64,000 nucleotides of DNA from Propionicimonas sp. (GTDB lineage: Bacteria; Actinomycetota; Actinomycetes; Propionibacteriales; Propionibacteriaceae). The notes below the pieces were generated by a model. That model was not told the DNA's origin. It worked only from the letters and a program-made list of their open reading frames with translations, and did not search any database. A program made the translations under genes and the position numbers. The stretch is from contig NZ_JARKPQ010000114.1 of assembly GCF_029975155.1 (NCBI RefSeq), positions 1 to 64,000 on the forward strand. The letters run 5' to 3'. Of the stretch, positions 1 through 64,000 are shown piece by piece. Each line of letters begins with the position of its first letter. The stretch's first letter is position 1.

Positions 1-677
1 GCGGCGAAACCGAGCCCGGCCAGGACGAACAGGCCCACCGGCAGCACGACCTCCCAGCCGCGGTCGGCGAGCGACCCGCTCTCCCAGACCCGCACCGACA
101 GGAAGGCGTTGCTGTGCAACAGCGTGAGCGTGATGGTCAGCCCGGACAGCACCGCGCCGATGCTCACCCCCGCCAGGGTGAGGGTGAGCGGACCGGCCCC
201 GCGCCCTCCGGCCGAGCCGAGGGCGTACACCGCGACGGTGGTGACCACGGCGCCGGCGAAGGCGAACCAGATGTAGCCGAGCAGCGAGGTGATCGGCAGG
301 AACGCCACCGCCAGCGTCATCGCGAAGCTCGCGCCGGCGCTCACCCCGAGCAGGCCGGGGTCGGCCAGCGGGTTGCGGGTCATGCCCTGCATCAGCGCTC
401 CGGCGACGGCGAGCGCACAGCCGACGACGACGGCCAGGACGGTCCGCGGCAGCCGCTGGTCGCGAACGATCACCTGGTCGAGCACGGTTGGGTCGTACCG
501 GAACAGCGCGTCCCACACCTCGGGCAACGGGACGGGCTTCGCGCCGACGGCGATGCTCAGCAACATCGCCACCGCCAGCGCGCCCAGCGCCAGCCACAGC
601 CAGAGGCGACGCCCGGACGCCAGCGCGCCAGGAGCCGCCGCGGGAGCGGCGTCCGGACGGGCCAGGGTCGCGGTCAC
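1..677 (-). CDS. FecCD-family iron-siderophore ABC permease (partial)
   Basis: Inner-membrane permease half of an iron-siderophore importer of the FecCD/BtuC family. About 225 residues are present; the C-terminus lies beyond the left edge. After a short Ala/Pro-rich leader come the first membrane segments and the family-typical stretches RLPRT and GMTRNPLADPGLLGVSAGAS, which carry the usual RxPR and NPLA...P..LG pattern of these permeases. The GTG start at 677 overlaps the TGA of the upstream siderophore-interacting protein gene by 4 bases (GTGA), so the two are translationally coupled in one operon with the lipoprotein receptor. I see no sign of decay in the visible part. The cognate ATPase should lie to the left of the window. 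Confidence 0.88.
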   Translation of the reverse strand, partial: MTATLARPDAAPAAAPGALASGRRLWLWLALGALAVAMLLSIAVGAKPVPLPEVWDALFRYDPTVLDQVIVRDQRLPRTVLAVVVGCALAVAGALMQGMTRNPLADPGLLGVSAGASFAMTLAVAFLPITSLLGYIWFAFAGAVVTTVAVYALGSAGGRGAGPLTLTLAGVSIGAVLSGLTITLTLLHSNAFLSVRVWESGSLADRGWEVVLPVGLFVLAGLGFA

Positions 678-1567
678 AGTCCGAGCGCGGTCAGGCGGTC
701 GTCGTACTCCTGCTCGATGTCGGCCTCGTCCCGGTCGGACTGCCACATCTCCTCGAGTTCGGCCTTGACGGCCGGCGCAAGGGCCTCCCAGCGCTCGTGC
801 CACTGCTCGGCCGCGTCCGTCCAGTACCCCACGACCTTGAAGTCGGACGCCGCCATGCCCAGCTCGCGGCGCAGGTACTTGCGGATGCTGCGCAGTTCCC
901 TGGCCTCGCCCGCGACCCACACGTAGCCCTGGCCGGGCGGGAACTGCAGGCTGCGCAGCGCGTCCTCCATCCGGCTCGGCCCGACCCCGTTGCCACCGTG
1001 CAGCCAGGTGAGGGTCGCCCGGGGATGGAGCTGCAGCGGGATCTCATCGGCCGGGCCCGGGACCTCGGCGATCACCCGGGTCGGCAGGGTCGGCGGCGTC
1101 TGCTCGAGGATCCGGGCCAGCGCGGGCAGGCCGGCCAGGTCGGCGACCAGGACCTGCCACACAGCGCCCTCGGGCAGGTGGTACATGCCGATCGGCGAGT
1201 TCAGCCCGACGAGGTCGCCCGGCCGGGCCGACTGCGCCCAGGTCGTGGCCACCCCGTGGCCGTGGACGACGAAGTCGACGGTCACCTCGCGGCGGTCGGC
1301 GTCGAACTGGCGGACGGTGTAGGTGCGCAGCAGATCGAGATCGATCGTGGCGTAGTCGAGGGCGTCACCGGCGACGGCGGGCAGTATCGGCTCGCGGGAG
1401 CCCGGGGCGGGGAAGATCAGCCGGATGTACTCGTCGCCCACGCCCGTGCTCAGGTAGTCGGCGACGCCCGCACCGCCGATCACGATCCGGCGCAGGGTGG
1501 CGGACAGGTCGGCGACGGAGACCACCTCACCGGTGAACACCCGCATCGGGACGGACGTGTCACGCAT
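674..1567 (-). CDS. Siderophore-interacting FAD-binding protein
   Basis: Cytoplasmic flavin reductase of the SIP/ViuB family (297 residues), which releases iron from imported ferric siderophores with NAD(P)H. The N-terminal FAD-binding barrel has the expected RTYTVRQF motif (RxYTxR) near residue 85, followed by GHGVATTWAQSARPGDLVGL. The C-terminal NAD(P)-binding half has WVAGEA and ends with KVVGYWTDA, matching the conserved KxxGYW region of the family. It overlaps the upstream lipoprotein gene by 8 bases and the downstream permease gene by 4, so it sits inside the uptake operon rather than beside it. Length and motifs are complete. Control by iron through the box at 2547-2565 is inferred. 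Confidence 0.93.
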   Translation of the reverse strand: MRDTSVPMRVFTGEVVSVADLSATLRRIVIGGAGVADYLSTGVGDEYIRLIFPAPGSREPILPAVAGDALDYATIDLDLLRTYTVRQFDADRREVTVDFVVHGHGVATTWAQSARPGDLVGLNSPIGMYHLPEGAVWQVLVADLAGLPALARILEQTPPTLPTRVIAEVPGPADEIPLQLHPRATLTWLHGGNGVGPSRMEDALRSLQFPPGQGYVWVAGEARELRSIRKYLRRELGMAASDFKVVGYWTDAAEQWHERWEALAPAVKAELEEMWQSDRDEADIEQEYDDRLTALGL

Positions 1568-2525
1568 CGGCGAACGCCTTCTCGATGACGTCGAGGAAGG
1601 CCAGCTGACCGCTCGGCGAGCCGTAGGTCATCTCCATCTCGTAGGTCTGGATGCGGTTGTTCTTCACGAACGGCAGCGCCGCCCAGACCTTGTTCCTGCC
1701 GAGGGTGTCCATCATGGTGGCGAACTCCTTCTCGCCGGTCTCGCCGACGCCGATGATCACGAAGGCGATGTCGATGTCCGAGAGCTGGCCGAGGTTCTCC
1801 CCGCTCAGCGAGACCCCGTCCCCGTTGTCCTTCTTGGCGCCCGGGAACACCGTCAGGCCGAGATCGGCGAAGGCCTGGCACTCCACGCCGGAGTAGCAGG
1901 ACGAGGAGACCTTGCCGTCCCAGTAGCCCACCGGCGCGACCACGGTGTCCTTCGCCTTGTCGCCGATCGCGGCCTTCACCTCGGCGACCCTGGCCCGGTA
2001 TGTCGTCATCCACGCCTCGTACTGCTGGGTGCGTCCCAGCGCTTCGGCGGTCTCCTTGAAGTGCTCCATCCAGCTGCGGCCGTCGAACGCGTTCACGCTG
2101 TAGGTGGGCGCGATCTCCTTCAGCCGTTCGTGGGTCTTCTCGTCGTAGCCCAGCCCGTTGAGGATGAAGTCGGGACTCGCGGCCAGGATCTTCTCGTAGT
2201 TGTAGTCGGGGTAGTTCGCGAACGGCGTCACTCCCTGCAGCGCCTCCTGCGGGAAGAAGCTCGGGAAGGTCGTGTAGCCGCTGTCGCCCCGGATCGGCTG
2301 CTCCTTGGCCAGCGGATAGCCCAACGCGATCAGGATGTCCACGTCGGTGGTGTACATGCCCAGGGCCGCCTGCGGCTCGGCCGGCAGGGTCACGTCCCCG
2401 AACTGCGACGAGACGGTCACGCTCGCGGCCGGCGCGGGAGCAGCGGCGAGTTTCGGGCTGGTCGTGGTGCAGGCCGACAGGGCCAGGGCGACGGCGGCGA
2501 CCGCGGCGAGGCGGAGTGAACGCAT
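1560..2525 (-). CDS. Iron-siderophore ABC substrate-binding lipoprotein
   Basis: Secreted, membrane-anchored receptor of a ferric-siderophore importer (321 residues, periplasmic-binding-protein type 2, FepB/FhuD-like). The N-terminus is a lipoprotein signal with lipobox LSAC, so Cys20 would be the mature lipidated residue. A Thr/Ala-rich linker follows, then the binding domain (FGDVTLPAEPQAALGMYTTDVDILIALGY...), with the family's 'P.R.V.L......D.L.ALG'-like opening, and a long helix joining the two lobes. It is the first gene of the three-gene operon and overlaps the next by 8 bases. An iron box lies 22 bases upstream of the ATG, so induction under iron limitation is expected. The ligand cannot be told from sequence. 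Confidence 0.92.
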   Translation of the reverse strand: MRSLRLAAVAAVALALSACTTTSPKLAAAPAPAASVTVSSQFGDVTLPAEPQAALGMYTTDVDILIALGYPLAKEQPIRGDSGYTTFPSFFPQEALQGVTPFANYPDYNYEKILAASPDFILNGLGYDEKTHERLKEIAPTYSVNAFDGRSWMEHFKETAEALGRTQQYEAWMTTYRARVAEVKAAIGDKAKDTVVAPVGYWDGKVSSSCYSGVECQAFADLGLTVFPGAKKDNGDGVSLSGENLGQLSDIDIAFVIIGVGETGEKEFATMMDTLGRNKVWAALPFVKNNRIQTYEMEMTYGSPSGQLAFLDVIEKAFADA

Positions 2526-2546
2526 AAGGCAGTCCTTCGACGTAGA

Positions 2547-2565
2547 TTAGGTAAGGCTTACCTTA
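2547..2565 (-). promoter_or_regulatory. DtxR/IdeR-type iron box
   Basis: The 19-mer TTAGGTAAGGCTTACCTTA is a near-perfect palindrome (one mismatched pair) and matches the DtxR/IdeR consensus TTAGGTTAGSCTAACCTAA at most positions. It lies just upstream of the lipoprotein gene start at 2525, where bound repressor would block the promoter. The family role is established; binding here is inferred. Confidence 0.85.
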
Positions 2566-2599
2566 TCTAAATCCCACTGCCCTGGCATCACGTCCGTCT

Positions 2600-2890
2600 T
2601 TCGATGCACAAGCACGCTGAATCCACCGGTCCTCAGCCCGGATCCACCGATCGAACACGTCTCGACAAGCTCGACGAACGGCTTCGGTGGATCGGGGCGA
2701 GGACGAGCCCGATGGCGTCACGAAGGGCCTGCTCGCCGACACCTGCGAGGATCTGCACTCTCGACGGCGTAACCGCAGCGCCGCCCGCCAACAGGGAGCA
2801 TCGACAGTGCAGATCCTCCCGGCGGAGGTTGCCCTTCGTGACGCTTCGTTCGTTCCTCACGAAGCTCCTCAGGGAGCGGTTGGAGGAGAG
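2600..2890. repeat. Intergenic repeat cluster with nested inverted repeats
   Basis: This stretch between the iron operon promoter and the amidase stop has no credible gene. It holds one copy of the GTCTCGACARGCTCGAC dispersed element (2659-2681), bracketed by GATCCACCG and CGGTGGATC. Next to it is a nested structure: 12-base perfect arms GTCACGAAGGGC (2717-2728) and GCCCTTCGTGAC (2831-2842) enclose a second 12-base perfect pair, AGGATCTGCACT (2748-2759) and AGTGCAGATCCT (2806-2817). A CCTCAGGGA end typical of the other local repeats follows at about 2868. It looks like a REP-type composite that could fold as an extended hairpin. It could also end transcription of neither, one or both flanking genes. 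Confidence 0.6.
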
Positions 2891-4315
2891 CTAATTCGGG
2901 TCCTGGGAGACGAAGGGGTGCTCCCAGCCGACGGCCGACTCGAGCTGGGCCGACAGGCTGAGCAGGACCTCCTCGGCGCCGAAGCGGCCGCCGAGCATCA
3001 CGCCGATGGGCAGGCGGCGGCCGTCCACCTCGGCGGTGTGCAGCGGCAGGGAGACGGCCGGGCGGCCGGAGAGGTTGTAGACGCTGGTCCAGGGTGTGAA
3101 CCGGGTCTGCGCGGCGAAGTCGGCCGCCGGGTCGGCGTCGTTCCGCAGCGCGCCGACCAGTGCCGGCGGCTGCGCCAGCGTGGGCGTGAGGATCACGTCG
3201 AACGCGTCCCAGGCGAGGGCCACCTCCACCGTCAGCCGCTGCACGGCCGCCGCTGCCGCCGCGTACTCCACTCCGCTGGTGGCACGGCCGGTTTCCCGCA
3301 GCCACCGGGTCAGCGGACGCAGCACCGGCTCGGCCTCCCCGGGCAGCGGGATGGACGCCGCACCCACGGCCCAGAGCGCCCCGAACGCCTCCCAGCGCTG
3401 GACCGGGAACGGCACCGGCGCCTCGTCCACCTGGTGACCGAGGTCGGCCAGTGTCTCCGCGGTGGCGCGCGCGGCAGCCAGGCACGCCGGGTGCACGTCG
3501 GCCTCCGCGATCACCGGCGTGGTCAGCACGCCCACGCGCAGCCGTCCCGGCTCCCGCCGCGCGGCGTCGAGGAAGGGTGCCGCCGGTGGCGGGGCGAGGT
3601 AGGTCTCCCCCACCCCGTGGCCGGCCAGCACGTCGAGAGCGACCGCCGTGTCGGCCACCGTCCGGGTCAGGACGCCGTCGGTGCCCAGTCCCGGGCCGGG
3701 CGGACGCAGCCGTCCCGCGCTGATCCGGCCACGGCTCGCCTTCAGCCCGACCAGCCCGCAGGCCGACGCCGGGATCCGGATGGACCCTCCCGCGTCCGAG
3801 GCGTGCGCGATCGGGGCGAGTCCCGTCGCCACGGCCGCGGCCGCGCCACCGCCGGAACCGCCGGCCGAGCGGGTCAGGTCCCACGGCGTCCGCGCGGCGG
3901 GAGCCCCCTCCGGCTCGGTGTAGCACGGCAGGCCGAACTCCGGGGTCGCGGTCTTGCCGAGCATCACCGTCCCCGCAGACGCGAACCAGCCGACGATGTC
4001 GTCGTCGACGTCCGCGACGTTGCCGCGCAGCGCGACCGAACCGGCCTCCAGGCCCACGCCGGCGACCGGATTGAGGTCCTTGATCGGGCACGGCACCCCG
4101 GCGAGCGGACCCACGGCCTCCGCGCGGGCGACCGCCGCGTCCACCGCCGCGGCCTGGACGAGCGCCAGTTCGGGGGTCAGCCGCGCGTAGGCCCCGACGA
4201 AAGGCGACAACCGCTCGGCCCGCTCCAGGTACGCGGTGGCGACCTCGACGGCCGACACCGCCCGCGAACCGACGGCTCGCGCCGTCGCCAGCGCGTCGAG
4301 CTCGACCAATTCCAT
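2891..4315 (-). CDS. Amidase-signature family hydrolase
   Basis: Amidase of 474 residues from the Ser-cisSer-Lys family, which hydrolyses C-N bonds of amides. The catalytic lysine is in GVPCPIKDLN (about residue 80). The glycine-rich signature GGSGGGAAAAVA and the nucleophile region SDAGGSIRIPAS follow at about residues 150-185. The ATG at 4315 was chosen because it overlaps the TGA of the upstream ndh gene (TGATG); a longer open frame reaching into ndh is antisense-like and is not believable as protein. Substrate is unknown: the family includes aspartyl/glutamyl-tRNA amidotransferase A subunits, but there is no gatB or gatC beside it, so a stand-alone amidase is more likely. Translational coupling to ndh is seen directly; any functional link is not evident. 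Confidence 0.9.
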   Translation of the reverse strand: MELVELDALATARAVGSRAVSAVEVATAYLERAERLSPFVGAYARLTPELALVQAAAVDAAVARAEAVGPLAGVPCPIKDLNPVAGVGLEAGSVALRGNVADVDDDIVGWFASAGTVMLGKTATPEFGLPCYTEPEGAPAARTPWDLTRSAGGSGGGAAAAVATGLAPIAHASDAGGSIRIPASACGLVGLKASRGRISAGRLRPPGPGLGTDGVLTRTVADTAVALDVLAGHGVGETYLAPPPAAPFLDAARREPGRLRVGVLTTPVIAEADVHPACLAAARATAETLADLGHQVDEAPVPFPVQRWEAFGALWAVGAASIPLPGEAEPVLRPLTRWLRETGRATSGVEYAAAAAAVQRLTVEVALAWDAFDVILTPTLAQPPALVGALRNDADPAADFAAQTRFTPWTSVYNLSGRPAVSLPLHTAEVDGRRLPIGVMLGGRFGAEEVLLSLSAQLESAVGWEHPFVSQDPN

Positions 4316-5670
4316 CAGTGCTTGATCTTCCCCGGATTCAGCGTGCCGGCGATGGTGGGCTGGAAGTCCTCGCCGAGCTGCTTGACCGCGAGTCGGCCGA
4401 CCAGCTGCTGCTCCGTGGTCACGCGCTCGGACCGAGCCCGGCCGACGAAGGTGATCAGCCAGTGCAGCAGGGTGGTCACCCGGTTCTTGAAGCCGACCAC
4501 GTAGATCAGGTGGACGAACAGCCACGCGAACCACGCCGGGAACCCGGACAGCTCCAGCTTCCCCACCTTCGCGACCGCACCGTACCGGCTGATCACCGCC
4601 ATCGAGCCCTTGTCGTGGTAGGCGAAGGACGCGGTCACCGGGTGTCCGGTCAGCTCTCCCCGGATCTTCGAGGCGGCGTAGCGGCCACCCTGAATCGCCA
4701 CCTGGGCGACGCCCGGCAGCTTGTCCAGGCTGATCATGTCGCCGACCACGAACACCTCGGGGTGCCCCGGCAGTGTCAGGTCGGGGTTGACCATGATCCG
4801 TCCGGCCCGGTCGAGTTCGGCGCCGGACTGCTCGGCCAGCGTCCGGCCCAGCGGGCTCGCCTGCACCCCGGCGGCCCAGATCTTGCAGGAGGCCGCGATC
4901 CGCTCGGTGGAACCGTCCTTGTCCTTCACCTCGAGCCCGGTGGCGTCCACATCCGTGACCAGTGCGCCCAGCCGGACCTCCACGCCGTTGCGTTCCAGCT
5001 CCGTCTTCGCCGCGGCGGACAGCTTCGCACCGAACGGCGGCAGCACCACGTCCATGCCGTCCAGCAGCAACACCTTCGCGTCGCGGGTGTCGATCCTGCG
5101 GAAGCTGCGGCGGAGGGTGTGCTGGGTGAGTTCCGCGATCTGCCCGGCCATCTCCACCCCGGTCGGACCGGCCCCCACGATGACGAAGGTGAGCAGTCGC
5201 TGCCGCTCCTCCGCGTCCTCGCTGAGCTCGGCCATCTCCAGCGAGCCGAAGATCCGCGCGCGCAACTCGAGCGCGTCGTCGATGGTCTTCATGCCGGGCG
5301 CGAACGTCGCGAACTGGTCGTTGCCGAAGTACGACTGGCCGGCGCCGGCGGCGACGATCAGGTAGTCGTACTTGAGCGCGATGGTCTTGGCCAGCTTCTC
5401 CGCCACCACGACCCGGCTGGCGAGGTTGATCCGGTTGACCTCCGCCAGCAGGACGGTGGCGTTGGCCTGCTTACGCAGGATGTCGCGGGTGGCCGGGGCG
5501 ATCTCGCCCGTGGACAGGATCCCGGTGGCCACCTGGTACAGCAGCGGCTGGAAGAGGTGGGACACGGTACGGGACACCAGCGTGACGTCGACCGGCGCGT
5601 CGGCGAGGGCCTGCGCCGCGAACAGCCCGCCGAAGCCTGAGCCGATGATGACGACCTGGGGACGGGTCAT
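4315..5670 (-). CDS. ndh: Type II NADH:quinone oxidoreductase
   Basis: Single-subunit, non-proton-pumping NADH dehydrogenase (451 residues) that passes electrons from NADH to menaquinone at the inner face of the membrane. The FAD-binding Rossmann motif GSGFGGLFAAQAL is at the N-terminus and the NADH-binding motif VGAGPTGVEMAGQIAEL at about residue 170. The C-terminal FAD contact VFVVGDM...GVAQVAIQGGRYAA and a hydrophobic, membrane-associating tail follow. The ATG at 5670 follows GGAGG at a good distance. An 82-codon upstream extension in the same frame reads through dispersed repeats and was rejected. It gives the cell a second NADH dehydrogenase beside the nuo complex encoded just upstream. 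Confidence 0.95.
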   Translation of the reverse strand: MTRPQVVIIGSGFGGLFAAQALADAPVDVTLVSRTVSHLFQPLLYQVATGILSTGEIAPATRDILRKQANATVLLAEVNRINLASRVVVAEKLAKTIALKYDYLIVAAGAGQSYFGNDQFATFAPGMKTIDDALELRARIFGSLEMAELSEDAEERQRLLTFVIVGAGPTGVEMAGQIAELTQHTLRRSFRRIDTRDAKVLLLDGMDVVLPPFGAKLSAAAKTELERNGVEVRLGALVTDVDATGLEVKDKDGSTERIAASCKIWAAGVQASPLGRTLAEQSGAELDRAGRIMVNPDLTLPGHPEVFVVGDMISLDKLPGVAQVAIQGGRYAASKIRGELTGHPVTASFAYHDKGSMAVISRYGAVAKVGKLELSGFPAWFAWLFVHLIYVVGFKNRVTTLLHWLITFVGRARSERVTTEQQLVGRLAVKQLGEDFQPTIAGTLNPGKIKH

Positions 5671-5786
5671 GCTGACCTCCACTCGATGAGGTGTGCCCGG
5701 CAGTAGGGCAACCCTAGACGGCGACGCCCTATTCCGGAACGGCCGCCGTCCCACCCCGGACACGACTCCCCGAAGTGGCGCGAATC

Positions 5787-5885
5787 GGGGACAGGTCCCA
5801 TTCCCGTTCACCCGCCTCGGGGTGAACGGGAATGGGACCTGTCCCCAGCGGTTCGCTCGGGTGGATGGGAATGGGACCTGTCCCC
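5787..5885. repeat. Long palindromic repeat (GGGGACAGG...CCTGTCCCC family), three arms
   Basis: Two 27-base arms, 5787-5813 and 5820-5846, are perfect inverted copies around a 6-base loop; the outer ends read GGGGACAGG and CCTGTCCCC. A third arm in the orientation of the second lies at 5859-5885 with a few changes. The structure fills the gap between the end of the polyprenyl synthase gene (5933) and the ndh start (5670), so its RNA hairpin could close the nuo transcript. Related palindromes lie at 55123-55176, and diverged half-copies at 45216-45260 and 46443-46476. Confidence 0.8.
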
Positions 5886-5932
5886 AGCGTTCGTGGACCG
5901 AGAGCGGAACCGTCACCGGTCCGATCGGGTGG

Positions 5933-6946
5933 TCAGGCGGAGCGGGAGATGACGCCGTCGCAGAGGGCGGCCAGCGCGGTCTTCGCGGGGCCGTCGGGCA
6001 GGGGTGCCAGGTGGGCGCGGGCGACCTCCGCGCGGCGGCGGATCTCCTCGCGCGCCTCCGTCATCGCCGGGTGGGCACGCATCAGCCGCAGGGCCTCGGC
6101 GAGATCGGCGTCCGCGGACAGGTCGGCGTCCAGCAGGGCCAGCAGGCGCGCGTCCGCCGGATCGGTGCTGCGGCGCGCCAGCAGGGTCGGCAGCGTGGGC
6201 ACCCCGGCCCGCAGGTCGGTGCCGGGCGTCTTGCCGGACGAGTCGCTGGCGATGTCGAGGATGTCGTCGCTGAGCTGGAAGACCATCCCGATCTCCTCGC
6301 CGTAGGCGTCCAGCGCCCGCAGCTCCTGCTCCCCCACGCCGGCCACCATGCCGCCGAAGATCGCGGACGCGGCGATCAGCGAGCCGGTCTTGTCCGCCAG
6401 CACCTCCAGGTAGTGCTCGAGCAGGTCCGCACCCGGCTTCGGGCCGCGGGTCTCCGCGATCTGGCCCTGGACGAGCCGGGCGAACGTGTTTGCCTGCAGC
6501 GTCACGTAGTCGGTGCCGAGGGTGGCGACGATCGAGGACGCCCGGGAGAACAGGAAGTCGCCGACCAGGATCGCGACGGTGTTGTCCCACCGCTGGTTGG
6601 CGCTGGGCGCACCACGGCGCAGCTGGGCCTCGTCCATCACGTCGTCGTGGTAGAGGCTCGCGACGTGGGTCAGCTCCATGACGAGCGCCGCCCGCACCAC
6701 GGCCTCCTCGTCCGGCTCGGCGGCCAGCAGGGACGCGAGCACGACCAGCAGCGGACGGAACCGCTTGCCGCCGGCATGGATGATGTGCTGCGCGGCCTCG
6801 GTGACGAAGTCTGTGTCGGCCTCCGCAGCCACGGCCAGCCGCTGCTCGACCCGGTCGAGCAGGTCGGTCACTCGGGCGGTGAAGTCCCCCGGCAGGTCTC
6901 CGACAAGGTCGGCTGGTTGGGTCGCGACGGGCACGCCGGACAGCAT
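5933..6946 (-). CDS. Long-chain polyprenyl diphosphate synthase (menaquinone side chain)
   Basis: Trans-isoprenyl diphosphate synthase of 337 residues, expected to build the hepta- to nonaprenyl tail of menaquinone by adding isopentenyl units to farnesyl or geranylgeranyl diphosphate. The first aspartate-rich motif lies in SLYHDDVMDEAQLRRG, with the DDxxD and the substrate-binding RR, and the second in QLSDDILD. GGKRFRP marks the isopentenyl diphosphate site. The residues before the first motif are small (no bulky block seen), which fits a long product, but chain length cannot be fixed by eye. The gene starts 4 bases after nuoN, so it reads as the last gene of the nuo operon and joins quinone supply to the enzyme that uses it. 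Confidence 0.9.
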   Translation of the reverse strand: MLSGVPVATQPADLVGDLPGDFTARVTDLLDRVEQRLAVAAEADTDFVTEAAQHIIHAGGKRFRPLLVVLASLLAAEPDEEAVVRAALVMELTHVASLYHDDVMDEAQLRRGAPSANQRWDNTVAILVGDFLFSRASSIVATLGTDYVTLQANTFARLVQGQIAETRGPKPGADLLEHYLEVLADKTGSLIAASAIFGGMVAGVGEQELRALDAYGEEIGMVFQLSDDILDIASDSSGKTPGTDLRAGVPTLPTLLARRSTDPADARLLALLDADLSADADLAEALRLMRAHPAMTEAREEIRRRAEVARAHLAPLPDGPAKTALAALCDGVISRSA

Positions 6947-6950
6947 AGCC

Positions 6951-8513
6951 TCAGCGCAGGAAGGTGCTCGCCGAGGTCACCAGGTCCAGCAGTGGACCGG
7001 GGAACAGCCCGAGGTAGGCCGACGCCAGCGCGCCCAGCGCGACCGGCACCCAGGTCATCCCGCTGGCCCGCCCGACGGTCACGCCCTCGGCCGGCTCGGC
7101 GAAGAACATCAGCACGATCACCCGCAGGTAGACGTAGGCGGCCACCAGGCTGAGCGCGACCGCGGCGACGACGAGCCACGAGTAGCCCCCGCGCCACGCG
7201 GCCGAGAACACCGCCCACTTGCCGATGAAGCCCCCGGTCAGCGGGATGCCCGCGAAGCTCAGCATCAGCACGGCGAAGATCCCCGCCAGCAGCGGGTTCT
7301 TCCTGCCGAGCCCGGCCCAGCCCGCGATCTCGTGCACCTCGCCGGCCTGGTTGCGCACCATGGTCACGATCGCGAACGCCGCGACGGTCGCGAAACCGTA
7401 GGCCACGAGGTAGAACAGGATCGAGCCGAAGCTGTTCACCTGACCGGTCACGCCGGCGGTCGCGCCGACCGCCGCGACCAGGATGAATCCGGCGTGCGAG
7501 ATCGAGCTGTAGGCCAGCAGCCGCTTCATGTCGGTCTGGGTCAGCGCGACCACCACGCCGACGGCCATGGTGATCACGGCCACGGTCGCGAGCAGCGGCT
7601 GCCAGCTCCACCGCTCGGCCCCGAACGCGACGAACAGCACGCGGACGGTGGCGCCGACGGCGGCGAGCTTGGTGCAGATCGCCATGAACCCGGTGACCGG
7701 GGTCGGGGCGCCGACGTACACGTCCGGGACCCAGTTGTGGAACGGCACCGCGCCGATCTTGAACAGCAGTCCGACGGCGATGAACGCCATGCCGGTGTAG
7801 AGCAGCCCGCGCCCGTAGACCGGGTCGGCGATGGCGTCGCTGATCCGGGCCAGGTCGAACGAGCCGGCGAAGCCGTAGACCAGCGCCACCCCGAACAGGA
7901 AGAAGGCGGACGACAGCGCACCGAGCAGGAAGTACTTCAGCGCGGCCTCCTGGCTGAGCAGGCGCCGGCGGCGGGCCATCCCGGACAGCAGGTACAGCGG
8001 CAGCGACATCACTTCGAGCGCGACGAAGGCGGTGAGCAGGTCGTTGGCCGCGACGAAGACCATCATGCCGCTCAGCGACAGCAGGGCCAGCGGGAAGACC
8101 TCGGTGTGCTCGTGCCGCGCGGCGGTCGCCTCGGCCTCGGCGGGGCTGCCGGGGACGGACGCGGCCGAGGCGGCGAACGAGGTGGCGCCGTTGTTCAGGT
8201 CGCGTTCGGCGAACACCAGCAGGCTGAGCAGGCCGAAGACCAGCAGCGCACCCCACATCAGGTAGCTGGGGCCGTCCAGGCTGATCGAGCCCATCACCAT
8301 CAGGCCGAGGCTGTTCTTCGGCTGGATCCACGACAGCACCAGCAGCACGAACGCGATGCCGATGCCGATCTCGAACAGCACGACCTGGCTGAGGAACCGC
8401 CAGCGACGCGGGACGAGCGCCTCGACGCCGATGCCGATGCAGCCGGCGACCAGGACCACCAGGACGGGCGCGAGCTGCAGCCACTCGAAGGTGGGCGCGG
8501 TGATCGGGTTCAC
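6951..8513 (-). CDS. nuoN: NADH-quinone oxidoreductase subunit N
   Basis: Antiporter-like proton-pumping membrane subunit of complex I (520 residues, about 14 helices). The core motif region is visible: VALEVMSLPLYLLSGMARR (conserved glutamate in TM5), LFKIGAVPFHNWVPDVYVGAP (conserved lysine and the PFHxWxPDVYxGAPTP signature), and later KRLLAYSSISHAGF. The GTG start at 8513 overlaps the nuoM stop (GTGA). A longer in-frame extension into nuoM was rejected. It is the last structural gene of the nuo set, followed 4 bases later by the polyprenyl synthase gene. Confidence 0.96.
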   Translation of the reverse strand: MNPITAPTFEWLQLAPVLVVLVAGCIGIGVEALVPRRWRFLSQVVLFEIGIGIAFVLLVLSWIQPKNSLGLMVMGSISLDGPSYLMWGALLVFGLLSLLVFAERDLNNGATSFAASAASVPGSPAEAEATAARHEHTEVFPLALLSLSGMMVFVAANDLLTAFVALEVMSLPLYLLSGMARRRRLLSQEAALKYFLLGALSSAFFLFGVALVYGFAGSFDLARISDAIADPVYGRGLLYTGMAFIAVGLLFKIGAVPFHNWVPDVYVGAPTPVTGFMAICTKLAAVGATVRVLFVAFGAERWSWQPLLATVAVITMAVGVVVALTQTDMKRLLAYSSISHAGFILVAAVGATAGVTGQVNSFGSILFYLVAYGFATVAAFAIVTMVRNQAGEVHEIAGWAGLGRKNPLLAGIFAVLMLSFAGIPLTGGFIGKWAVFSAAWRGGYSWLVVAAVALSLVAAYVYLRVIVLMFFAEPAEGVTVGRASGMTWVPVALGALASAYLGLFPGPLLDLVTSASTFLR

Positions 8514-10021
8514 TTGGCTTCCTCTCCCAGCGGCGCGACCGGGTCGGCGACCCCGACGCGGGCCAGCGTGGTCTGCGCTGACGGATTGATCACGGTGAGC
8601 GCGAGGTTCGGCACGAAGCCGAGCAGCAGGATCGCGGCGAGCACCGGCGCCGCCACCCACTTCTCCCTCGCCGTCGCGTCCCTGGTGAACGTCCGCTCGA
8701 CCTCAGGGGTGACCGGCCCGGTCATGGTGCGCTGGTACATCCGCAGGATGTACACGGCGGCGAGCACCGTGCCGATCGTGGCCACCGCCGCGACGCCCGG
8801 CTGCCGCGACCACGCCCCGGCGAGCACCATGAACTCCGAGACGAAGCTCGACATGCCCGGCAGCGCCAGCCCGGAGAGGCCGGCCATCAGGAACACGCCG
8901 GTCAGCACGGGGGCGACCTTCTGGACGCCGCCGAAGTCGGCGACCAGCGCGGAGCCGCGCCGCGAGATCAGGAACCCGATCACGAGGAACAGGGCCGCGG
9001 TGGAGAACCCGTGGTTGACCATGTAGAAGATCGAGCCGGAGATCCCGGCGCTGGTGAAGGTGTAGATGCCCAGCACCATGAAGCCGAAGTGGCTGATCGA
9101 GGTGTAGGCCACCAGCCGCAGCAGGTTGGGGCTGCCGATGGCGGCGATCGCTCCGTACAGGATGCTGATCAGGGCGAGGACGACCATCACCGGAGCCACC
9201 CAGGTGCTGGCCTCGGGGAACAGCCACAGGCAGAACTTGATCATCCCGAAGGTGCCGATCTTGTCCAGGATGCCGACCAGCAGCACGGACGTGCCCGGGG
9301 TGGACTCCTCGGCCGCGGTGGGCAGCCACGTGTGCACCGGGACCATTGGCGCCTTCACCACGAAGGCGAACAGGAAGCCGAGCATCAGCCAGCGCCCGAG
9401 CTGCGGGTCGAGCTGCAGCGCGGCGAGCTGGTCGAGCAGGTAGGTCGGCGTCCCGGTGAGCTGGACGGCGGACGCGTACAGCCCGATCACCGACGCCAGC
9501 ATGACCAGGCCGCCGGCGAGGCTGAACAGCAGGAACTTGACCGCTGCGTACGAGCGCCGCGGGCCGCCGAAGCCACCGATCAGGAAGTACATCGGGATCA
9601 GCGTGGCCTCGAAGAACAGGTAGAACAGCAGCACGTCCTGCGCCATGAACACGAACAGCGACAGGCTCTCCAGCGCCAGCACGAGGCCGAAGAAGGCCTG
9701 GGGCGTCCAGCGGCCGCGTCCGACCACCTTCCACTCCGCGAGCAGCACGACCGGCACGAGCAGGACGGTGAGCAGCACCATCACCAGGGCCATGCCGTCG
9801 AGGCCGACCGCCCACCAGGCGCCGAACGCCGGAATCCAGGGCGCCCGCTCGGTGAGGTCGGCGCCGCCGGCGTACAGCACGGTGACGCCGATCCCGACCA
9901 CGACGGTGAGCAGGGAGAACACCATGCCGACGCCGCGGGCGATCTGCTTCACCGGCAGGCACAGGACGCCGGCGCCGATCAGCGGCACCAGGCCGAGGAA
10001 TGTGAGCCAGGGGAATGCCAT
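8510..10021 (-). CDS. nuoM: NADH-quinone oxidoreductase subunit M
   Basis: Second antiporter-like proton-pumping subunit of complex I (503 residues, about 14 helices). It shows the key-helix glutamate region LFYLFFEATLIPMYFLIG, the lysine/proline helix FVVKAPMVPVHTWLPTAAEESTPGTSVLLVG, and LRLVAYTSISHFGFMVLG. The ATG at 10021 is preceded by GGGAGGAAG, a strong ribosome site, 14 bases after the nuoL stop. An extended frame through the nuoL end was rejected. Start and stop spacing place it firmly between nuoL and nuoN in the usual nuo order. Confidence 0.96.
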   Translation of the reverse strand: MAFPWLTFLGLVPLIGAGVLCLPVKQIARGVGMVFSLLTVVVGIGVTVLYAGGADLTERAPWIPAFGAWWAVGLDGMALVMVLLTVLLVPVVLLAEWKVVGRGRWTPQAFFGLVLALESLSLFVFMAQDVLLFYLFFEATLIPMYFLIGGFGGPRRSYAAVKFLLFSLAGGLVMLASVIGLYASAVQLTGTPTYLLDQLAALQLDPQLGRWLMLGFLFAFVVKAPMVPVHTWLPTAAEESTPGTSVLLVGILDKIGTFGMIKFCLWLFPEASTWVAPVMVVLALISILYGAIAAIGSPNLLRLVAYTSISHFGFMVLGIYTFTSAGISGSIFYMVNHGFSTAALFLVIGFLISRRGSALVADFGGVQKVAPVLTGVFLMAGLSGLALPGMSSFVSEFMVLAGAWSRQPGVAAVATIGTVLAAVYILRMYQRTMTGPVTPEVERTFTRDATAREKWVAAPVLAAILLLGFVPNLALTVINPSAQTTLARVGVADPVAPLGEEAK

Positions 10022-10035
10022 CTTCTCTTCCTCCC

Positions 10036-11946
10036 TCAGCCCAGCTGGGTGAGAATCACGACCGCTCCGACCAGCAGGACGCCGATCGTCATGGTCAGGG
10101 CGTACGTCCGGACGTGTCCGGTCTGCAGGCGACGGGTCTGCGTGGACAGGCCGGAGAACATCCCGGCGAGGCCGTCGGCGCCCGCGTCGATGACCCGGTC
10201 GTCGTTGGCGACGAGGCCGCGGGCGAGCACGAGGGTCGGCTGGACGACGACCGTGTCGTTGACGAGGTCGCCGAACAGGTCGTTGCGGCCGGTGATCGTG
10301 AACGGGTTCGACGAGGCCGGCGCGACGTCGGGCACCGGCTTGGTGCCGAACAGCCACCAGGCCAGGGCGACCCCGGCGGCGACCAGCAGCATGGTCAGCC
10401 AGCCGACCGGGGTGGGCAGCCACTCGACCTCGTGGACGTGCGCGCCGGTGGCGGGCTCGAGCCACTCCTGGATCCAGCCGTTCATCAGCACGCCGGCCAC
10501 CACGCTGAAGAACGCGAGGATGATCAGCGGCACGGTCATCACCTTCGGTGACTCGTGCGGGTGTACGCCCTCGCGCCACCGCTTCTCACCGAAGAAGGTC
10601 ATCAGCATCAGCCGGGTCATGTAGAACGCGGTGATGCCGGCGCCGACCAGGGCGGCGATCCCCGCGACCGTGCTGACCTCGAAGGCCGCCTCGATGATGT
10701 GGTCCTTCGAGAAGTAGCCGGCCAGCGGCGGGAATCCGATGATGGCGAGGTAGCCCATCGCGAACGTCCAGAAGGTGACCCTGGTCACCTTCCACAGCGC
10801 GCCGTAGTGGCGCATGTTCACGTCGTCGTCCATGGCATGCATCACCGAGCCGGCGCCGAGGAACATGTTGGCCTTGAAGAAGCCGTGGGTGAGCAGGTGG
10901 AAGATCGCGAACGCGTAGCCGACCGGCCCGAGGCCCGCGGCGAGCATCATGTAGCCGATCTGGCTCATCGTGGAGCCGGCCAGCACCTTCTTGATGTCGT
11001 CCTTGCTGGTGCCGATCCAGGCGCCGGCGAGCAGCGTCACCGCACCGACGACGACGACGGCCGTACTGGCCACCGGCGACATCTGGAAGACCGCGTGGCT
11101 GCGCACCACCAGGTACACGCCGGCGGTCACCATGGTCGCCGCGTGGATCAGGGCCGAGACCGGGGTCGGGCCCTCCATGGCGTCCAGCAGCCAGGCCTGC
11201 AGCGGCACCTGGGCGGACTTGCCGCACGCGCCCAGCAGGAGCAGCAGGCCGATCGCCGTGGCCCAGGCCGCGTCCAGGTGCTCGGCGCCGGCGTTGACGG
11301 CCACGAAGGCCGAGCTGCCGAACAGCGCCAGCATGCTCATCACGGCCATGGTCATGCCCAGGTCGCCGACCCGGTTCATCACGAAGGCCTTCTTCGCCGC
11401 CGCCGCGGCGGACGGCTTGTGCTGCCAGAACCCGATCAGCAGGTAGGACGCCAGGCCGACGCCCTCCCACCCGACGAACAGGACCAGGTAGTTGTCGGCC
11501 AGCACCAGCAGCAGCATCGCCGCGACGAACAGGTTCAGGTAGGCGAAGAACCGGCGCTTGCGCTCGTCGTGGGCCATGTAGCCCACCGAGTAGATGTGGA
11601 TCAGCGAGCCGACGCCGGTGATCAGCAGCGCGAACAGGATCGACAGCTGGTCGACCAGCAGGCCCGCGGACACCTCCCACGCACCGGTCGTGATCCAGGT
11701 GAACAGGGGCACGGCGACCGCGCGCTGGTCGGGGGCGGCCAGCAGCTGCTGCGCGAACAGGCACGCGGCGAGGCTGAAGCTGGCCAGCGCCGCCGCGACG
11801 GCCAGCCAGTGGCCGACCCGGTCGAGGATGCTGCCGAACAGCAGCAGGATGGCGGCGACCACGGCCGGCACGGCGATCATCAGCCAGGCGAGGCTGAACA
11901 TGCCGGTGGCGGCGACCGGGGCCAGGGTGGATTCGAGGATGATCAT
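10036..11946 (-). CDS. nuoL: NADH-quinone oxidoreductase subunit L
   Basis: Largest antiporter-like subunit of complex I (636 residues), carrying the distal proton channel and the long lateral helix. The quinone/proton-channel motifs are clear: FVGWEGVGLASYLLIGFW (conserved glutamate) and CGKSAQVPLQAWLLDAMEGP, followed by SALIHAATMVTAGVYL (conserved lysine and histidines). The C-terminal hydrophobic stretch and the lateral helix are present, so the gene looks complete. It lies 13 bases after nuoK, with normal nuo order on both sides. Confidence 0.96.
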   Translation of the reverse strand: MIILESTLAPVAATGMFSLAWLMIAVPAVVAAILLLFGSILDRVGHWLAVAAALASFSLAACLFAQQLLAAPDQRAVAVPLFTWITTGAWEVSAGLLVDQLSILFALLITGVGSLIHIYSVGYMAHDERKRRFFAYLNLFVAAMLLLVLADNYLVLFVGWEGVGLASYLLIGFWQHKPSAAAAAKKAFVMNRVGDLGMTMAVMSMLALFGSSAFVAVNAGAEHLDAAWATAIGLLLLLGACGKSAQVPLQAWLLDAMEGPTPVSALIHAATMVTAGVYLVVRSHAVFQMSPVASTAVVVVGAVTLLAGAWIGTSKDDIKKVLAGSTMSQIGYMMLAAGLGPVGYAFAIFHLLTHGFFKANMFLGAGSVMHAMDDDVNMRHYGALWKVTRVTFWTFAMGYLAIIGFPPLAGYFSKDHIIEAAFEVSTVAGIAALVGAGITAFYMTRLMLMTFFGEKRWREGVHPHESPKVMTVPLIILAFFSVVAGVLMNGWIQEWLEPATGAHVHEVEWLPTPVGWLTMLLVAAGVALAWWLFGTKPVPDVAPASSNPFTITGRNDLFGDLVNDTVVVQPTLVLARGLVANDDRVIDAGADGLAGMFSGLSTQTRRLQTGHVRTYALTMTIGVLLVGAVVILTQLG

Positions 11947-11959
11947 CAGGTGCCGTCCC

Positions 11960-12259
11960 TCACAGCTTCAGCAGGTTCGCCGCGTCCACCGAGGTGGACC
12001 GCCGGGTGCGGTAGATGGTGATGATGATGCTCAGACCCACCACGACCTCTGCGGCGGCCACCACCATCACGAAGAAGGTGGCGACCTGTCCGTCCAGACC
12101 GCCGCGGGCGAGCGCGAAGGCGACCATGGCGAGGTTCGCGGCGTTCAGCATCAGCTCGACCGACATGAACGCGACCAGCGCGTTCCGCCGGATCATCACG
12201 CCGACGGTGCCGATCGTGAACAGGATCGCGGCCAGGTAGAGGTAGTTGTCCGGGCTCAT
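11960..12259 (-). CDS. nuoK: NADH-quinone oxidoreductase subunit K
   Basis: Small three-helix membrane subunit of complex I (99 residues). The conserved glutamates of its proton path are in [18 protein letters not shown] (helix 2) and in [19 protein letters not shown] (helix 3). The ATG overlaps the nuoJ stop by 4 bases (ATGA). Length is typical for the family. It acts together with NuoJ and NuoA in coupling quinone reduction to the pumping arm. Confidence 0.96.
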
Positions 12260-13062
12260 TCGTCGTCCTCCTCGGCGTGACCGGTCTCGATCGCCCCGAA
12301 GGCCGCGGCGGTGGTGCGGCTGAGCGCCGGCGAGTCGATGATCACGCCACGGCTGGCCAGCGTCTCCGAGACCGACGCCTCGCTGATCGACCCGTCGGGC
12401 AGCAGCGCCGGGGTGGCGATCGAGTTGTGCGTCGCGATCACGCCGGAGTTCGGCAGCGTGCCCGGGTGCGCGCCGGACGCGGCGTAGTCGCGCATCCGCT
12501 GCTCGGCGAGGTCCCGCTGCGTGGGCTTCGGCCGGACGCGCGCGTGCTGGCCGAGCACCATCGCACCGACCGCGGCGGTGATCAGCAGGGCCGAGGTGAG
12601 CTCGAAGGCGAACACGTAGCGGCCGAAGATCAGCGCCGCCAGCGACTCCACGTTGCCGCCGTAGGCGGCGTTGGCCTGGTCCAGCCCGACCTGCGGACCG
12701 CCCGCCAGCGCGCCGCCGATGCCGAACACGATCAGCCCGAGCATGCCCGCCCCGGCCAGCCAGGCCGCGACCTTCTGGCCCTTCAGCGTCTCCACCACCG
12801 AGTCGGGGGTGTCGACGCCGACCAGCATCAGCACGAACAGGAACAGCATCATGATCGCGCCGGTGTAGACGATGATCTGCACGAAGGTCAGGAACATCGC
12901 GTTCAGCGAGGCGTACAGGACCGCGAGGTTCACCATCACGAAGGCCATGCTCAGCGCGGCGTAGACGGCCTTGCGGAAGAACAGCAGGCCGCAGGCGCCC
13001 AGCACCATCAGTGGCGCCACGATCCAGAAGGTGACCTCCTGGCCGGTGACGAGGGGAATCAT
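12256..13062 (-). CDS. nuoJ: NADH-quinone oxidoreductase subunit J
   Basis: Membrane subunit of complex I (268 residues, five N-terminal helices). The conserved third-helix region [22 protein letters not shown], holding the pi-bulge of ND6-type subunits, is plain. A C-terminal hydrophilic tail of roughly 90 residues (from about [12 protein letters not shown] on) is longer than in the Escherichia coli protein, as often seen in actinobacteria. The ATG at 13062 overlaps the nuoI stop; the longer open frame upstream lies over nuoI and is not used. Confidence 0.95.
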
Positions 13063-13622
13063 CGGGTGCCTCCAGAGCTGTCGCCGACGACCGGGGTGCG
13101 GTTGTCGGGTTTGCCGGTGGCCGGCAGGCCGAGGAAGTAGGCCCTCTCGTCCGGGCCGAGCCGGCGCGGGTGCGGCGGTTCCTCCATGCCCGGCAGGAGC
13201 GGCGCCAGCAGCCGGTCCTTGGTGTAGATCATCTTCTCCCTGCTGGTGTCGGCCAGCTTGAAGTCGTTGGTCATGGTCAGCGCGCGGGTCGGGCAGGCCT
13301 CGATGCAGAGTCCGCACAGGATGCAGCGCAGGTAGTTGATCTGGTAGACGCGGCCGTACCGCTCACCGGGGCTGTAGCGCTCGTCCTCTGTGTTGTCGGC
13401 GCCCTCGACGTAGATGGCGTCCGCCGGACAGGCCCAGGCGCACAGCTCGCAGCCCACGCACTTCTCCAGGCCGTCGGGCCAGCTGTTCAGCTGGTGCCGG
13501 CCGTGGAAGCGGGGCGCGGTGATCTTCTCCTTGCCCTTCTCGGGGTAGCCCTGGGTGAAGGTCTTGCGAAAGATCGTCCGGAACGTCACCCCGAACCCGG
13601 CCCACGGGTCGAAGATGCCCAT
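13059..13622 (-). CDS. nuoI: NADH-quinone oxidoreductase subunit I (8Fe ferredoxin type)
   Basis: Peripheral-arm subunit (187 residues) holding clusters N6a and N6b, which hand electrons from NuoG to NuoB. Both cysteine sets are complete: [12 protein letters not shown] and [12 protein letters not shown], each CxxCxxCxxxCP. The N-terminal amphipathic part ([18 protein letters not shown]) is the membrane-contact helix of the family. The ATG starts directly after the nuoH stop codon with no gap, and the stop overlaps nuoJ by 4 bases. Confidence 0.96.
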
Positions 13623-14915
13623 CTACTGCTCCTCTCCGTCTGCCTTCGGCGCCGCCTCGGCAGTGGACGCGACCACGCCCTGCATCTCCGGCAGCACCTG
13701 CCCCGGCATCGGCGGGACGGGATAGCCGCCCGCGAAGGCATCGAACTCGCCGGTCACCGGTTCGGGTTCGGGCTGGGGTTTCTCGCCGATGAGCAGGATC
13801 CCGGCGAGGACCAGCAGGATCACGATGATCGAACCCCACAGGATCGGACCCTGCAGCAGGTTCTCCTGGCGCATCGTCTGGACGGTGGCGAGGACGATGA
13901 TCCAGCCGAGCGCGACCGGGATCAGGCCCTTCCAGCCCAGCTTCATGAACTGGTCGTAGCGGAACCGCGGCAGCGTGCCACGCAGCCAGACGAACACCGA
14001 GATGAACAGCTGCACCTTGATCACGAACCAGATCGGACCGAGCCACGGGTTGTTCAGCGGCTCGATGGCGTTCAGCGGCCAGAACGGCAGGTAGCCACCC
14101 ATGAACAGCGTGGTGGCGATCGCCGACACCGTGGCCATGTTGATGTACTCGGCCAGGAAGTAGATCGCGTACCGGAAGCCGGAGTACTCGGTGATGTAGC
14201 CCGAGACCAGCTCGGACTCGGCCTCGGGCAGGTCGAACGGGGCCCGGTTGGTCTCACCGACCATCGAGATCACGTAGATCACGAAGGACGGCAGGAGCAG
14301 CAGCCAGTACCAGGTCTGCAGCTTCACGTCGACGCCGAACGGCGCCAGCGGCACGCGTTGCGCCTCGACGATGTCGTGGGTGGACATCGAGCCCGCGAAC
14401 AGGAACACCGCGACCAGCGAGAGGCCCATCGCGATCTCGTAGGAGATCATCTGGGCGCTGGACCGCAGCCCGCCGAGCAGCGAGTACGGCGAGTTGGACG
14501 ACCAGCCGGCCAGCACGAAGCCGTAGATGCCGACGGACGTGACCGCGAGCAGCACCAGCACGCCGACCGGGAGGTCGGCGAGCTGCAGGTAGGTCTTCAC
14601 GCCGAAGATCTCGACCTCACCGCCGAACGGGATCACTGCCCACGCCGTGAAGGCGGCGGTGCCGGCGATCATCGGGGCGACGGTGAACAGCACCCGGTCG
14701 ACCATGGAGGGCATGAAGTCCTCCTTGATCAGGAGCTTCATGCCGTCGGCGAGCGCCTGTCCGAGGCCCAGCGGGCCGTTCATGATCGGGCCGAGGCGGT
14801 GCTGCATCTTGCCGACCAGCCGCCGCTCGTACCAGACGTTGAAGATCGTCCAGGCCAGCAGGACGACGAACAGGACGACGACCTTGATCAGGACCAGCCA
14901 CCACGGATCGTTCAT
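13623..14915 (-). CDS. nuoH: NADH-quinone oxidoreductase subunit H
   Basis: Eight-helix membrane subunit of complex I (430 residues) that forms the quinone-binding chamber with NuoB and NuoD. Conserved segments include [26 protein letters not shown], and the loop [20 protein letters not shown] with its cluster of acidic residues, then [19 protein letters not shown] Pro/Glu-rich C-terminal tail (from about residue 375) extends beyond the usual end, as is common in actinobacterial NuoH. The gene overlaps nuoG by 4 bases. Confidence 0.96.
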
Positions 14916-17401
14916 TCCGCACCTCCCACGCTCAGGGTGACGTCGACGCCCGCGACGAGGCCCAGCTCGCCCAGCGGGGTACCCGGGGAGTTCTGCGGCA
15001 CCCAGACCGTGCCCTCCACCATGCCGGGCGTGATCGCCACCGGCAGGCTGTACCAGCCGGCCTCGCCACCGACCGCGACCTGGTCACCGTCGGCCACGCC
15101 GAGGACCCCCGCGAGCGCCGGGCCGACCCGGGCGACCGACGGACGGGCGGTGGCCGCCATGGCCTCCTCGTTGTCCTGACCGCGGCCGCCGTCGATCAGC
15201 TGCCGCCAGGTGGCCAGCTTCACGGTCGCCTCGCCGGAATCGATGGTCGAGCTTGTCGAGACCCGCGTCTGCGCAGCGGCCGAGGCTCTCCTCGTCCGCT
15301 TCTTCGGGGTCTCGACAGGCTCGACCAGCGGTTGGGGCTCGACCAGCGGTTGCGGGTCGACCAGCGGTTGGGGCCACGTGCCCAGCTCGGTGAGCTCGGC
15401 GAGCGCCTGCTTCGGCGTCCGGATGCCCAGCGGCCGGCCGAGGCCGTCGGCGAGGGCCGCCAGCACGCGCAGGTCGGTCATCGGGGCGTTGGCCTGCTTG
15501 ATCACGGTGTTCACGGTGCCGGGGCGATGCTCCCAGTTCAGGAACGTGCCGGCGTGCTCCTCGATCAGCGCGACCGGGAAGACCACGTCCGCCCGCTCGG
15601 TGACCTCGGAGAGCCGGCTCTCCAGCGACACCACGAACCCGGCGTTCTCCAGCCCGGCCCGCACGGCGGCGGCGTCGGCGAAGTCGGCCGGCTCGAGGCC
15701 CGCGACCACCAGGGCCCGCAGGTCACCCGCGCTTGCGGCGGCCAGCATGGCCGTCGCGTCCAGGCCGGGTTCCGCCGGGAGGCCCTCGATTTCCCAGGCC
15801 GTCGCCACGTCCACCCGTGCCGCGGTGTCGGCCAGCGGACGGCCGCCCGGGAGCAGCCCGGGAAGGCAGCCGGCCTCGATCGCGCCGCGGTCGCCCGCGC
15901 GCCGCGGCACCCAGGCGAGCCGGGCTCCGGCAGCGGCAGCCACCTCGGCGGCGGCGTCGAGGGCACCGGGGACGAGCGCGAGCCGCTCCCCCACCATGAC
16001 CACGGCGCCCGGCTCCAGCGTGAGCGCGCGCAGAGCGGCCACCTCGTCACCGGGCACCGTCGGCACCAGCGTGGCGGCCAGCTTGGCCGAACCGGCGCTG
16101 GCGAAGGGGGCGATCGCGGTGACCTTCAGCCCCTTCTTCCGGACGGCCTTGCGCAGTCGCAGGAACACCAGCGGCGACTCGTCCTCCGGCTCGAAGCCGG
16201 CGAGCACGACGTGTCCGGCGGTCTCCAGGTCGGCGTAGGTGACGGCATCAGCGAGCGTCCGCCCGGCGACGTGGGTGGCGAGGAACGCCGCCTCGTCCGC
16301 GCCCGTGGGGCGTGACCGGAAGTCGATGCTGTTCGTGCCGAGCACGGCGCGGGCGAACTTGCTGTAGCCGTAGGCGTTCTCCACCGTCAGCCGGCCACCG
16401 GTGAGCACCCCGATGCTGTTGCCCGCGGCGGCGAGCCCCGCGACGGCCGCGTCGATCGCCTCGGGCCAGGACGCGACGCGCAGCGCGCCGTCCTCGCGGA
16501 TCAGCGGCCGGGTGATCCGGTCGTCCCCACGGGCGGACACGAAGCCGAACCGGCCCTTGTCGCAGTTCCACTCCTCGTTCACCTCGGGCTTCTCCCCCGC
16601 GAGGCGACGCTTCACCTGGAAGTGCCGGTGGTCCACCCGCAGCGAGCAGCCGCTCGCGCAGTGCTCACACGTGGAATCGGTCGAGACCAGGTCGAACGGC
16701 CGGCTCTGGAACCGGTAGGCCGCGGACGTGAGCGCGCCCACCGGGCAGATCTGCACGACATTGCCGGAGAAGTAGGAGTCGTACGGCTGCTTGGCGTACT
16801 CGCCGACCTGCTGCAGCGCGCCCCGCTCGACGAGCGCGATGAACGGGTCGCCGGAGATCTGCTCGGAGAACCGCGTGCAGCGCGCGCACTGGATGCAGCG
16901 CTCGCGGTCGAGCAGGATCTGCGCGGAGATCGCCACCGGCTTGGGGAAGGTCCGCTTGACGCCCTCGTAGCGGGACTCGCCGCGGCCGTTGCTCATGGCC
17001 TGGTTCTGCAGCGGGCACTCGCCGCCCTTGTCGCAGATCGGGCAGTCCAGCGGGTGGTTGATCAGCAGGAACTCCAGCATGCCCGTCTGGGCCTTGTCGG
17101 CCACCGGCGAGGTGAGCTGGGTCTTGATCTGCATCCCGGGCGCGCACTCCAGCGTGCAGGACGCCTGCGGCTTCGGCATGCCACGGCCGTTGCCCATGTC
17201 GGGCACCTCGACCATGCACTGGCGGCAGGCGCCGACCGGATCGAGCAGCGGGTGGTCGCAGAACCGCGGGATCGCGATGCCGATCATCTCCGCCGCGCGG
17301 ATGGCGAGGGTGCCCTTGGGCACCTGCACCTCCGTGCCGTCGATGGTGACCGTGATCAGGTCCACCGGGGCGACCTGGTCGGCCTTGGTGACCACGCTCA
17401 T
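14912..17401 (-). CDS. nuoG: NADH-quinone oxidoreductase subunit G
   Basis: Large iron-sulfur subunit of the NADH arm (829 residues). The N-terminal ferredoxin domain binds N1b ([19 protein letters not shown]). Next is the N5 site [17 protein letters not shown] with its histidine ligand, and CIQCARC for N4. At about residue 230, [10 protein letters not shown] is followed after exactly 27 residues by the Cys of NCDKGRFGF, so the extra cluster N7 is kept. The molybdopterin-like domain follows. Between about residues 675 and 725 lies a low-complexity insert, rich in repeats of QPLVEP and ending with TRVSTSS, that is encoded by dispersed repeat DNA (15244-15371). The ATG overlaps the nuoF stop. 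Confidence 0.95.
15244..15371. repeat. Dispersed repeat inserted in frame in nuoG
   Basis: Two 20-base copies of the GTCTCGACARGCTCGAC element face each other: 15244-15263, and 15308-15327 (one mismatch between arms). The second runs on into three tandem 18-base units built on TCGACCAGCGGTTG (to 15371), each adding six residues to NuoG (QPLVEP or QPLVDP). Bases 15308-15334 are identical over 27 bases to the noncoding copy at 28302-28328. The whole element keeps the nuoG frame. Confidence 0.85.
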
Positions 17402-18750
17402 GCGTGCGCTCCCTTCGCGGTCGTGCCCTTCGCCAGGCTCAGGGACCGTTCCTCGGTTTCGAACAGCGCACTGCGGCCGTAGGGGAACAGCTCCCAGGCC
17501 GGCGTGGTGCAGCCGTCCTCGAACTCGTTGCGGAAGTGCCGCACCGCGCTGGTCACGCAGGCCACCGCGCCGTCCGCGAGCGCGCAGAACGACTTGCCGC
17601 CCATGTTGTCGCAGATGTCCAGCAGCTTGTCGACATCGCCCTCTTCGGCCTCGCCGGCCTCGAACTTCTTCAGCAACTGCACCAGCCACCAGCTGCCCTC
17701 GCGGCAGGGCGTGCACTTGCCGCAGGACTCGTGCTTGTAGAACTCGACCCAGCGCAGCGTCGTCCGGACCACCGAGGTGGTCTCGTCGAACACCTGCAGC
17801 GCCTTGGTGCCCAGCATCGAGCCGACGCTGCCCATGCCCTCGTAGTCCAGCGGGACGTCGAGGTGCTCGGCGGTCAGGATCGGGGTGGACGAGCCGCCGG
17901 GCGTCCAGAACTTCAGCTCGTGGCCCGCCCGGACGCCGCCGGACAGCTCCAGCAGCTGGCGCAGCGTGATGCCCAGCGGGGCCTCGAACTGGCCGGGACG
18001 GTTCACGTGCCCCGACAGCGAGTAGATCGTCATGCCCTTGGACTTCTCGGTGCCCATCGAGCCGAACCAGGCCGAGCCGTTCTTCACGATCGCCGGAACC
18101 GACGAGATCGACTCGACGTTGTTGATCACCGTCGGCGAGGCGTACAGGCCGGCGACGGCCGGGAACGGCGGCCGCAGCCGTGGCTGGCCGCGCCGGCCCT
18201 CCAGCGAGTCGAGCAGCGCGGTCTCCTCACCACAGATGTAGGCGCCGGCGCCCGCGTGCACGATGATGTCGAGGTCGTAGCCGGAACCGAGGATGTTCGT
18301 GCCCAGGTAGCCCGCGTCGTAGGCCTGCTTGACGGCCTGCTGCATCCGCCGGATCACGTGCAGCACCTCGCCGCGGATGTACACGAACGCGGTGTGGCAG
18401 TCGATCGCGTAGGACGCGATGATCATGCCCTCCACCAGGGTGTGCGGGCTCGCCAGCAGCAGCGGCATGTCCTTGCAGGTGCCCGGCTCGGACTCGTCGG
18501 CGTTCACCACGAGGTACTTGGGGTTCGGGTTGTCCTTCGGCACGAAGCTCCACTTCATGCCGGTCGGGAAGCCCGCGCCGCCACGGCCGCGCAGGCCGGA
18601 GTCCTTGACCAGGTCGGTGACCTCGGCCGGGGTCAGCTTCAGCGCCTTGCCGACCGCCTCGTAGCCGCCGGCGGCCCGGTACGCGTCCAGCGTCCAGGAG
18701 GCCTCGGTGCCCCAGTTCGCGGAGAGGACGGGAGTCAGTGTGTCGGTCAC
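17398..18750 (-). CDS. nuoF: NADH-quinone oxidoreductase subunit F
   Basis: NADH- and FMN-binding catalytic subunit of complex I (450 residues). The nucleotide-binding glycine loop is [14 protein letters not shown] (about residue 60), with [12 protein letters not shown] for FMN contact and [19 protein letters not shown]. The N3 [4Fe-4S] site is [12 protein letters not shown] with the distant fourth Cys in the [12 protein letters not shown] region. The GTG at 18750 overlaps the nuoE stop (GTGA) and is preferred to an ATG 10 codons upstream that lies inside nuoE. The last 15 or so residues ([13 protein letters not shown]) come from a dispersed repeat (17425-17447) and are probably not functional. 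Confidence 0.95.
17425..17447. repeat. Dispersed repeat (CCTGAGCCTGGCGAAGGGC) in the nuoF 3' end
   Basis: The 23 bases are the exact reverse complement of the noncoding copy at 52887-52909. In nuoF they are read as part of RSLSLAKG, close to the stop codon, so the repeat has replaced or extended the end of the protein without harming its cluster-binding parts. Confidence 0.8.
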
Positions 18751-19462
18751 AGCACGTCCTCCGGCTTCGGCGCATGCCACGAGTTGGCGTCCGCGATCGA
18801 CTTGCCCAGCAGGGACGCATCGCCGGCGCTGGGGCCCTCGTCCGCCCGCCCGTCCGGGAATCCGGCGAGGACGCGCTCGGCCTCACGCCAGCTGGTGATC
18901 GTCGCGCCGCGCGTGGAGTGCACCTCGCGGCCGGCGGCCAGGTCGTCGAGCAGCTGGTCGGCCTTGGCCGGGGTCATGTTGTCCATGAACTCCCAGTTGA
19001 CCATCATCACCGGGGCGAAGTCGCAGGCGGCGTTGCACTCCAGCCGTTCGAGGCTGAAGGCGCCGTCGGCCGTGGTCTCGTCCGGCTCGATGCCGAGCTT
19101 GTCGCACACCCTCTCCAGCAGCGCGTCGCCGCCCATCACCGCGCACAGCGCCGTGGTGCACACCCCGATGTGGTGGGTGCCGCCCGGACGCCGCCGGTAC
19201 ATCGTGTAGAAGGTCGCCACGCCGGACACCTGGGCGGTGGTGATGCCCAGCATCTCGGCGCACGCCTCGATGCCCGCCGGCGACACCCGTCCGTCCACGC
19301 TCTGCACGAGGTGCAGCATCGGCAGCAGCGCCGATCGCGGCTGCGGGTAGCGGCCGGCGAGCTCGCGCAGTTCGGCCATCGTGGCCTCGTCGATGTTCGT
19401 CGAGGTGTCGGACATGTCCACCTGCCCCGACTCGGGGAAGAAGGACTGGAACTCGTGACCGC

Positions 19463-19466
<4 letters not shown>
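18747..19466 (-). CDS. nuoE: NADH-quinone oxidoreductase subunit E
   Basis: Thioredoxin-like [2Fe-2S] subunit of the NADH module (239 residues). The N1a ligands are visible as CTTALC and, about 40 residues later, CNAAC in [17 protein letters not shown], giving the CxxxxC...CxxxC pattern. Before them, [13 protein letters not shown] is the family's conserved helix. The C-terminal 60 residues after the fold are a low-complexity tail. The ATG at 19466 overlaps the nuoD stop. A much longer open frame upstream is antisense-like reading over nuoD. Confidence 0.95.
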
Positions 19467-20802
<1,336 letters not shown>

Positions 20803-20806
<4 letters not shown>

Positions 20807-21582
20807 CGGTAGCTCCTCCGCTGGTCGACCGACGGCACGGTGGTGCCCTTGTACTCGATCGGGATGCCACCGAGCGGGTAGTCCTTGCGCTGCGGGTGGC
20901 CGACCCAGTCGTCCGGCATCAGGATCCGGGTGAGGTGCGGGTGGCCGTCGAAGATCACCCCGAACATGTCCCAGGTCTCCCGCTCGTGCCAGTCGGCGGC
21001 CGGGTAGGTGGCCACCACGCTCGGCACGTGCGGATCGGCGTCGGGGCAGGTGGTCTCCACGCGCAGCCGCCGGTTGTGGGTCATCGACTGCAGGTGGTAG
21101 ACGACGTGCAGCTCGGCGCCGGCGTCGTCGGGGTAGTTCACGCCGGAGACCGACGCGCAGAACTCGAACCGCAGCAGGGCGTCGTCGCGCAGCGTCCGCA
21201 TCACCTCGACGACCTTCTCCCGCGGCACGTGGAAGGTCAGCTCGCCCCGGTCGAGGACGACCTTGATGAACGGGTCCGCCACCAGCTCGAGCACGCGGCT
21301 GTAGGCCTGGTCGTACCAGGAGCCGAGCGGCGGCTCGCTCGGGGCGGGCCAGCTCGTGGCACGGACGATCCGGCTGTAGCCCGAGGTGTCGCCGGTGCCC
21401 TCGCTCCACATGCCCCTGCGGACGGGGACGGGCTTCGGCTCCACCGGGACGGCGGGGGTCAGATCCGGCTGCGCGTCCTCGCGCTCGACGCCGGCCTTCG
21501 GGGACGCCTCCGGATCGGTGACCGGCCGGCTGATGGTCTTCTCCTCGCCCGGCACCTGCTTCGGGCCCTGGTCATCGCTCAT
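20803..21582 (-). CDS. nuoC: NADH-quinone oxidoreductase subunit C
   Basis: 30-kDa-type peripheral subunit (259 residues) with the signature [20 protein letters not shown] followed by [21 protein letters not shown]. The first 70 or so residues are a charged, Pro-rich leader (to about [14 protein letters not shown]), longer than in enterobacteria and usual for actinobacteria. It binds NuoD and NuoB. The ATG at 21582 overlaps the nuoB stop. Confidence 0.95.
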
Positions 21583-22136
21583 CGCATGAGGCCCTTCATC
21601 TCGTGGGTGGCGGGGGCGACCAGCGCCGCCTGCTCCGCGGCCTCCCAGGCGTCCAGCTCGTTCTGGGCCATCGGCCGCTTGGCGACGATGTCCTTCTTCA
21701 GCTTGAACATGGCGTCGATCAGCATGTCCGGACGCGGCGGACAGCCGGGCACGTACACGTCCACCGGCACCAGGTGATCGCCACCCTGGACGATCGCGTA
21801 GTTGTTGAACATGCCACCGCTGGAGGCGCACACGCCCATCGCCAGCACCCACTTCGGGTTCGGCATCTGGTCGTAGACCTGGCGCAGGACGGGGGCCATC
21901 TTCTGGCTGATCCGGCCGGAGATGATCATCAGGTCGGCCTGGCGCGGCGAGGCGCGGAACACCTCCTGGCCCCAGCGGCCGGCGTCGAACCGCGGCGCGC
22001 CGTAGGTCATCATCTCAATCGCGCAACAGGCCAGGCCGAAGGTGGCCGGCCACAGCGACGCCTGCCGCATCCAGCCGAACACGCCTTCGAGCGTGGTCAG
22101 CACCACGCCCTGCGGGATCTTGTCCTCAATGCCCAT
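21579..22136 (-). CDS. nuoB: NADH-quinone oxidoreductase subunit B
   Basis: Subunit (185 residues) carrying N2, the last iron-sulfur cluster before the quinone. The tandem cysteines are in [10 protein letters not shown], the third in [13 protein letters not shown] and the fourth in [39 protein letters not shown] is the conserved core between them. The length is usual. It lies 17 bases after nuoA. Confidence 0.96.
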
Positions 22137-22153
22137 ATCTCTGCCCTACCTGC

Positions 22154-22513
22154 TCAGTCCCATTCCAGGCCGCCGCGACGCCACACATAGACGTACGCGA
22201 CGAAGACCGTGGCCATGAACAACACCATCTCGACCAGCGCGAACATGCCCAGCTGCCTGAAGCTCACCGCCCACGGATAGAGGAAGATGGTCTCGATGTC
22301 GAAGACGATGAAGAGCATCGCCACGATGTAGTACTTGATCGGGAACCGGCCGCCGCCCATCGGCTGCGGCGTCGGCTCGATGCCGCACTCGTACGAGCTG
22401 TACTTGACCTTGTTCCAGCGCCGCGGCCCCACGAACGAACTCAGCGTGATCGAGATCGCGAGGAACAGGGCGGCCAGCGCCATGATGCCCAGCAGCGGAA
22501 TGTAGGGGCTCAT
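22154..22513 (-). CDS. nuoA: NADH-quinone oxidoreductase subunit A
   Basis: Three-helix membrane subunit (119 residues) and first of the nuo genes. YSSYECGIEP contains the conserved Cys-Gly-Glu loop near the quinone chamber, and FIVFDIETIFLYPWA carries the conserved acidic residues of helix 2. The ATG at 22513 fits the family length; an earlier ATG would add 34 residues with no counterpart in the family. It begins 43 bases after menJ on the same strand, so menJ may share the transcript. Confidence 0.95.
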   Translation of the reverse strand: MSPYIPLLGIMALAALFLAISITLSSFVGPRRWNKVKYSSYECGIEPTPQPMGGGRFPIKYYIVAMLFIVFDIETIFLYPWAVSFRQLGMFALVEMVLFMATVFVAYVYVWRRGGLEWD

Positions 22514-22556
22514 CGATGTGCCGTTCCCTTCTGCAGCCAGCGTTGCACAGGAGTTG

Positions 22557-23852
22557 TCATGCTGAGGGTGCCACCTTTGCGAGGGTGCTGATGACTTTGT
22601 CCATCCAATCACCATTCCGGGTGTCGTAGAGATGTGCGAGCAGTTTCATCGTGAACCGCATCAGCATGGGCCGCGGGAGACCGTACCGGGTGCACACGTG
22701 CATCACCTGCGGGTGTTCGATCAGGGAGACGAACACCTGCCCGAGCCGGAAGTACCCGCCCCACTCGTCCTTCAACCGGGCCGGGTAGCCACGCAGCGCG
22801 TGCTCGGCGCTGGGGGTGCCGAAACCGCGGAAGTGGGCGTCGGCGATCGCGTCCGCCGCCATCTCGGCCGCCTCCATCGCGTAGGAGATGCCCTCGCCGT
22901 TGAACGGGGAGATCATGCCGCCGGCGTCCCCCACCAGCAGCAGGCCCCGGGTGTAGGCGGGCTGGCGGTTGAAGCTCATCGGGAGCGCCGCGCCCAGGGT
23001 CTGGCCGACCTGGTTGTCCGCGGTGAAGCCCCAATCCGGCGGGGTGTTGGCCAGCCACCGGCCGAACATCTCCCGGTAGTTCAGCTTGGCCGGTTCCGAA
23101 CTGGAGCCGACGGTGCCGAGGCCCACGTTCACGGTGCCGTCGCCCATGCCGAAGATCCAGCCGTAGCCGGGCAGCAGGTTGGACTCCCCCGGCTTGCCGT
23201 CCCACAGTTCCAGCCACGACTCCATGTAGTCGTCGTTCGTGCGCGGGGACGTGAAGTAGGCCCGGACGGCCACGCCCATCGGACGGTCGGTGCGCTTGGC
23301 GAGGCCCATCGCGAGGGCCAGCCGGGCGGAGTTGCCGTCCGCGGCGACCACGACCGGCGCGCGGAAGCGGCGTCCGTCCTTGGTGGTGACGCCGACGATG
23401 CGGTCGGTGCGCTCGTCGATGATCGGGCCGGTGACGTTCGTCTCCTCGTAGAGCCGCGCACCGCCGTCGACGGCCCGGTCGGCGAGGATCTTGTCGAACT
23501 GCGCGCGGGCGCGGACGAGGCCGTACGGCGGGAACTCGGCCAGCTCAGGCCAGGGCAGTTCGAACGGCTCGGTGCGGCCGCCGTAGACCCGCAGGCCCTT
23601 GTTGCGCACCCAGCCGGACTCCTCGCTGGTGTCGATGCCGAGCCGGATCAGCTGCTTGACCGCCCGCGGGGTGAGGCCGTCGCCACACACCTTCTCGCGG
23701 GGGAACTTCGCCTTCTCCAGCAGGACGACGTCGAGTCCGCGATCGGCGAGGTGGGCGGCGGCGGCGGAACCGCCGGGCCCGGCGCCGACCACGACGACAT
23801 CGGCTTCGACATCCTCGCCGGCGGCCGGGTCGGCCGGCATCGGCTCGGACAT
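22557..23852 (-). CDS. menJ: Geranylgeranyl reductase family flavoprotein, probable menaquinone reductase MenJ
   Basis: FAD-dependent oxidoreductase (431 residues) of the geranylgeranyl reductase family. In mycobacteria the relative next to a polyprenyl synthase gene, MenJ, saturates the beta-isoprene unit of menaquinone. The N-terminal FAD motif is VVVGAGPGGSAAAAHLADRG; the family's P.EKVCGDGLTPR motif appears as KFPREKVCGDGLTPRAV. The second FAD contact is LLLVGDAGGMISPFNGEGI, and YGWIFGMGDGTVNVGLG is also typical. The position directly before nuoA, with menF diverging upstream, supports the menaquinone role; archaeal-type lipid reduction is less likely here. A TAGACT -10-like box lies at 23888-23893. 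Confidence 0.85.
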   Translation of the reverse strand: MSEPMPADPAAGEDVEADVVVVGAGPGGSAAAAHLADRGLDVVLLEKAKFPREKVCGDGLTPRAVKQLIRLGIDTSEESGWVRNKGLRVYGGRTEPFELPWPELAEFPPYGLVRARAQFDKILADRAVDGGARLYEETNVTGPIIDERTDRIVGVTTKDGRRFRAPVVVAADGNSARLALAMGLAKRTDRPMGVAVRAYFTSPRTNDDYMESWLELWDGKPGESNLLPGYGWIFGMGDGTVNVGLGTVGSSSEPAKLNYREMFGRWLANTPPDWGFTADNQVGQTLGAALPMSFNRQPAYTRGLLLVGDAGGMISPFNGEGISYAMEAAEMAADAIADAHFRGFGTPSAEHALRGYPARLKDEWGGYFRLGQVFVSLIEHPQVMHVCTRYGLPRPMLMRFTMKLLAHLYDTRNGDWMDKVISTLAKVAPSA

Positions 23853-23952
23853 GGGCTCTCCTGCGGTACTGCTCGGGGACTCCCGTCAGTCTAGGCAAAA
23901 CACCTCGGCAGGGCTATTTGGCGCCCCGGGACGACGAAGCTGATCCAGCGGC

Positions 23953-23958
23953 TATCCT
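23953..23958 (+). promoter_or_regulatory. Leaderless -10 box (TATCCT) of menF
   Basis: TATCCT ends 6 bases before the GTG of menF. With a start point about 7 bases downstream of a -10 box, transcription would begin at or next to the GTG. There is no Shine-Dalgarno sequence ahead of this start, which fits a leaderless message. Confidence 0.5.
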
Positions 23959-23964
23959 GCCAGC

Positions 23965-25230
23965 GTGATTCACCACCCGCCGGGGCCGCAGTGGCGCGCG
24001 ACCACCGTGGCCATCGAGGATCCCGGCGACCTCGCGGCGTACCTGCCGCCGTCCGGAGGGCATGCGTGGCTGCGCAGGGGCGACGGGATGGTCGGGATCG
24101 GCGAGGTCGCCCGGTTCGAGGCCGGCACCATCGCCGAGGCGGATGAGTGGTGGCAGGACGTGTGCTCGCGGATCGAGCAGGAGACCGAGCTGCCGGAATG
24201 CTGCGGCACGGGTCCGATCGCGTTCGCCTCGTTCGTCTTCGACCCCGCGCACTCGGCCCAGCGCTCCGTCGTGATCGTCCCCCGGCTGGTGATCGGCCGG
24301 CGCAAGGGCCTCACCTGGCTCACGTCCCTCGGCAACGCCCGCGACCGAGGCGCGACCATGCCGTCGGTCCATCCGGCGCCGGCCGCCACCCGTGGTGCGC
24401 AGCCGGTCGGGGAAAGCCTCGGCAGGGACGCGTGGCAGGGCATCGTCGAGGCGGCGGTGGAGCGGATCGCCAGGGGCGAGGTGGACAAGGTCGTCCTCGC
24501 CAGGGCGGTGACCCTCGCCGCGGAGGAGCAGCTCGACCCGCGATCGCTGGTGGTCCGGCTGGCCGAGCGGTACCCCACGTGCTGGACCTACCACGTGGAG
24601 GGCCTGGTCGGCGCGTCCCCGGAGATGCTGATCCGGCGGGAGGGCGGCCTGGCGACGTCCCGGGTGCTGGCCGGAACGATCCGCCGGAACGGCGGCGAGG
24701 AGCTGGACCTGAAGCTCGCTCACGCGCTGGCCAGATCGGGCAAGAACCTGATCGAGCACGAACTCGCCGTCGAATCGGTCGCGCACGCGCTGGAGCCGTT
24801 CTGCTCGGGCATGAACGTGCCGGACGCGCCGTACGTGCTGGAGCTGCCCAACGTCCTGCACCTGGCCTCGGACGTGACCGCCGTCGCCCACCCGGACGTG
24901 AGCGTCCTGCGGCTGGCCGGTGAGCTGCATCCGTCCGCCGCGGTGTGCGGCACGCCGACACCGGTCGCGCGCGAACTGATCGCGGAACTCGAACACCTCG
25001 ACCGGGGCCGGTACTCGGGACCGGTCGGCTGGCTGGACTCCTCCGGGGACGGCGAGTTCGCGATCGCCCTGCGCTGTGGCCTGATCGACCCCGTCGATTC
25101 CGGCCGGATCACCCTCTACGCCGGCTGCGGGATCGTGGCCGAGTCCGATCCCGCCGAGGAGTTCGCCGAGACCGAGGCGAAGCTGCTGCCCATGCTGGAG
25201 GCGCTCGGCGTCCCGACGCCGCGACACTGA
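23965..25230 (+). CDS. menF: Isochorismate synthase
   Basis: Chorismate-utilising enzyme (421 residues) that isomerises chorismate to isochorismate, the first committed step to menaquinone. The C-terminal chorismate-binding fold is complete: GEVDKVVLARAVTL, then LAGTIRRNGGEELD, NLIEHELAVE, GELHPSAAVCGTPTPVA, YSGPVGW, and FAIALRCGLI...LYAGCGIVAESDPAEEF. These agree with MenF/DhbC/EntC rather than anthranilate synthase. The GTG start lies 6 bases after a TATCCT box and has no Shine-Dalgarno. It diverges from menJ, which favours menaquinone; a siderophore role (DhbC-like) cannot be excluded, since an iron operon is in the same window, but no other catecholate genes are seen. Confidence 0.9.
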   Translation: MIHHPPGPQWRATTVAIEDPGDLAAYLPPSGGHAWLRRGDGMVGIGEVARFEAGTIAEADEWWQDVCSRIEQETELPECCGTGPIAFASFVFDPAHSAQRSVVIVPRLVIGRRKGLTWLTSLGNARDRGATMPSVHPAPAATRGAQPVGESLGRDAWQGIVEAAVERIARGEVDKVVLARAVTLAAEEQLDPRSLVVRLAERYPTCWTYHVEGLVGASPEMLIRREGGLATSRVLAGTIRRNGGEELDLKLAHALARSGKNLIEHELAVESVAHALEPFCSGMNVPDAPYVLELPNVLHLASDVTAVAHPDVSVLRLAGELHPSAAVCGTPTPVARELIAELEHLDRGRYSGPVGWLDSSGDGEFAIALRCGLIDPVDSGRITLYAGCGIVAESDPAEEFAETEAKLLPMLEALGVPTPRH

Positions 25231-25260
25231 GGCGGTCTGCCGGCGTAAGGCGCGTCCCCA

Positions 25261-26538
25261 TCAGAGGTGAACGAAGCGCCGACCGGGCCTCGATCGGGCG
25301 GACGCCGTGGCGCAGCGTGCATCCCGCGGACGGCGCCGGGCGGCCAGCGCGAATCGCAGTCTGGTCAAATCAGCGTCCAGGATCCGCAGGCGGGAGATCC
25401 GGAGGGAGCCCGCATCCATTGAGGCGAGCCAGGACAGCACGCCGCCGGCAGCGATACCCAGCGACACGACGGCCAGACAGACGAGCTCGACGTAGGCCAG
25501 CGCTCGCGTCGCCGGGAGGGACGACTCGCCCCAGGCAACGAGGAGCGGCCAGAACACGAGCTGAGCACTCACCAGGCCCAGCCCCGCCAGCCACCAACCT
25601 CGGGACCACCGGAACCAGACATCGCACCTCCTCAGCAGGAAGTGTGCGCCCACGCACACAAGGCCGGGCACCGCCAACAGGTACCAGGGCGCCGGGCGGG
25701 CCGTGGTCTCCGCGGGATCGATCAGCCACATCGTGAGCAGGGCAAGCGGCACCGGTGCGGTCGCCAGGAGCGTGACCGGGTGCACGGCCAGGTCACTTCT
25801 CGTGGTCGCCCGGCCACGCCGCGACCGCGCCAGGACTGCCGACAGCGCGAGCAGGAGGACGATCAGCCCTATCCAGAAGGGACGCTGGTCGTAACTCGCC
25901 GAGACGAACCCCAGTGCGGCGAACGCTGGCCCCACCACACTGGTCAGGAACCAGGCCACCGGCAAGGAGGAAGCCGGACCGGTGCGCCTCGCGCCGTCGC
26001 CCGCCAACTGCCGTTGCAGCGACTCCAGCCTCGCGATGTCCTGGTGCAGCGCGGCCAGCCCACGAGTGAGCTCCAGTCTGAGGTCGGTGAGGGCCATCAA
26101 CCCGGAACAGGTCAGGGCCGCGACGATGGCCAGCGTGAGTCCCCACACCGACCATGCCGCCCACAGCAGAGGGACGAGCGACCATGCGAAGGCCGCGCAC
26201 GTGACCGCCAGCACGGCGAGCGCCATCGTCAGCACCTGATAGGCGAGGTCGCGCCACGGCTCAAACCCGTCGCTGCCCAGAACGACCGCGACCCCGAGGA
26301 ACAGCGAGGCCGGGATCAGGACCGCGCTGAACACCGCGGCGACGGGATCCCAGCCGTTCGCGACCGACCCGTACCACCATTCCCTCCAGACCGCCAACGG
26401 GTCCCGCAAGAAGATATCGCTCGACAGCCCGGTCCTGGCGGTCGCGAATTCCGCCGCCAAGAGCAGGGTGATGACCGCGGAGCGGACGATGGCCCAGGTG
26501 ACCACAGCACGCACAGACTGATTGCCGGCTTTGCTCAT
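25261..26538 (-). CDS. Polytopic membrane protein of unknown function
   Basis: I do not recognise this protein (425 residues). About ten hydrophobic segments are visible, two near the N-terminus, two around residues 90-145, and six in the second half. They are broken by a charged heptad-like stretch (about residues 150-180, TDLRLELTRGLAALHQDIARLESL) that may form a coiled coil. The C-terminus is a basic, Arg-rich tail of some 30 residues. The start is supported by TACGGT (reverse strand, 26545-26550) 6 bases before the ATG, as for leaderless messages. It converges on menF and diverges from a small membrane protein gene, with no operon partner. No catalytic motif was seen. Confidence 0.65.
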   Translation of the reverse strand: MSKAGNQSVRAVVTWAIVRSAVITLLLAAEFATARTGLSSDIFLRDPLAVWREWWYGSVANGWDPVAAVFSAVLIPASLFLGVAVVLGSDGFEPWRDLAYQVLTMALAVLAVTCAAFAWSLVPLLWAAWSVWGLTLAIVAALTCSGLMALTDLRLELTRGLAALHQDIARLESLQRQLAGDGARRTGPASSLPVAWFLTSVVGPAFAALGFVSASYDQRPFWIGLIVLLLALSAVLARSRRGRATTRSDLAVHPVTLLATAPVPLALLTMWLIDPAETTARPAPWYLLAVPGLVCVGAHFLLRRCDVWFRWSRGWWLAGLGLVSAQLVFWPLLVAWGESSLPATRALAYVELVCLAVVSLGIAAGGVLSWLASMDAGSLRISRLRILDADLTRLRFALAARRRPRDARCATASARSRPGRRFVHL

Positions 26539-26544
26539 GCAACG

Positions 26545-26550
26545 ACCGTA
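26545..26550 (-). promoter_or_regulatory. Leaderless -10 box (TACGGT)
   Basis: Read on the minus strand, TACGGT ends 6 bases before the ATG at 26538. This matches the TANNNT-plus-6-or-7 layout seen at several genes in the window. Confidence 0.45.
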
Positions 26551-26681
26551 GGCATGACCACTGACACCAGATCTCCTTGCGCCCAGCCGTCGGTCGTCGA
26601 GGACGAGCTCCCCCCCGCCACGCGGCCTCGTACCTCGCGGGACCTAGGGCCGCGCCGGCAGACGACTGAAGAGAAGGGAAC

Positions 26682-26687
26682 TAGGCT
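26682..26687 (+). promoter_or_regulatory. Leaderless -10 box (TAGGCT)
   Basis: TAGGCT ends 7 bases before the ATG at 26695. It supports that start for the short protein and places two divergent promoters in the 156-base gap between 26538 and 26695. Confidence 0.45.
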
Positions 26688-26694
26688 TCCCGGT

Positions 26695-27027
26695 ATGAGC
26701 AGTGCCGACTTCCGGGAGCCGACCAACGACGAGCTGTGGGCTCAGCCGCCGACAGGCGTGCCGCAGAGGCCCGCGCCGCATGCGGTCACCCCGGTGCCGC
26801 AGCCTCCGCTGCCGATGCCGGTCCACCACGCGCCGCCGCCTGCGGTCCAGCAGCGTCCGGACCGGACCGCGTTCGTGCTGGCCATCGTGTCGATGGCGCT
26901 CGGGATTCCGCTCAGTGCGATCGCCAGCGGCACGGCAGGACTGCCCGGACTGCTCGTCGCCTGGGTCGGCATCGTCCTGGTCAACGTCGTCTACAGCTGG
27001 AGTCACCGAAACGGGCCCCGTCCCTGA
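26695..27027 (+). CDS. Small proline-rich membrane protein, unknown
   Basis: A 110-residue protein with a Pro-rich, cytoplasmic-looking N-terminal half (about residues 15-60, many PP and QP pairs) and two hydrophobic segments near the C-terminus (FVLAIVSMALGIPLSAIASG and LPGLLVAWVGIVLVNVVYSW). The layout resembles actinobacterial DUF4190-like small membrane proteins, though I cannot assign it to that family. The ATG follows a TAGGCT box by 7 bases. An upstream extension in the same frame reads antisense to the neighbouring membrane protein gene and was rejected. It stands alone, with no partner gene in the same direction nearby. Confidence 0.6.
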   Translation: MSSADFREPTNDELWAQPPTGVPQRPAPHAVTPVPQPPLPMPVHHAPPPAVQQRPDRTAFVLAIVSMALGIPLSAIASGTAGLPGLLVAWVGIVLVNVVYSWSHRNGPRP

Positions 27028-27116
27028 TGCGGCCGTGATCCTGTCGACCGCCCTCGACGACCAGCGGCTGCGCAACGAGATCTGCTGGTCGGCCTTCGTC
27101 GGCTGAACCGTGGTTC

Positions 27117-27197
27117 TTCTGCCCCGGGGAACTTCTGACCCGGGCCAGAACTGCGCTGTCCCGACTCATTGTCCGCACCTGCTGACGGACGAACAAT
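27117..27197 (+). promoter_or_regulatory. Candidate operator and promoter of the glycerol facilitator gene
   Basis: TTCTGMCCCGGG occurs twice, at 27117-27128 and 27133-27144, 16 bases apart; the second is half of an 18-base near-palindrome (27133-27150, TTCTG...CAGAA, two mismatches). Downstream, TTGTCC (27169-27174) and AACAAT (27192-27197) are 17 bases apart and could be a -35/-10 pair. The rest of the 27028-27301 gap shows no gene. The regulator is unknown. Confidence 0.35.
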
Positions 27198-27301
27198 CGA
27201 GGTGATCCTCGTGCCCGTCGGGGCACTCTCCGCGGATCCACATACCTGATCGAGTCCTCGGTGCGCGGAGACCCACCCTGGACGTGGGAGGAGCGTCTCA
27301 T

Positions 27302-28282
27302 ATGAGCGAGACCACGGTCTCGGCCCGGCCGGCACAGCGGAGCCGGGAGCGGAACGGCAGTGGACTCAAGCAACTCGGCGGGCTCTGGGGAGAGTTGCTC
27401 GCCGAGTTCCTGGGCACTTTCGTGCTGATCAGTTTCGGGGACGGCGTCGTCGCCATGGCGGTCGCGGCGCTGCCCGGCTCCGGCCGGACGGCGAACGCCA
27501 CGACGATCTTCGCCGCGGCCGGCGACTGGCTGTTGATCACGTGGGGATGGGCGCTGGCCGTCGCGATGGGTGTCTACGTCGCCGGCGGCGTCAGCGGCGC
27601 CCATCTCAACCCCGCCGTCACCCTCGCGCTCGCCGTGCGCCGCACGTTCGCCTGGGTGAAGGTGGTGCCCTACATGATCGCCCAGGTGGTGGGCGCCTTC
27701 GTCGGGGCCGCCCTGGTCTACCTCGTCTACGTCAACGCGATCGATGCGTTCAACACCGCCTCGGGGACGACCCGCGCCGCGCCCGGCGGTCTGGCCACCT
27801 ACTCGATCTTCGCCACCTTCCCCGCGCCGTACTTCGGCGGCAGCAGCCTCGGTCCACTGGTCGACCAGATCGTCGGCACGGCCTTCCTGCTGATGCTGAT
27901 CATGGCCATCGGCGACCTGCGCAACACCGCGGTGAAGGCCAACCTGGGCCCGCTGCTGGTCGGGTTCGCCGTCGCCGCCATCGGCATGTCGTTCGGCGCG
28001 AACGCCGGCTACGCGATCAACCCCGCCCGTGACTTCGGGCCGCGGCTGTTCGCCTGGCTGGCCGGCTGGGGCCAGACCGCGCTGCCCGGGACAATTCCGG
28101 GCCAGTTCAGCTGGTACTTCTGGGTGCCGATCGTCGGGCCGCTGATCGGCGGCGTCGTCGGCGTCCTGCTCTACGACTGGTTCATCGGCAACGTGCTCAA
28201 CGCGCGTGCCCGGCTGGCGGAGAACCCCGAGGTGGGCCGGCTCCCCGAGGCGGACGCCCCGGGCACAGCCGCGGAGGAGTAG
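27302..28282 (+). CDS. glpF: Glycerol facilitator / aquaporin (MIP family)
   Basis: Six-helix MIP channel (326 residues) for glycerol and related small polyols. Both pore motifs are complete: HLNPAVTLALAV (about residue 100) and AINPARDFGPRLF (about residue 240). The Asp after the second NPA (NPARD) is the mark of the glycerol-conducting subgroup. The ATG at 27302 is preceded by GGGAGGAG. A hydrophilic N-terminal leader of about 30 residues and an acidic C-terminal tail lie outside the fold. No glpK or glpD is adjacent, so the physiological partner is not shown by context. Confidence 0.92.
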   Translation: MSETTVSARPAQRSRERNGSGLKQLGGLWGELLAEFLGTFVLISFGDGVVAMAVAALPGSGRTANATTIFAAAGDWLLITWGWALAVAMGVYVAGGVSGAHLNPAVTLALAVRRTFAWVKVVPYMIAQVVGAFVGAALVYLVYVNAIDAFNTASGTTRAAPGGLATYSIFATFPAPYFGGSSLGPLVDQIVGTAFLLMLIMAIGDLRNTAVKANLGPLLVGFAVAAIGMSFGANAGYAINPARDFGPRLFAWLAGWGQTALPGTIPGQFSWYFWVPIVGPLIGGVVGVLLYDWFIGNVLNARARLAENPEVGRLPEADAPGTAAEE

Positions 28283-28301
28283 GCAGCCGGGAGACACAGG
28301 G

Positions 28302-28386
28302 GGTCTCGACAGGCTCGACCAGCGGTTGAGCGGGTGCGGTGGGCCCTTCGTGACACTCGCTAACGCTCGCTCCTCAGGGAACGATG
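28302..28386. repeat. Dispersed repeat copies, including 44-base direct repeat (copy 1)
   Basis: 28302-28328 is a copy of the GTCTCGACARGCTCGAC element, identical over 27 bases to the one inside nuoG. 28343-28386 is a 44-base element (starts GCCCTTCGTGACACTCGC, ends GGGAACGATG) present again with one mismatch at 30387-30430 in the same orientation. The two copies bracket the VOC and 13E12 genes. This fills most of the gap before 28428. Confidence 0.8.
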
Positions 28387-28427
28387 AGGTGCTTACTCGG
28401 AGAAGTGTTGTCGGCGGGCGGCGCGGG

Positions 28428-28802
28428 TCAGGGTCTGGGCAGGGCGACCGCGAGGACGTGGCCGTCGGGGTCCAGCGCGTAGCCGACGGTTTCGCCCCAC
28501 GAGCGTGGCGCCAGATCGCTGAGCAGACGGCCGCCGGCGGTGGCGGCGCGAGCGAGCAGGGCGGCGGCATCGGGGCGGCGCAGGTAGAGCTCGCACTGCT
28601 GTCCGCTCCCGGGCTCGACCGCTTGGCCGAGCAGGACGGCGATGTCGGCCTGCGGCATCAGTCCCAGCAGCGCGCCACCGAGATCGAACTCGGTCATGCC
28701 GGGGACATCGAGCACCGGATCCTGGGCCAGCACCGAGGTATAGAACTCTGCCGCCCGAGCCTGGTCGGCCACGTAGAGGATGAACTCCGGCAGCGCGCTC
28801 AT
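28428..28802 (-). CDS. VOC-family (glyoxalase/bleomycin-resistance fold) protein
   Basis: Small single-domain protein (124 residues) of the vicinal-oxygen-chelate superfamily. It opens with a beta-strand-helix pair FILYVADQARAAEFYTSVLAQDPVL, has LGLMPQADIAVLL in the middle, and ends with the usual VGYALDPDGHVLAVA, where D.DGH.L is the typical closing motif. The ATG at 28802 is the natural fold start; a long N-terminal extension in the same frame overlaps the 13E12 gene and is not protein-like. Ligand and reaction are unknown; related proteins are dioxygenases, isomerases or antibiotic-binding proteins. It lies downstream of the 13E12 gene on the same strand. Confidence 0.8.
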   Translation of the reverse strand: MSALPEFILYVADQARAAEFYTSVLAQDPVLDVPGMTEFDLGGALLGLMPQADIAVLLGQAVEPGSGQQCELYLRRPDAAALLARAATAGGRLLSDLAPRSWGETVGYALDPDGHVLAVALPRP

Positions 28803-28887
28803 GGCGCCCACTGTGGCGTGGGCACGAGTATCGCGGCAAGTCGGGCGCGGCGGCGCACGTCGGGGCGCTCGCTCCTCAGGGACTTGG

Positions 28888-30261
28888 TCAGGTTCGGTAG
28901 CGGTGGTGTTGGCGCCAGCGGCGTTGGCCGGGCGAGGCGCCGATTCCTTGTGGGGCGGCGAACTCGGGATGGCCGTTGGGGTCCATCCGGATCGCCCACT
29001 GGGTTTCGGGTGGGGCGCCCGGTACGGGCTCGACCACATGGTGGTGGTAGGCGCATTGCAGCACCCCGTTGTCCAGACTGGTCCGTCCACCGGCCCACCA
29101 GGGCTGGCGATGATGCGCTTCGCACTCGGCCGGACCCACATCACAACCAGGGAACGCACAGCCCTGGTCCCGAGCGATCAACAAGGCCCGCAGAGGGCCG
29201 GTGAACAGCCGCTTCTCCCGGCCCGCATCCAGCGGCATACCCCGTCCGCCCATCACCATCGGCAACACCTGCGCGTCACAGGCCAGCAACCGGGCCTGCC
29301 GGGCAGAAGGCTGCTCCCCTGTGTTCAGCAAAGTGGCGGTGCCCAGCCTGCCGCACAAGGTGTCGTAGTCGATGGTGACCAGGAGCCGGGGACGATCCGC
29401 ACCCAACCGGGGCGGCTTCCTGCACCCGGCATAGTGCTGGGCCAACTGGATCAACGCATCGGCGTGTGCCTGGCCGCGGGAGAGCTGCTCACCGGCCAGG
29501 GCGGCGGTCTTGCGGTTCTTCGCCCCCAACGCTTTGACCAGCCCGACCAGTTGTTGGCCGGCCACCGCGGGGAGCTTGCCATGCAGGAGGAGGGAACCGT
29601 CGTCAGGGTCGGTATGCCAGGTCAGGAACCGGCCCCGGTGTTGGGCAGCCTCCATCCGTTCCACCGCTTTGCGGTCGGCGTCCTCGGCCACCTGCGGGGC
29701 CACCACCTCCACCGCACGGTTCACCAACCGGCCCAACCCGTACGGACCAAACTCACCGCCCAACCCGACCAGATGCGCCGCCACGGCCGCGCGCTGCCCG
29801 GCATCCAGATCCTCCGGCAACCGACCCAGACCGGTCGTAATCGTGCGGGCCTGCTCCGCAGAGAGCCCACCTGTGCCGAGCGCGTCGGCCACCACCGGCT
29901 GGGCATCCAACCCGACCGCCAGCCGGACCTCCTCCCGCGCCGCACGGACCGAATGAGTGTTGCGGTCCACCAGCCACGCCGCGGTCGACAGCCCGGCCTG
30001 TTTCAGGGTGGCCTCACGCTTCTCGGCCTCGGCCAACAACCCCAACCAACGGCCCTGCAACCTCGACAACTGCCGCTGCGTGGCCACTAGGTCGGCCAGC
30101 AAAGCCTTGTCAGTGAACTGCCACGGCTCGACCGGCTCCTCAGGCCACGGCTCCTCAGGCCACTGATCGAGCCGGTGCCCGATCGCCTCCAGCAGTTCCA
30201 GATGGCCGTTCGGGCACGGGTCCACCACCACCCTCGTGGTGATCGTCGTGTCCTCGTCCAT
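28888..30261 (-). CDS. DUF222 / HNH endonuclease-domain protein (13E12 repeat family)
   Basis: Actinobacterial 13E12-type protein (457 residues): an N-terminal helical DUF222 domain (about residues 40-300) and a C-terminal HNH nuclease domain. The HNH motif is CAFPGCDVGPAECEAHHRQP, then the Asn of TSLDNGVLQC and the terminal histidines of AYHHHVVE. The family occurs in many copies in actinobacterial genomes; its job is not firmly known. Start at 30261 is favoured by TAGCGT on the minus strand 7 bases before the ATG. A longer reading runs 41 codons upstream into repeat DNA. The gene and the VOC gene lie between two 44-base direct repeats. Confidence 0.9.
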   Translation of the reverse strand: MDEDTTITTRVVVDPCPNGHLELLEAIGHRLDQWPEEPWPEEPVEPWQFTDKALLADLVATQRQLSRLQGRWLGLLAEAEKREATLKQAGLSTAAWLVDRNTHSVRAAREEVRLAVGLDAQPVVADALGTGGLSAEQARTITTGLGRLPEDLDAGQRAAVAAHLVGLGGEFGPYGLGRLVNRAVEVVAPQVAEDADRKAVERMEAAQHRGRFLTWHTDPDDGSLLLHGKLPAVAGQQLVGLVKALGAKNRKTAALAGEQLSRGQAHADALIQLAQHYAGCRKPPRLGADRPRLLVTIDYDTLCGRLGTATLLNTGEQPSARQARLLACDAQVLPMVMGGRGMPLDAGREKRLFTGPLRALLIARDQGCAFPGCDVGPAECEAHHRQPWWAGGRTSLDNGVLQCAYHHHVVEPVPGAPPETQWAIRMDPNGHPEFAAPQGIGASPGQRRWRQHHRYRT

Positions 30262-30268
30262 GGCTACC

Positions 30269-30274
30269 ACGCTA
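30269..30274 (-). promoter_or_regulatory. Leaderless -10 box (TAGCGT) of the 13E12 gene
   Basis: On the minus strand TAGCGT ends 7 bases before the chosen ATG at 30261, in the same layout as the other leaderless boxes here. It argues against the upstream ATG at 30384. Confidence 0.45.
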
Positions 30275-30386
30275 GAGGCCAGCACCGACACTTTCCGGGC
30301 TGAACAGCCCCTGAACCAGGCTTGTGGAATGAGAGTTTCCTGAGAAAAATCGTACACACCAACGAAACCCTGACCGGCCATCACCA

Positions 30387-30430
30387 GCCCTTCGTGACAC
30401 TCGCTGACGCTCGCTCCTCAGGGAACGATG
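30387..30430. repeat. 44-base direct repeat, copy 2
   Basis: Matches 28343-28386 with a single mismatch (A to G) in the same orientation. It lies between the 13E12 promoter and the SNF2 gene stop. Confidence 0.8.
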
Positions 30431-30462
30431 GGTGGCGGGCGGTCAGCGGGGAACGGTATGGC

Positions 30463-33400
30463 TCAGGGTTCCAGGAGGCCCCGGATGTCCTCGGCGGTGA
30501 GTGGGGCGGCGAGGTCGCCGGCCTCGCCGACGACCTTCGCGAACAGGTCGCGCTTGCGCTCCTGGAGGGCGACGACCTTCTCCTCGATGGTGTCCTCGCT
30601 GACGAGCCGGTAGACCATCACATGCTTGTCCTGGCCGATCCGGTGGGTGCGGTCGATCGCCTGCAGCTCCGCCGCAGGGTTCCACCACGGGTCGAGGATG
30701 AACACGTAGTCGGCCTCGGTCAGGGTGAGACCGAAGCCACCGGCCTTCAGGCTGATCAGGAACACCGGATCGGTGCCCGAGCGGAACGCCTCGATCCGGG
30801 CCGAGCGGTCGCGCGTCCGTCCGTCGAGGTAGCTGGTCCCGATCCCCTCGTCCCGCAGCCGGTCCCTGACCATGCCCAGGTACGTGGTGAACTGGCTGAA
30901 CACCAACGCGCGGTGTCCCTCGGACGCGAGTTCGCTGACCAGTTCGACCAGAGTGTCGATCTTCGCCGAGACCGCGGCCTGCCCGGGCAGCACCAGCGCC
31001 GGCGACAACGCCAACTGCCGCAGCAGGGTCAGCGAGGCGAGGATCGTGATCCGGTTGCGGCGCAGGTCGTCGACCAGCCCCAGCACCTTCTTGCGCTCCG
31101 CGGCCAGCTGGCGGTCGTAGAGCCGGCGGTGCCCGGGAGACAGCGGCACGGGCAGCACCTGCTCCTGCTTGGGCGGCAGCTCCGCGGCCACGCTCTCCTT
31201 CGTGCGGCGCAGCATCAGCGGACGAACGCGCCGGTGCAGCCGGGCCAGTGCCCGCGGGTCGCTTCCCGACTCGATCGGACGCCGGTACGCCTCGGCGAAC
31301 ACCGCCGGATCGGCGAACAACCCCGGAGCGACGATCGACAGCAGCGACCACAGGTCCATCAGGTTGTTCTCCAGCGGCGTGCCGGTCATCGCGAACGTCG
31401 CGGACGCCCGCAGCCTGCGCACCGCCTGGTACACCCGTGCCTGCCGGTTCTTCACGAACTGCGCCTCGTCGAGGAACACCGCCGTCCACGGCTGGGCGGC
31501 GTACTCCTCGGCATCCAGCCGCAGCAGCGTGTAGGAGGTCACGACCAGGTCGGCGTCCGCGGCGACGTCGGCCAGCGACTCCGTCCGCCGCTTCGCCGTG
31601 CCGCCGATCACCCGCACGCGCAGGCCGGGCGCGAACCGGGCCGCCTCCGCCGCCCATGTGCCCAGCACGGACGTCGGCGCCACGACCAGCAGTGGACGCT
31701 CCAGCGGTCCGGCCTCCGCCAACGAGCAGGCCAGCGCGAGGGCCTGCAGGGTCTTGCCCAGCCCCATGTCGTCGGCCAGGATCCCACCCAGCCGGGCACC
31801 GTGCAGGAAGTGCAGCCACCGGAAGCCCACCTCCTGGTAGGGACGCAGCGTCGCCCGCAGCCCCGCCGGCACCGGCACCGCCGGCAGCTCGTCGGTCTGC
31901 AGCAACGCCGTGACGGCCGATCGCCAGGCCCGCGACTGCCGGGCGACCACGCCGAGATCGACCAGTTCCTCCCAGAGTCCCGCATGGACCGTGCGCAGCC
32001 GCAGGCCCTCCCCGTCGCGAGGCTGCAGCCGGTCGGCCTCCTCGATCAGCGCCCGCAGCTGCGCGAGCTCGGGCCGGTCGAGGCTGAACCAGGTGCCCGA
32101 CGGCAGGATCAGCGCCTCCTGACCGGTGGCCAGTGCGGTGAACAGCTCCCGGTACTCGACCGGCTCACCCTCGATCGTCACGGTGACGGCGAGGTTGAAC
32201 CAGTCGGTGCCCTCCGCGGGGTCGGTCACCTCGAGCTGGACCTGTGGCGCCTCGGTCGCGCGACGATAGGCCCGCGGCGTGCCGGTCACCTCGACCACCA
32301 CGCCGTGGTCGCGGAGTGCGTCCAGCCCGTGGCTGACGAACTCGGCCGTCGCGGCGCCGCGGAGCATCGCGGTCTCGGCGACCAGTCGTCCGGACGGGCT
32401 GTCCCGTGCCGGCCACGGCCCCGGCGGCAGCGCATCGAGCAGCGCCCGCTCCGCCTCCGGGTCGCGGTAGCCGGGCCGCTCGCCGTACGGATAGAGCTCC
32501 ACGTCGAAGCCACGCTCGCCCACCCGGTAGCGGAACGCCCAGCGCAACTCGGTGACGTGGTCGGCGGCGAAGGTGACCTGCAGCACCAGCTGGGGCGGGT
32601 CGGCCGTCGGCAGGTCGACATCGGGGTCGGCCGACACGTCCACCACCCGCCGCAACGCCGGGTAGAACTCCGCCGCGAAGGCCGGCACGTCGGCCTCCGG
32701 AATGTCGAGCCGGGCGTGCTGCAGCAGCAGCGTCTCCTGCCCGTGGCTCAGCGGTTCGACGAACGGCACCAGCGCCAGCTCGCCGTTGCCCCTGGCGACG
32801 AAGCCGTGGGCGGGACTGCCCACCAGCTGCGCGAACTGCACCGGCAGCTCCCTGCCCTCGGTCGCCGCGAAGGTGTGGAGCTGCAGGCCGTCCGCGGTGC
32901 GGCCCAGCCGGCTGGTCACCCGGGCAGGTTCGAGGATTCGGACGGGTGGCGTGCCCTGTCCCGGCACGAACTCCACCCCCGCGGCCACGGCTTCGCGCAG
33001 CCAGTGCCAGACACCGGCGCCCAGCTCGGACAGTTCGGCCACGTCGGCCCGCCGGGAGTAGTAGGCGTAGCCACTGCGCTGGTCGCGGGTCCGGGCCAGG
33101 CCGGCGAGCACCGCCCGGTGCTCCTCGAGGTAGTCACTCCCCCACGGCGAGGCCACGGTGTCCCAGGTGATGCCGGTGCGCACCCAGCGCTGCGAGCGGC
33201 CCCAGACCAGCGGACGCAGCTGCACGGTGCCGGCCGCGGACAGGCCCACCTGGATCGCGAGCGGCTGGCCGCGCGACGTCGTCCGGGCGTCGGCGGCGAT
33301 GTCGGTCAGTGCGCGTTGCCAGGCAGGCGTGAGCGCGCGGAGGTTCACCGTCCGCATGTGCCACAGCAATGCTGCCCCGTGTTTGCAGTTGTAGCCGACC

Positions 33401-33654
33401 GGGCACGAGCAGGACGTGCTCACCGTCCCGGTCGCGGCGTCGTGCCGGGCGACGGTCTGGTAGGCGCGATAGCTGGAACCGCGCACCTGCGCCTGGACGA
33501 GGCTGCCGCCCGTGCCCGAGCCGCTGGCGATGTGCCCCACCCTGCCCTGCCGCACGTACTCCTGACCGCGGGCGAGGGTCAGCTCGCCGAAGAGATCGAC
33601 CAGTCGGCGCTCGCTGAGTTCGTGCACCCAGTCGGGATACTTCGACCCACTCAT
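30463..33654 (-). CDS. SWIM zinc-finger SNF2/Rad54-type helicase
   Basis: Large cytoplasmic DNA-dependent ATPase (1063 residues). Near the N-terminus a SWIM zinc finger shows CSC at residues 82-84 and CKH at 90-92 (CxC...CxH). A long central region without a clear motif follows. The SNF2 core starts with DDMGLGKTLQALALA (Walker A, about residue 630) and continues with DEAQFVKN (motif II, about residue 730), TGTPLENNLMDLWSLL (motif III) and, at the C-terminus, IDRTHRIGQDKHVMVYRLVS (motif VI) and DTIEEKV. Related actinobacterial genes are presumed to remodel protein-DNA complexes; the exact role is unknown. The ATG overlaps the CPBP protease stop by 4 bases, so the two are coupled. An upstream extension over that gene was rejected. 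Confidence 0.9.
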   Translation of the reverse strand: MSGSKYPDWVHELSERRLVDLFGELTLARGQEYVRQGRVGHIASGSGTGGSLVQAQVRGSSYRAYQTVARHDAATGTVSTSCSCPVGYNCKHGAALLWHMRTVNLRALTPAWQRALTDIAADARTTSRGQPLAIQVGLSAAGTVQLRPLVWGRSQRWVRTGITWDTVASPWGSDYLEEHRAVLAGLARTRDQRSGYAYYSRRADVAELSELGAGVWHWLREAVAAGVEFVPGQGTPPVRILEPARVTSRLGRTADGLQLHTFAATEGRELPVQFAQLVGSPAHGFVARGNGELALVPFVEPLSHGQETLLLQHARLDIPEADVPAFAAEFYPALRRVVDVSADPDVDLPTADPPQLVLQVTFAADHVTELRWAFRYRVGERGFDVELYPYGERPGYRDPEAERALLDALPPGPWPARDSPSGRLVAETAMLRGAATAEFVSHGLDALRDHGVVVEVTGTPRAYRRATEAPQVQLEVTDPAEGTDWFNLAVTVTIEGEPVEYRELFTALATGQEALILPSGTWFSLDRPELAQLRALIEEADRLQPRDGEGLRLRTVHAGLWEELVDLGVVARQSRAWRSAVTALLQTDELPAVPVPAGLRATLRPYQEVGFRWLHFLHGARLGGILADDMGLGKTLQALALACSLAEAGPLERPLLVVAPTSVLGTWAAEAARFAPGLRVRVIGGTAKRRTESLADVAADADLVVTSYTLLRLDAEEYAAQPWTAVFLDEAQFVKNRQARVYQAVRRLRASATFAMTGTPLENNLMDLWSLLSIVAPGLFADPAVFAEAYRRPIESGSDPRALARLHRRVRPLMLRRTKESVAAELPPKQEQVLPVPLSPGHRRLYDRQLAAERKKVLGLVDDLRRNRITILASLTLLRQLALSPALVLPGQAAVSAKIDTLVELVSELASEGHRALVFSQFTTYLGMVRDRLRDEGIGTSYLDGRTRDRSARIEAFRSGTDPVFLISLKAGGFGLTLTEADYVFILDPWWNPAAELQAIDRTHRIGQDKHVMVYRLVSEDTIEEKVVALQERKRDLFAKVVGEAGDLAAPLTAEDIRGLLEP

Positions 33655-34622
33655 CCGGTGCGACCGGCCCGCTTCCTCGTGACGAGCCAGAACAGCGCCG
33701 CGACGACGGCGGTCGCGGCTGCGCCCACCAGCCCGGCCGGCGGGGCGAGCAGCGGATTGGCGTCGACGAGGACGACCAGGAAGACGCCGGCGAATCCGTT
33801 CACCGCGCCGTGCAGCACCGCGGGTGCGAGCAGTGAGCCGGTGACCTCGCGGGCGCGCCACAGCAGGAAGGAGAACGGGACGCACCACGCCACCATGAAC
33901 GCCGTGCCGATGCGGCCGTAGCCGGCGTAGTTGAACCCCATCAGGATCAGTGGGCCGTGCCACACGCCCCACAGCACACCGGTGACGACGTTGGCCCAGA
34001 ACGCGCCGAGCGGACGCAACTCGTCAGCCAGCCAACCGCGCCAGCCGTACTCCTCACCGAAGGCGAACAGGCCGTTGACAGTGACGCCGGCGATCAGCGC
34101 GCCGCCGTAGGCGAGGCCCACCAGCGGCCAGAGCGACGGGACGCTGGCGCCCACCTGAGCGACCTGCTCGGCGTCCATGCTGGGCGCGAGCAGCAGGGCG
34201 TTGGCCAGGATGTCCGCCTGGCTGAACAGCACCCGGCCCGCCGCGCTCACGTCGAGGACGTTGCCGAGCACGTACGTGAGCCCGAGCATGCCGAGCAGCA
34301 GCGCCGCGATCACGGCCACGGTGACCACGAGCAGGGCCGGCAGCGTGCGCCGGAAGCCGGCGAAGGTCGTCCGGATCAGGGCCGGACGCCTGTCGAGCCG
34401 CTCGACGACCAGGGCCGCCACCAGCGGGGCGGGCATGTAGAGGAAAGCGAGCACAGCGGTCACGATGCTGAGGCCCTGGCCGCCACCGAGAGTTCGGTTG
34501 CCGCTCAGGTACAACCCGGCCGCGATCAGGCAGACCCAGCCGAACGCCAGCCCGTAGAACAGCGCCACCCGTCCCCAGCGGACCTTCCGTTTCGCCGGCA
34601 CCGGCGCTTCGCTCACAACCAC
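33651..34622 (-). CDS. CPBP-family intramembrane metalloprotease
   Basis: Membrane protein of 323 residues in the CPBP (CAAX protease/bacteriocin-processing) family. The three catalytic motifs are FGEEYGWRGWL (EExxxR), WHGPLILMGFN (FxxxH-type) and HGAVNGFAG (HxxxN), in order at about residues 210, 245 and 285. About eight hydrophobic segments are seen. The GTG at 34622 is preferred because TACGGT on the minus strand lies 6 bases before it. A downstream GTG at 34616 is also possible. The stop overlaps the SNF2 start, so they form a two-gene unit. Substrates are unknown; some family members process small proteins or give bacteriocin immunity. Confidence 0.85.
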   Translation of the reverse strand: MVVSEAPVPAKRKVRWGRVALFYGLAFGWVCLIAAGLYLSGNRTLGGGQGLSIVTAVLAFLYMPAPLVAALVVERLDRRPALIRTTFAGFRRTLPALLVVTVAVIAALLLGMLGLTYVLGNVLDVSAAGRVLFSQADILANALLLAPSMDAEQVAQVGASVPSLWPLVGLAYGGALIAGVTVNGLFAFGEEYGWRGWLADELRPLGAFWANVVTGVLWGVWHGPLILMGFNYAGYGRIGTAFMVAWCVPFSFLLWRAREVTGSLLAPAVLHGAVNGFAGVFLVVLVDANPLLAPPAGLVGAAATAVVAALFWLVTRKRAGRTG

Positions 34623-34628
34623 GGACCA

Positions 34629-34634
34629 ACCGTA
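34629..34634 (-). promoter_or_regulatory. Leaderless -10 box (TACGGT) of the CPBP-SNF2 unit
   Basis: TACGGT on the minus strand ends 6 bases before the GTG at 34622. It is the same hexamer and spacing as at 26545-26550. Confidence 0.45.
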
Positions 34635-34756
34635 GCCGTCCCCGCCGACACTCTTCGCCAACGCCCTCCGGGCGCCACCGCACACCACAGTGTGGAGGGA
34701 AACCGGCGACTACGCCGGGAAACCGTCCACAGCGTTGTGATGGACGGCGGCGGAAC

Positions 34757-35878
34757 CTACACCCAGGCGCCGCGGTGCAGAACCCGGGTCGCGCGCAGGT
34801 CGTCGTCCAGGACGGCGACGTCGGCCCGCTTCCCTGCCGCGAGCCGGCCGACGTCGGGCAGGCTCAGGTAGTCGGCGGGCACCTGGGTGGCGGCCCGGAC
34901 GGCCTGGCCGAACGGGATTCCCGCGGCCACGGCGTTGCGGACGGCCCGGTCGAGGGTGAGCGTGGAGCCGGCGATGGTGTCGGTGCCGGCGATCCGCGCG
35001 ACGCCGTCCCGCACCTCGACGGGGAGCTCACCGAGCACGTAGTCGCCGTCGGACGATGCGGCGGCGGCCATCGCGTCGGTGACGAACACCACGCGGGCGG
35101 GGGTGGAGGCAGCGACGAAGGCGACCAGTTCGGGCCGGACGTGCACACCGTCCATGATCAGCTCGAGGTAGACGCGCGGGTCCTCCCACAGCGCGAGGAC
35201 GGGGCCGGGATCGCGGTGGCGCAGGGGTGCCATCGCGTTGAACAGGTGGGTCGCACCCGTGGCGCCGGCGTCGATCGCGGCGCGGCAGGCGTCGTAGTCG
35301 GCGTCGGTGTGCCCGACCGCCGCCACAACCCCGCGCGCGGTCATCAGCCGGATCGAGTCCAGCGCGCCCCGGAGTTCGGGGGCGATCGTGACCATCTTCA
35401 CCGCGCCGCGGCCGGCGTCGAGCAGGGCGGCCACCTCGGCCGGGTCCGGGTCGGTGAGCAGCTGCGGCGGGTGCGCACCCTTGTACTTCAGCGCGAGCCA
35501 CGGCCCCTCGAGGTGGATGCCGGCCAGTTCGCCGGACTCGACCAGATCGGCCAGGCAGGACACCTGCCGGGCCAGGTCGGGCAGCGTCCCGGTGACCAGG
35601 GAGGCCACCATCGTGGTGACGCCGAGCCGGCGGTGCGCGGCGAGCGCCTGCCGCGCCACGTCGGCGTCCTCCGTGACGAAGGACGCGCCTCCGCCGCCGT
35701 GGCTGTGCACGTCCACGTAGCCGGGGACGACGATCCCGGCCAGGTGCTCGTCGGCCGGACGCGGTGGCGCGCCCTCACCCGCGGCGACGATCCGGTCGCC
35801 GGCGACCTCGAAGTAGCCGGCGACCGGTGCGTCGGCGTCCGGGAACAGAACCCGGTCGGCGGAGAACAGCATGATCAC
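34757..35878 (-). CDS. nagA: N-acetylglucosamine-6-phosphate deacetylase
   Basis: Cytoplasmic metal hydrolase (373 residues) that removes acetate from GlcNAc-6-phosphate, the step before NagB. The amidohydrolase barrel shows VPGYVDVHSHGGGG, the metal-site glutamate HLEGPWL, AVGHTDADY and GATHLFNAM (metal histidines), the catalytic aspartate in FVTDAMAAA, and the C-terminal LAAGKRADVAVLDDD typical of the superfamily. The GTG at 35878 overlaps the nagB stop (GTGA); an ATG two codons later is equally possible. It is the downstream gene of nagBA. Confidence 0.93.
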   Translation of the reverse strand: MIMLFSADRVLFPDADAPVAGYFEVAGDRIVAAGEGAPPRPADEHLAGIVVPGYVDVHSHGGGGASFVTEDADVARQALAAHRRLGVTTMVASLVTGTLPDLARQVSCLADLVESGELAGIHLEGPWLALKYKGAHPPQLLTDPDPAEVAALLDAGRGAVKMVTIAPELRGALDSIRLMTARGVVAAVGHTDADYDACRAAIDAGATGATHLFNAMAPLRHRDPGPVLALWEDPRVYLELIMDGVHVRPELVAFVAASTPARVVFVTDAMAAAASSDGDYVLGELPVEVRDGVARIAGTDTIAGSTLTLDRAVRNAVAAGIPFGQAVRAATQVPADYLSLPDVGRLAAGKRADVAVLDDDLRATRVLHRGAWV

Positions 35879-36666
35879 ACGTCCAGTCGTTGCCAGTCGG
35901 GCAGGTTGGCGTAGGTCTCCTTGTAGTAGTCGGCCAGCGCCAGTTCGGCCGCCGCCTCCTCGTCCACCACGATCGTGGCGTGCGGGTGCAACTGCAGCAC
36001 CGAGCCGGGGTACATCGCGGTCACCGGGCCCTCGACGATCTGGGCGATGGCGTGGGCCTTGCCGGCGCCGGTCGCGACCAGGACGACGTTGCGTGCGTCC
36101 ATGATCGTCCCCAGGCCCTGGGTCAGGCAGTGCCGCGGCACGTCGTCCACGGAGTCGAAGAACCGCGCGTTGTCCTCCCGGGTGCGGGCCGCGAGGGTCT
36201 TGATCCGGGTGCGCGACGACAGCGAGGACGTCGGCTCGTTGAACCCGATGTGGCCGTTGGAGCCCACCCCGAGGAACTGGATGTCCACCCCGCCGGCGGC
36301 CCTGATCTGTTCCTCGTACTCGAGGCAGGCGGCGGCAAGGTCGTCGGCGAACCCGTTCGGCACATGGACGCGCGCCGGGTCGAGGCGCATCGGCTCGGTG
36401 ACGGTCTTGCGGATGATCTCGTGATAGCTCTCCGGATGACCCTCCGGGATGCCGACGTACTCGTCCAGGGCGAAGGCGGACGCCTCCGACAGGTCGAGTG
36501 CGCCCGCGTCCACGAGCCGGGCGAGCTCGGCGAACGTCTGGACCGGAGACGACCCGGTGGCCACGCCGAGCACCACCTTCGGACCGATCGTGGCGGCGAT
36601 CCGGGCGGCCTTGGCCGCGGCGACCTCGCCGACCCGCTGGGCGTTCGGGCAGATGATGACTTCCAT
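35875..36666 (-). CDS. nagB: Glucosamine-6-phosphate deaminase
   Basis: Isomerase-deaminase (263 residues) that converts glucosamine-6-phosphate to fructose-6-phosphate and ammonia, feeding GlcNAc into glycolysis. Family markers are LGVATGSSPVQTFAEL, ALDEYVG (catalytic Asp), and FLGVGSNGHIGFNEP with its catalytic region, followed by HCLTQGLGTIMDAR. Length is usual. It lies about 100 bases downstream of the PTS EIIC gene on the same strand, with a strong hairpin between, and overlaps nagA by 4 bases. Confidence 0.95.
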   Translation of the reverse strand: MEVIICPNAQRVGEVAAAKAARIAATIGPKVVLGVATGSSPVQTFAELARLVDAGALDLSEASAFALDEYVGIPEGHPESYHEIIRKTVTEPMRLDPARVHVPNGFADDLAAACLEYEEQIRAAGGVDIQFLGVGSNGHIGFNEPTSSLSSRTRIKTLAARTREDNARFFDSVDDVPRHCLTQGLGTIMDARNVVLVATGAGKAHAIAQIVEGPVTAMYPGSVLQLHPHATIVVDEEAAAELALADYYKETYANLPDWQRLDV

Positions 36667-36684
36667 TGCTTCCTTCTTCTCGTG

Positions 36685-36760
36685 CCCCCATCCTTGCCGA
36701 CTTGTCAGAATCTCAGCCGGTTGTGGCGCGCCGAGATTCTGACAAGTCGGACGATGGGGG
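36685..36760. terminator. Long hairpin between PTS EIIC and nagB
   Basis: Perfect 18-base arms at 36697-36714 and 36733-36750 (CCGACTTGTCAGAATCTC and its complement) enclose an 18-base loop. An outer CCCCCA (36685-36690) pairs with TGGGGG (36755-36760). It lies in the gap between the EIIC stop and nagB start. With no T-run, it may act as a processing or attenuation hairpin, or be a repeat element, rather than a classical terminator. Confidence 0.6.
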
Positions 36761-36772
36761 TCGGCTGGAGTA

Positions 36773-38116
36773 CTACTGGGCGGTGGGATCGAGGGAGAGG
36801 GTGCTCTCGGCGTCGTCGTCCTCGCGGCCCGGGGTCTTCAGGTTGAGCCTGCGGATGACCGTGCGGAACATGAAGTAGTAGAGGACGGCGAACGCAAGTC
36901 CGAGCGGGATGATCAACCATGGCTGCTGGCCGATGTTCCAGTTCAGCAGGTAGTCGAACAGACCGGCCGAGAAACCGAAGCCCATGTGGACGCCCAGGGC
37001 ATTGGTGATCGCCAGGGACAGGCCGGTGAGCACGGCGTGGGCGATGTACAGCGGCCAGGCGATGAACATGAACGAGAACTCGATCGGCTCGGTGACGCCG
37101 GTGAGGAACGCGGTCAGGGCGACCGAGATCATGATGCCGCCGACGGCCTTGCGGTTCTTCGGCTTGGCCTCCTGCCAGATCGCCAGGCAGGCGGCGGGCA
37201 GGGCGAACATCATGATCGGGAAGAAGCCACTCATGAAGATGCCCGCGGTCGGGTCGCCGGCCAGGAAGCGAGCGATGTCGCCGTGCACGACGGTGCCGTC
37301 GGCCTTGGTGAACTCACCGAGCAGGAACCACGGCGGGTTGTTCAGGATGTGGTGCAGACCCAGCGGGATCAGCAAGCGGTTGAGCGTGCCGTAGACGAAG
37401 CCGCCAACGATGGCGTTGCCGGCCACCCAGTTGCCGACCGCGGTCAGGCCGCCGTTGAACGCCGGGTAGATGAAGGCAAGCACCACGGCCAGCAGCAGAC
37501 CGGCGACGGCGGTGATCATCGGGACGAACCTGCGGCCGCCGAAGAAGGCCAGGTAGGGCGGCAGCGAGATGCGGTAGTACCGCTGCCACAGCCAGCCGGC
37601 GACGAGACCCATCAGGATGCCGCCGAGGACGCCGTAGTTGATCAGCGGGTTGGCCGTCCCGCCGACACCGACCGCGTGCGTGACCAGCTCGGCGAAGTCG
37701 CCGGCCTTCGCGGCTGCCAGCGCCTCCGGCGAGGCACTCCCCAGCACGCCGGCCGGGGTCTTGTCGACGGTGCCGAGGATGAACGGCGACATCGCCTTGC
37801 CGACCCCGTCGAACACGAGGTAGCCCACCACGGCGGCGAGGGCCGTGGAGCCGTCCGACTTCTTCGCGATGCCGATCGCCACGCCGACCGCGAAGAGAAG
37901 AGGAAGCGCGGTGAACAGTGCTCCGCCCGCCGCGCCGATCACCGCCGCGACCTCGTTCCAGCCGAGGCCGTCCTTGCCGAGGAGATCGTCCTGGCCCAGG
38001 CGCAGCAGCAGCGCCGCGGCGGGGAGGGATGCGATCGGCAGCATCAGGCTGCGGCCGAACTTCTGAAGCGGCGCGAGGTTGAACCGGCCTACGGCCGCCA
38101 TCTCGTTGCTGGTCAC
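36773..38116 (-). CDS. PTS transporter subunit EIIC, N-acetylglucosamine type
   Basis: Membrane translocator of a glucose/GlcNAc-class phosphotransferase system (447 residues, about ten helices). GRSLMLPIASLPAAALLLRLG is the typical N-terminus. The sugar-binding region holds GLHHILNNPPWFLLGEF, and later VTEPIEFSFMF carries the conserved Glu of the EIIC active region; HHILN...WF points to the GlcNAc subgroup rather than glucose. There is no fused B or A domain; those are separate genes at 39007 and 39237. Overlapping the upstream GntR gene by 4 bases and followed by nagBA, it belongs to the GlcNAc operon. Confidence 0.92.
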   Translation of the reverse strand: MTSNEMAAVGRFNLAPLQKFGRSLMLPIASLPAAALLLRLGQDDLLGKDGLGWNEVAAVIGAAGGALFTALPLLFAVGVAIGIAKKSDGSTALAAVVGYLVFDGVGKAMSPFILGTVDKTPAGVLGSASPEALAAAKAGDFAELVTHAVGVGGTANPLINYGVLGGILMGLVAGWLWQRYYRISLPPYLAFFGGRRFVPMITAVAGLLLAVVLAFIYPAFNGGLTAVGNWVAGNAIVGGFVYGTLNRLLIPLGLHHILNNPPWFLLGEFTKADGTVVHGDIARFLAGDPTAGIFMSGFFPIMMFALPAACLAIWQEAKPKNRKAVGGIMISVALTAFLTGVTEPIEFSFMFIAWPLYIAHAVLTGLSLAITNALGVHMGFGFSAGLFDYLLNWNIGQQPWLIIPLGLAFAVLYYFMFRTVIRRLNLKTPGREDDDAESTLSLDPTAQ

Positions 38117-38880
38117 AACTTGTTTCCTTCCGGAGTGTGCTCGGCCGTTGACTCGTCGTCGCGGGCCAGTTCCATGTGAACTTCATAGCGATCTCCCCGG
38201 TAGCGGGAGACCACGTACTCGATGGGCCGGCCCCCGGCGGAGGAGATCCGCCGGAAGACCAGCAGGGGGGTGGCGATGGGTGCGGCGAGCTGCCGGGCGA
38301 GATCGGCGTCGGCCGCCTCGCCCCACAGGGTCTGCTCGGCGTGGTCGACCCACAGACCGTAGGCATGGCCGAAGATCTCGTAGAGCGATCCGCCGGCGAT
38401 GTCGTGGGTGTCGAGGCCGGGCAGGCGATCCACCGGGTACCAGCCGTCCTCGTGCGCGACCGGCTCGCTGTCGGCGAGCCGGATGCGGACGACCCGCCAG
38501 GCCTTCGCGCCCGGCTCGAGCCCGAGTGCCTCCGCGGCCTCCGCGGGCGGAGTGGCCAGGGCGACGGACACCAGCCGGGTGGACGGCGTGCGTCCCCGCC
38601 TGCGCATGTCCTGGCTGAACGAGGCCAGGTGCAGCCTCGTCTCCAGCCGCGGGCGGATGGCGAACGTCCCCAACCCGTGGGTGCGTTGCAGCAGGCCGTC
38701 GGCCACCAGACCGTCGATCGCCTTCCGGACCGTCGCCCGGGAAACCCCGTAGGTGGCCATCAGGTCACGCTCGGACGGAATAGCCTGGCCCGGCACGACC
38801 ATGCCCAGCAGCAGCTCACGCAGCTGCTGGTGCTTGGGCAGCGGACCAGCGGTGAGCTGGGATCCCGTGGTGGTCGCCAT
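38113..38880 (-). CDS. GntR/HutC-family regulator of the GlcNAc genes
   Basis: Transcription factor (255 residues) with an N-terminal winged helix (IPSERDLMATYGVSRATVRKAIDGL, about residues 35-60) and a C-terminal UTRA effector domain, as in NagR and DasR, which sense phosphorylated amino sugars. The ATG at 38880 gives the family's usual start; a 21-codon extension toward the operator region was rejected. It is the first gene of an operon with EIIC and probably nagBA, and shares a divergent region with EIIB. The dre-like palindrome at 38915-38930 lies just upstream, so it probably represses both directions. Confidence 0.9.
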   Translation of the reverse strand: MATTTGSQLTAGPLPKHQQLRELLLGMVVPGQAIPSERDLMATYGVSRATVRKAIDGLVADGLLQRTHGLGTFAIRPRLETRLHLASFSQDMRRRGRTPSTRLVSVALATPPAEAAEALGLEPGAKAWRVVRIRLADSEPVAHEDGWYPVDRLPGLDTHDIAGGSLYEIFGHAYGLWVDHAEQTLWGEAADADLARQLAAPIATPLLVFRRISSAGGRPIEYVVSRYRGDRYEVHMELARDDESTAEHTPEGNKL

Positions 38881-38914
38881 CGGCCTTTCCTCCTTCTGGT
38901 CCGTACTGGATCGA

Positions 38915-38930
38915 ACTGGTACGTACCACT
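38915..38930. promoter_or_regulatory. dre-like operator (NagR/DasR type) in the divergent PTS region
   Basis: ACTGGTACGTACCACT is a 16-base palindrome with a perfect 12-base core (TGGTACGTACCA). It resembles the DasR/NagR consensus (A[C/G]TGGTCTAGACCA[C/G]T) at the outer bases and differs at the centre. It lies between the GntR gene and EIIB. Confidence 0.6.
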
Positions 38931-39006
38931 TGCGGGAAATCATGCTATGGTTCTCGCCAAGCTGTCAAGCAGGGCCGACGAAGGCCCCTAGGAAGGAGAC
39001 CAGCAA

Positions 39007-39237
39007 ATGAGCAAGGCGGAGCAGATCCTCGCCGGCCTCGGCGGCGCCGAGAACATCGTGGAGATCGAGGCGTGCATCACGCGACTGCGCACGGTCGTGA
39101 AGGATCCGGCCAAGGTCGACGAGAAGGCCCTGAAGGCCGCCGGAGCGCACGGCGTGCTCTCGGCCGGCACGGTCGTCCAGGTCGTGGTGGGCCCCGAGGC
39201 CGACAACCTGGCCGAAGACATCGAAGACCTGATGTGA
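39007..39237 (+). CDS. PTS EIIB domain protein, glucose/GlcNAc class
   Basis: Small phosphocarrier (76 residues) that passes phosphate from EIIA to the sugar. IVEIEACITRLRTVVKD contains the phosphorylated cysteine of the EIIB active site (ACxTRLR), and the domain is the usual length of 75-90. AAGGAG lies 10 bases upstream of the ATG. It diverges from the GntR gene and overlaps the EIIA start by one base (TGATG). Confidence 0.93.
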   Translation: MSKAEQILAGLGGAENIVEIEACITRLRTVVKDPAKVDEKALKAAGAHGVLSAGTVVQVVVGPEADNLAEDIEDLM

Positions 39238-39686
39238 TGCAGGTCCTCTCCCCCTGTCCCGGACGGGCCTTCCCGATCACCGAGGCCGCCGATCCGGTGT
39301 TCGCCGGCGAGATGGTCGGTCCCGGTGTCGCGATCGAGCCGGCGGCGGTGCCGACCACGGTGATCGCCCCTGTGGCCGGCACCATCCTGAAGCTGCACCC
39401 GCACGCGTTCGCGATGGTCACCGCGGCCGGCGCCGGCGTCCTGGTGCACCTGGGCATCGACACCGTGCGGCTCGACGGAGCCGGGTTCGAGCTCCTGGCG
39501 ACGGAGGGCTCGGCCGTCGAGGCCGGCGCGCCGATGGTCACCTGGGACCCGGCGGCGATCGTCGCCCGGGGAATCGACCCGACCGTGCTGGTCGTCGCCC
39601 TGGATCGTCCTGCCGGGTCGATCGACGACTCGGCCGCCGGTCGCGAGGTCGCCGCGGGCGACGTCCTGTTCAGCATCGATGGCTGA
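39237..39686 (+). CDS. PTS EIIA domain protein, glucose class
   Basis: Phosphocarrier (149 residues) of the glucose-specific EIIA fold. The active histidine lies in AGAGVLVHLGIDTVRLDG and the second site histidine in KLHPHAFAMVT, in the order typical of the family. It starts on the TGATG junction with EIIB and its end overlaps the HAD gene by 8 bases. The A and B domains are made as separate proteins here, unlike the fused NagE of enterobacteria. HPr and EI must be elsewhere. Confidence 0.93.
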   Translation: MQVLSPCPGRAFPITEAADPVFAGEMVGPGVAIEPAAVPTTVIAPVAGTILKLHPHAFAMVTAAGAGVLVHLGIDTVRLDGAGFELLATEGSAVEAGAPMVTWDPAAIVARGIDPTVLVVALDRPAGSIDDSAAGREVAAGDVLFSIDG

Positions 39687-40299
39687 CGGGGCGGCAGCCC
39701 TCCTGCTCGACCTGGACGGCACCCTCGTCGACTCCGAGGGCTTCCACCGCCAGGTGTTCCGCAGTTGGCTGGCGCAGCGTGGGTGGTCGGTGGACGAGGA
39801 GCTTCTCGCCCGGTTCACCGGCCGCCGCGCGGACGACGTGTTCGCCGCCGAGCCGGGGCCGTGGAGCGGGGAGGACGTCGCCACGATGATGGCGGAGCTC
39901 CTCGGCCACATGGCCGCGCTGCCCCGGCCGGAGCTCGCCCCGGGGGCCGCGGAGCTGATCGGGTCGGCCGGGGTGCCGCTCGCACTGGTGACGTCGGCCA
40001 CTCCCGAGTGGGCGCGGACCTGCCTCGGCGGCCTGCTGGACCGCTTCGAGGTCGTCGTGACCAGGGAGGAGGTGACGGACGGCAAGCCGCACCCCGAGCC
40101 CTACGCGCTGGCCTGCAGCCTCCTGGGCCTCGCCCCCGCGGCCTGTGTCGCGGTCGAGGACGCGCCCGCCGGCGTGACGTCCGCCGTCGCGGCGGGCGTC
40201 GGCCTCGTCGTCGCCGTCAGCGGCACGTTCCCGGCCGCAGACCTCGCCGCGGCGCACCGCGTGGTGAGCAGCCTGGCAGAGATCGCCCCGCTGCTCTGA
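39679..40299 (+). CDS. HAD-superfamily sugar-phosphate phosphatase
   Basis: HAD hydrolase (206 residues), subfamily IA, like beta-phosphoglucomutase or sugar phosphatases. LLLDLDGTLVDSEGFHRQ is the nucleophile motif (DxDGT), VTSATPEWA holds the Ser/Thr of motif II, and DGKPHPEPYALAC (lysine) with AVEDAPAGVTSAVAAG (acidic pair) complete the set. The ATG overlaps EIIA by 8 bases, so it is coupled to the PTS genes and may dephosphorylate excess sugar phosphate. That role is inferred from position only. Confidence 0.85.
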   Translation: MADGAAALLLDLDGTLVDSEGFHRQVFRSWLAQRGWSVDEELLARFTGRRADDVFAAEPGPWSGEDVATMMAELLGHMAALPRPELAPGAAELIGSAGVPLALVTSATPEWARTCLGGLLDRFEVVVTREEVTDGKPHPEPYALACSLLGLAPAACVAVEDAPAGVTSAVAAGVGLVVAVSGTFPAADLAAAHRVVSSLAEIAPLL

Positions 40300-40323
40300 C
40301 CGCTCAGCCCACCCCACCGTCGT

Positions 40324-40339
40324 CCCGGCGAACGCCGGG
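40324..40339. terminator. Short GC hairpin in convergent gap
   Basis: CCCGGCGAACGCCGGG is an inverted repeat in the 70-base gap between the HAD gene and the convergent membrane protein gene. It belongs to the GTCCCGGCGAACGCCGGG repeat family seen again at 52541-52620. It could end transcription from one or both sides, though there is no T-run. Confidence 0.45.
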
Positions 40340-40369
40340 CGTCTCCGAGGGTGATCGGCAGACCCGGGC

Positions 40370-42094
40370 TCAGCGGGAGGGACGCGGGATCTTCTGCTTC
40401 TCCGCGTTCCTGGCCTCCTTGGACGCGGCCAGTTCGCGCTGCGCGGCCTCCTGCTCGGCCTTCATGTCCTCCATGTTGAAGCTGCCCCGCAACGCCCAGA
40501 ACACCACCACGCCGATACCGAGCGACCAGTAGACCGACGCCTGCAGGATCAGCGGCGCGGTGATCAGGGCCACCATGTCGAGCCCGCGGAAGAGGTTGAA
40601 CACCAGCCCGGGCGGCAGCGCGCCGGACGAGGTCGCCATCATCGGCGTCTGGAAGTCCACCTTCCGCGCGGTCACCCAGCGCACGGCGCCGAACAGTCCC
40701 GCCATCGCGGTGACCAGGGCCACGCTCAGGCCGTCCAGCACGCTGCGGTCGGCGCCGGAGCTGGCGATCCCGATGAACGCGGGCGTCGCGGCCAGACCCC
40801 AGAGCAGGGCGAGCGCCGCGGGGACGGCCATCGACGCGGTGCGCAGCTGTGCGGTCTTGAACGGGAAGGTCCGGGCCAGTCCGCCCGTGCGGGAGAGCAC
40901 CCGCAGGCTGCCGAGGAACGGCACCAGGGCCGCGACCAGCGCGAGCCCGCTGATCAGGGGGTTGAGCTGGCTCACCCGCAGCGCGTCCGCGGCGTACGGC
41001 ACGAACAGGCTCATCCCCAGTCCGAGGAAGGCGGACGGCGAGCGCCGCAGGCGCTCCACGTCCCGCCAGATCAGCGCGCCGAGGCCGAGGCCCCGGCCCC
41101 GGGTCGGCCGGACGTGCCCCTTCTCGGTCATCCTGCGCTCGACGAGGATGTCCCGGATCAGGCCGAAGTCGAGAGCGAACATCGCGCCCTGCATGCCGCT
41201 GACCAGCGAGCCGCCCGACACCAGCCGGGTGCGCCGGATCTGCTCCAGCCGGGAGATCACCACCGGCAGCAGCCCGGCGAGGGCGACCAGCGAGACCGCT
41301 GCGACCGCGGTCAGCACGCCGGCCGCGCCGCCGGCCTCGGCCACCACGGCCGTCGGCAGCCAGCCGGCGGCGACGGAGACCACGACCAGCAGGACGGCGA
41401 GCGCGCCGGTGGCGAACACCGCCTGCAGTACCTTCACCACGATCGCCCGTTCCCTCGTCTGCTCGACCGCCGCGAGCGCGACCAGGGCGGCGCTGCCGAA
41501 GCCGGCGGCCGCGCTCCAGGCGAGCACCTGCCACCAGCCCAGCCCGGAGAGCGCGCCGACCAGCGCCGTGGACAGCCCTGCGACCAGCCAGGAGAGCAGC
41601 AGCGGCAGCACGAGCCGGCCGCGCAGCAGCCGGCGTCGGCTGAGCGGCGCGTCCATCAACCAGAAGCCCTCCGCCGCGGACGCGAGCACGGGGCCGAACA
41701 GCCGGGCGACCCCGAGCGAGACGGTGAAGCTGGCCAGCACCATCGCGGTCGGCAGCAGCAGGCGTCCGGACTCGCAGGCCTCGGTGGTGCAGCCGGCCAT
41801 GCCCGACTGTGCGCGCAGCACGACCGAGGTGATCATCGCGCCGATCATCACGACGCTGAACAGCATCACGTAGCTGTCCTGCAGCACCTGGCCCATGGTG
41901 CGGGTGGCGCGGCCGTGGCGCCACAGCTTCATCTCCGCGTGGAGTTCCTTCTCGTCCACGGCGAGCGGTTCGGCGTCCGGCAGGAAGAAGAAGGTCCGTT
42001 CGGGCTCGGCGACCGGCTCCGGCTCGACCGGTGCTGCGGCCGCGTCCACCGCCGTGGGGGTCGACCGGATCAGCTTGCGCGACTTCTTACTCAT
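40370..42094 (-). CDS. ABC transporter membrane subunit (DUF6297-like)
   Basis: Polytopic protein (574 residues, at least ten hydrophobic segments) resembling DUF6297-type actinobacterial membrane proteins. A basic, Pro/Ala-rich cytoplasmic N-terminus (about 60 residues) is followed by paired helices, a long central cytoplasmic loop (about residues 285-340, with [17 protein letters not shown]) and more helices, ending with a charged helix ([22 protein letters not shown]). It overlaps the ABC ATPase gene by 8 bases, so it is the likely membrane partner. Cargo is unknown; export is more likely since there is no binding protein gene. Confidence 0.8.
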
Positions 42095-42746
42095 CGGCGA
42101 GGACCTCTGCCCGGTCGCCCAGCCGGACGACCCGGGTCGCCACCCGCTCGACGAGGGCCGGCTCGTGGGTGGCCATCACGATCGCCAGCCCGCGCCCCCG
42201 CTCCGCGACGAGCCGGGCGGCCAGCCAGTCGACGCCCTCGGTGTCGAGCCGCTGCTCGGGCTCGTCGAGGATCAGCAGCTTCCGCGGCCGGATGAACGCC
42301 GTGGCGAGCGCGAGCCGGCGGCGCTGGCCGGACGAGAGGGTGCCCGGCAGCTGGCCCGACTGTGGCACCAGCTGCACCTCGTGGAGCACCTCGTCGACGG
42401 CGTCGTCCGCGTCCGGGATGCCATGGGCGCGGGCGAGCAGGTCGAGGTGCTCGACCACGCTGAGGTCGGGGAAGAAGTCGAGGTCGTCGATCACCGTGGC
42501 GACATCGCGCCGGATCTCGGGGTTCGTCTCGCTGACCCGCGTCCCGTTCACCTCGACGGTGCCGTCGTCGGGCCGGTCTGCGCCGACGAGGCAGCGCAGC
42601 ACCGTCGACTTGCCGGCACCGTTGCGGCCGGTCAGGGCCACGGCCTCCCCGGCCGCGACCTCGAGGTTGAAGCCGTCGACGATCACCACCGGCCCGAAGG
42701 CCTTCTTCAGGTTGGTGACCTTGAGCACAGGGGTCTTTCGCGCCAT
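42087..42746 (-). CDS. ABC transporter ATP-binding protein
   Basis: Stand-alone ABC ATPase (219 residues). Walker A is GRNGAGKST (about residue 40), the signature [12 protein letters not shown], Walker [13 protein letters not shown], and the switch histidine in MATHEP. The Glu/Gln after Walker B (EPEQ) is a small variation on the usual EPT. It is the first of a two-gene unit with the DUF6297-like protein. It diverges from menG with 90 bases between. Confidence 0.92.
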
Positions 42747-42836
42747 GGAACCGATTGTCCCTCATCCGCGAACCGTCTCCGACCACCGACCGCCCGTCCC
42801 CCCTCTTCTGTGGGCGAGGCATGGCAGGCTAGTCCC

Positions 42837-43541
42837 GTGCGTGCGACAGGCGAGACCCGGGCAACCCTGGCGAGGCGAAGGGCCGAGGTTGCGGCGATGT
42901 TCGACAAGGTGGCCCCCCGCTACGACCTGGTCAACGACGTGCTCTCGCTCGGCCAGGACCGGCGCTGGCGGGCCGAGACGGTGGCCGCTGTGCACCCGCG
43001 TCCCGGCCAGCGGATCCTCGATCTGGCCGCCGGCACCGGCACGTCGAGCCGTCCGTTCGCGGACGCGGGCGCGCTGGTCGTCGCCGCCGACCTCAGCGAG
43101 GGCATGCTCGCCGTGGGCAGGCAGCGCCAGACCGACCTCGTCTTCGTCAACGCGGACGCGCTCGCGCTCCCGTTCGCGGACGGGTCGTTCGACGCGGTGA
43201 CGATCAGCTTCGGGCTGCGGAACGTCGAGGACGTGCCGACCGCGCTCGCGGAACTCCGGCGGGTCACGCGGCCCGGCGGCCGGATCGTGATCTGCGAGTT
43301 CTCCACCCCGACCTGGCAGCCGTTCCGCGACGCCTATCGCAACTACCTGCTGCGCGCCCTGCCCGGGATCGCGCGGGCCACCGCGTCCAACCCGGTCGCC
43401 TACGACTACCTCGCCGAGTCGATCCTGGCCTGGCCCGACCAGCGCGGCCTCGGCGACCTGCTGTTCGACGCCGGCTGGCGCGGGGTCGGCTGGAAGAACC
43501 TCAGCGGAGGCATCGTCGCCCTGCACCGAGCTCATGCCTGA
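42837..43541 (+). CDS. menG: Demethylmenaquinone methyltransferase
   Basis: S-adenosylmethionine-dependent methyltransferase of the UbiE/MenG family (234 residues), the last step of menaquinone synthesis. [28 protein letters not shown] is the family N-terminus. The SAM site is [15 protein letters not shown], followed by [28 protein letters not shown] and [16 protein letters not shown], and [13 protein letters not shown] at the C-terminal part. The GTG at 42837 gives a normal length; a CAGGCT hexamer ends 6 bases before it, so the message may be leaderless. The 3' end overlaps the next gene by 8 bases. Confidence 0.93.
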
Positions 43542-45216
43542 CTTCACGCTCGACGCCTACGCCGCCCGCAGCTGCCCGCTGAAGGTGCACCACGCCTTCC
43601 ACCCGGGCCTGGTCCGGCCGGAGCCGGCCGCCGGCGCCGGGAGGCTGCCCGGCACCGCGGACTTCAGCGCGACCGTCCATGCCGCGATCCTCGCCGGCAC
43701 CGCGCCCGTGGCCGACCTCCGCGGGCTGCTCCGCGAACCGAGCGAGGTACAGGAGGAGGCCTGCCTCGCCGCCATGGCCGAGGGCACGGCCGTGATCATC
43801 GGCGGTCTGCTCCCCCGCGACTGGAGCACCCACCGCGCCGGACGCCCCGACCTGCTCGTCCGCGACCCGGCCGGCGGCTACCACCCCGGCATGATCCGCT
43901 ACCACCGGGTCGTCGACGTGCGCAGGGACGACCTGCCGTTCACGTACTCCGAGCTCGCCGACCTGCCCGCCCGCGTGCGGACCACCGGGTGGCGCTACCG
44001 CTGGCACTGGCGCTGGCAGAACAGCCTGCAGCTCGCTCACCTGTGGCGACTGCTCGGCGCGACCGGCAACCAGGCGGCCGGCGGGCCGTGGGGCTTCGTG
44101 ATCGGCAACGACGACGTGGGCGAGCACGGGGTGCGGGCGACCTGGCTCGACCTGGCGGAACCCGCGGCACCGCCGGCCCCCGAGCAGGTGATCAGACCGG
44201 CCGACGCCGTGGACGGCCAGGTGCCGCCGGTGAGCGCGCTCGACCGCTACGACCACGAGTTCGCGCTGCGGGTCCGCCTGGCGGAGCAGGCCGCCGCAGC
44301 GTCCCCGGACGACCCGCCGCTGGCGCGGCCCGTCGTCAGCTACGAGTGCACCTACTGCGCGTGGTGGCCGGTCTGCCGGGCGTTCCTCGACGACGACGAC
44401 CTCAGCCTGCGGATCAACAAGTCGCCGCTGGACACGCACGAGATCCGGGTGCTGCGCGAGGCCGGGGTGACGACCGTCCACCAGCTCGCGGCGACCGACG
44501 TCGACGCACTGCTGCCCGACTACCTGCCCCGGGTGGCCCACCGCGCCGGCGCCGAGGACCGGCTGCGGCTCGCCCAGCGTCGCTCCCAGCTCCTGCTGGA
44601 CGGCGTGCAGCTGCAGCGCACCACCTCCGGGCCGATCGACCTGCCCGCGGCCACGCTGGAGATCGACGTGGACGTCGAGACCTCGCGGGAGGACCGGGTG
44701 TACCTGTGGGGGTTCTGGGTCTCCGACGGCAGCGGCGACGGCGAGTACCGGGAGTTCAGCAGCTTCACCGACCTCGACGAGGCCGGCGAGCGCGCGCTGG
44801 CCCGGCGGGCGATGGCCTGGCTGCGCGACCTCGTCCGCGACACCGACGCGCTCGTCTTCCACTACTCCGACTACGAGGTGGTCCGACTCGCCCGGCTCGC
44901 CGACGCGGACGACGAGGTGATGCAGTGGGCGGTGGGGTTCGCCCGCGACCGCTTCCGCGATCTGTTCACCACGGTGCGCCAGCACTTCTTCGGCACCAAC
45001 GGACTGGGCCTGAAGGTGGTCGCCTCCGCCGGCGCGGACTTCCACTGGCGGGACGAGGACCCGGGCGGCCTGAACAGCATGCGCTGGTTCGAGGACGCCG
45101 TGCACGGCCCGTCCGCCGAGCTGAGGGAGCAGGCCCGCACCCGTGTCCTGCAGTACAACGAGGACGACGTCAGGGCCACCCGCCAGCTACGCCACTGGCT
45201 GCGCACCCTCACCTGA
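43534..45216 (+). CDS. TM0106-family RecB-like nuclease
   Basis: Putative two-domain nuclease (560 residues). The N-terminal half has a RecB-like PD-(D/E)xK region around [14 protein letters not shown] and a cysteine cluster ([10 protein letters not shown]) that may bind an iron-sulfur cluster. The C-terminal half is an RNase H-like exonuclease domain with [25 protein letters not shown] and [12 protein letters not shown] as its acidic motifs. Together these match TM0106-type proteins, whose function has not been firmly shown. It overlaps menG by 8 bases, so it may be co-translated with a menaquinone gene for no obvious reason. Confidence 0.8.
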
Positions 45217-45329
45217 ACGGTAAGGGGACGGGGCTTTTTCCGTTCACCCCGGGTAAGGAACCGTCCCCTGGGCCCGATCCACCGTCATCCCGGGTTTGAC
45301 CCGGGATCTCACCCCCCGATCGGTGGATC
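45216..45329. repeat. Convergent-gap repeats: half-palindromes and nested hairpins
   Basis: At 45216-45260 there are diverged half-copies of the GGGGACAGG...CCTGTCCCC palindrome family (CTGAACGGTAAGGGGACGGGG and later GGAACCGTCCCC). At 45276-45329, GATCCACCG (45276-45284) pairs with CGGTGGATC (45321-45329) around an inner palindrome at 45287-45307 (ATCCCGGG...CCCGGGAT). Lying between two converging genes, the structure may stop transcription in both directions. Confidence 0.65.
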
Positions 45330-45338
45330 CAGGCTGAG

Positions 45339-46361
45339 TCAGAGTTCGACGGTGCGGTGCTCCTCGGCACTGGCGCGGGCAGCGTCCAGCACGGCCAGCA
45401 CCTGCACCGCGTCAGCGACCGGCACGGGCACCTCGCTGCCGTCGGCCACCGCGCGAGCGAACGCCGTGTAGTAGTCGGCGTGGTTGCCCTGGACGGACGG
45501 CACCACCCGCTCCCCCGCCGCCGTGTACAGCCGGCCCCAGTGCTGCTCGGGCTCGTAGCCCCACGTGGCGCGATGGTCCCTTGGCCGCAGTCCGGCCTTG
45601 ATCGCGCCGGTCTGGACGTCGCTGCCGGTGGCCAGATAGGCCCCGTCCGCGCCGTAGAGCTCCAGCACGCGCCGGACCACCCGGTTCAGCTTGGACGCGC
45701 TCAGGAAGCTCGCCGTGCCCGACGCGTGATCGAGCCGCAGGGCGAAGCCGGCGTCCGTGCGGCCCTCGGGCAGGTCCACCCATTCCAGGTGTGCGCTCAC
45801 CCACCGGACCGGGCCGAACAGCCACAGCGCCTGGTCGACCAGATGGCTGCCCAGGTCGCGCAACAGGCCACCGTGCGGGCCGGCCTCCAGCGTGCCGGGC
45901 TCGTCCAGGTCGAAGATCGAGCTGAACCGCTGGATCCGGCCGAGCTCGCCCCCGTCGAGCACGTGCTTGAGCGTCTGGATGTCGGCGTCCCTGCGCCGCT
46001 GGTGGTACACCGACAGCCGCACGCCGGCCGCGTCCGCCGCCTCGCCTAGTTCCGCGGCAGCCGCTGCGCTGGGTGCGAACGGCTTGTCCGCGACCACGTG
46101 GACGCCGGCAGCGATCGCCTCGAGCACCAGCTCCCGCCGGGTCTGCGGCGGCGTGGTGATCGCGACCGCGTCGACCCCGGCGGCGAGCAGGTCGGTGAGG
46201 CTGGCGTACACCGGCATCCCGGGTCGCTCAGCGTGCAGCTCCGCGATCCGCTCCGGCGAGCGGGTGACGACGCCGACGAGCTCAACCCCGTCCGCCCCGT
46301 CGATGTAGGGCGCGTGGAACCACCGCCCACCGCCGCCGTAGCCGACCAGTCCGATCCGCAT
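45339..46361 (-). CDS. Gfo/Idh/MocA-family oxidoreductase
   Basis: NAD(P)-dependent sugar or inositol dehydrogenase (340 residues). The Rossmann motif GLVGYGGGGRWFH has the GxGxxG-type loop, VVADKPFAPSAA carries the catalytic lysine (EKP-like, here DKP), and GGLLRDLGSHLVDQALWLFG has the family's D.G.H..D motif. The C-terminal beta-sheet domain is complete. Substrate is not clear; relatives act on myo-inositol, scyllo-inositol, glucose-type sugars or 3-keto derivatives. It is the last gene of the sugar ABC transporter operon. A longer reading upstream enters repeat DNA and was rejected. Confidence 0.88.
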   Translation of the reverse strand: MRIGLVGYGGGGRWFHAPYIDGADGVELVGVVTRSPERIAELHAERPGMPVYASLTDLLAAGVDAVAITTPPQTRRELVLEAIAAGVHVVADKPFAPSAAAAAELGEAADAAGVRLSVYHQRRRDADIQTLKHVLDGGELGRIQRFSSIFDLDEPGTLEAGPHGGLLRDLGSHLVDQALWLFGPVRWVSAHLEWVDLPEGRTDAGFALRLDHASGTASFLSASKLNRVVRRVLELYGADGAYLATGSDVQTGAIKAGLRPRDHRATWGYEPEQHWGRLYTAAGERVVPSVQGNHADYYTAFARAVADGSEVPVPVADAVQVLAVLDAARASAEEHRTVEL

Positions 46362-46406
46362 GACCACCTCCTTGGCCGATCGGGACGACTCCCTTCCCGC
46401 ACCTAC

Positions 46407-46476
46407 GTCTCGACAGGCTCGACGAGCGAATGTCGAGCGAGGCTGAACGGAAAAGGAACCGTCCCCTTTTGGTTCA
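46407..46476. repeat. Dispersed repeats ending in the isomerase stop codon
   Basis: 46407-46428 is a GTCTCGACARGCTCGAC copy. It is followed at 46443-46476 by a hairpin-forming element, CTGAACGG...CCTTTTGGTTCAG, of the GGGACAGG palindrome family. The TGA of the isomerase gene (46474-46476) is part of that hairpin, so the repeat has supplied or extended the end of the gene. Confidence 0.65.
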
Positions 46477-47343
46477 GTTCGCGCCGAGTTCTGTCTCGAT
46501 GCGTTCGCGCATCCGGACGTGGATGGCGTCGGCGTCCTCTTCCCAGCCGAAGACCGAGACCGCGAGCGGGCCGTCGTAGTTGGTCTCGCGCAGGTAGCCG
46601 AACACCTCGTCCCACGGCACTTCGCCGTTGCCGATCTCGTTGTGGGCGTGGATCCTGGCGTCCACACCGGGCGGGTTCATGATGTAGCGGTTGCCGATGT
46701 TCGCCTTGTGGTTGTAGACGTCGGCGACGTGCACGTGGGCCAGCTTGTCCCCGGCGTAGGCCATCATCTCCCGGACGTTGCCCGCACCCTCGGACAGGTG
46801 GAAGGCGTGGGCGCAGCAGAACTCGTAGTTGAACCAGTCCTTGTTCACCCCACGCACGATGTCCACCGCGCGGGCGTTCGTCTCGATGAAGTCGTAGGGG
46901 TGGGCCTCGATGGTGCAGCTGATGCCGTACTTCTCGAAGTCGGGCACCAGTTCCTCGATCGAGGCGAAGAAGGCCCACTCGCACTCGGTCGGACGGTTCG
47001 GATCGCCGGACAGCTCGGTGGCGATCATCGGCACCTCGAGGTCGTTGGCGATCTGGAGCAGCCGCCGGAAGTTCCGCACGTGCATCTTCCGCGTCCACTC
47101 ATCCGGGGACGACCAGTTGAACACCGGGTTGAACGTCTCGATCTTCACCCCGGATTCCGCCATCGCCTGCTTGACCTTGGCGATGTCGGCGTCGTTCACC
47201 TTCGGGTAGTGGTGCCACTCGTGGAAGTCGGCCCGCGGCGACAACTCGATGTACTGATAACCTAGATCGGCGGCCTTGTAGCACTCCTCCGCCACCGACA
47301 TCGTGGCGTGGTACATGTGGGTGTCGAGCAGGATCTTGACCAT
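46474..47343 (-). CDS. Sugar phosphate isomerase/epimerase (TIM barrel)
   Basis: Xylose isomerase-like TIM-barrel protein (289 residues). Metal-binding and core motifs are visible at the barrel's C-terminal ends: GYQYIELSPRADFHEW, SCTIEAHPYDF, CCAHAFHLSEG, KLAHVHVADVYNHK and NEIGNGEVPW. Such proteins are often found beside Gfo/Idh dehydrogenases in inositol and rare-sugar operons, working as dehydratase, isomerase or 3-keto sugar lyase. The ATG at 47343 follows AAGGAGAAGA. The gene is flanked by two Gfo/Idh genes in the same operon, which suggests a substrate shared between them. Confidence 0.85.
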   Translation of the reverse strand: MVKILLDTHMYHATMSVAEECYKAADLGYQYIELSPRADFHEWHHYPKVNDADIAKVKQAMAESGVKIETFNPVFNWSSPDEWTRKMHVRNFRRLLQIANDLEVPMIATELSGDPNRPTECEWAFFASIEELVPDFEKYGISCTIEAHPYDFIETNARAVDIVRGVNKDWFNYEFCCAHAFHLSEGAGNVREMMAYAGDKLAHVHVADVYNHKANIGNRYIMNPPGVDARIHAHNEIGNGEVPWDEVFGYLRETNYDGPLAVSVFGWEEDADAIHVRMRERIETELGAN

Positions 47344-47378
47344 TTTCTTCTCCTTTGGCTGGCTGAGAAATCGAGAAG

Positions 47379-48560
47379 CTAGAACGCGTAGGTGGTGCCG
47401 CTGACCTCGGGGACGGCGTGCCACGTGCGGTCGGCGGCCGACGCCACCACGGCCTCGTCGGCTTCCGCCGCGGCCCAGGCGTCACCGGCGGACGGCGCGA
47501 GCTGCCGTCCGGTCGCGATCGTCTCCAGGAACTGCCTGGCCTCGATCACCTTGGAGTCGTCGAACGACAGGTGCATGCCCGGGCCGGGCTGGAACCGTCC
47601 GTAGTCGCCGTAGCCGGCCTCGCTCATCACGGAGGTGTAGCCGCGGTGGCTGCCGTCACCGGCGATCAGCACCTGCAGGTGCTCGGGGTGCTCGAAGCTC
47701 CAGCGCACCGAGCCCTCCGTCCCGTAGACCTCCACCACGTACTCGGCCCGTGGCCCCACCGCGACCCGCGACGACTCCAGCGTGACCAGCGCACCGCCGG
47801 CGGTGCGGGCCAGGGCAGCCACGTAGTCCTCGTTCTCGACCTCCCGCCGTTCGTCGCTCACCGCGACCGCGGAGTGCCCCACCCCGACGCCGAGCGGGAT
47901 GGGCCGGGTGGTGATGAAGGTGTCGGTCATCGCCGTCACCTCGGTGATCCGGCTGCCCAGCACGTACTGCGCGAGGTCGATGCCGTGGCTGAGCAGATCG
48001 CCCACCACGCCGGCGCCGGCCTGCGCGCGGGTGTAGCGCCAGGTGAACGCCCCGTCCGGAGAGGACGCGTAGTCGGCGATCAGCCAGACCCTCGCGTTGG
48101 TGATCCGGCCCAGCCGGCCCGTCCGGACGAGGTCCCGGGCGTGCTCGACGGCCGGCTGGTGCCGGTAGTTGAAGCCCGCGGCGGTGGCCAGACCCGCGGC
48201 GGCGGCCGCTTCGGCGATCTCCCGGCTCTGGGCGGCGCTGGTGCCCATCGGCTTCTCGATCCAGAAGTGCTTGCCGGCCGCGATCGCCGCCATCGCGATC
48301 TCGTGGTGCAGGAAGTTCGGGGCACAGATCGAGACGGCGTCGACCTCGGGGTCGGCCAGCACGTCGCGGTAGTCGGCCACCGCGCGCTCGAAGCCGAGGG
48401 CGAGCGCGGCCTGCTGGTTCGCCGGCACCGGATCGGCCGCCGCGACCAGGCGAGCCCCGAGTCCGAGTTCCGGGTAGCGCTCCGCCACCTGGGCGAAGCC
48501 GCGGCTGTGCAGCCGGCCCATCCAGCCGAGGGCGATCACGCCCACGCCGATCTGCCTCAT
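47379..48560 (-). CDS. Gfo/Idh/MocA-family oxidoreductase
   Basis: NAD(P)-dependent dehydrogenase (393 residues). Its N-terminus GVGVIALGWMGRLHSRGF has the Rossmann GxGxxGxxH pattern with one change (GVIALGWMG). The catalytic lysine is in FWIEKPMGTSAAQ (EKP), and GAGVVGDLLSHGIDLAQYVLG matches D.G.H..D loosely (DLLSHGIDLA). The C-terminal domain contains MHLSFDDSKVIEARQFLE. It is longer than the other two Gfo/Idh proteins here. Relatives near inositol genes include scyllo-inositol or D-chiro-inositol dehydrogenases; substrate is not proven. Fourth gene of the ABC operon. Confidence 0.88.
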   Translation of the reverse strand: MRQIGVGVIALGWMGRLHSRGFAQVAERYPELGLGARLVAAADPVPANQQAALALGFERAVADYRDVLADPEVDAVSICAPNFLHHEIAMAAIAAGKHFWIEKPMGTSAAQSREIAEAAAAAGLATAAGFNYRHQPAVEHARDLVRTGRLGRITNARVWLIADYASSPDGAFTWRYTRAQAGAGVVGDLLSHGIDLAQYVLGSRITEVTAMTDTFITTRPIPLGVGVGHSAVAVSDERREVENEDYVAALARTAGGALVTLESSRVAVGPRAEYVVEVYGTEGSVRWSFEHPEHLQVLIAGDGSHRGYTSVMSEAGYGDYGRFQPGPGMHLSFDDSKVIEARQFLETIATGRQLAPSAGDAWAAAEADEAVVASAADRTWHAVPEVSGTTYAF

Positions 48561-48583
48561 TGCAGTGGTCCTTTCGACCTCGA

Positions 48584-48622
48584 TCCACCGGATCCGGTCT
48601 CGACAGGCTCGACCAACGGTTC
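48584..48622. repeat. Dispersed repeat copy between permease and dehydrogenase genes
   Basis: GATCCACCG (48584-48592) is followed by a GTCTCGACARGCTCGAC copy ending near 48622. The same order, GATCCACCG then the element, is found at 2643-2681. It lies in the 124-base gap inside the ABC operon. Confidence 0.7.
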
Positions 48623-48684
48623 GGCGGGGATTCAAGCGACGACGGTGCCCCTCAGCTGTGGAGGAGCACCGTCGCCGGAGTGTG

Positions 48685-49686
48685 TCAGCGGTTCTTGCGC
48701 TCGTCGATGATGATCGCGATCACGATGATCGTGCCCTTGACCACCTGCTGCATGAACGGCGAGATGTTGATCAGGTCCATGCCGTTGTTGATCACGCCGA
48801 TGATCAGCGCACCGACGATGGTGCCCCAGATCGTGCCGACACCGCCGTTGAAGCTGGTGCCACCGATGACGGCCGCGGTGATCGCGTCCAACTCGATGCC
48901 GGTGCCCAGGGTCGGGTTGCCGGAACCGGTCCGCGCGGCCAGCATGATGCCGGCCAGACCTGCCATCAGGCCGGCGAGGGTGAAGATGCTGATCTTGATC
49001 TTGTTCAGGTTGATGCCGGACACCCGGGCGGCCTGCTCGTTGCCACCCAGGGCGTAGGTGTGCCGGCCGAACCGGGTGAAGTTCAGGGCGACGTGAGCGA
49101 GGACCGCGACGATGGCGAGTATCCAGATCGGCACGGGGATGAACAGCAGGTCACCCTGACCGATCCAGTTGAAGGCGGGCTGCAGCCGCGAGATCGGCCG
49201 CCCGTCGGTGTAGATGTTGGCCATGCCGCGGGCCGCGGTCATCATGCCGAGGGTGGCGATGAACGGAGCGATCTTGAACCCCGCGATCAGCGCACCGTTG
49301 ATCAGGCCGAGCAGCGCACCGACGGCGAGGCCGGCCACCACCGCGACGATCACCGGCAGCTGCAGGCCCGGGTACTTGATCACCGAAGCCTCGGGGGACT
49401 GGGCGAGGCTTGCCGAGACCACCGCCGCCACGGCCAGGACCGAGCCGACCGACAGGTCGATGCCGTTGATGATGATCACGAACGTCATGCCGGTGGCGAT
49501 CACGCCGATCGCAGAGACCTGCCGGATCACATTGATCAGGTTCTGCGCCTGGAGGAAGGTACCGCCGGTCAGGACCGACAGCAGGATGATGAACAGCAGC
49601 AGGATGCCGATGATCGCGTACTTCTTGATGAAGCCGCCGGTGTCGAACCGTGTCGGCGTGGCTTCTGCGGTAGCAGGTGTTGACAT
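48685..49686 (-). CDS. Sugar ABC transporter permease (RbsC-like)
   Basis: Inner-membrane permease (333 residues, about ten helices) of the ribose/inositol import family. [25 protein letters not shown] is the family's early signature, followed by [17 protein letters not shown] and [19 protein letters not shown] with the conserved EAA-like loop, and [31 protein letters not shown]. It sits 18 bases after the ATPase gene. Its partners are the ATPase (49705) and binding protein (51297). Confidence 0.93.
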
Positions 49687-49704
49687 TTTTCTCTCGAATT
49701 CCTC

Positions 49705-51210
49705 TCAGGCCGCCTGGTCCGCAGGGCCGGTCGCAAGTTGCATGATGACTTCCTGGGTGGCCTCAGCACGGTCGACCACTCCACTGACGCTGCCTTCGTG
49801 CATGACGACCACGCGGTCGCTCATGCCGAGCACCTCGGGCATCTCCGAGGAGACCATGATGATCGCCTTCCCCTGCTGGGCCAGCAGGGACATCAGCCGG
49901 TGGATCTCCGACTTCGCCCCCACATCGATGCCACGGGTCGGCTCGTCGATCATCAGGATGTCGGGAAGAGTCAACAACCAGCGCGAGATCAACACCTTCT
50001 GCTGATTGCCACCAGACAGATTCTGGATCAACTGGTTCAACGACGGCGTCTTCAACGCCAACGCCTCCCGCTGCGCCTGACAATCCTTCTCAATCCGACG
50101 CCGCTGTAGGAACCCGTTCGGCGAGTACTTCGGCAACGCCGCCATGATCATGTTGTCCCGCACGCTCAACACACCCATGATCCCGGTGAGCTTGCGGTCC
50201 TCGGTCAGCAACGCCATGTCGGCGGCGATCGCATCCTTCGGCTGCCGAATGCTGCGCGGCGTGCCGTTGATCACGATCTCGCCGGACTCGGCCGGAAACA
50301 CCCCGAACAGCGTCTCCAGCACCTCCGTGCGTCCGGCGCCCATCAGGCCGGCGAAGCCCAGGATCTCACCGCGCCGCAGGTCGAAGCTCACGTCCTTGAC
50401 CAGGTGGCCACGGTTGAGGTTGCGGACGCTCAGGATGACGTCGCCGATCTCCGCGTCCAGTTTGGGGAACATCTGGGTGAGTTCACGGCCCACCATCAAC
50501 GTGATCAGCTTGTCCCGGTCCAACTCGGCCGCCGGAAGGCTCGCCACGTGCTTGCCGTCGCGGAACACCGTGATGTCATCGGAGATCTTGAAGACCTCGT
50601 CCATCTTATGGGTGATGTAGATGATCGCCGTCCCGGTCGCCTTGAGCTGGCCGATCATCCGGTGCAGATGCGCCACCTCGGTCTCGGTGATCGCCGAGGT
50701 CGGCTCGTCCATGATGATCAGCTTCGAATCAAAGCTGATCGCCTTCGCGATCTCCACCATCTGCGTCTGCGCCACGCTCAGCGTCTTCATCTGCGCGGCC
50801 GGGTTGATCCCGATCTCCCACTTGTCGAACAGCTCGCGGGTGGCCCGCTTCATCTCGGTCCGGCTGATCAGGCCGAGCGCGCCCTTCGGCTCCCGCCCCA
50901 GCCAGATGTTCTCCGCCACCGTCATCTCCGGCACCGGTGACAGCTCCTGGTGGATCATCGAGATCCCCAGCCCCAACCCGGTGGCCGTGTCGCCGATCTG
51001 CACTTCCTTGCCGTCGAAGACGATCGTGCCGCCGTCGGGCTGGTACATCCCGATCAGCACCTTCATCAACGTCGACTTGCCGGCACCGTTCTCCCCCATC
51101 AGGGAGTGGACGGTTCCCGGACGCACGTTCAGATCCACATGATCCAACGCATGCACACCCGGGAAGATCTTGTCGATGCCCTGCATCTGGAGCAGGTACT
51201 GGTCAGCCAT
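49705..51210 (-). CDS. Sugar ABC transporter ATP-binding protein (RbsA-like, two domains)
   Basis: Fused double ABC ATPase (501 residues). The first half has Walker [14 protein letters not shown], a signature with the family change [14 protein letters not shown], and Walker [12 protein letters not shown]. The second has [16 protein letters not shown] in place of a normal Walker [15 protein letters not shown] and [14 protein letters not shown]. This asymmetry is the hallmark of the RbsA/MglA/XylG group. The ATG at 51210 was chosen by family length; an extra 24 codons upstream cover a hairpin region. Confidence 0.94.
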
Positions 51211-51250
51211 TCGTAACCTCACTGACGGCGTTGTCGGGCAGGGGGACATG

Positions 51251-51288
51251 TGGTGGGTGGGTGGCCGCGGACGGTCACCCACCCACCA
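51251..51288. terminator. Hairpin between binding-protein and ATPase genes
   Basis: Perfect 12-base arms, TGGTGGGTGGGT (51251-51262) and ACCCACCCACCA (51277-51288), enclose a 14-base loop in the 86-base gap after the binding protein. Such hairpins stabilise or partly end the message so that the receptor is made in excess over the ATPase and permease. No T-run follows. Confidence 0.6.
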
Positions 51289-51296
51289 TCAGATTG

Positions 51297-52274
51297 TTAC
51301 TTGAAATCAGCCATGTTGTCAGGAGTGACCAGCTGGTAGGGGATGTCCACGTAGGAGTCCACCTTCTCGCCCTTGGCGAGCTTGATCACTGCGTCCAGGC
51401 CACCGGCACCCTGGCCCTTGGCGTCCTGGAACACGGTCACCGCGAGGTCACCGGCCTCCATGGAGGCGAGGGCGTCGGAGGTGGCGTCCACGCCACCGAC
51501 CAGGATGCCGCCGGCGCCGAGCTTCTTGTTGGCGGCCTTGATGGCGTTGATCGCGCCGAGCGCCATCTCGTCGTTGTTCGCGCAGACCACGTCGATCTGG
51601 TCGCCGGACTGCAGCCAGTTCTCCATGATCGACTGACCCTTGTCGCGGTACCAGTTGCCGGCCTGGGTCTTGATGACCTTCATGCCCGGGTTCTTGGCCA
51701 CGACATCGGTGCAGCCCTGGGTGCGGAGCTTCGCGGCCTCGTTGGCCGGGTCGCCCTGCAGGATCACGACGTTGCCCTTGCCGCCGGCCAGCTTGGCCAG
51801 TTCGGTCATCTGGAGGGTGCCCGACACCAGCGAGTCAGAGCCCACGTACGGCACGGTCTCGGGCAGGTTGGCCGGACGCCGGTTGACGTAGACCAGCGGG
51901 ATGTTCGCGCTCTGCGCGGCGTCGGTCATCGGGTCGGCCGCATCGGTGTCGACCGGGATCACGATGATGCCGTCGAGCTTCTGGGAGATGAAGTTCTCCA
52001 CCTGGCCCAGCTGCACGTCGGTCTTCTCCTCCGCGGCGACGATGCTGACCTCGACGCCCTGGGCGTCGGCCTCCGCCTTGATGCCGTCGGCGACCTTCTG
52101 CAGGAACTGGTCGAGGATCGGGAAGGTGACGCCGATCTTGAGCGTCTTGTTCGCGGCCGGCTCCGAACCTGCGGCGCCGGGGCTCGCGGTCGTGGACGGG
52201 GTGGAACAAGCGGTGAGGACACTGGCGGACGCGAGCACGATCGCTGCGACCTTGAGTCCGATTCTGTTGGCCAT
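51297..52274 (-). CDS. Sugar ABC substrate-binding lipoprotein (inositol/ribose type)
   Basis: Lipoprotein (325 residues) of the RbsB/periplasmic-binding-protein type 1 family. The signal peptide ends in the lipobox LTAC, giving Cys23 as the mature N-terminus; a Ser/Thr/Pro linker follows. The two-lobe fold is clear: KIGVTFPILDQFLQKVADGI, DGIIVIPVDTDAADPM, VVILQGDPANEAAKLRTQG, VVCANNDEMALGAINAIKA and GGVDATSDALASMEAG. Closest in type are binding proteins for ribose, galactose or inositol; the neighbouring inositol genes favour an inositol. It is the first gene of the operon, behind the promoter at 52408-52441. Confidence 0.92.
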   Translation of the reverse strand: MANRIGLKVAAIVLASASVLTACSTPSTTASPGAAGSEPAANKTLKIGVTFPILDQFLQKVADGIKAEADAQGVEVSIVAAEEKTDVQLGQVENFISQKLDGIIVIPVDTDAADPMTDAAQSANIPLVYVNRRPANLPETVPYVGSDSLVSGTLQMTELAKLAGGKGNVVILQGDPANEAAKLRTQGCTDVVAKNPGMKVIKTQAGNWYRDKGQSIMENWLQSGDQIDVVCANNDEMALGAINAIKAANKKLGAGGILVGGVDATSDALASMEAGDLAVTVFQDAKGQGAGGLDAVIKLAKGEKVDSYVDIPYQLVTPDNMADFK

Positions 52275-52407
52275 AATCCCTCTCTTTGAGATCTAGGGGG
52301 ACACGATCCGCCTTGGACTGGCCCGCACGGAGGAGGCCCTGGCTCCTCCATTGCCAACCTAAGGCTTCTCATATCATCCGGCCACGACTCCGTGACCGGC
52401 GAGTCCG

Positions 52408-52441
52408 AACCTACGATCCGGGTGAGCAGGTTGTCAAGACA
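52408..52441 (-). promoter_or_regulatory. Promoter and IolR-like operator of the sugar ABC operon
   Basis: On the minus strand, TTGACA (52432-52437) and TAGGTT (52408-52413) are separated by 18 bases. TGTCTTGACA (minus strand, 52432-52441) fits the corynebacterial IolR motif KGWCHTRACA and overlaps the -35. CTAATGTC lies further upstream, as also found at the iolC promoter. The binding protein starts 134 bases downstream. Confidence 0.6.
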
Positions 52442-52535
52442 TATAGACAAGCCTGTGACATTAGTTAGATAACATTCTTACAACGGTCGCCTCCGGGCCG
52501 GCCCCTGCACACGCCGGGATCCCCCTCCTTCCCCG

Positions 52536-52828
52536 GTCATCCCGGCGAACGTCCCGGTCATCCCGGCGAACGTCCCCGTCATCCCGCCCCACTCTCGTCA
52601 TCCCGGCGAACGCCGGGATCCCCGCACCGACCTGACGACACTCACGGGATCCCGGGTCAAGCCCGGGATGACAAAGGTTGGACGGGATGACGAGGGTTGG
52701 GACGGGACGACGAAGGTTGGGCGGGATGACGAGGGTAGCCCGGGATGACGAAGGTTGGGCGGGACGACGAGGGTTGGCCCGGGACGACGAAGGCTGGGCG
52801 GCACGACGAAGGTGGGGCGGCACGACGT
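52536..52828. repeat. Two facing tandem repeat arrays (GTCATCCC and GGGAYGAC units)
   Basis: Four GTCATCCC-type units start at 52536, 52557, 52578 and 52597 (periods 21, 21, 19). They face nine units of the complementary type (GGGAYGACGA followed by RGGTTGGGC with changes) that start at 52665, 52684, 52704, 52723, 52742, 52761, 52781, 52800 and 52819, with periods of 19 or 20. The region between (52621-52664) holds a GGGATCCCGGGTCAAGCCCGGGAT palindrome-like stretch. The array lies in the 650-base gap between the iolG stop and the ABC promoter, which otherwise holds no gene. Confidence 0.85.
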
Positions 52829-52886
52829 GAACCGAAGGGGCCGTCCCGCTGCGGAACGGCCGCTTCGCCAGGCTCAGCCGACATGT

Positions 52887-52909
52887 GGTCCCTGAGCCTG
52901 GCGAAGGGC
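52887..52909. repeat. Dispersed repeat (CCTGAGCCTGGCGAAGGGC), noncoding copy
   Basis: Exact reverse complement of the 23-base copy in the nuoF 3' end. An inverted partial copy (CTTCGCCAGGCTCAG, about 52863-52877) lies just beside it, so the pair can form a hairpin after the iolG stop at 52925. Confidence 0.75.
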
Positions 52910-52924
52910 CGTTCAGCCGGGACC

Positions 52925-53929
52925 TCAGGCGTAGAAGGCCGGCTTGTCGATCATCGTGATCGGCACCTCGCCGTCGGCGGTGAGGGCCTGGACACCGGCG
53001 TCGCAGACCACGGCCGCGGCGTAGCCGTCCCACGAGGACGAACCGGTGTGGCGACCTTCGGACGCGGCGGTGATCCACTCCTGCACCTCGGTCACGAACG
53101 CGCCGTAGAAGCGGTCGTTGTGGTCGCGCGCGATCCGGTTGCGGGCACCGTAGGCGTCCCGGACGTCGATGACGTTCTGGTCGGCCAGGGACACTACTCC
53201 CTTCTCGGCCACGGCCTCGCAGCGGATGTCGTAGCCGTACTGGTGGTTGACGAACACCTCGTCGGAGACCCGGACGCCGGACTCGCTGGTCAGGATCAGC
53301 ACCAGCGGGTCCTGCAGGTGCGGGAACCGGAGGCTGGTCTTCTTGGGCTTGTCGACCCGGGCGGCCACGAACTCCTCCCCCAACAGCCAGCGGGTGGTGT
53401 CGATCTCGTGGATCGCGGTGTCGTTGATCGCCATGTCCCAGGTGTAGGACTCCGGCACCGTGGGGTTGCGGTGCGCACAGTTCACCAGCAGCACCTCGCC
53501 GAGCTCGCCCGAATCGAGCAGGGCCTTCATCTCCCGATAGCTCTTGTCGAACCGCCGCATGAAACCGACGGTGACCAGCTTGCGGCCGCCCGCCTGCTCG
53601 GCCTCCATGATCCGCAGCGCGCCGTCCGCGGACGGGGTGAGCGGCTTCTCGCAGAACACCGGCTTGCCCGCGGTGATGCACTCCAGGACGTCCGCCTCGT
53701 GGGCGGGGCCGAAGCTGGTGATCATCACCGCGTCCACGTCCGGGGAGTTGATCAGGGCGGTGCTGTCGGCGAACACCACACCGCCGATGCTGTCGGCGAC
53801 AGCCTTGGCGTTGTCCGCGTTGAGGTCGCTCACGCCGACCACCCGTCCGCCGGCGATCACCGAGTGGATGCGCTCGATGTGGGCCTTGCCCATCCCGCCG
53901 GGTCCGATCATGCCGATCCGTACAGTCAT
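52925..53929 (-). CDS. iolG: Inositol 2-dehydrogenase family (Gfo/Idh/MocA)
   Basis: NAD-dependent dehydrogenase (334 residues) of the IolG group, which oxidises myo-inositol to 2-keto-inositol (scyllo-inosose). Markers are the Rossmann GMIGPGGMGKAHIERI, the catalytic lysine in VFCEKPLTPSADGA, FMRRFDKSY (typical of IolG), INDTAIHEIDTTRWLLG with the catalytic D..IHEID..R motif, and NVIDVRDAYGARNRI in the C-terminal sheet. It starts 20 bases after iolE on the same strand, which supports an inositol role. Of the three Gfo/Idh genes in the window this is the best IolG. Confidence 0.92.
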   Translation of the reverse strand: MTVRIGMIGPGGMGKAHIERIHSVIAGGRVVGVSDLNADNAKAVADSIGGVVFADSTALINSPDVDAVMITSFGPAHEADVLECITAGKPVFCEKPLTPSADGALRIMEAEQAGGRKLVTVGFMRRFDKSYREMKALLDSGELGEVLLVNCAHRNPTVPESYTWDMAINDTAIHEIDTTRWLLGEEFVAARVDKPKKTSLRFPHLQDPLVLILTSESGVRVSDEVFVNHQYGYDIRCEAVAEKGVVSLADQNVIDVRDAYGARNRIARDHNDRFYGAFVTEVQEWITAASEGRHTGSSSWDGYAAAVVCDAGVQALTADGEVPITMIDKPAFYA

Positions 53930-53949
53930 GTCAGTCAGCCTTTCCGGTC

Positions 53950-54879
53950 TCAGAGAACGCCCAGGCCCAGGGAGGCCAGGTACTCGCGGGTGGCGACGGC
54001 GTTGGGGAACGGGTAGCTCTTCTCGCAGCCGTACATGTCCTGCTCGCAGATCACGTAGAGCTCCTTGTCCAGGTCGGCAAGGGTCTCGATCAGCGCCTTC
54101 ATCTCCGGCAGGCCGGCCGGCGGAGCCACGGACGCACCGGACAGGTTCGCCTTCACGAACGGCCAGTCCTCGTCGTGGGCCTGCTTCACGATCACCGGGT
54201 CCATCGCCTTGATGTGCACGTACTCGATGCGCTCGGGGTACTTCCGCGCGATCTCCATCGGGTCGCCGCCGCCGTAGACGATGTGGCCGGTGTCGAGGCA
54301 GAAGCCGACGTACTCGGGGTCGGTGGCCTGGAAGACGCGGTCGATGTCCTCGGGGGTCTCGATGTGGCTGTCACCGTGCGGGTGCAGCACCATCTTCAGC
54401 CCGTAGTCCTCCTTCATCATCCGGCCGAGCTTGTCGGCATTCTTGATGTACAGGTTCCACGCCTCGGTGGACAGCACCTTGTCGTCGGTGTAGCCGCCGG
54501 TCTTCTCGTCCCGGTACATCGGGGGCAGGTGCACCACGTACTCCGAACCGATCGCGGCGTGCGTCTCGCCGATCGAGCGGAAGAAAGCCTCGGTGTCGGC
54601 CCAGGCCTCGGCCTTGTGCAGGATGCCCCAGCCGGTACCCGCGACGACCCTGAAGCCGTAGGCGTCCATGACGGCCTTCAGCAGCTTGGGGTTGGTCGGG
54701 AAGTAGCCGTGGGGGCCGGTCTCCATGATCGAGAAGCCCGCTTCAGCCATCTCGGCGAGCGCGATGTCCCACGGGACCTGCTTCTCGTCATAGGGGAACC
54801 ACACGCCCCACTGGTCCGGACAGACACCGATCGTCAGCTTGCTGTACCTCGGGTCGGGGTTGACGGCTTTGGACGCCAT
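53950..54879 (-). CDS. iolE: Inosose dehydratase / TIM-barrel epimerase (IolE-like)
   Basis: Xylose isomerase-like TIM-barrel protein (309 residues) similar to inosose dehydratase, which removes water from scyllo-inosose. LTIGVCPDQWGVWFPYDEKQ and VPWDIALAEMAEAGFSIMETGPHGYFP match the N-terminal part of the IolE family. The metal-site residues are HPHGDSHIE, FCLDTGHIVYGGGDP and YVHIKAMDP, and the C-terminal VICEQDMY ends the barrel. It is the first gene of a two-gene unit with iolG, behind the promoter at 55019-55075. IolE family membership is likely; an epimerase role is the alternative. Confidence 0.85.
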   Translation of the reverse strand: MASKAVNPDPRYSKLTIGVCPDQWGVWFPYDEKQVPWDIALAEMAEAGFSIMETGPHGYFPTNPKLLKAVMDAYGFRVVAGTGWGILHKAEAWADTEAFFRSIGETHAAIGSEYVVHLPPMYRDEKTGGYTDDKVLSTEAWNLYIKNADKLGRMMKEDYGLKMVLHPHGDSHIETPEDIDRVFQATDPEYVGFCLDTGHIVYGGGDPMEIARKYPERIEYVHIKAMDPVIVKQAHDEDWPFVKANLSGASVAPPAGLPEMKALIETLADLDKELYVICEQDMYGCEKSYPFPNAVATREYLASLGLGVL

Positions 54880-55018
54880 GAGTTGAGTTCCTTTCGGGTG
54901 CTGAGGAGGCTCGGAGGGGCTCGCAGTCCTGCCCTAGCAGCAGGCAGTACGTGGTTCGCGGGTGGCCATCGTTGGTTACCTTCACTCCGAGTGACAGGGC
55001 TCCCGCCCTGTCGGTTCG

Positions 55019-55075
55019 AGCCTATTGCCGCGGGTTTGTGCTGTCAACAAGTCATTAGGTGAGATTGTCAGTACA
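55019..55075 (-). promoter_or_regulatory. Promoter and IolR-like site of the iolE-iolG unit
   Basis: On the minus strand TTGACA (55042-55047) and TAGGCT (55019-55024) are separated by 17 bases. TGTACTGACA (minus strand, 55066-55075) differs from KGWCHTRACA at one position (A for C at position 4). CTAATGAC lies just upstream of the -35, close to the CTAATGTC of the other two promoters. The rest of the gap from 54880 to 55194 holds the palindrome at 55123 and no gene. Confidence 0.55.
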
Positions 55076-55122
55076 TATGGCATCGGCGATCGAGTCCCAC
55101 CTCAGCGACCACCGCGGCAAAC

Positions 55123-55176
55123 GGGGACAGGCCCCTTTCCGCCACCCGGGTGGGTGGTGGAAAGGGGCCTGTCCCC
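55123..55176. repeat. Long palindrome (GGGGACAGG...CCTGTCCCC family)
   Basis: Arms of 25 bases at 55123-55147 and 55152-55176 pair with one mismatch around a 4-base loop. The outer ends are the same GGGGACAGG and CCTGTCCCC as at 5787-5846, but the middle differs. It lies just beyond the mmsA stop (55195), where it could fold as a terminator. Confidence 0.75.
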
Positions 55177-55194
55177 ACTGACCGCCAGGAGGGG

Positions 55195-56754
55195 TCAGTG
55201 GCGGGTCGTCATGCCGTCCCAGGTGCTGACCTTCTGGTGGCGGTGCTCCTCGGTGAACCAGGTGGTGGTGACCGCCTTGGTCTCGGTGAAGAACGCGACG
55301 CCGTCCTTGCCCATCGCGTGCAGGTCGCCGAAGAACGAGTCCTTGTGACCGGTGAACGGGAACGTGGAGAACGGCACCGGGATGCCCACGTTCACGCCCA
55401 CCATGCCGGCGTGGGTGCGCTTGGCGAACTCACGCGCGTAGTGGCCGGAGCTGGTGTAGATGCACGACCCGTTGGCGAACGGGTTGGCGTTCATGATCCC
55501 GAGGCCCTCCTCGAAGTCCTTCACCCGCTTGATCGAGGTCACCGGGCCGAAGATCTCGTAGGTGCCGGCCCAGTTGTCCGCGCCCACCCGGTCGAGGATC
55601 GTCGGGCCGACGTAGTAGCCGCCCTCGTAGCCGTCGACGCTCACGTCGCGCCCGTCCAGCACGAGGTCACCGCCCTCGTCCACACCGCGCTGAATGCAGG
55701 ACGCCACCCACTCGCGGTGCTTGGCGGTGATCACCGGGCCGAGCTGGCTCTCCGGAAGGTAGGCCGGGCCCAGCTTCAGGTCGGCCGCCTTCGCGGCCAG
55801 CATCTCCACCACCTGGTCGGCGACCGAGTCCTGTACGCAGACCACCGGCAGCGCCATGCAGCGCTGGCCCGCGCAGCCGTAGGTCGAGTTGATGATGCCG
55901 GCGACCGAGCGCTCCAGCACCGCGTCCTCGAGGATGAGGGCGTGGTTCTTGGCCTCGGTGAGGGCCTGGACGCGCTTCCCCGCGCCCGCGGCCACCTGGT
56001 AGATGTGCTTGCCCACCGAGGTGGAGCCGACGAAGCTGATGCCGCGGACGTCCGGGTGCACGAGCAGGCTGTCGGCCTCGACGCGGGAGCAGGTGACCAG
56101 GTTCGCCACGCCCTTGGGCAGACCCGCCTCGACCAGCAGTTCCATCATCCGCATCGAGGTCTGCGGCACCATCGAGGCGGCCTTCAGCACGAAGGTGTTG
56201 CCGGTGGTGATCGCGAACGGCAGCATCCAGCCCATCGGGATCATCGCCGGGAAGTTGTACGGCGCGATGCCCACGAACACGCCGAGCGGCTCGCGGTAGG
56301 AGACCGTGTCGTAGCCCTTGGAGATGTTCATCGTGGTGTCGCCCTGCATCAGGTAGTGCGTCGAGCACGCGCACTCCACGACCTCGATCGCCTTCAGCAC
56401 GTCGCCGCGGGCCTCGGACAGGACCTTGCCCATCTCGGTCGCCAGCAGGGTGCTCAGCTCGTCCAGGTGCTCGTCCAGCAGCGCCTTGAACCGGAACATC
56501 AGCTGGATCCGCTGCGGCACCGGGGTGTCGCGCCACGCCGGGTAGGCCCGCGCGGCGGCAGCGACGGCGGAGTCGACCTCCTCCTGGGTACAGCAGGGGG
56601 CTTCGGCGATCTGCTCGCCGGTGGACGGGTTCATCACCGGCATGTAGGTGCCGGTCCTCGACTCCCGCCACTCGTTGTCCACCAGGTAGCGCAACCGCTT
56701 CAGCGTTGCGGCGCTCTGGGTGGCAGCCGGGGCGGCCTCATTGGTCAACGACAT
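55195..56754 (-). CDS. mmsA: CoA-acylating methylmalonate/malonate-semialdehyde dehydrogenase
   Basis: NAD- and CoA-dependent aldehyde dehydrogenase (519 residues) of the MmsA/IolA group. In inositol breakdown it turns malonate semialdehyde into acetyl-CoA. The NAD site GNTFVLKAASMVPQTSMRMM and SFVGSTSVGKHIYQVAAGAGKRVQALTEAKNHALI are clear, with the catalytic Cys in YGCAGQRCMA. The lack of the usual general-base Glu in the ELGGK position (here EAKNH) is typical of the CoA-acylating group. It is the last gene of the iolC operon, 80 bases after iolB. Confidence 0.94.
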   Translation of the reverse strand: MSLTNEAAPAATQSAATLKRLRYLVDNEWRESRTGTYMPVMNPSTGEQIAEAPCCTQEEVDSAVAAAARAYPAWRDTPVPQRIQLMFRFKALLDEHLDELSTLLATEMGKVLSEARGDVLKAIEVVECACSTHYLMQGDTTMNISKGYDTVSYREPLGVFVGIAPYNFPAMIPMGWMLPFAITTGNTFVLKAASMVPQTSMRMMELLVEAGLPKGVANLVTCSRVEADSLLVHPDVRGISFVGSTSVGKHIYQVAAGAGKRVQALTEAKNHALILEDAVLERSVAGIINSTYGCAGQRCMALPVVCVQDSVADQVVEMLAAKAADLKLGPAYLPESQLGPVITAKHREWVASCIQRGVDEGGDLVLDGRDVSVDGYEGGYYVGPTILDRVGADNWAGTYEIFGPVTSIKRVKDFEEGLGIMNANPFANGSCIYTSSGHYAREFAKRTHAGMVGVNVGIPVPFSTFPFTGHKDSFFGDLHAMGKDGVAFFTETKAVTTTWFTEEHRHQKVSTWDGMTTRH

Positions 56755-56834
56755 CTGGTGTTCCTCTCTGTGTGGGCCGATCGGGCCCGTCTGGTGGCCG
56801 CGCCGTGGAAGGGTGCCGGGCGCGGCCGGTTGGG

Positions 56835-57713
56835 CTATTCGGTTGTCGCCAGTCGCGGGTCCACGGCCTGGCCCGCCCAGGTCTGGCGCACCCAGGCGTG
56901 GGCGGGGTCGTCACAGATCAGCCATGCTCGAGTCTCCCCCGGGCCGGCCATGACGTTCAGGTAGTACATGTCGTATCCGGGCGGGGCCATCGCCGGGCCG
57001 TGCCAGCCGTGCGGCACCAGCACCACGTCGCGGGGACGCACCTCGGCGAGCACGTCGATCGGACGCTCGTCCGTGCCGTACACCCGCTGGTAGCCGAAGG
57101 CATCGCCCGCCGCCGGGCTTCCCGGCTCGGTGCGAAGCTCGAAGTAGTAGATCTCCTCGAGGGACGTCTCGACGCCGTCCCGCTCCTCGTCGTGCTTGTG
57201 CGGCGGGTAGCTCGACCAGTTGCCGGCCGGGGTGATCACTTCGCAGGCGATGATCGAATCGGCCTCGAGCACGCCCGGCGTCCCGAAGTTGCGGACGCGG
57301 CGGCTGGCCGTGCCGGCGCCGCGCAGCTCGTCCGGCACGGCGGACGCGGGCACGTAGGCCACGGGGAGGGCATTGCGTGCCGTCGCGGAGCACAGGGCGT
57401 AGCGACCGCCGGTGGTGCTGGTCAGGGTGAAGCTCGCGTCGCGAGGGACGTAGAGCACGTCGGTGGCCGCGCTGAACACGTCCGGACGCCCGGCCAGCTC
57501 GTAGGCCTGTCCGGCCACCTCGACGCTCGCCGCGCCGCGCAGAGGTACGACGATGTACTCCAGATCGTGGGTCTCGACCGTCCGGCTCTCCCCCGCCGCC
57601 AGATCGGCGACCTGGAGGCCGGTGTGGGCCCACCCCTCGACCGAGCCGGGCAACACCCGGGTGTCGTACTCCGCGTCGGCGGAGGTCCCCGCCGGATACA
57701 CCCACTGACTCAT
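56835..57713 (-). CDS. iolB: 5-deoxy-glucuronate isomerase
   Basis: Cupin enzyme (292 residues) that isomerises 5-deoxy-glucuronate to 5-dehydro-2-deoxy-D-gluconate, the substrate of IolC. The metal-binding set is SSYPPHKHDEERDG followed by LEEIYYFEL and, near the C-terminus, VPHGWHGPAMAPPGYDMYYLNVMAG, as in KduI/IolB. It overlaps the upstream barrel-protein gene by 4 bases (ATGA). The length is normal. Longer readings upstream lie over the neighbouring gene and were rejected. Confidence 0.94.
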   Translation of the reverse strand: MSQWVYPAGTSADAEYDTRVLPGSVEGWAHTGLQVADLAAGESRTVETHDLEYIVVPLRGAASVEVAGQAYELAGRPDVFSAATDVLYVPRDASFTLTSTTGGRYALCSATARNALPVAYVPASAVPDELRGAGTASRRVRNFGTPGVLEADSIIACEVITPAGNWSSYPPHKHDEERDGVETSLEEIYYFELRTEPGSPAAGDAFGYQRVYGTDERPIDVLAEVRPRDVVLVPHGWHGPAMAPPGYDMYYLNVMAGPGETRAWLICDDPAHAWVRQTWAGQAVDPRLATTE

Positions 57714-58612
57714 GCCACTCCCACCTGGGTCGCTTGCTGATGGACGAGCCCGGCGGCGATGTCGACGGCCTTGGCCACATCGTTGTCCGCCGGGTAGAGC
57801 AGCGCCCGGCCGATCACGAGCCCGACCGCCGTCGGATGCTCGAGCGCGTCCGCCCACTGCCGGTAGATCTGGTCGGGGTCGCCGACCGGGTCGCCGCCCA
57901 GCAGCAGGCTGGGCAGGGTCGTGGAGTCGAGCACCCGGTGCATGTCGTCGACCACCGGCAGCTTCAGCCACGTGTGCGCACTGGTGGCGCCGAGGCCGGC
58001 CGCGATCTGGATCGACTTGATCACCGAGTCGGGATCGAGCACGTTGCGCACCCGGTCGGGCGCGACGCGGACGGAGAGGAACGGCTCGACCATGGCCATC
58101 AGCCCGCGTTTCGACAGCGCCGTGACCGCCGCGCCGGTGGACTCCAGCACGCGGGCGGTGTCCTCGTCCTCGAGGCAGATCCGGGTGAGCATCTTGCCGC
58201 CGTCCAGGCCGTTGCCGGCGAGGGTCTCCGCGTCATAGCCCGTCCAGCGGTCGTCGAACTCGAACTCCGCACCCTGCAGGCCACCCCGGTTCATCGAGCC
58301 GACCACGACCTTGCCCTCCAGCAGGCCGGACAGCAGCAGGTCCTCGAGGATGTCCGCCGTGCCCAGCACGCCGTCCACGCCCGGCCGGCGCAGGGCGACG
58401 GCGAGCCGCTCCAGCAGGTCTGCCCTGGAGGCCATCGCGCGCGCATTGTCCCGGACGCCGAGCGCGCCCCGAGCGGGATGGTCGGCCGCGACGATCAGCA
58501 GGCGCCCGTCCGCGGGCCGCTCCGAGCGGCGGCGATCCTTCCAGGCCCTGGTGATCGCGCCGGGGTCCGAGGCCCGCCGCCTGGTGAGTGCCGCCGCGTC
58601 GATGAGGGTCAT
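57710..58612 (-). CDS. Cgl0158-family (beta/alpha)8 barrel protein, possible iol aldolase
   Basis: Protein of 300 residues that resembles the Cgl0158 family found in actinobacterial inositol clusters. The barrel starts with LLIVAADHPARGALGV and continues through VDGVLGTADILEDLL, KVVVGSMNRGGLQGAEFEFDDR, and GGKMLTRICLEDEDTARVLES to HTWLKLPVVDDM with a lysine at the end of a strand (possible Schiff-base residue), then LLLGGDPVGD. This order recalls class I aldolases of the DeoC/FbaB type and the DUF2090 part of some IolC proteins. Its place between iolC and iolB suggests it cleaves 6-phospho-5-dehydro-2-deoxy-gluconate (the IolJ step). That function is inferred. The stop overlaps iolB. Confidence 0.75.
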   Translation of the reverse strand: MTLIDAAALTRRRASDPGAITRAWKDRRRSERPADGRLLIVAADHPARGALGVRDNARAMASRADLLERLAVALRRPGVDGVLGTADILEDLLLSGLLEGKVVVGSMNRGGLQGAEFEFDDRWTGYDAETLAGNGLDGGKMLTRICLEDEDTARVLESTGAAVTALSKRGLMAMVEPFLSVRVAPDRVRNVLDPDSVIKSIQIAAGLGATSAHTWLKLPVVDDMHRVLDSTTLPSLLLGGDPVGDPDQIYRQWADALEHPTAVGLVIGRALLYPADNDVAKAVDIAAGLVHQQATQVGVA

Positions 58613-58673
58613 GCGGGGTCCCCTCGGAGTTGTTCGGGGGAGCGCAGCGGAGGAGAGGAACTCCGTGGGGTGC

Positions 58674-59624
58674 TCATCGTCCAGCCTCCTCCAGCAGTGC
58701 CTCGACCTCGGCCTCGGTGGGCATCGCTGTCGAGCACTCCAGCCGGGACGCGACGAGCGCCCCGGCCGCGTTCGCGAACCGCAGCACCCTCTCCAGGCCC
58801 CAGCCGCTGAGCAGGCCGTGGCAGACCGCGCCACCGAAGGAGTCGCCCGCGCCGAGGCCGTTGACGACGCGTACGACGACCGGTGGCACCTCCACGGTCT
58901 CGTCGGCGGTCATCGCCAGCACACCCTTGGGGCCCTGCTTCACGATCGCGAGTTCGATCCCGCGCTCCAGGAGGGCCTTCGCCGCCCGGACCGGCTCGGC
59001 CTCGCCCACGGCCACCCGGCACTCCTCGCGGTTGCCGATCGCGACCGTGCAGTGCGAGAGGGCGATCTCGGCGTGCCGGGTCGCCTCGGCCTCCGTCTTC
59101 CAGAACATCGGCCGGTAGTCGAGGTCGAGGATGGTCAGCGGTTTCCGTTCCCGGACGCGCCATGCCGCCAGGTGCGACTGCCGGCTCGGCTCGGCGGAGA
59201 GCCCGGTCAGGGTCGACCAGTAGACGCCGGCGTCCGCGATCTCGTGCAGCGGGAGGTCGGTGACCTCGATCCGCAGGTCGGGTGCCTGGGGATAGCGGTA
59301 GAAGTACAGCGGGAAATCGTCCGGCGGAAAGATCTCGCAGAACGCCACCGGGGTGGGCAACCAGGGGTCCGTGCCGACGAAGTCGGTGGTGACGCCGAGT
59401 TCGGCGAGCTTGGCACGGACGAAACGCCCGAACGGGTCGTTGCCGGTCTTCGTGATGATCGCGGACGTGTGTCCGTAGCGGGCGGCGGCCACGGACACGT
59501 TGGTCGCGCTCCCCCCGAGGAACTTGCCGAAGGAGGTCACCTCTTCGAGCGGGACGCCGATCTGGGTGGGGTAGATGTCCACGCCGACACGACCGATGCA
59601 CACGACCTCGTAGGTGTCAGCCAT
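58674..59624 (-). CDS. iolC: 5-dehydro-2-deoxygluconokinase
   Basis: PfkB-family sugar kinase (316 residues) that phosphorylates 5-dehydro-2-deoxy-D-gluconate. The N-terminal motif is FGKFLGGSATNVSVAAARYG, followed by KTGNDPFGRFVRAKLAELGV, typical of IolC. The ATP and catalytic site is NGLGAGDSFGGAVCHGLL with the GAGD base. No C-terminal DUF2090 domain is fused, unlike longer IolC proteins. It is the first gene of the operon, behind the promoter at 59673-59715. Confidence 0.93.
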   Translation of the reverse strand: MADTYEVVCIGRVGVDIYPTQIGVPLEEVTSFGKFLGGSATNVSVAAARYGHTSAIITKTGNDPFGRFVRAKLAELGVTTDFVGTDPWLPTPVAFCEIFPPDDFPLYFYRYPQAPDLRIEVTDLPLHEIADAGVYWSTLTGLSAEPSRQSHLAAWRVRERKPLTILDLDYRPMFWKTEAEATRHAEIALSHCTVAIGNREECRVAVGEAEPVRAAKALLERGIELAIVKQGPKGVLAMTADETVEVPPVVVRVVNGLGAGDSFGGAVCHGLLSGWGLERVLRFANAAGALVASRLECSTAMPTEAEVEALLEEAGR

Positions 59625-59672
59625 GGATCAGATCCTTCGACTTCAGCGGCGTTGGCAACGTCCCGGGCTCTC

Positions 59673-59715
59673 AGTCTCGCAGCGCGCCCTGAAGGTGTCA
59701 AGCTTTGTTAGGACA
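59673..59715 (-). promoter_or_regulatory. Promoter and IolR operator of the iolC operon
   Basis: On the minus strand TTGACA (59696-59701) is followed after 17 bases by GAGACT (59673-59678), a weak -10. TGTCCTAACA (minus strand, 59706-59715) matches KGWCHTRACA at all ten positions. CTAATGTC overlaps it (59712-59719). The site lies between iolC and the divergent regulator gene and could control both. Confidence 0.65.
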
Positions 59716-59768
59716 TTAGCCTATTCAGGCATCCGGCGTTTACGCTATCAATGCATCGTCCGTTCGGC

Positions 59769-59774
59769 TATCGT
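59769..59774 (+). promoter_or_regulatory. Leaderless -10 box (TATCGT) of the iol regulator
   Basis: TATCGT ends 6 bases before the ATG at 59781, giving the leaderless layout. This supports the MATQIPV start over the ATG 30 bases upstream. Confidence 0.45.
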
Positions 59775-59780
59775 GCGCTC

Positions 59781-60521
59781 ATGGCGACGCAGATTCCTGT
59801 GACTATCGACCGGAACTCCCCCGTCCCGCTCTACCACCAGTTGGCCGAACAACTCGCGGCAGCGATCGACACCGGAGTGCTCAAGCCGGGCGACGCCTTC
59901 GAGAACGAACTGTCCCTCGCCGACCGGCTGGACCTGTCCCGGCCGACCGTTCGCCGCGCGATCGTCGAGCTGGTGACGCGGGGTCTGCTCGTCCGCCGCC
60001 GCGGCATCGGCACCACCGTCGCCAACGAGGTGATCCACCGCCGCAACGAGCTGACCAGCCTGTACGACGACCTCAAGCGCAACGGCCGCGAACCGCTGAC
60101 CGAGGTGCTGGAGTTCAACACCGAATTCATCGACCAGCGGGCGTCGCAGATCCTCGGCCTGGACCCGGAGACACCGCTGGTCTACCTGGAGCGGCTGCGC
60201 TCCGTCCAGGAGGGGCCGATGTCGGTGCTGCGCAACTGGCTGCCGCCGATGTGGGCGGACCTCGACCTGGACGCGCTGGCCAGCCACGGCCTGTACAACG
60301 TGATGCGGGCCCGCGGCGTCGTGCCCGCGGTCGCCCACCAGACCATCGGCGCCCGGCCGGCGGAGCCGAGCGAGCGCAAGCTGCTCGGCCTGGACAAGAA
60401 CGACCCGGTGCTGACGATGTCCCGCCGCGCCTACGACTCCGCGGGAGCGCCGGTGGAGTTCGGCGACCACTGCTACCGCTACGACCGGTACCTCTTCGAC
60501 ATCACGGTCTACGCCAGCTGA
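59781..60521 (+). CDS. iolR: GntR/HutC-family regulator, likely of the inositol genes
   Basis: Transcription factor (246 residues). The winged helix is at residues 15-80 (PVPLYHQLAEQLAAAIDTG, then LADRLDLSRPTVRRAIVELVTRGLL), with a C-terminal UTRA domain ending in FDITVYAS. It diverges from the iolC operon, and all three inositol promoters in the window have IolR-like sites, so it is the natural candidate. In Corynebacterium glutamicum the GntR regulator IolR represses inositol genes; identity here is by context and motif, so the symbol is provisional. The 3' end overlaps a convergent GntR gene by 13 bases. Confidence 0.8.
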   Translation: MATQIPVTIDRNSPVPLYHQLAEQLAAAIDTGVLKPGDAFENELSLADRLDLSRPTVRRAIVELVTRGLLVRRRGIGTTVANEVIHRRNELTSLYDDLKRNGREPLTEVLEFNTEFIDQRASQILGLDPETPLVYLERLRSVQEGPMSVLRNWLPPMWADLDLDALASHGLYNVMRARGVVPAVAHQTIGARPAEPSERKLLGLDKNDPVLTMSRRAYDSAGAPVEFGDHCYRYDRYLFDITVYAS

Positions 60522-61300
60522 ATTCTTGGTTCCAGCTGGCGATCCAGGACGCCGCGCATCCGGTTGGTCACCGGGTGGTAGAGGTTGTACGAGTGGTTGA
60601 TGAGCCCGCCGTCCCGGTAGGCACTGCGGCGCTCACTGAGAACCGGAGTTCCGGCCGGCAGCTGCATGAAGCGCGCACTGGAGTCGTCCAGGACAGTGGC
60701 GCTCAACTCGTACTCGAGCCGGTCTTCCTCCCAACCACAGGCAGCCAGCAGGGCGGCGAGGCTGCCGGTCTCCAGGTCGTCGCGGCCGAACGAGGCGATC
60801 CGGCGGAGCAGGAAGTTCTCCAGCAGAGCGATCGGAGTCTCGTTGGCGTACCGCTCACGCACCAGGTGGAGCAGTTCGGTGCCGACTCGATAGCCGGTTG
60901 CTCGGGCCAGCTCGCCATCAGCGCTGACGTGCTCGAAGACGCGTACGACAGTGCGGGGTTCGCGCCTGCTCGCCGTGATCAACTCGAAGATCGTGTTCGA
61001 GGTCTCTGGCCGGTACCCGATACCCAGGCCGGTCTCGATGCGGGTGCCACGGCGCCGCGTGCGAGAGATCGTGCCGCTCGACTCCAGCACACCCATCGCG
61101 CGCCGCAACGTCGAGCGTGCGATGCCGAATCCCTTGCAGAGGTCCTTCTCTGCCGGGAGGAAGGTTCCCGGCGGAAGCAGGCCCAGCCGAATCGCGCTCT
61201 CGATCTGGTCCAGCACTTGGGCGTAGAGGGGTATCCGGCTCTCCTGAGCGACCGGTGTGAACACCAAGTCGAAATCCACGCTCCGAGTATGGTCCGTCAC
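60509..61300 (-). CDS. GntR/HutC-family regulator of the adjacent ABC operon
   Basis: Transcription factor (263 residues) with a winged helix (IPLYAQVLDQIESAIRLGLLPPG, then LCKGFGIARSTLRRAMGVLE, about residues 25-75) and a UTRA domain. The GTG at 61300 follows GGAGG at 5 bases, which decides the start over an upstream ATG. It is transcribed in the same direction as, and downstream of, the binding-protein gene at 61481, with 180 bases between. It is a different protein from the iol regulator (the two are clearly diverged). Its effector is unknown; a phosphorylated sugar or polyol would be usual for UTRA domains. Confidence 0.88.
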   Translation of the reverse strand: MTDHTRSVDFDLVFTPVAQESRIPLYAQVLDQIESAIRLGLLPPGTFLPAEKDLCKGFGIARSTLRRAMGVLESSGTISRTRRRGTRIETGLGIGYRPETSNTIFELITASRREPRTVVRVFEHVSADGELARATGYRVGTELLHLVRERYANETPIALLENFLLRRIASFGRDDLETGSLAALLAACGWEEDRLEYELSATVLDDSSARFMQLPAGTPVLSERRSAYRDGGLINHSYNLYHPVTNRMRGVLDRQLEPRIQLA

Positions 61301-61480
61301 CGATGCCTCCCTGACCCAGGAGCCTAGCCTGATCCCCCTGCGTCGTCGGGCAGTACACACGCCTGGCGTCGCGCGGGCGAGAGGTACCCGCGCGACGCTT
61401 TCCGGCTCACCGCGAAGCCCGGACCCGGTTGATCTCGAACCGGACCCTGAGGGCCGCCTCGCGGCAACGACGGTGACCGC

Positions 61481-62674
61481 CTAGCGGTTGCCGCGCCAGA
61501 AGTCCTGCCACGTCGTGGTGTTGGCGTAGTCGTCGGTCAGGTACACGGTGTCGAACGGCTGGATCTGATCGCGAATCCCTGCGATGCCCTGCGGATCGGA
61601 AGAAGTCACGAGGCTGGAGAAGGAGAACTTGCCATCCGGCATGATGAACTCCATTCCCTCCTGAGAGGTGGCGAAGTGGATATACAGCTTTGCCGCATTC
61701 GGGCTCTTCGTCTTCGTCGCGTAGGCCAGAGTCTGCGGGGTGGACGCTCCCAGGAACGGGTTGATTCCGGCGCAGGCAGCCAGCGAGTATCCCTTGTCGG
61801 CGTTGTTGCGGTATTTGGCGGCCCACATCAGACCCATCGGAGGGCTGGTCTGTCCGGGCGCACCCACGGCATCGGAGACCTCTTCATCGTTCTTGAAGAT
61901 CGTCGGTGAGTTCTTGGCCAGCCGCTTCACCCACTCGTGCACGGCCGTCGGCTCATCGGTCTTCAGGTCCTCGCCGTAGAGGTCCTTGTACGCCTTCGCA
62001 TAGGCGTCGGCGTGGTTGCGAGCGGCCTGGTTCCACGCAGTGGTGAACACGGTCCGGCTCTCGGGATCCGGTATGGCCACCAGACCGGCCCACTTCTGGT
62101 CGGTGAGTTCCCAGATGTTCTTGATCGGGCAGTTCGCACCGTTGACCTCGGTGTTGTAGGTCCAGAGCATCTGGTTGTCACTGGACAGGAATGGGTAGGT
62201 GGCGGTCTCGGGCAGGGTGTCCCGCATGTCACCAGGGACCCAGCTGGTGAGGATCCCGTCGGCCAGGAGCTGGGCATAGACCGCCGGCACCTCCGAGGTG
62301 GCGACGACGTCGCCGATCACATTGTTCGCCTGACTCTCCATGGCGACCTTCTCCAGCACATTTGTCTCGATCTTCACGCCGTTGGCCTTGATGCCGTACT
62401 TCGCGGTGAAGGCCTCGGCAATCTTCACGACTTTGCCGGTCTCGTCGTAGATCGAGATCGGGCCCTCCTTCTTGGCGGCGGCGATCAGCTTGTCCAGGTC
62501 GAAGCCCGCCGCGGTCTCGTCGGGAGCCGGATCGGGTCGCTGGATCGGGACGAGTTGGCCACTCTGACCGTCGGCGCCCGCCGGAGGCGCACAGGCGGAG
62601 AGCAGGGCCAGCACCACGAGGGTCGCCAGGCCGGCGACGCGGCGTGGCTTCGGATGAGAGAAACGTTCGGGCAC
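61481..62674 (-). CDS. ABC substrate-binding lipoprotein (AfuA/FbpA-type family 1)
   Basis: Lipoprotein receptor (397 residues). The signal ends in LSAC (Cys28). The fold matches iron(III)-, 2-aminoethylphosphonate- or hexose-phosphate-binding proteins: GPISIYDETGKVVKIAEAFTAKYGIK, DVVATSEVPAVYAQLLADGI, LWTYNTEV, IWELTDQKWAGLVAIPDPES and, late in the chain, YATKTKSPNAAKLYIHFATSQEGMEFI. The twin-tyrosine motif used for iron by FbpA proteins was not found, which points away from free ferric iron and toward an organic or phosphate ligand. GAGAAAGG lies 8 bases before the GTG. The operon also encodes an inositol-phosphatase-type enzyme (62712) and an ATPase (63554). Confidence 0.85.
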   Translation of the reverse strand: MPERFSHPKPRRVAGLATLVVLALLSACAPPAGADGQSGQLVPIQRPDPAPDETAAGFDLDKLIAAAKKEGPISIYDETGKVVKIAEAFTAKYGIKANGVKIETNVLEKVAMESQANNVIGDVVATSEVPAVYAQLLADGILTSWVPGDMRDTLPETATYPFLSSDNQMLWTYNTEVNGANCPIKNIWELTDQKWAGLVAIPDPESRTVFTTAWNQAARNHADAYAKAYKDLYGEDLKTDEPTAVHEWVKRLAKNSPTIFKNDEEVSDAVGAPGQTSPPMGLMWAAKYRNNADKGYSLAACAGINPFLGASTPQTLAYATKTKSPNAAKLYIHFATSQEGMEFIMPDGKFSFSSLVTSSDPQGIAGIRDQIQPFDTVYLTDDYANTTTWQDFWRGNR

Positions 62675-62711
62675 GATGATTGCCTTTCTCGAAGGGAACG
62701 AACAGGAGCTG

Positions 62712-63557
62712 TCAGGTCGGATCGGGAACCGTCGCGTTGACAGGACGACGGCTCTGGAAGCGCATGATCTGGTCGATCAGCGCGAAGTCGGCACCGGCGA
62801 CTGTCCCGAAGTAGTGCCGGTTGAGGTGATCGGAGACGGACGGAAGCTGCCTGCCTTCGCCGTAGGTGCGGTAGACACCGCCCGCCTGCTTGAGGATGAA
62901 CGCCGGTGCCGCCACGTCCCATGGGTTGGCCTCGAAGGCGAAGGTGGCGTCGGCCCAGCCCGCCGCGACGTGGCACAACGAGATGGCGCTGCTGCCGAGG
63001 TCACGGACCGCTGAGTAGCCCAACTCCAGTTGGGCGTAGGCAGCCAGGGCCTCGGCGCTGTAGTGGACGAGATCCCGCGGCAACGGAAAGGACGCGATGA
63101 CGGTCGCCTGCTCAGGCACCGTGCATCCACGGGCCAGCAGCGGCCGTCCGTTCAGCCGGGCACCTCGCTCGTCGGCCTCGAAGAGTTGCTCGGCGACCGG
63201 GTCGTACACCACTCCGGCAACCACTTCGCCGTCGACGGCCGCGGCCACGACCACCGCCCACAGCGCGATGCCACGGGCGAAGTTGGCGGTGCCGTCGATC
63301 GGGTCGACGTACCAGGTCACCTCGCCGTCGCCGCTGAAGCCGCCCTCCTCGCCGAGGATGCGCGATCCCGGCAGTCGGGCGTCGATGACGGTGCGGACCT
63401 CGGCCTCGGCCTTGCGATCGTAGGCCGTCACGATGTCGTGGAAGTCGGCCTTCTCCTCGATCTCGACGTTGTGGTTGCGGAAGCCCTGCAGGGCGACCTT
63501 GCCCGCGCTCAACGCCGCGCAGCGGGCGATGTCCATCAGCTCGGCACTGGCGATCAT
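62712..63557 (-). CDS. Inositol monophosphatase-family phosphatase
   Basis: Metal-dependent phosphatase (281 residues) of the IMPase/HisN/CysQ superfamily. The metal-binding motifs are GEEGGFSGDGE (Glu), WYVDPIDGTANFARGI (DPIDGT) and AFEANPWDVAAPAFILKQAGG (WDxAA). It could act on inositol phosphate, histidinol phosphate, fructose bisphosphate or adenosine bisphosphate. Its place between the ABC ATPase (overlap 4 bases) and the binding-protein gene suggests that the imported ligand is a phosphate ester. The start at 63557 is set by that overlap. Confidence 0.88.
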   Translation of the reverse strand: MIASAELMDIARCAALSAGKVALQGFRNHNVEIEEKADFHDIVTAYDRKAEAEVRTVIDARLPGSRILGEEGGFSGDGEVTWYVDPIDGTANFARGIALWAVVVAAAVDGEVVAGVVYDPVAEQLFEADERGARLNGRPLLARGCTVPEQATVIASFPLPRDLVHYSAEALAAYAQLELGYSAVRDLGSSAISLCHVAAGWADATFAFEANPWDVAAPAFILKQAGGVYRTYGEGRQLPSVSDHLNRHYFGTVAGADFALIDQIMRFQSRRPVNATVPDPT

Positions 63558-64000
63558 GCCGGAACCTCCACTCGGGCATCGGCGCGGTCGAAGACATGCA
63601 GCGCGCTGGCCTTGACGCGCAGCACGACGTCCCCACCGGGCCGTACCGTGGGAACCTGGGGAGACGTGGCGTAGACGGCACGGTCGGCGATCCTCACCTC
63701 GGTCGTCCAACTGCCGCCCGTGGGCATCAGGGACTCGACCCTCCCCGGCAGTTCCAGTTCATCGCCGGCGGACTGGCCGGGCGCCCCGACCCGCAGCGAC
63801 TCGGGCCGGATGCCCAGCGAGCCAAGGCCGTCCGCCGCCAACCCACGGCGCTCGAGGAATGCCAGCGGCGCCACCGCGTCTGCCCCGGCTGGATCGAGTT
63901 CGAAGAAGTTGATCGGCGGCACCCCCAGGAAGCCGGCCACGAACCGGGTCTGTGGGTGGTCGTAGATCTCGAGCGGAGTGCCGACCTGCTGCAGCACGCC
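63554..64000 (-). CDS. ABC transporter ATP-binding protein, C-terminal part (partial)
   Basis: C-terminal end of an ABC ATPase of the MalK/UgpC/PotA type; the N-terminal nucleotide-binding part lies beyond the right edge. LQQVGTPLEIYDHPQTRFVAGFLGVPPINFFEL is the segment after the ATPase core, and the remaining 110 residues form a TOBE-like regulatory domain with GIRPESLRVG. It belongs to the binding-protein and phosphatase operon. The permease genes are expected further right. Confidence 0.9.
   Translation of the reverse strand, partial: GVLQQVGTPLEIYDHPQTRFVAGFLGVPPINFFELDPAGADAVAPLAFLERRGLAADGLGSLGIRPESLRVGAPGQSAGDELELPGRVESLMPTGGSWTTEVRIADRAVYATSPQVPTVRPGGDVVLRVKASALHVFDRADARVEVPA

Follow-up and report, generated by a model that had tools for sequence, protein, structure and literature searches.

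A Cgl0159-family TIM-barrel protein as the probable class I 2-deoxy-5-keto-D-gluconate-6-phosphate aldolase of an inositol operon in Propionicimonas sp.

Introduction

IolJ of Bacillus subtilis, which cleaves 2-deoxy-5-keto-D-gluconate-6-phosphate (DKGP) in the inositol pathway, is a metal-dependent class II aldolase of the PF01116 type. Inositol catabolism has a recognized gap at the aldolase step. Among 26 inositol users, 16 carried IolC fused to DUF2090 (PF09863), which was proposed to be a DKGP aldolase, and 2 carried IolJ (PMC9007349), so that up to 8 users are left unexplained. For Gaiella and other organisms, it has been suggested that the place of iolJ may be taken by an aldolase that is still without annotation (PMC6741124), and inositol clusters have been reported in 48% of 5,473 actinobacterial species (PMC9430895).

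The Corynebacterium glutamicum protein Cgl0159 (3FOK, PF22649) belongs to the same family as the protein described here, and the 3FOK molecule is labelled uncharacterized. We take Cgl0159 to be the same gene as cg0198. The latter is described as a conserved hypothetical protein in one study (PMC4609165). Gene numbering in a second source places Cgl0159 between iolC (Cgl0158) and iolA (Cgl0160) (PMC8637627), and growth of C. glutamicum on inositol as sole carbon source is stated in a third (PMC9603128). In the literature searched, we found no paper that assigns the aldolase step to Cgl0159.

Results

Organization of the inositol locus

The window is a stretch of 64,000 nucleotides from Propionicimonas sp. 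(contig C352 of our numbering), and the following genes were found at the inositol locus and adjoining it.

59751-60521, plus strand: GntR/UTRA regulator, divergent from iolC (PF07702, PF00392; 92% in L079)
59624-58674, minus strand: iolC, 5-dehydro-2-deoxygluconokinase, 316 aa (TIGR04382, 373 bits, exceeding the cut-off of 300)
58612-57710, minus strand: Cgl0159-family TIM-barrel protein, 300 aa (PF22649, 399 bits, E 9e-120)
57713-56835, minus strand: iolB, 5-deoxy-glucuronate isomerase, 292 aa (TIGR04378, 288 bits, exceeding the cut-off of 205)
56754-55195, minus strand: mmsA/iolA, CoA-acylating (methyl)malonate-semialdehyde dehydrogenase (TIGR01722, 569 bits, exceeding the cut-off of 448.5)
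54879-53950, minus strand: iolE-like inosose dehydratase (TIGR04379, 143 bits, under the curated cut-off of 290; PF01261)
53929-52925, minus strand: iolG-like inositol dehydrogenase (NF052679, 392 bits, under the cut-off of 540; PF01408)
51297-52274, minus strand: sugar-type periplasmic binding protein of an ABC importer that adjoins the operon (PF13407, 194 bits; 81-83% identity in L079 and L080)
49705-51282, minus strand: ABC importer ATPase (open reading frame, labelled by sequence reading; 85-87% identity in L079/L080)
48685-49686, minus strand: ABC importer permease (open reading frame, labelled by sequence reading; 84-85% identity in L079/L080)

The layout agrees with the initial annotation, which had placed a 300-residue barrel protein between iolC and iolB. 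The barrel gene is separated from iolC by 61 nt, and its stop codon overlaps the start ATG of iolB in an ATGA. The five inositol genes that had been named (iolC, iolB, mmsA, iolE and iolG) were all recovered as profile matches, although the iolE-like and iolG-like proteins scored under their own cut-offs. The window was also correctly described as lacking iolD, IolJ and DUF2090: none of the genome's six IolD matches lies on its contig, and the 316-residue IolC carries no fused DUF2090 domain, which was likewise not found elsewhere in the genome. The GntR/UTRA protein, matched in 66 of 80 relative loci, probably regulates the operon.

The description of an inositol pathway without iolD holds for the window only. 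As had been suspected, iolD simply lies elsewhere: contig C207 of this genome carries it, with a TIGR04377 score of 884 bits (cut-off, 715); a true absence of IolD from the genome was thereby ruled out, and the gap in the window is trivial. C207 is syntenic with the stretch preceding iolC in the two nearest relatives, L079 and L081, in which a block of menA, an enolase-superfamily gene, a transaldolase/fructose-6-phosphate-aldolase-family (TAL_FSA) gene, iolD and TauE is kept at 79-91% identity. Because of this synteny, C207 is no stray contig, despite a contamination estimate of 8.3%. The flanking regions of L080, a third near relative, yielded no iolD. Another contig (C121, 3.1 kb), with iolB, a split transketolase and an iolD fragment, was set aside on composition as the inositol set of this genome. 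Its tetranucleotide distance to the window was 174, a noisy value for so short a contig, compared with 78-97 for four other contigs, and its iolB shared 48% identity with that of the window.

Family, fold and candidate active site of the barrel protein

The barrel protein is a member of the Cgl0159 family: its PF22649 score far exceeded the gathering score of 27, with residues 36-287 aligned to profile positions 1-251, and a phmmer comparison with 3fok_A gave an E-value of 9e-93. The name "Cgl0158-type" was thus misplaced by one gene, as Cgl0158 is iolC in C. glutamicum (PMC8637627). PF22649 was the sole Pfam match at E 0.001, with no match to PF01116, the type to which IolJ belongs, PF09863 or PF01791.

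The predicted model was a TIM barrel with a pLDDT of 85.8, and its superposition on 3FOK gave a Z-score of 41.1 and an rmsd of 1.6 over 291 residues at 55% identity. The initial annotation had proposed modelling against class I aldolases, and this comparison revealed Z-scores of 20-25: the next matches after 3fok were ADH synthase (25.1), archaeal class I FBA (23.7), LsrF (22.9), YihT (21.4) and LacD (20.2). The first four of these (ADH synthase being MJ0400), which we take to be DhnA-type class I aldolases, share the fold (Z 21-25, rmsd 2.5-3.5) but no more than 20% identity. LacD, a class I tagatose-1,6-bisphosphate aldolase, matched in fold at a Z-score of about 20 with 10-13% identity and acts on another substrate; it has a catalytic Lys and Glu (PMC9007349). 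The predicted fold is therefore closest to that of DHAP-handling class I aldolases.

In an alignment of 24 sequences including the window protein, D44, K140, E176 and K217 were invariant. In the model, D44 lies where strand 1 ends, and K140, E176 and K217 are on strands 4, 5 and 6 (the last spanning 214-219), respectively. The lysine to which attention had been drawn in HTWLKLP is indeed present and corresponds to K217, which is a candidate Schiff-base residue. Comparison by hhalign with five DhnA-type proteins from related genomes gave a full-length match (97.7%, E 1.2e-11), in which the DhnA-type Schiff-base Lys aligned four residues before K217; for this reason K217 is only a candidate, and unproven. 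G239-G240 and G268-R269 are candidates for a phosphate grip.

Co-occurrence of Cgl0159 with the inositol pathway

Cgl0159 is tied to the inositol pathway. In a class sample of 246 genomes, with no more than ten candidates scored per genome, 111 had IolB over its cut-off, and Cgl0159 was strong (at least 183 bits) in 94. All 94 also had IolB, and none of the 135 genomes without IolB over the cut-off had Cgl0159; these counts are not independent events, owing to shared ancestry. Set aside in this count were PF22649 matches of only 20-32 bits (G202, G234, G251, G327, G330 and G375), one 56-bit PF22649 fragment (G153) and sub-cut-off IolB (G226, G233, G260, G306, G349 and G374). In 88 of the 94, Cgl0159 was encoded on the same strand as iolB and no more than 3 kb upstream of it; the median gap between the profile matches was 92.5 bp.

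A phylum sample of 149 genomes gave the same picture, with strong Cgl0159 in nine, all within the 24 IolB-positive genomes; 15 genomes with PF22649 at 19-34 bits only were not scored as Cgl0159. These uncounted genomes include G084, G095 and G106, which have DUF2090. Among 80 named relatives, chosen for having Cgl0159, 77 had iolB at most 3 kb downstream of it and 76 had iolC at most 3 kb upstream. The flanks contained iolD in 70 of these relatives and a class II aldolase in a single one; DUF2090 was found in none.

Relationship to DUF2090

Strong Cgl0159 and DUF2090 did not occur together in the 24 IolB-positive phylum genomes (nine with strong Cgl0159, ten with DUF2090), and five (G017, G055, G066, G070 and G108) had neither. 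Seven of eight strong DUF2090 frames were fused to IolC, the eighth being at a contig end. Eight of the 246 class genomes had weak DUF2090 as a standalone protein (78-140 bits, in frames of 291-391 aa), and 6 of the 94 with Cgl0159 were among them.

The two families have the same proposed reaction and pathway place, with DUF2090 fused to the kinase and Cgl0159 separate, and their strand 6 motifs are alike (TWLKLP in Cgl0159, WWKLP in DUF2090). Kinship was not detectable by direct comparison: hhalign of Cgl0159 against IolC-fused DUF2090 gave probabilities of 2.7% and 2.0%, which are not significant. Against ten standalone DUF2090-like proteins, the E-value was 6.5e-4 over 237 columns at a probability of only 27%, and this weak alignment placed D44, K140, E176 and K217 on D, K, E and K; K139, E177 and K209 of IolC-fused DUF2090 fell in the same columns as the Lys/Glu/Lys of Cgl0159. 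Two DUF2090 queries matched no PDB chain, and so gave no sequence link to LacD.

Class II and other aldolases

DKGP could instead be cleaved by a class II aldolase encoded at another site in the genome, leaving Cgl0159 another task in the operon, such as an intermediate of another inositol isomer. IolJ is the characterised enzyme of this step (PMC9007349), and the genome search for it, which the initial annotation had proposed, did reveal three PF01116 genes (on C386 and C145, and a long FbaA-type gene on C327), two of them short enough to be IolJ-like. None has inositol neighbours: tblastn over stretches of 18-19 kb found no iol gene near any of the three, save a 28% kinase match. The C386 gene has a PfkB kinase on either side, one of which is closest to tagatose kinase but scores under the cut-off of that model; genes for a HAD hydrolase and DhaK lie near the C145 gene. 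PF01116 was tested in 21 Cgl0159 genomes, of which 13 had long FbaA-type genes only and no short one; the C. glutamicum control had Cgl0159 and a PF01116 match, and no DUF2090 match.

The 17 of 111 IolB-positive class genomes that lack Cgl0159 bear on the same question. Short and long class II genes were present in seven, only long ones in seven and none in three; G157, G171 and G330 are among the Cgl0159-less genomes without PF01116. Around iolB in all 17 (18 kb for 15 genomes; 16.9 kb in G252 and 9.5 kb in G234, where contigs ended), no class II aldolase, DUF2090 or Cgl0159 was found. Ten iolB-neighbouring open reading frames (nine from these genomes and one from G055) belonged to ROK, GntR, SDR and transporter families, with one lacking a match, and neither PF01116 nor PF01791 gave a consistent substitute. 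A clean swap between Cgl0159 and a short class II aldolase was seen only in part. In genus g139, a short class II gene was present in the Cgl0159-less G164 and G205 and absent from the Cgl0159-bearing G176, G241, G268 and G277, and G186 had neither; in genus g3, it was present in all four Cgl0159-less genomes and also in two of three Cgl0159 genomes tested. Cleavage by a class II enzyme would leave the exceptionless link between Cgl0159 and IolB unexplained, and we consider it improbable as the main route, although the three genes may contribute to DKGP cleavage.

It is very unlikely that the TAL_FSA protein on C207 (PF00923, 126 bits) performs the cleavage. Its gene lies directly upstream of iolD on the same strand and is conserved at 88-91% identity in L079 and L081, but it was present in only 4 of the 80 relative loci (L079, L081, L083 and L149); as all 80 were chosen for having Cgl0159, they cannot show replacement by TAL_FSA. 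Equally hard to credit is a deoxyribose-phosphate aldolase, the name carried by 3 of 9 plasmid matches and in keeping with a class I barrel, given that the Pfam scan (E 0.001) gave no DeoC (PF01791) match and that the exceptionless IolB link in two samples is unexpected for a nucleoside enzyme.

Discussion

We propose that the protein encoded at 57710-58612 is the DKGP aldolase of the inositol pathway (EC 4.1.2.29), with a probability of about 0.8. The family, operon position, co-occurrence, fold and invariant residues were computed. The earlier suggestion that the barrel protein may be a Schiff-base aldolase standing in for IolJ gains support, at the level of sequence and model, from the strict co-occurrence with IolB, the operon position and the absence of DUF2090 from the genome, together with a class I fold and an invariant Lys/Glu/Lys set that may coincide with that of DUF2090-type proteins.

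We infer the substrate, the bond cleaved and the residue roles as follows. IolC would phosphorylate 2-deoxy-5-keto-gluconate to yield the substrate of the Cgl0159 protein, whose GG and GR motifs, located where strands 7 and 8 end, may hold the phosphate. Lys217 would form a Schiff base with the C5 ketone of DKGP, and Glu176 and Lys140 would serve as acid/base groups in cleavage of the C3-C4 bond, giving malonate semialdehyde and enzyme-bound DHAP, the latter being freed by hydrolysis. MmsA (IolA) would then convert malonate semialdehyde to acetyl-CoA and CO2. As a class I enzyme, Cgl0159 should need no metal.

Cgl0159 is proposed as the third DKGP aldolase family, after class II IolJ, which has the same proposed reaction, and the proposed IolC-fused DUF2090. 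With somewhat less assurance, we favor a combined reading in which this third, class I family is the main or only enzyme in most inositol users of the class (94 of 111 IolB-positive genomes) and a distant sister of DUF2090 with the same active site, one line being fused to IolC and the other remaining a gene of its own, flanked by iolC and iolB. The 17 genomes that lack Cgl0159 may use yet another, fourth solution. If the assignment is true, the DKGP step would be filled for most genomes sampled here, names such as "deoxyribose-phosphate aldolase" would be corrected, growth prediction would be improved, and 3FOK, a structural-genomics entry of 2009, would gain a role.

Identity and genomic context of the barrel protein

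The protein under study is encoded at the following position:
57710-58612, minus strand, 300-residue barrel protein between iolC and iolB

A Pfam scan assigned the protein to PF22649 (Cgl0159-like, 399 bits), and its only close solved relative was 3FOK, the uncharacterized Cgl0159 of Corynebacterium glutamicum (E = 9e-93). The label "Cgl0158-type" in the initial annotation is one number off, because Cgl0158 is iolC and Cgl0160 is iolA in C. glutamicum, according to the cited part of PMC8637627. Nine plasmid-borne copies are named deoxyribose-phosphate aldolase (3), aldolase (1) or hypothetical protein (1), or stand nameless in the table (4). We take cg0198 of C. glutamicum to be Cgl0159, with which the gene order is in keeping. 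In the relevant passages, cg0198 is a conserved hypothetical protein (PMC4609165), and the operon cg0197-cg0207 is said to hold seven enzymes assumed to be responsible, with cg0198 unmentioned (PMC9603128). Second, diverged Cgl0159 copies of about 184 bits were observed in two sampled genomes (G279:C18:19196-19918 and G356:C12:3226-3915), as were high-scoring duplicates of at least 385 bits in G123, G194 and G310.

The genome comprises 5.0 Mb in 404 contigs, with a contamination estimate of 8.3%. In the window (bases 1-64000 of contig C352), the minus strand carries, in this order, iolC, the barrel gene, iolB, mmsA and the iolE-like and iolG-like genes. A sugar-type ABC importer comes next, and a GntR regulator gene is divergent from iolC. 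In the profile scan of the window, iolC, iolB and mmsA of the previously proposed gene set passed their curated cut-offs, while iolE and iolG were family matches scoring below theirs. A 61-nt gap separates iolC from the barrel gene, whose stop codon shares the sequence ATGA with the start of iolB; this arrangement is a sign of a single transcription unit. A second importer-like set was also observed beside the operon (61481-63997, continuing past 64000; locus L165).

Genes of the second importer-like set
Solute-binding protein, PF13531
Inositol-monophosphatase-family protein, PF00459, 180 bits
End of a TOBE-domain protein

The binding protein had no match in the 80 relative loci and no PDB relative by sequence search; the phosphatase had matches in two of the 80 (42-44%). 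Speculatively, this set might import phosphorylated inositol and then remove the phosphate.

The initial annotation found no iolD in the window and allowed that it could lie elsewhere. Both points held: the genome profile search revealed none on C352 and an IolD match of 884 bits (cut-off 715) on contig C207. Besides iolD, C207 carries menA, genes of the enolase superfamily and the transaldolase family, and a TauE gene. In L079 (Propionibacteriaceae UBA6238) and L081, the closest of the named relatives, counterparts of all these genes, 79-91% identical and in the same order, precede the GntR gene and iolC, so iolD is simply separated from the operon here, an ordinary situation. On C207 (L159:8229-13126), the transaldolase/FSA-family and TauE genes flank iolD, and an IolG relative behind the set scored 321 bits for TIGR04380, under its cut-off of 355. 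The transaldolase/FSA-family gene lies beside iolD in L079, L081 and L083 and occurs in L149 too. Another contig, C121 (L162, 3117 bases), carries iolB, a transketolase split into two genes and the end of an iolD; its composition is unlike, and it represents either contamination or a second set of inositol genes.

Co-occurrence of Cgl0159 with IolB

A class-level sample of 246 genomes was screened for IolB, Cgl0159 and DUF2090. IolB exceeded its cut-off in 111 and strong Cgl0159 matches (at least 183 bits) were found in 94, all of them IolB-positive, with none in the other 135 genomes (Fisher p = 8e-51, without correction for common descent). Among these 94, Cgl0159 lay on the strand of iolB and at most 3 kb upstream of it in 88 (median gap of 92.5 bp between profile matches in the class sample); it was 9-10 kb away in two and on a different contig in four. 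In the phylum sample (n = 149), all nine strong Cgl0159 genomes were among the 24 with IolB. Among 80 named relatives, all found through Cgl0159 and examined with flanks of up to 10 kb, some cut by contig ends, Cgl0159 was followed by iolB at most 3 kb downstream in 77 and preceded by iolC at most 3 kb upstream in 76, and the flanks of 70 held iolD.

Structural comparison with class I aldolases

An AlphaFold2 model built from a 24-sequence alignment (pLDDT 85.8, pTM 0.87) revealed a TIM barrel. After 3FOK, the top solved fold matches were class I aldolases and their relatives (Foldseek E from 2.3e-10).

Fold matches of the model
DHAP-bound ADH synthase, Z 25.1, rmsd 2.9 over 243 residues
Archaeal FBA, Z 23.7
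LsrF, Z 22.9
Sulfofructose-phosphate aldolase YihT, Z 21.4
LacD, Z 20.2

DHAP is also a product of the cleavage of 2-deoxy-5-keto-D-gluconate-6-phosphate (DKGP). Residues D44-H45-P46, K140, E176-P177-F178, W215, K217, G239-G240 and G268-R269 were invariant in the 24 sequences, and in the model they occupy strands 4-6 and the ends of strands 1, 7 and 8. Profile comparison with five DhnA-type class I aldolases (our label for five weak PF22649 matches from related genomes) was firm (97.7%, E = 1.2e-11, 273 columns). In that alignment the Schiff-base lysine of these aldolases precedes K217 by four residues, an offset that we read, short of proof, as a shift around strand 6.

Other candidates for the aldolase step

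DUF2090 fused to IolC has been proposed as an alternative DKGP aldolase (cited part of PMC9007349). Five DUF2090 sequences share D42-H43, K139, E177, W207-W208-K209-L210-P211, G240 and G267-R268. Direct profile comparison of Cgl0159 with IolC-fused DUF2090 was not significant. Ten standalone DUF2090-like proteins gave a 237-column alignment with Cgl0159 (E = 6.5e-4) at a probability of just 27%, in which D44, K140, E176, W215 and K217 face matching residues; the same ten matched IolC-fused DUF2090 at 99.9%, with K139, E177 and K209 in the Cgl0159-matched columns.

As the initial annotation had it for the fused form, DUF2090 was missing from the window, and the profile search found none in the whole genome. 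It occurred in 10 of the 24 IolB-positive phylum genomes and in none of the nine with strong Cgl0159; the chance probability of this non-overlap is 0.0015, or 0.009 with the eight strong DUF2090 genomes only, uncorrected for ancestry. Seven of the eight strong frames were fused to an IolC relative and the eighth was truncated at the end of its contig; neither of the two weak frames was fused. Neither family was present in five of the 24 (G017, G055, G066, G070 and G108). Weak standalone DUF2090 occurred in eight class genomes, six of them with Cgl0159. These proteins of about 300 residues (G195, G258, G267, G276, G294, G320, G312 and G369; L194-L202) come in six of eight genomes from family f62.

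A class II aldolase encoded elsewhere in the genome could instead cleave DKGP, as IolJ does in Bacillus subtilis. The genome search suggested earlier for IolJ returned three class II (PF01116) genes.

Class II aldolase genes
C327, with a match length of the long FbaA type
C386, flanked by two PfkB kinases, of which one is nearest to tagatose kinase but scores below the cut-off for that model
C145, HAD hydrolase and dihydroxyacetone kinase genes nearby

C. glutamicum, an inositol user, likewise has PF01116 besides Cgl0159, and as a control it gave no DUF2090 match. With genes of up to about 840 nt counted as short and those of about 970 nt or more as long, a split of our own, 13 of 21 Cgl0159 genomes tested had only long-type class II genes, so these genomes often lack an enzyme of IolJ size altogether.

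Seventeen of the 111 IolB-positive class genomes lacked Cgl0159. The stretches around their iolB (L203-L219) contained iolD matches in all 17 and iolC matches in 11, with no class II aldolase, DUF2090 or Cgl0159; G157, G171 and G330 had no PF01116 match anywhere in the genome. Thus either a further aldolase, which may be hidden in these genomes, exists or the clusters serve another job.

Proposed role of the Cgl0159 family

The co-occurrence with IolB, the position upstream of iolB and the modeled class I aldolase fold support the earlier suggestion that the barrel protein is a DKGP aldolase; the 17 genomes and the statistically weak DUF2090 link count against it. IolC would make its substrate, DKGP, whose C5 ketone would form an imine with candidate Lys217. 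Glu176, aided by Lys140, would take the C4-hydroxyl or equivalent proton, and the carbon-carbon bond would break, freeing malonate semialdehyde for MmsA, encoded two genes on. The DHAP enamine would be protonated and then hydrolysed, and no metal should be required.

Our literature search found no publication giving Cgl0159 the aldolase step. For Gaiella and Solirubrobacter, in which iolJ was not found, the cited part of PMC6741124 considers an unannotated aldolase a possible replacement. If the aldolase reading holds, Cgl0159 would add a new enzyme family to a reaction already known and would not be a new kind of system.
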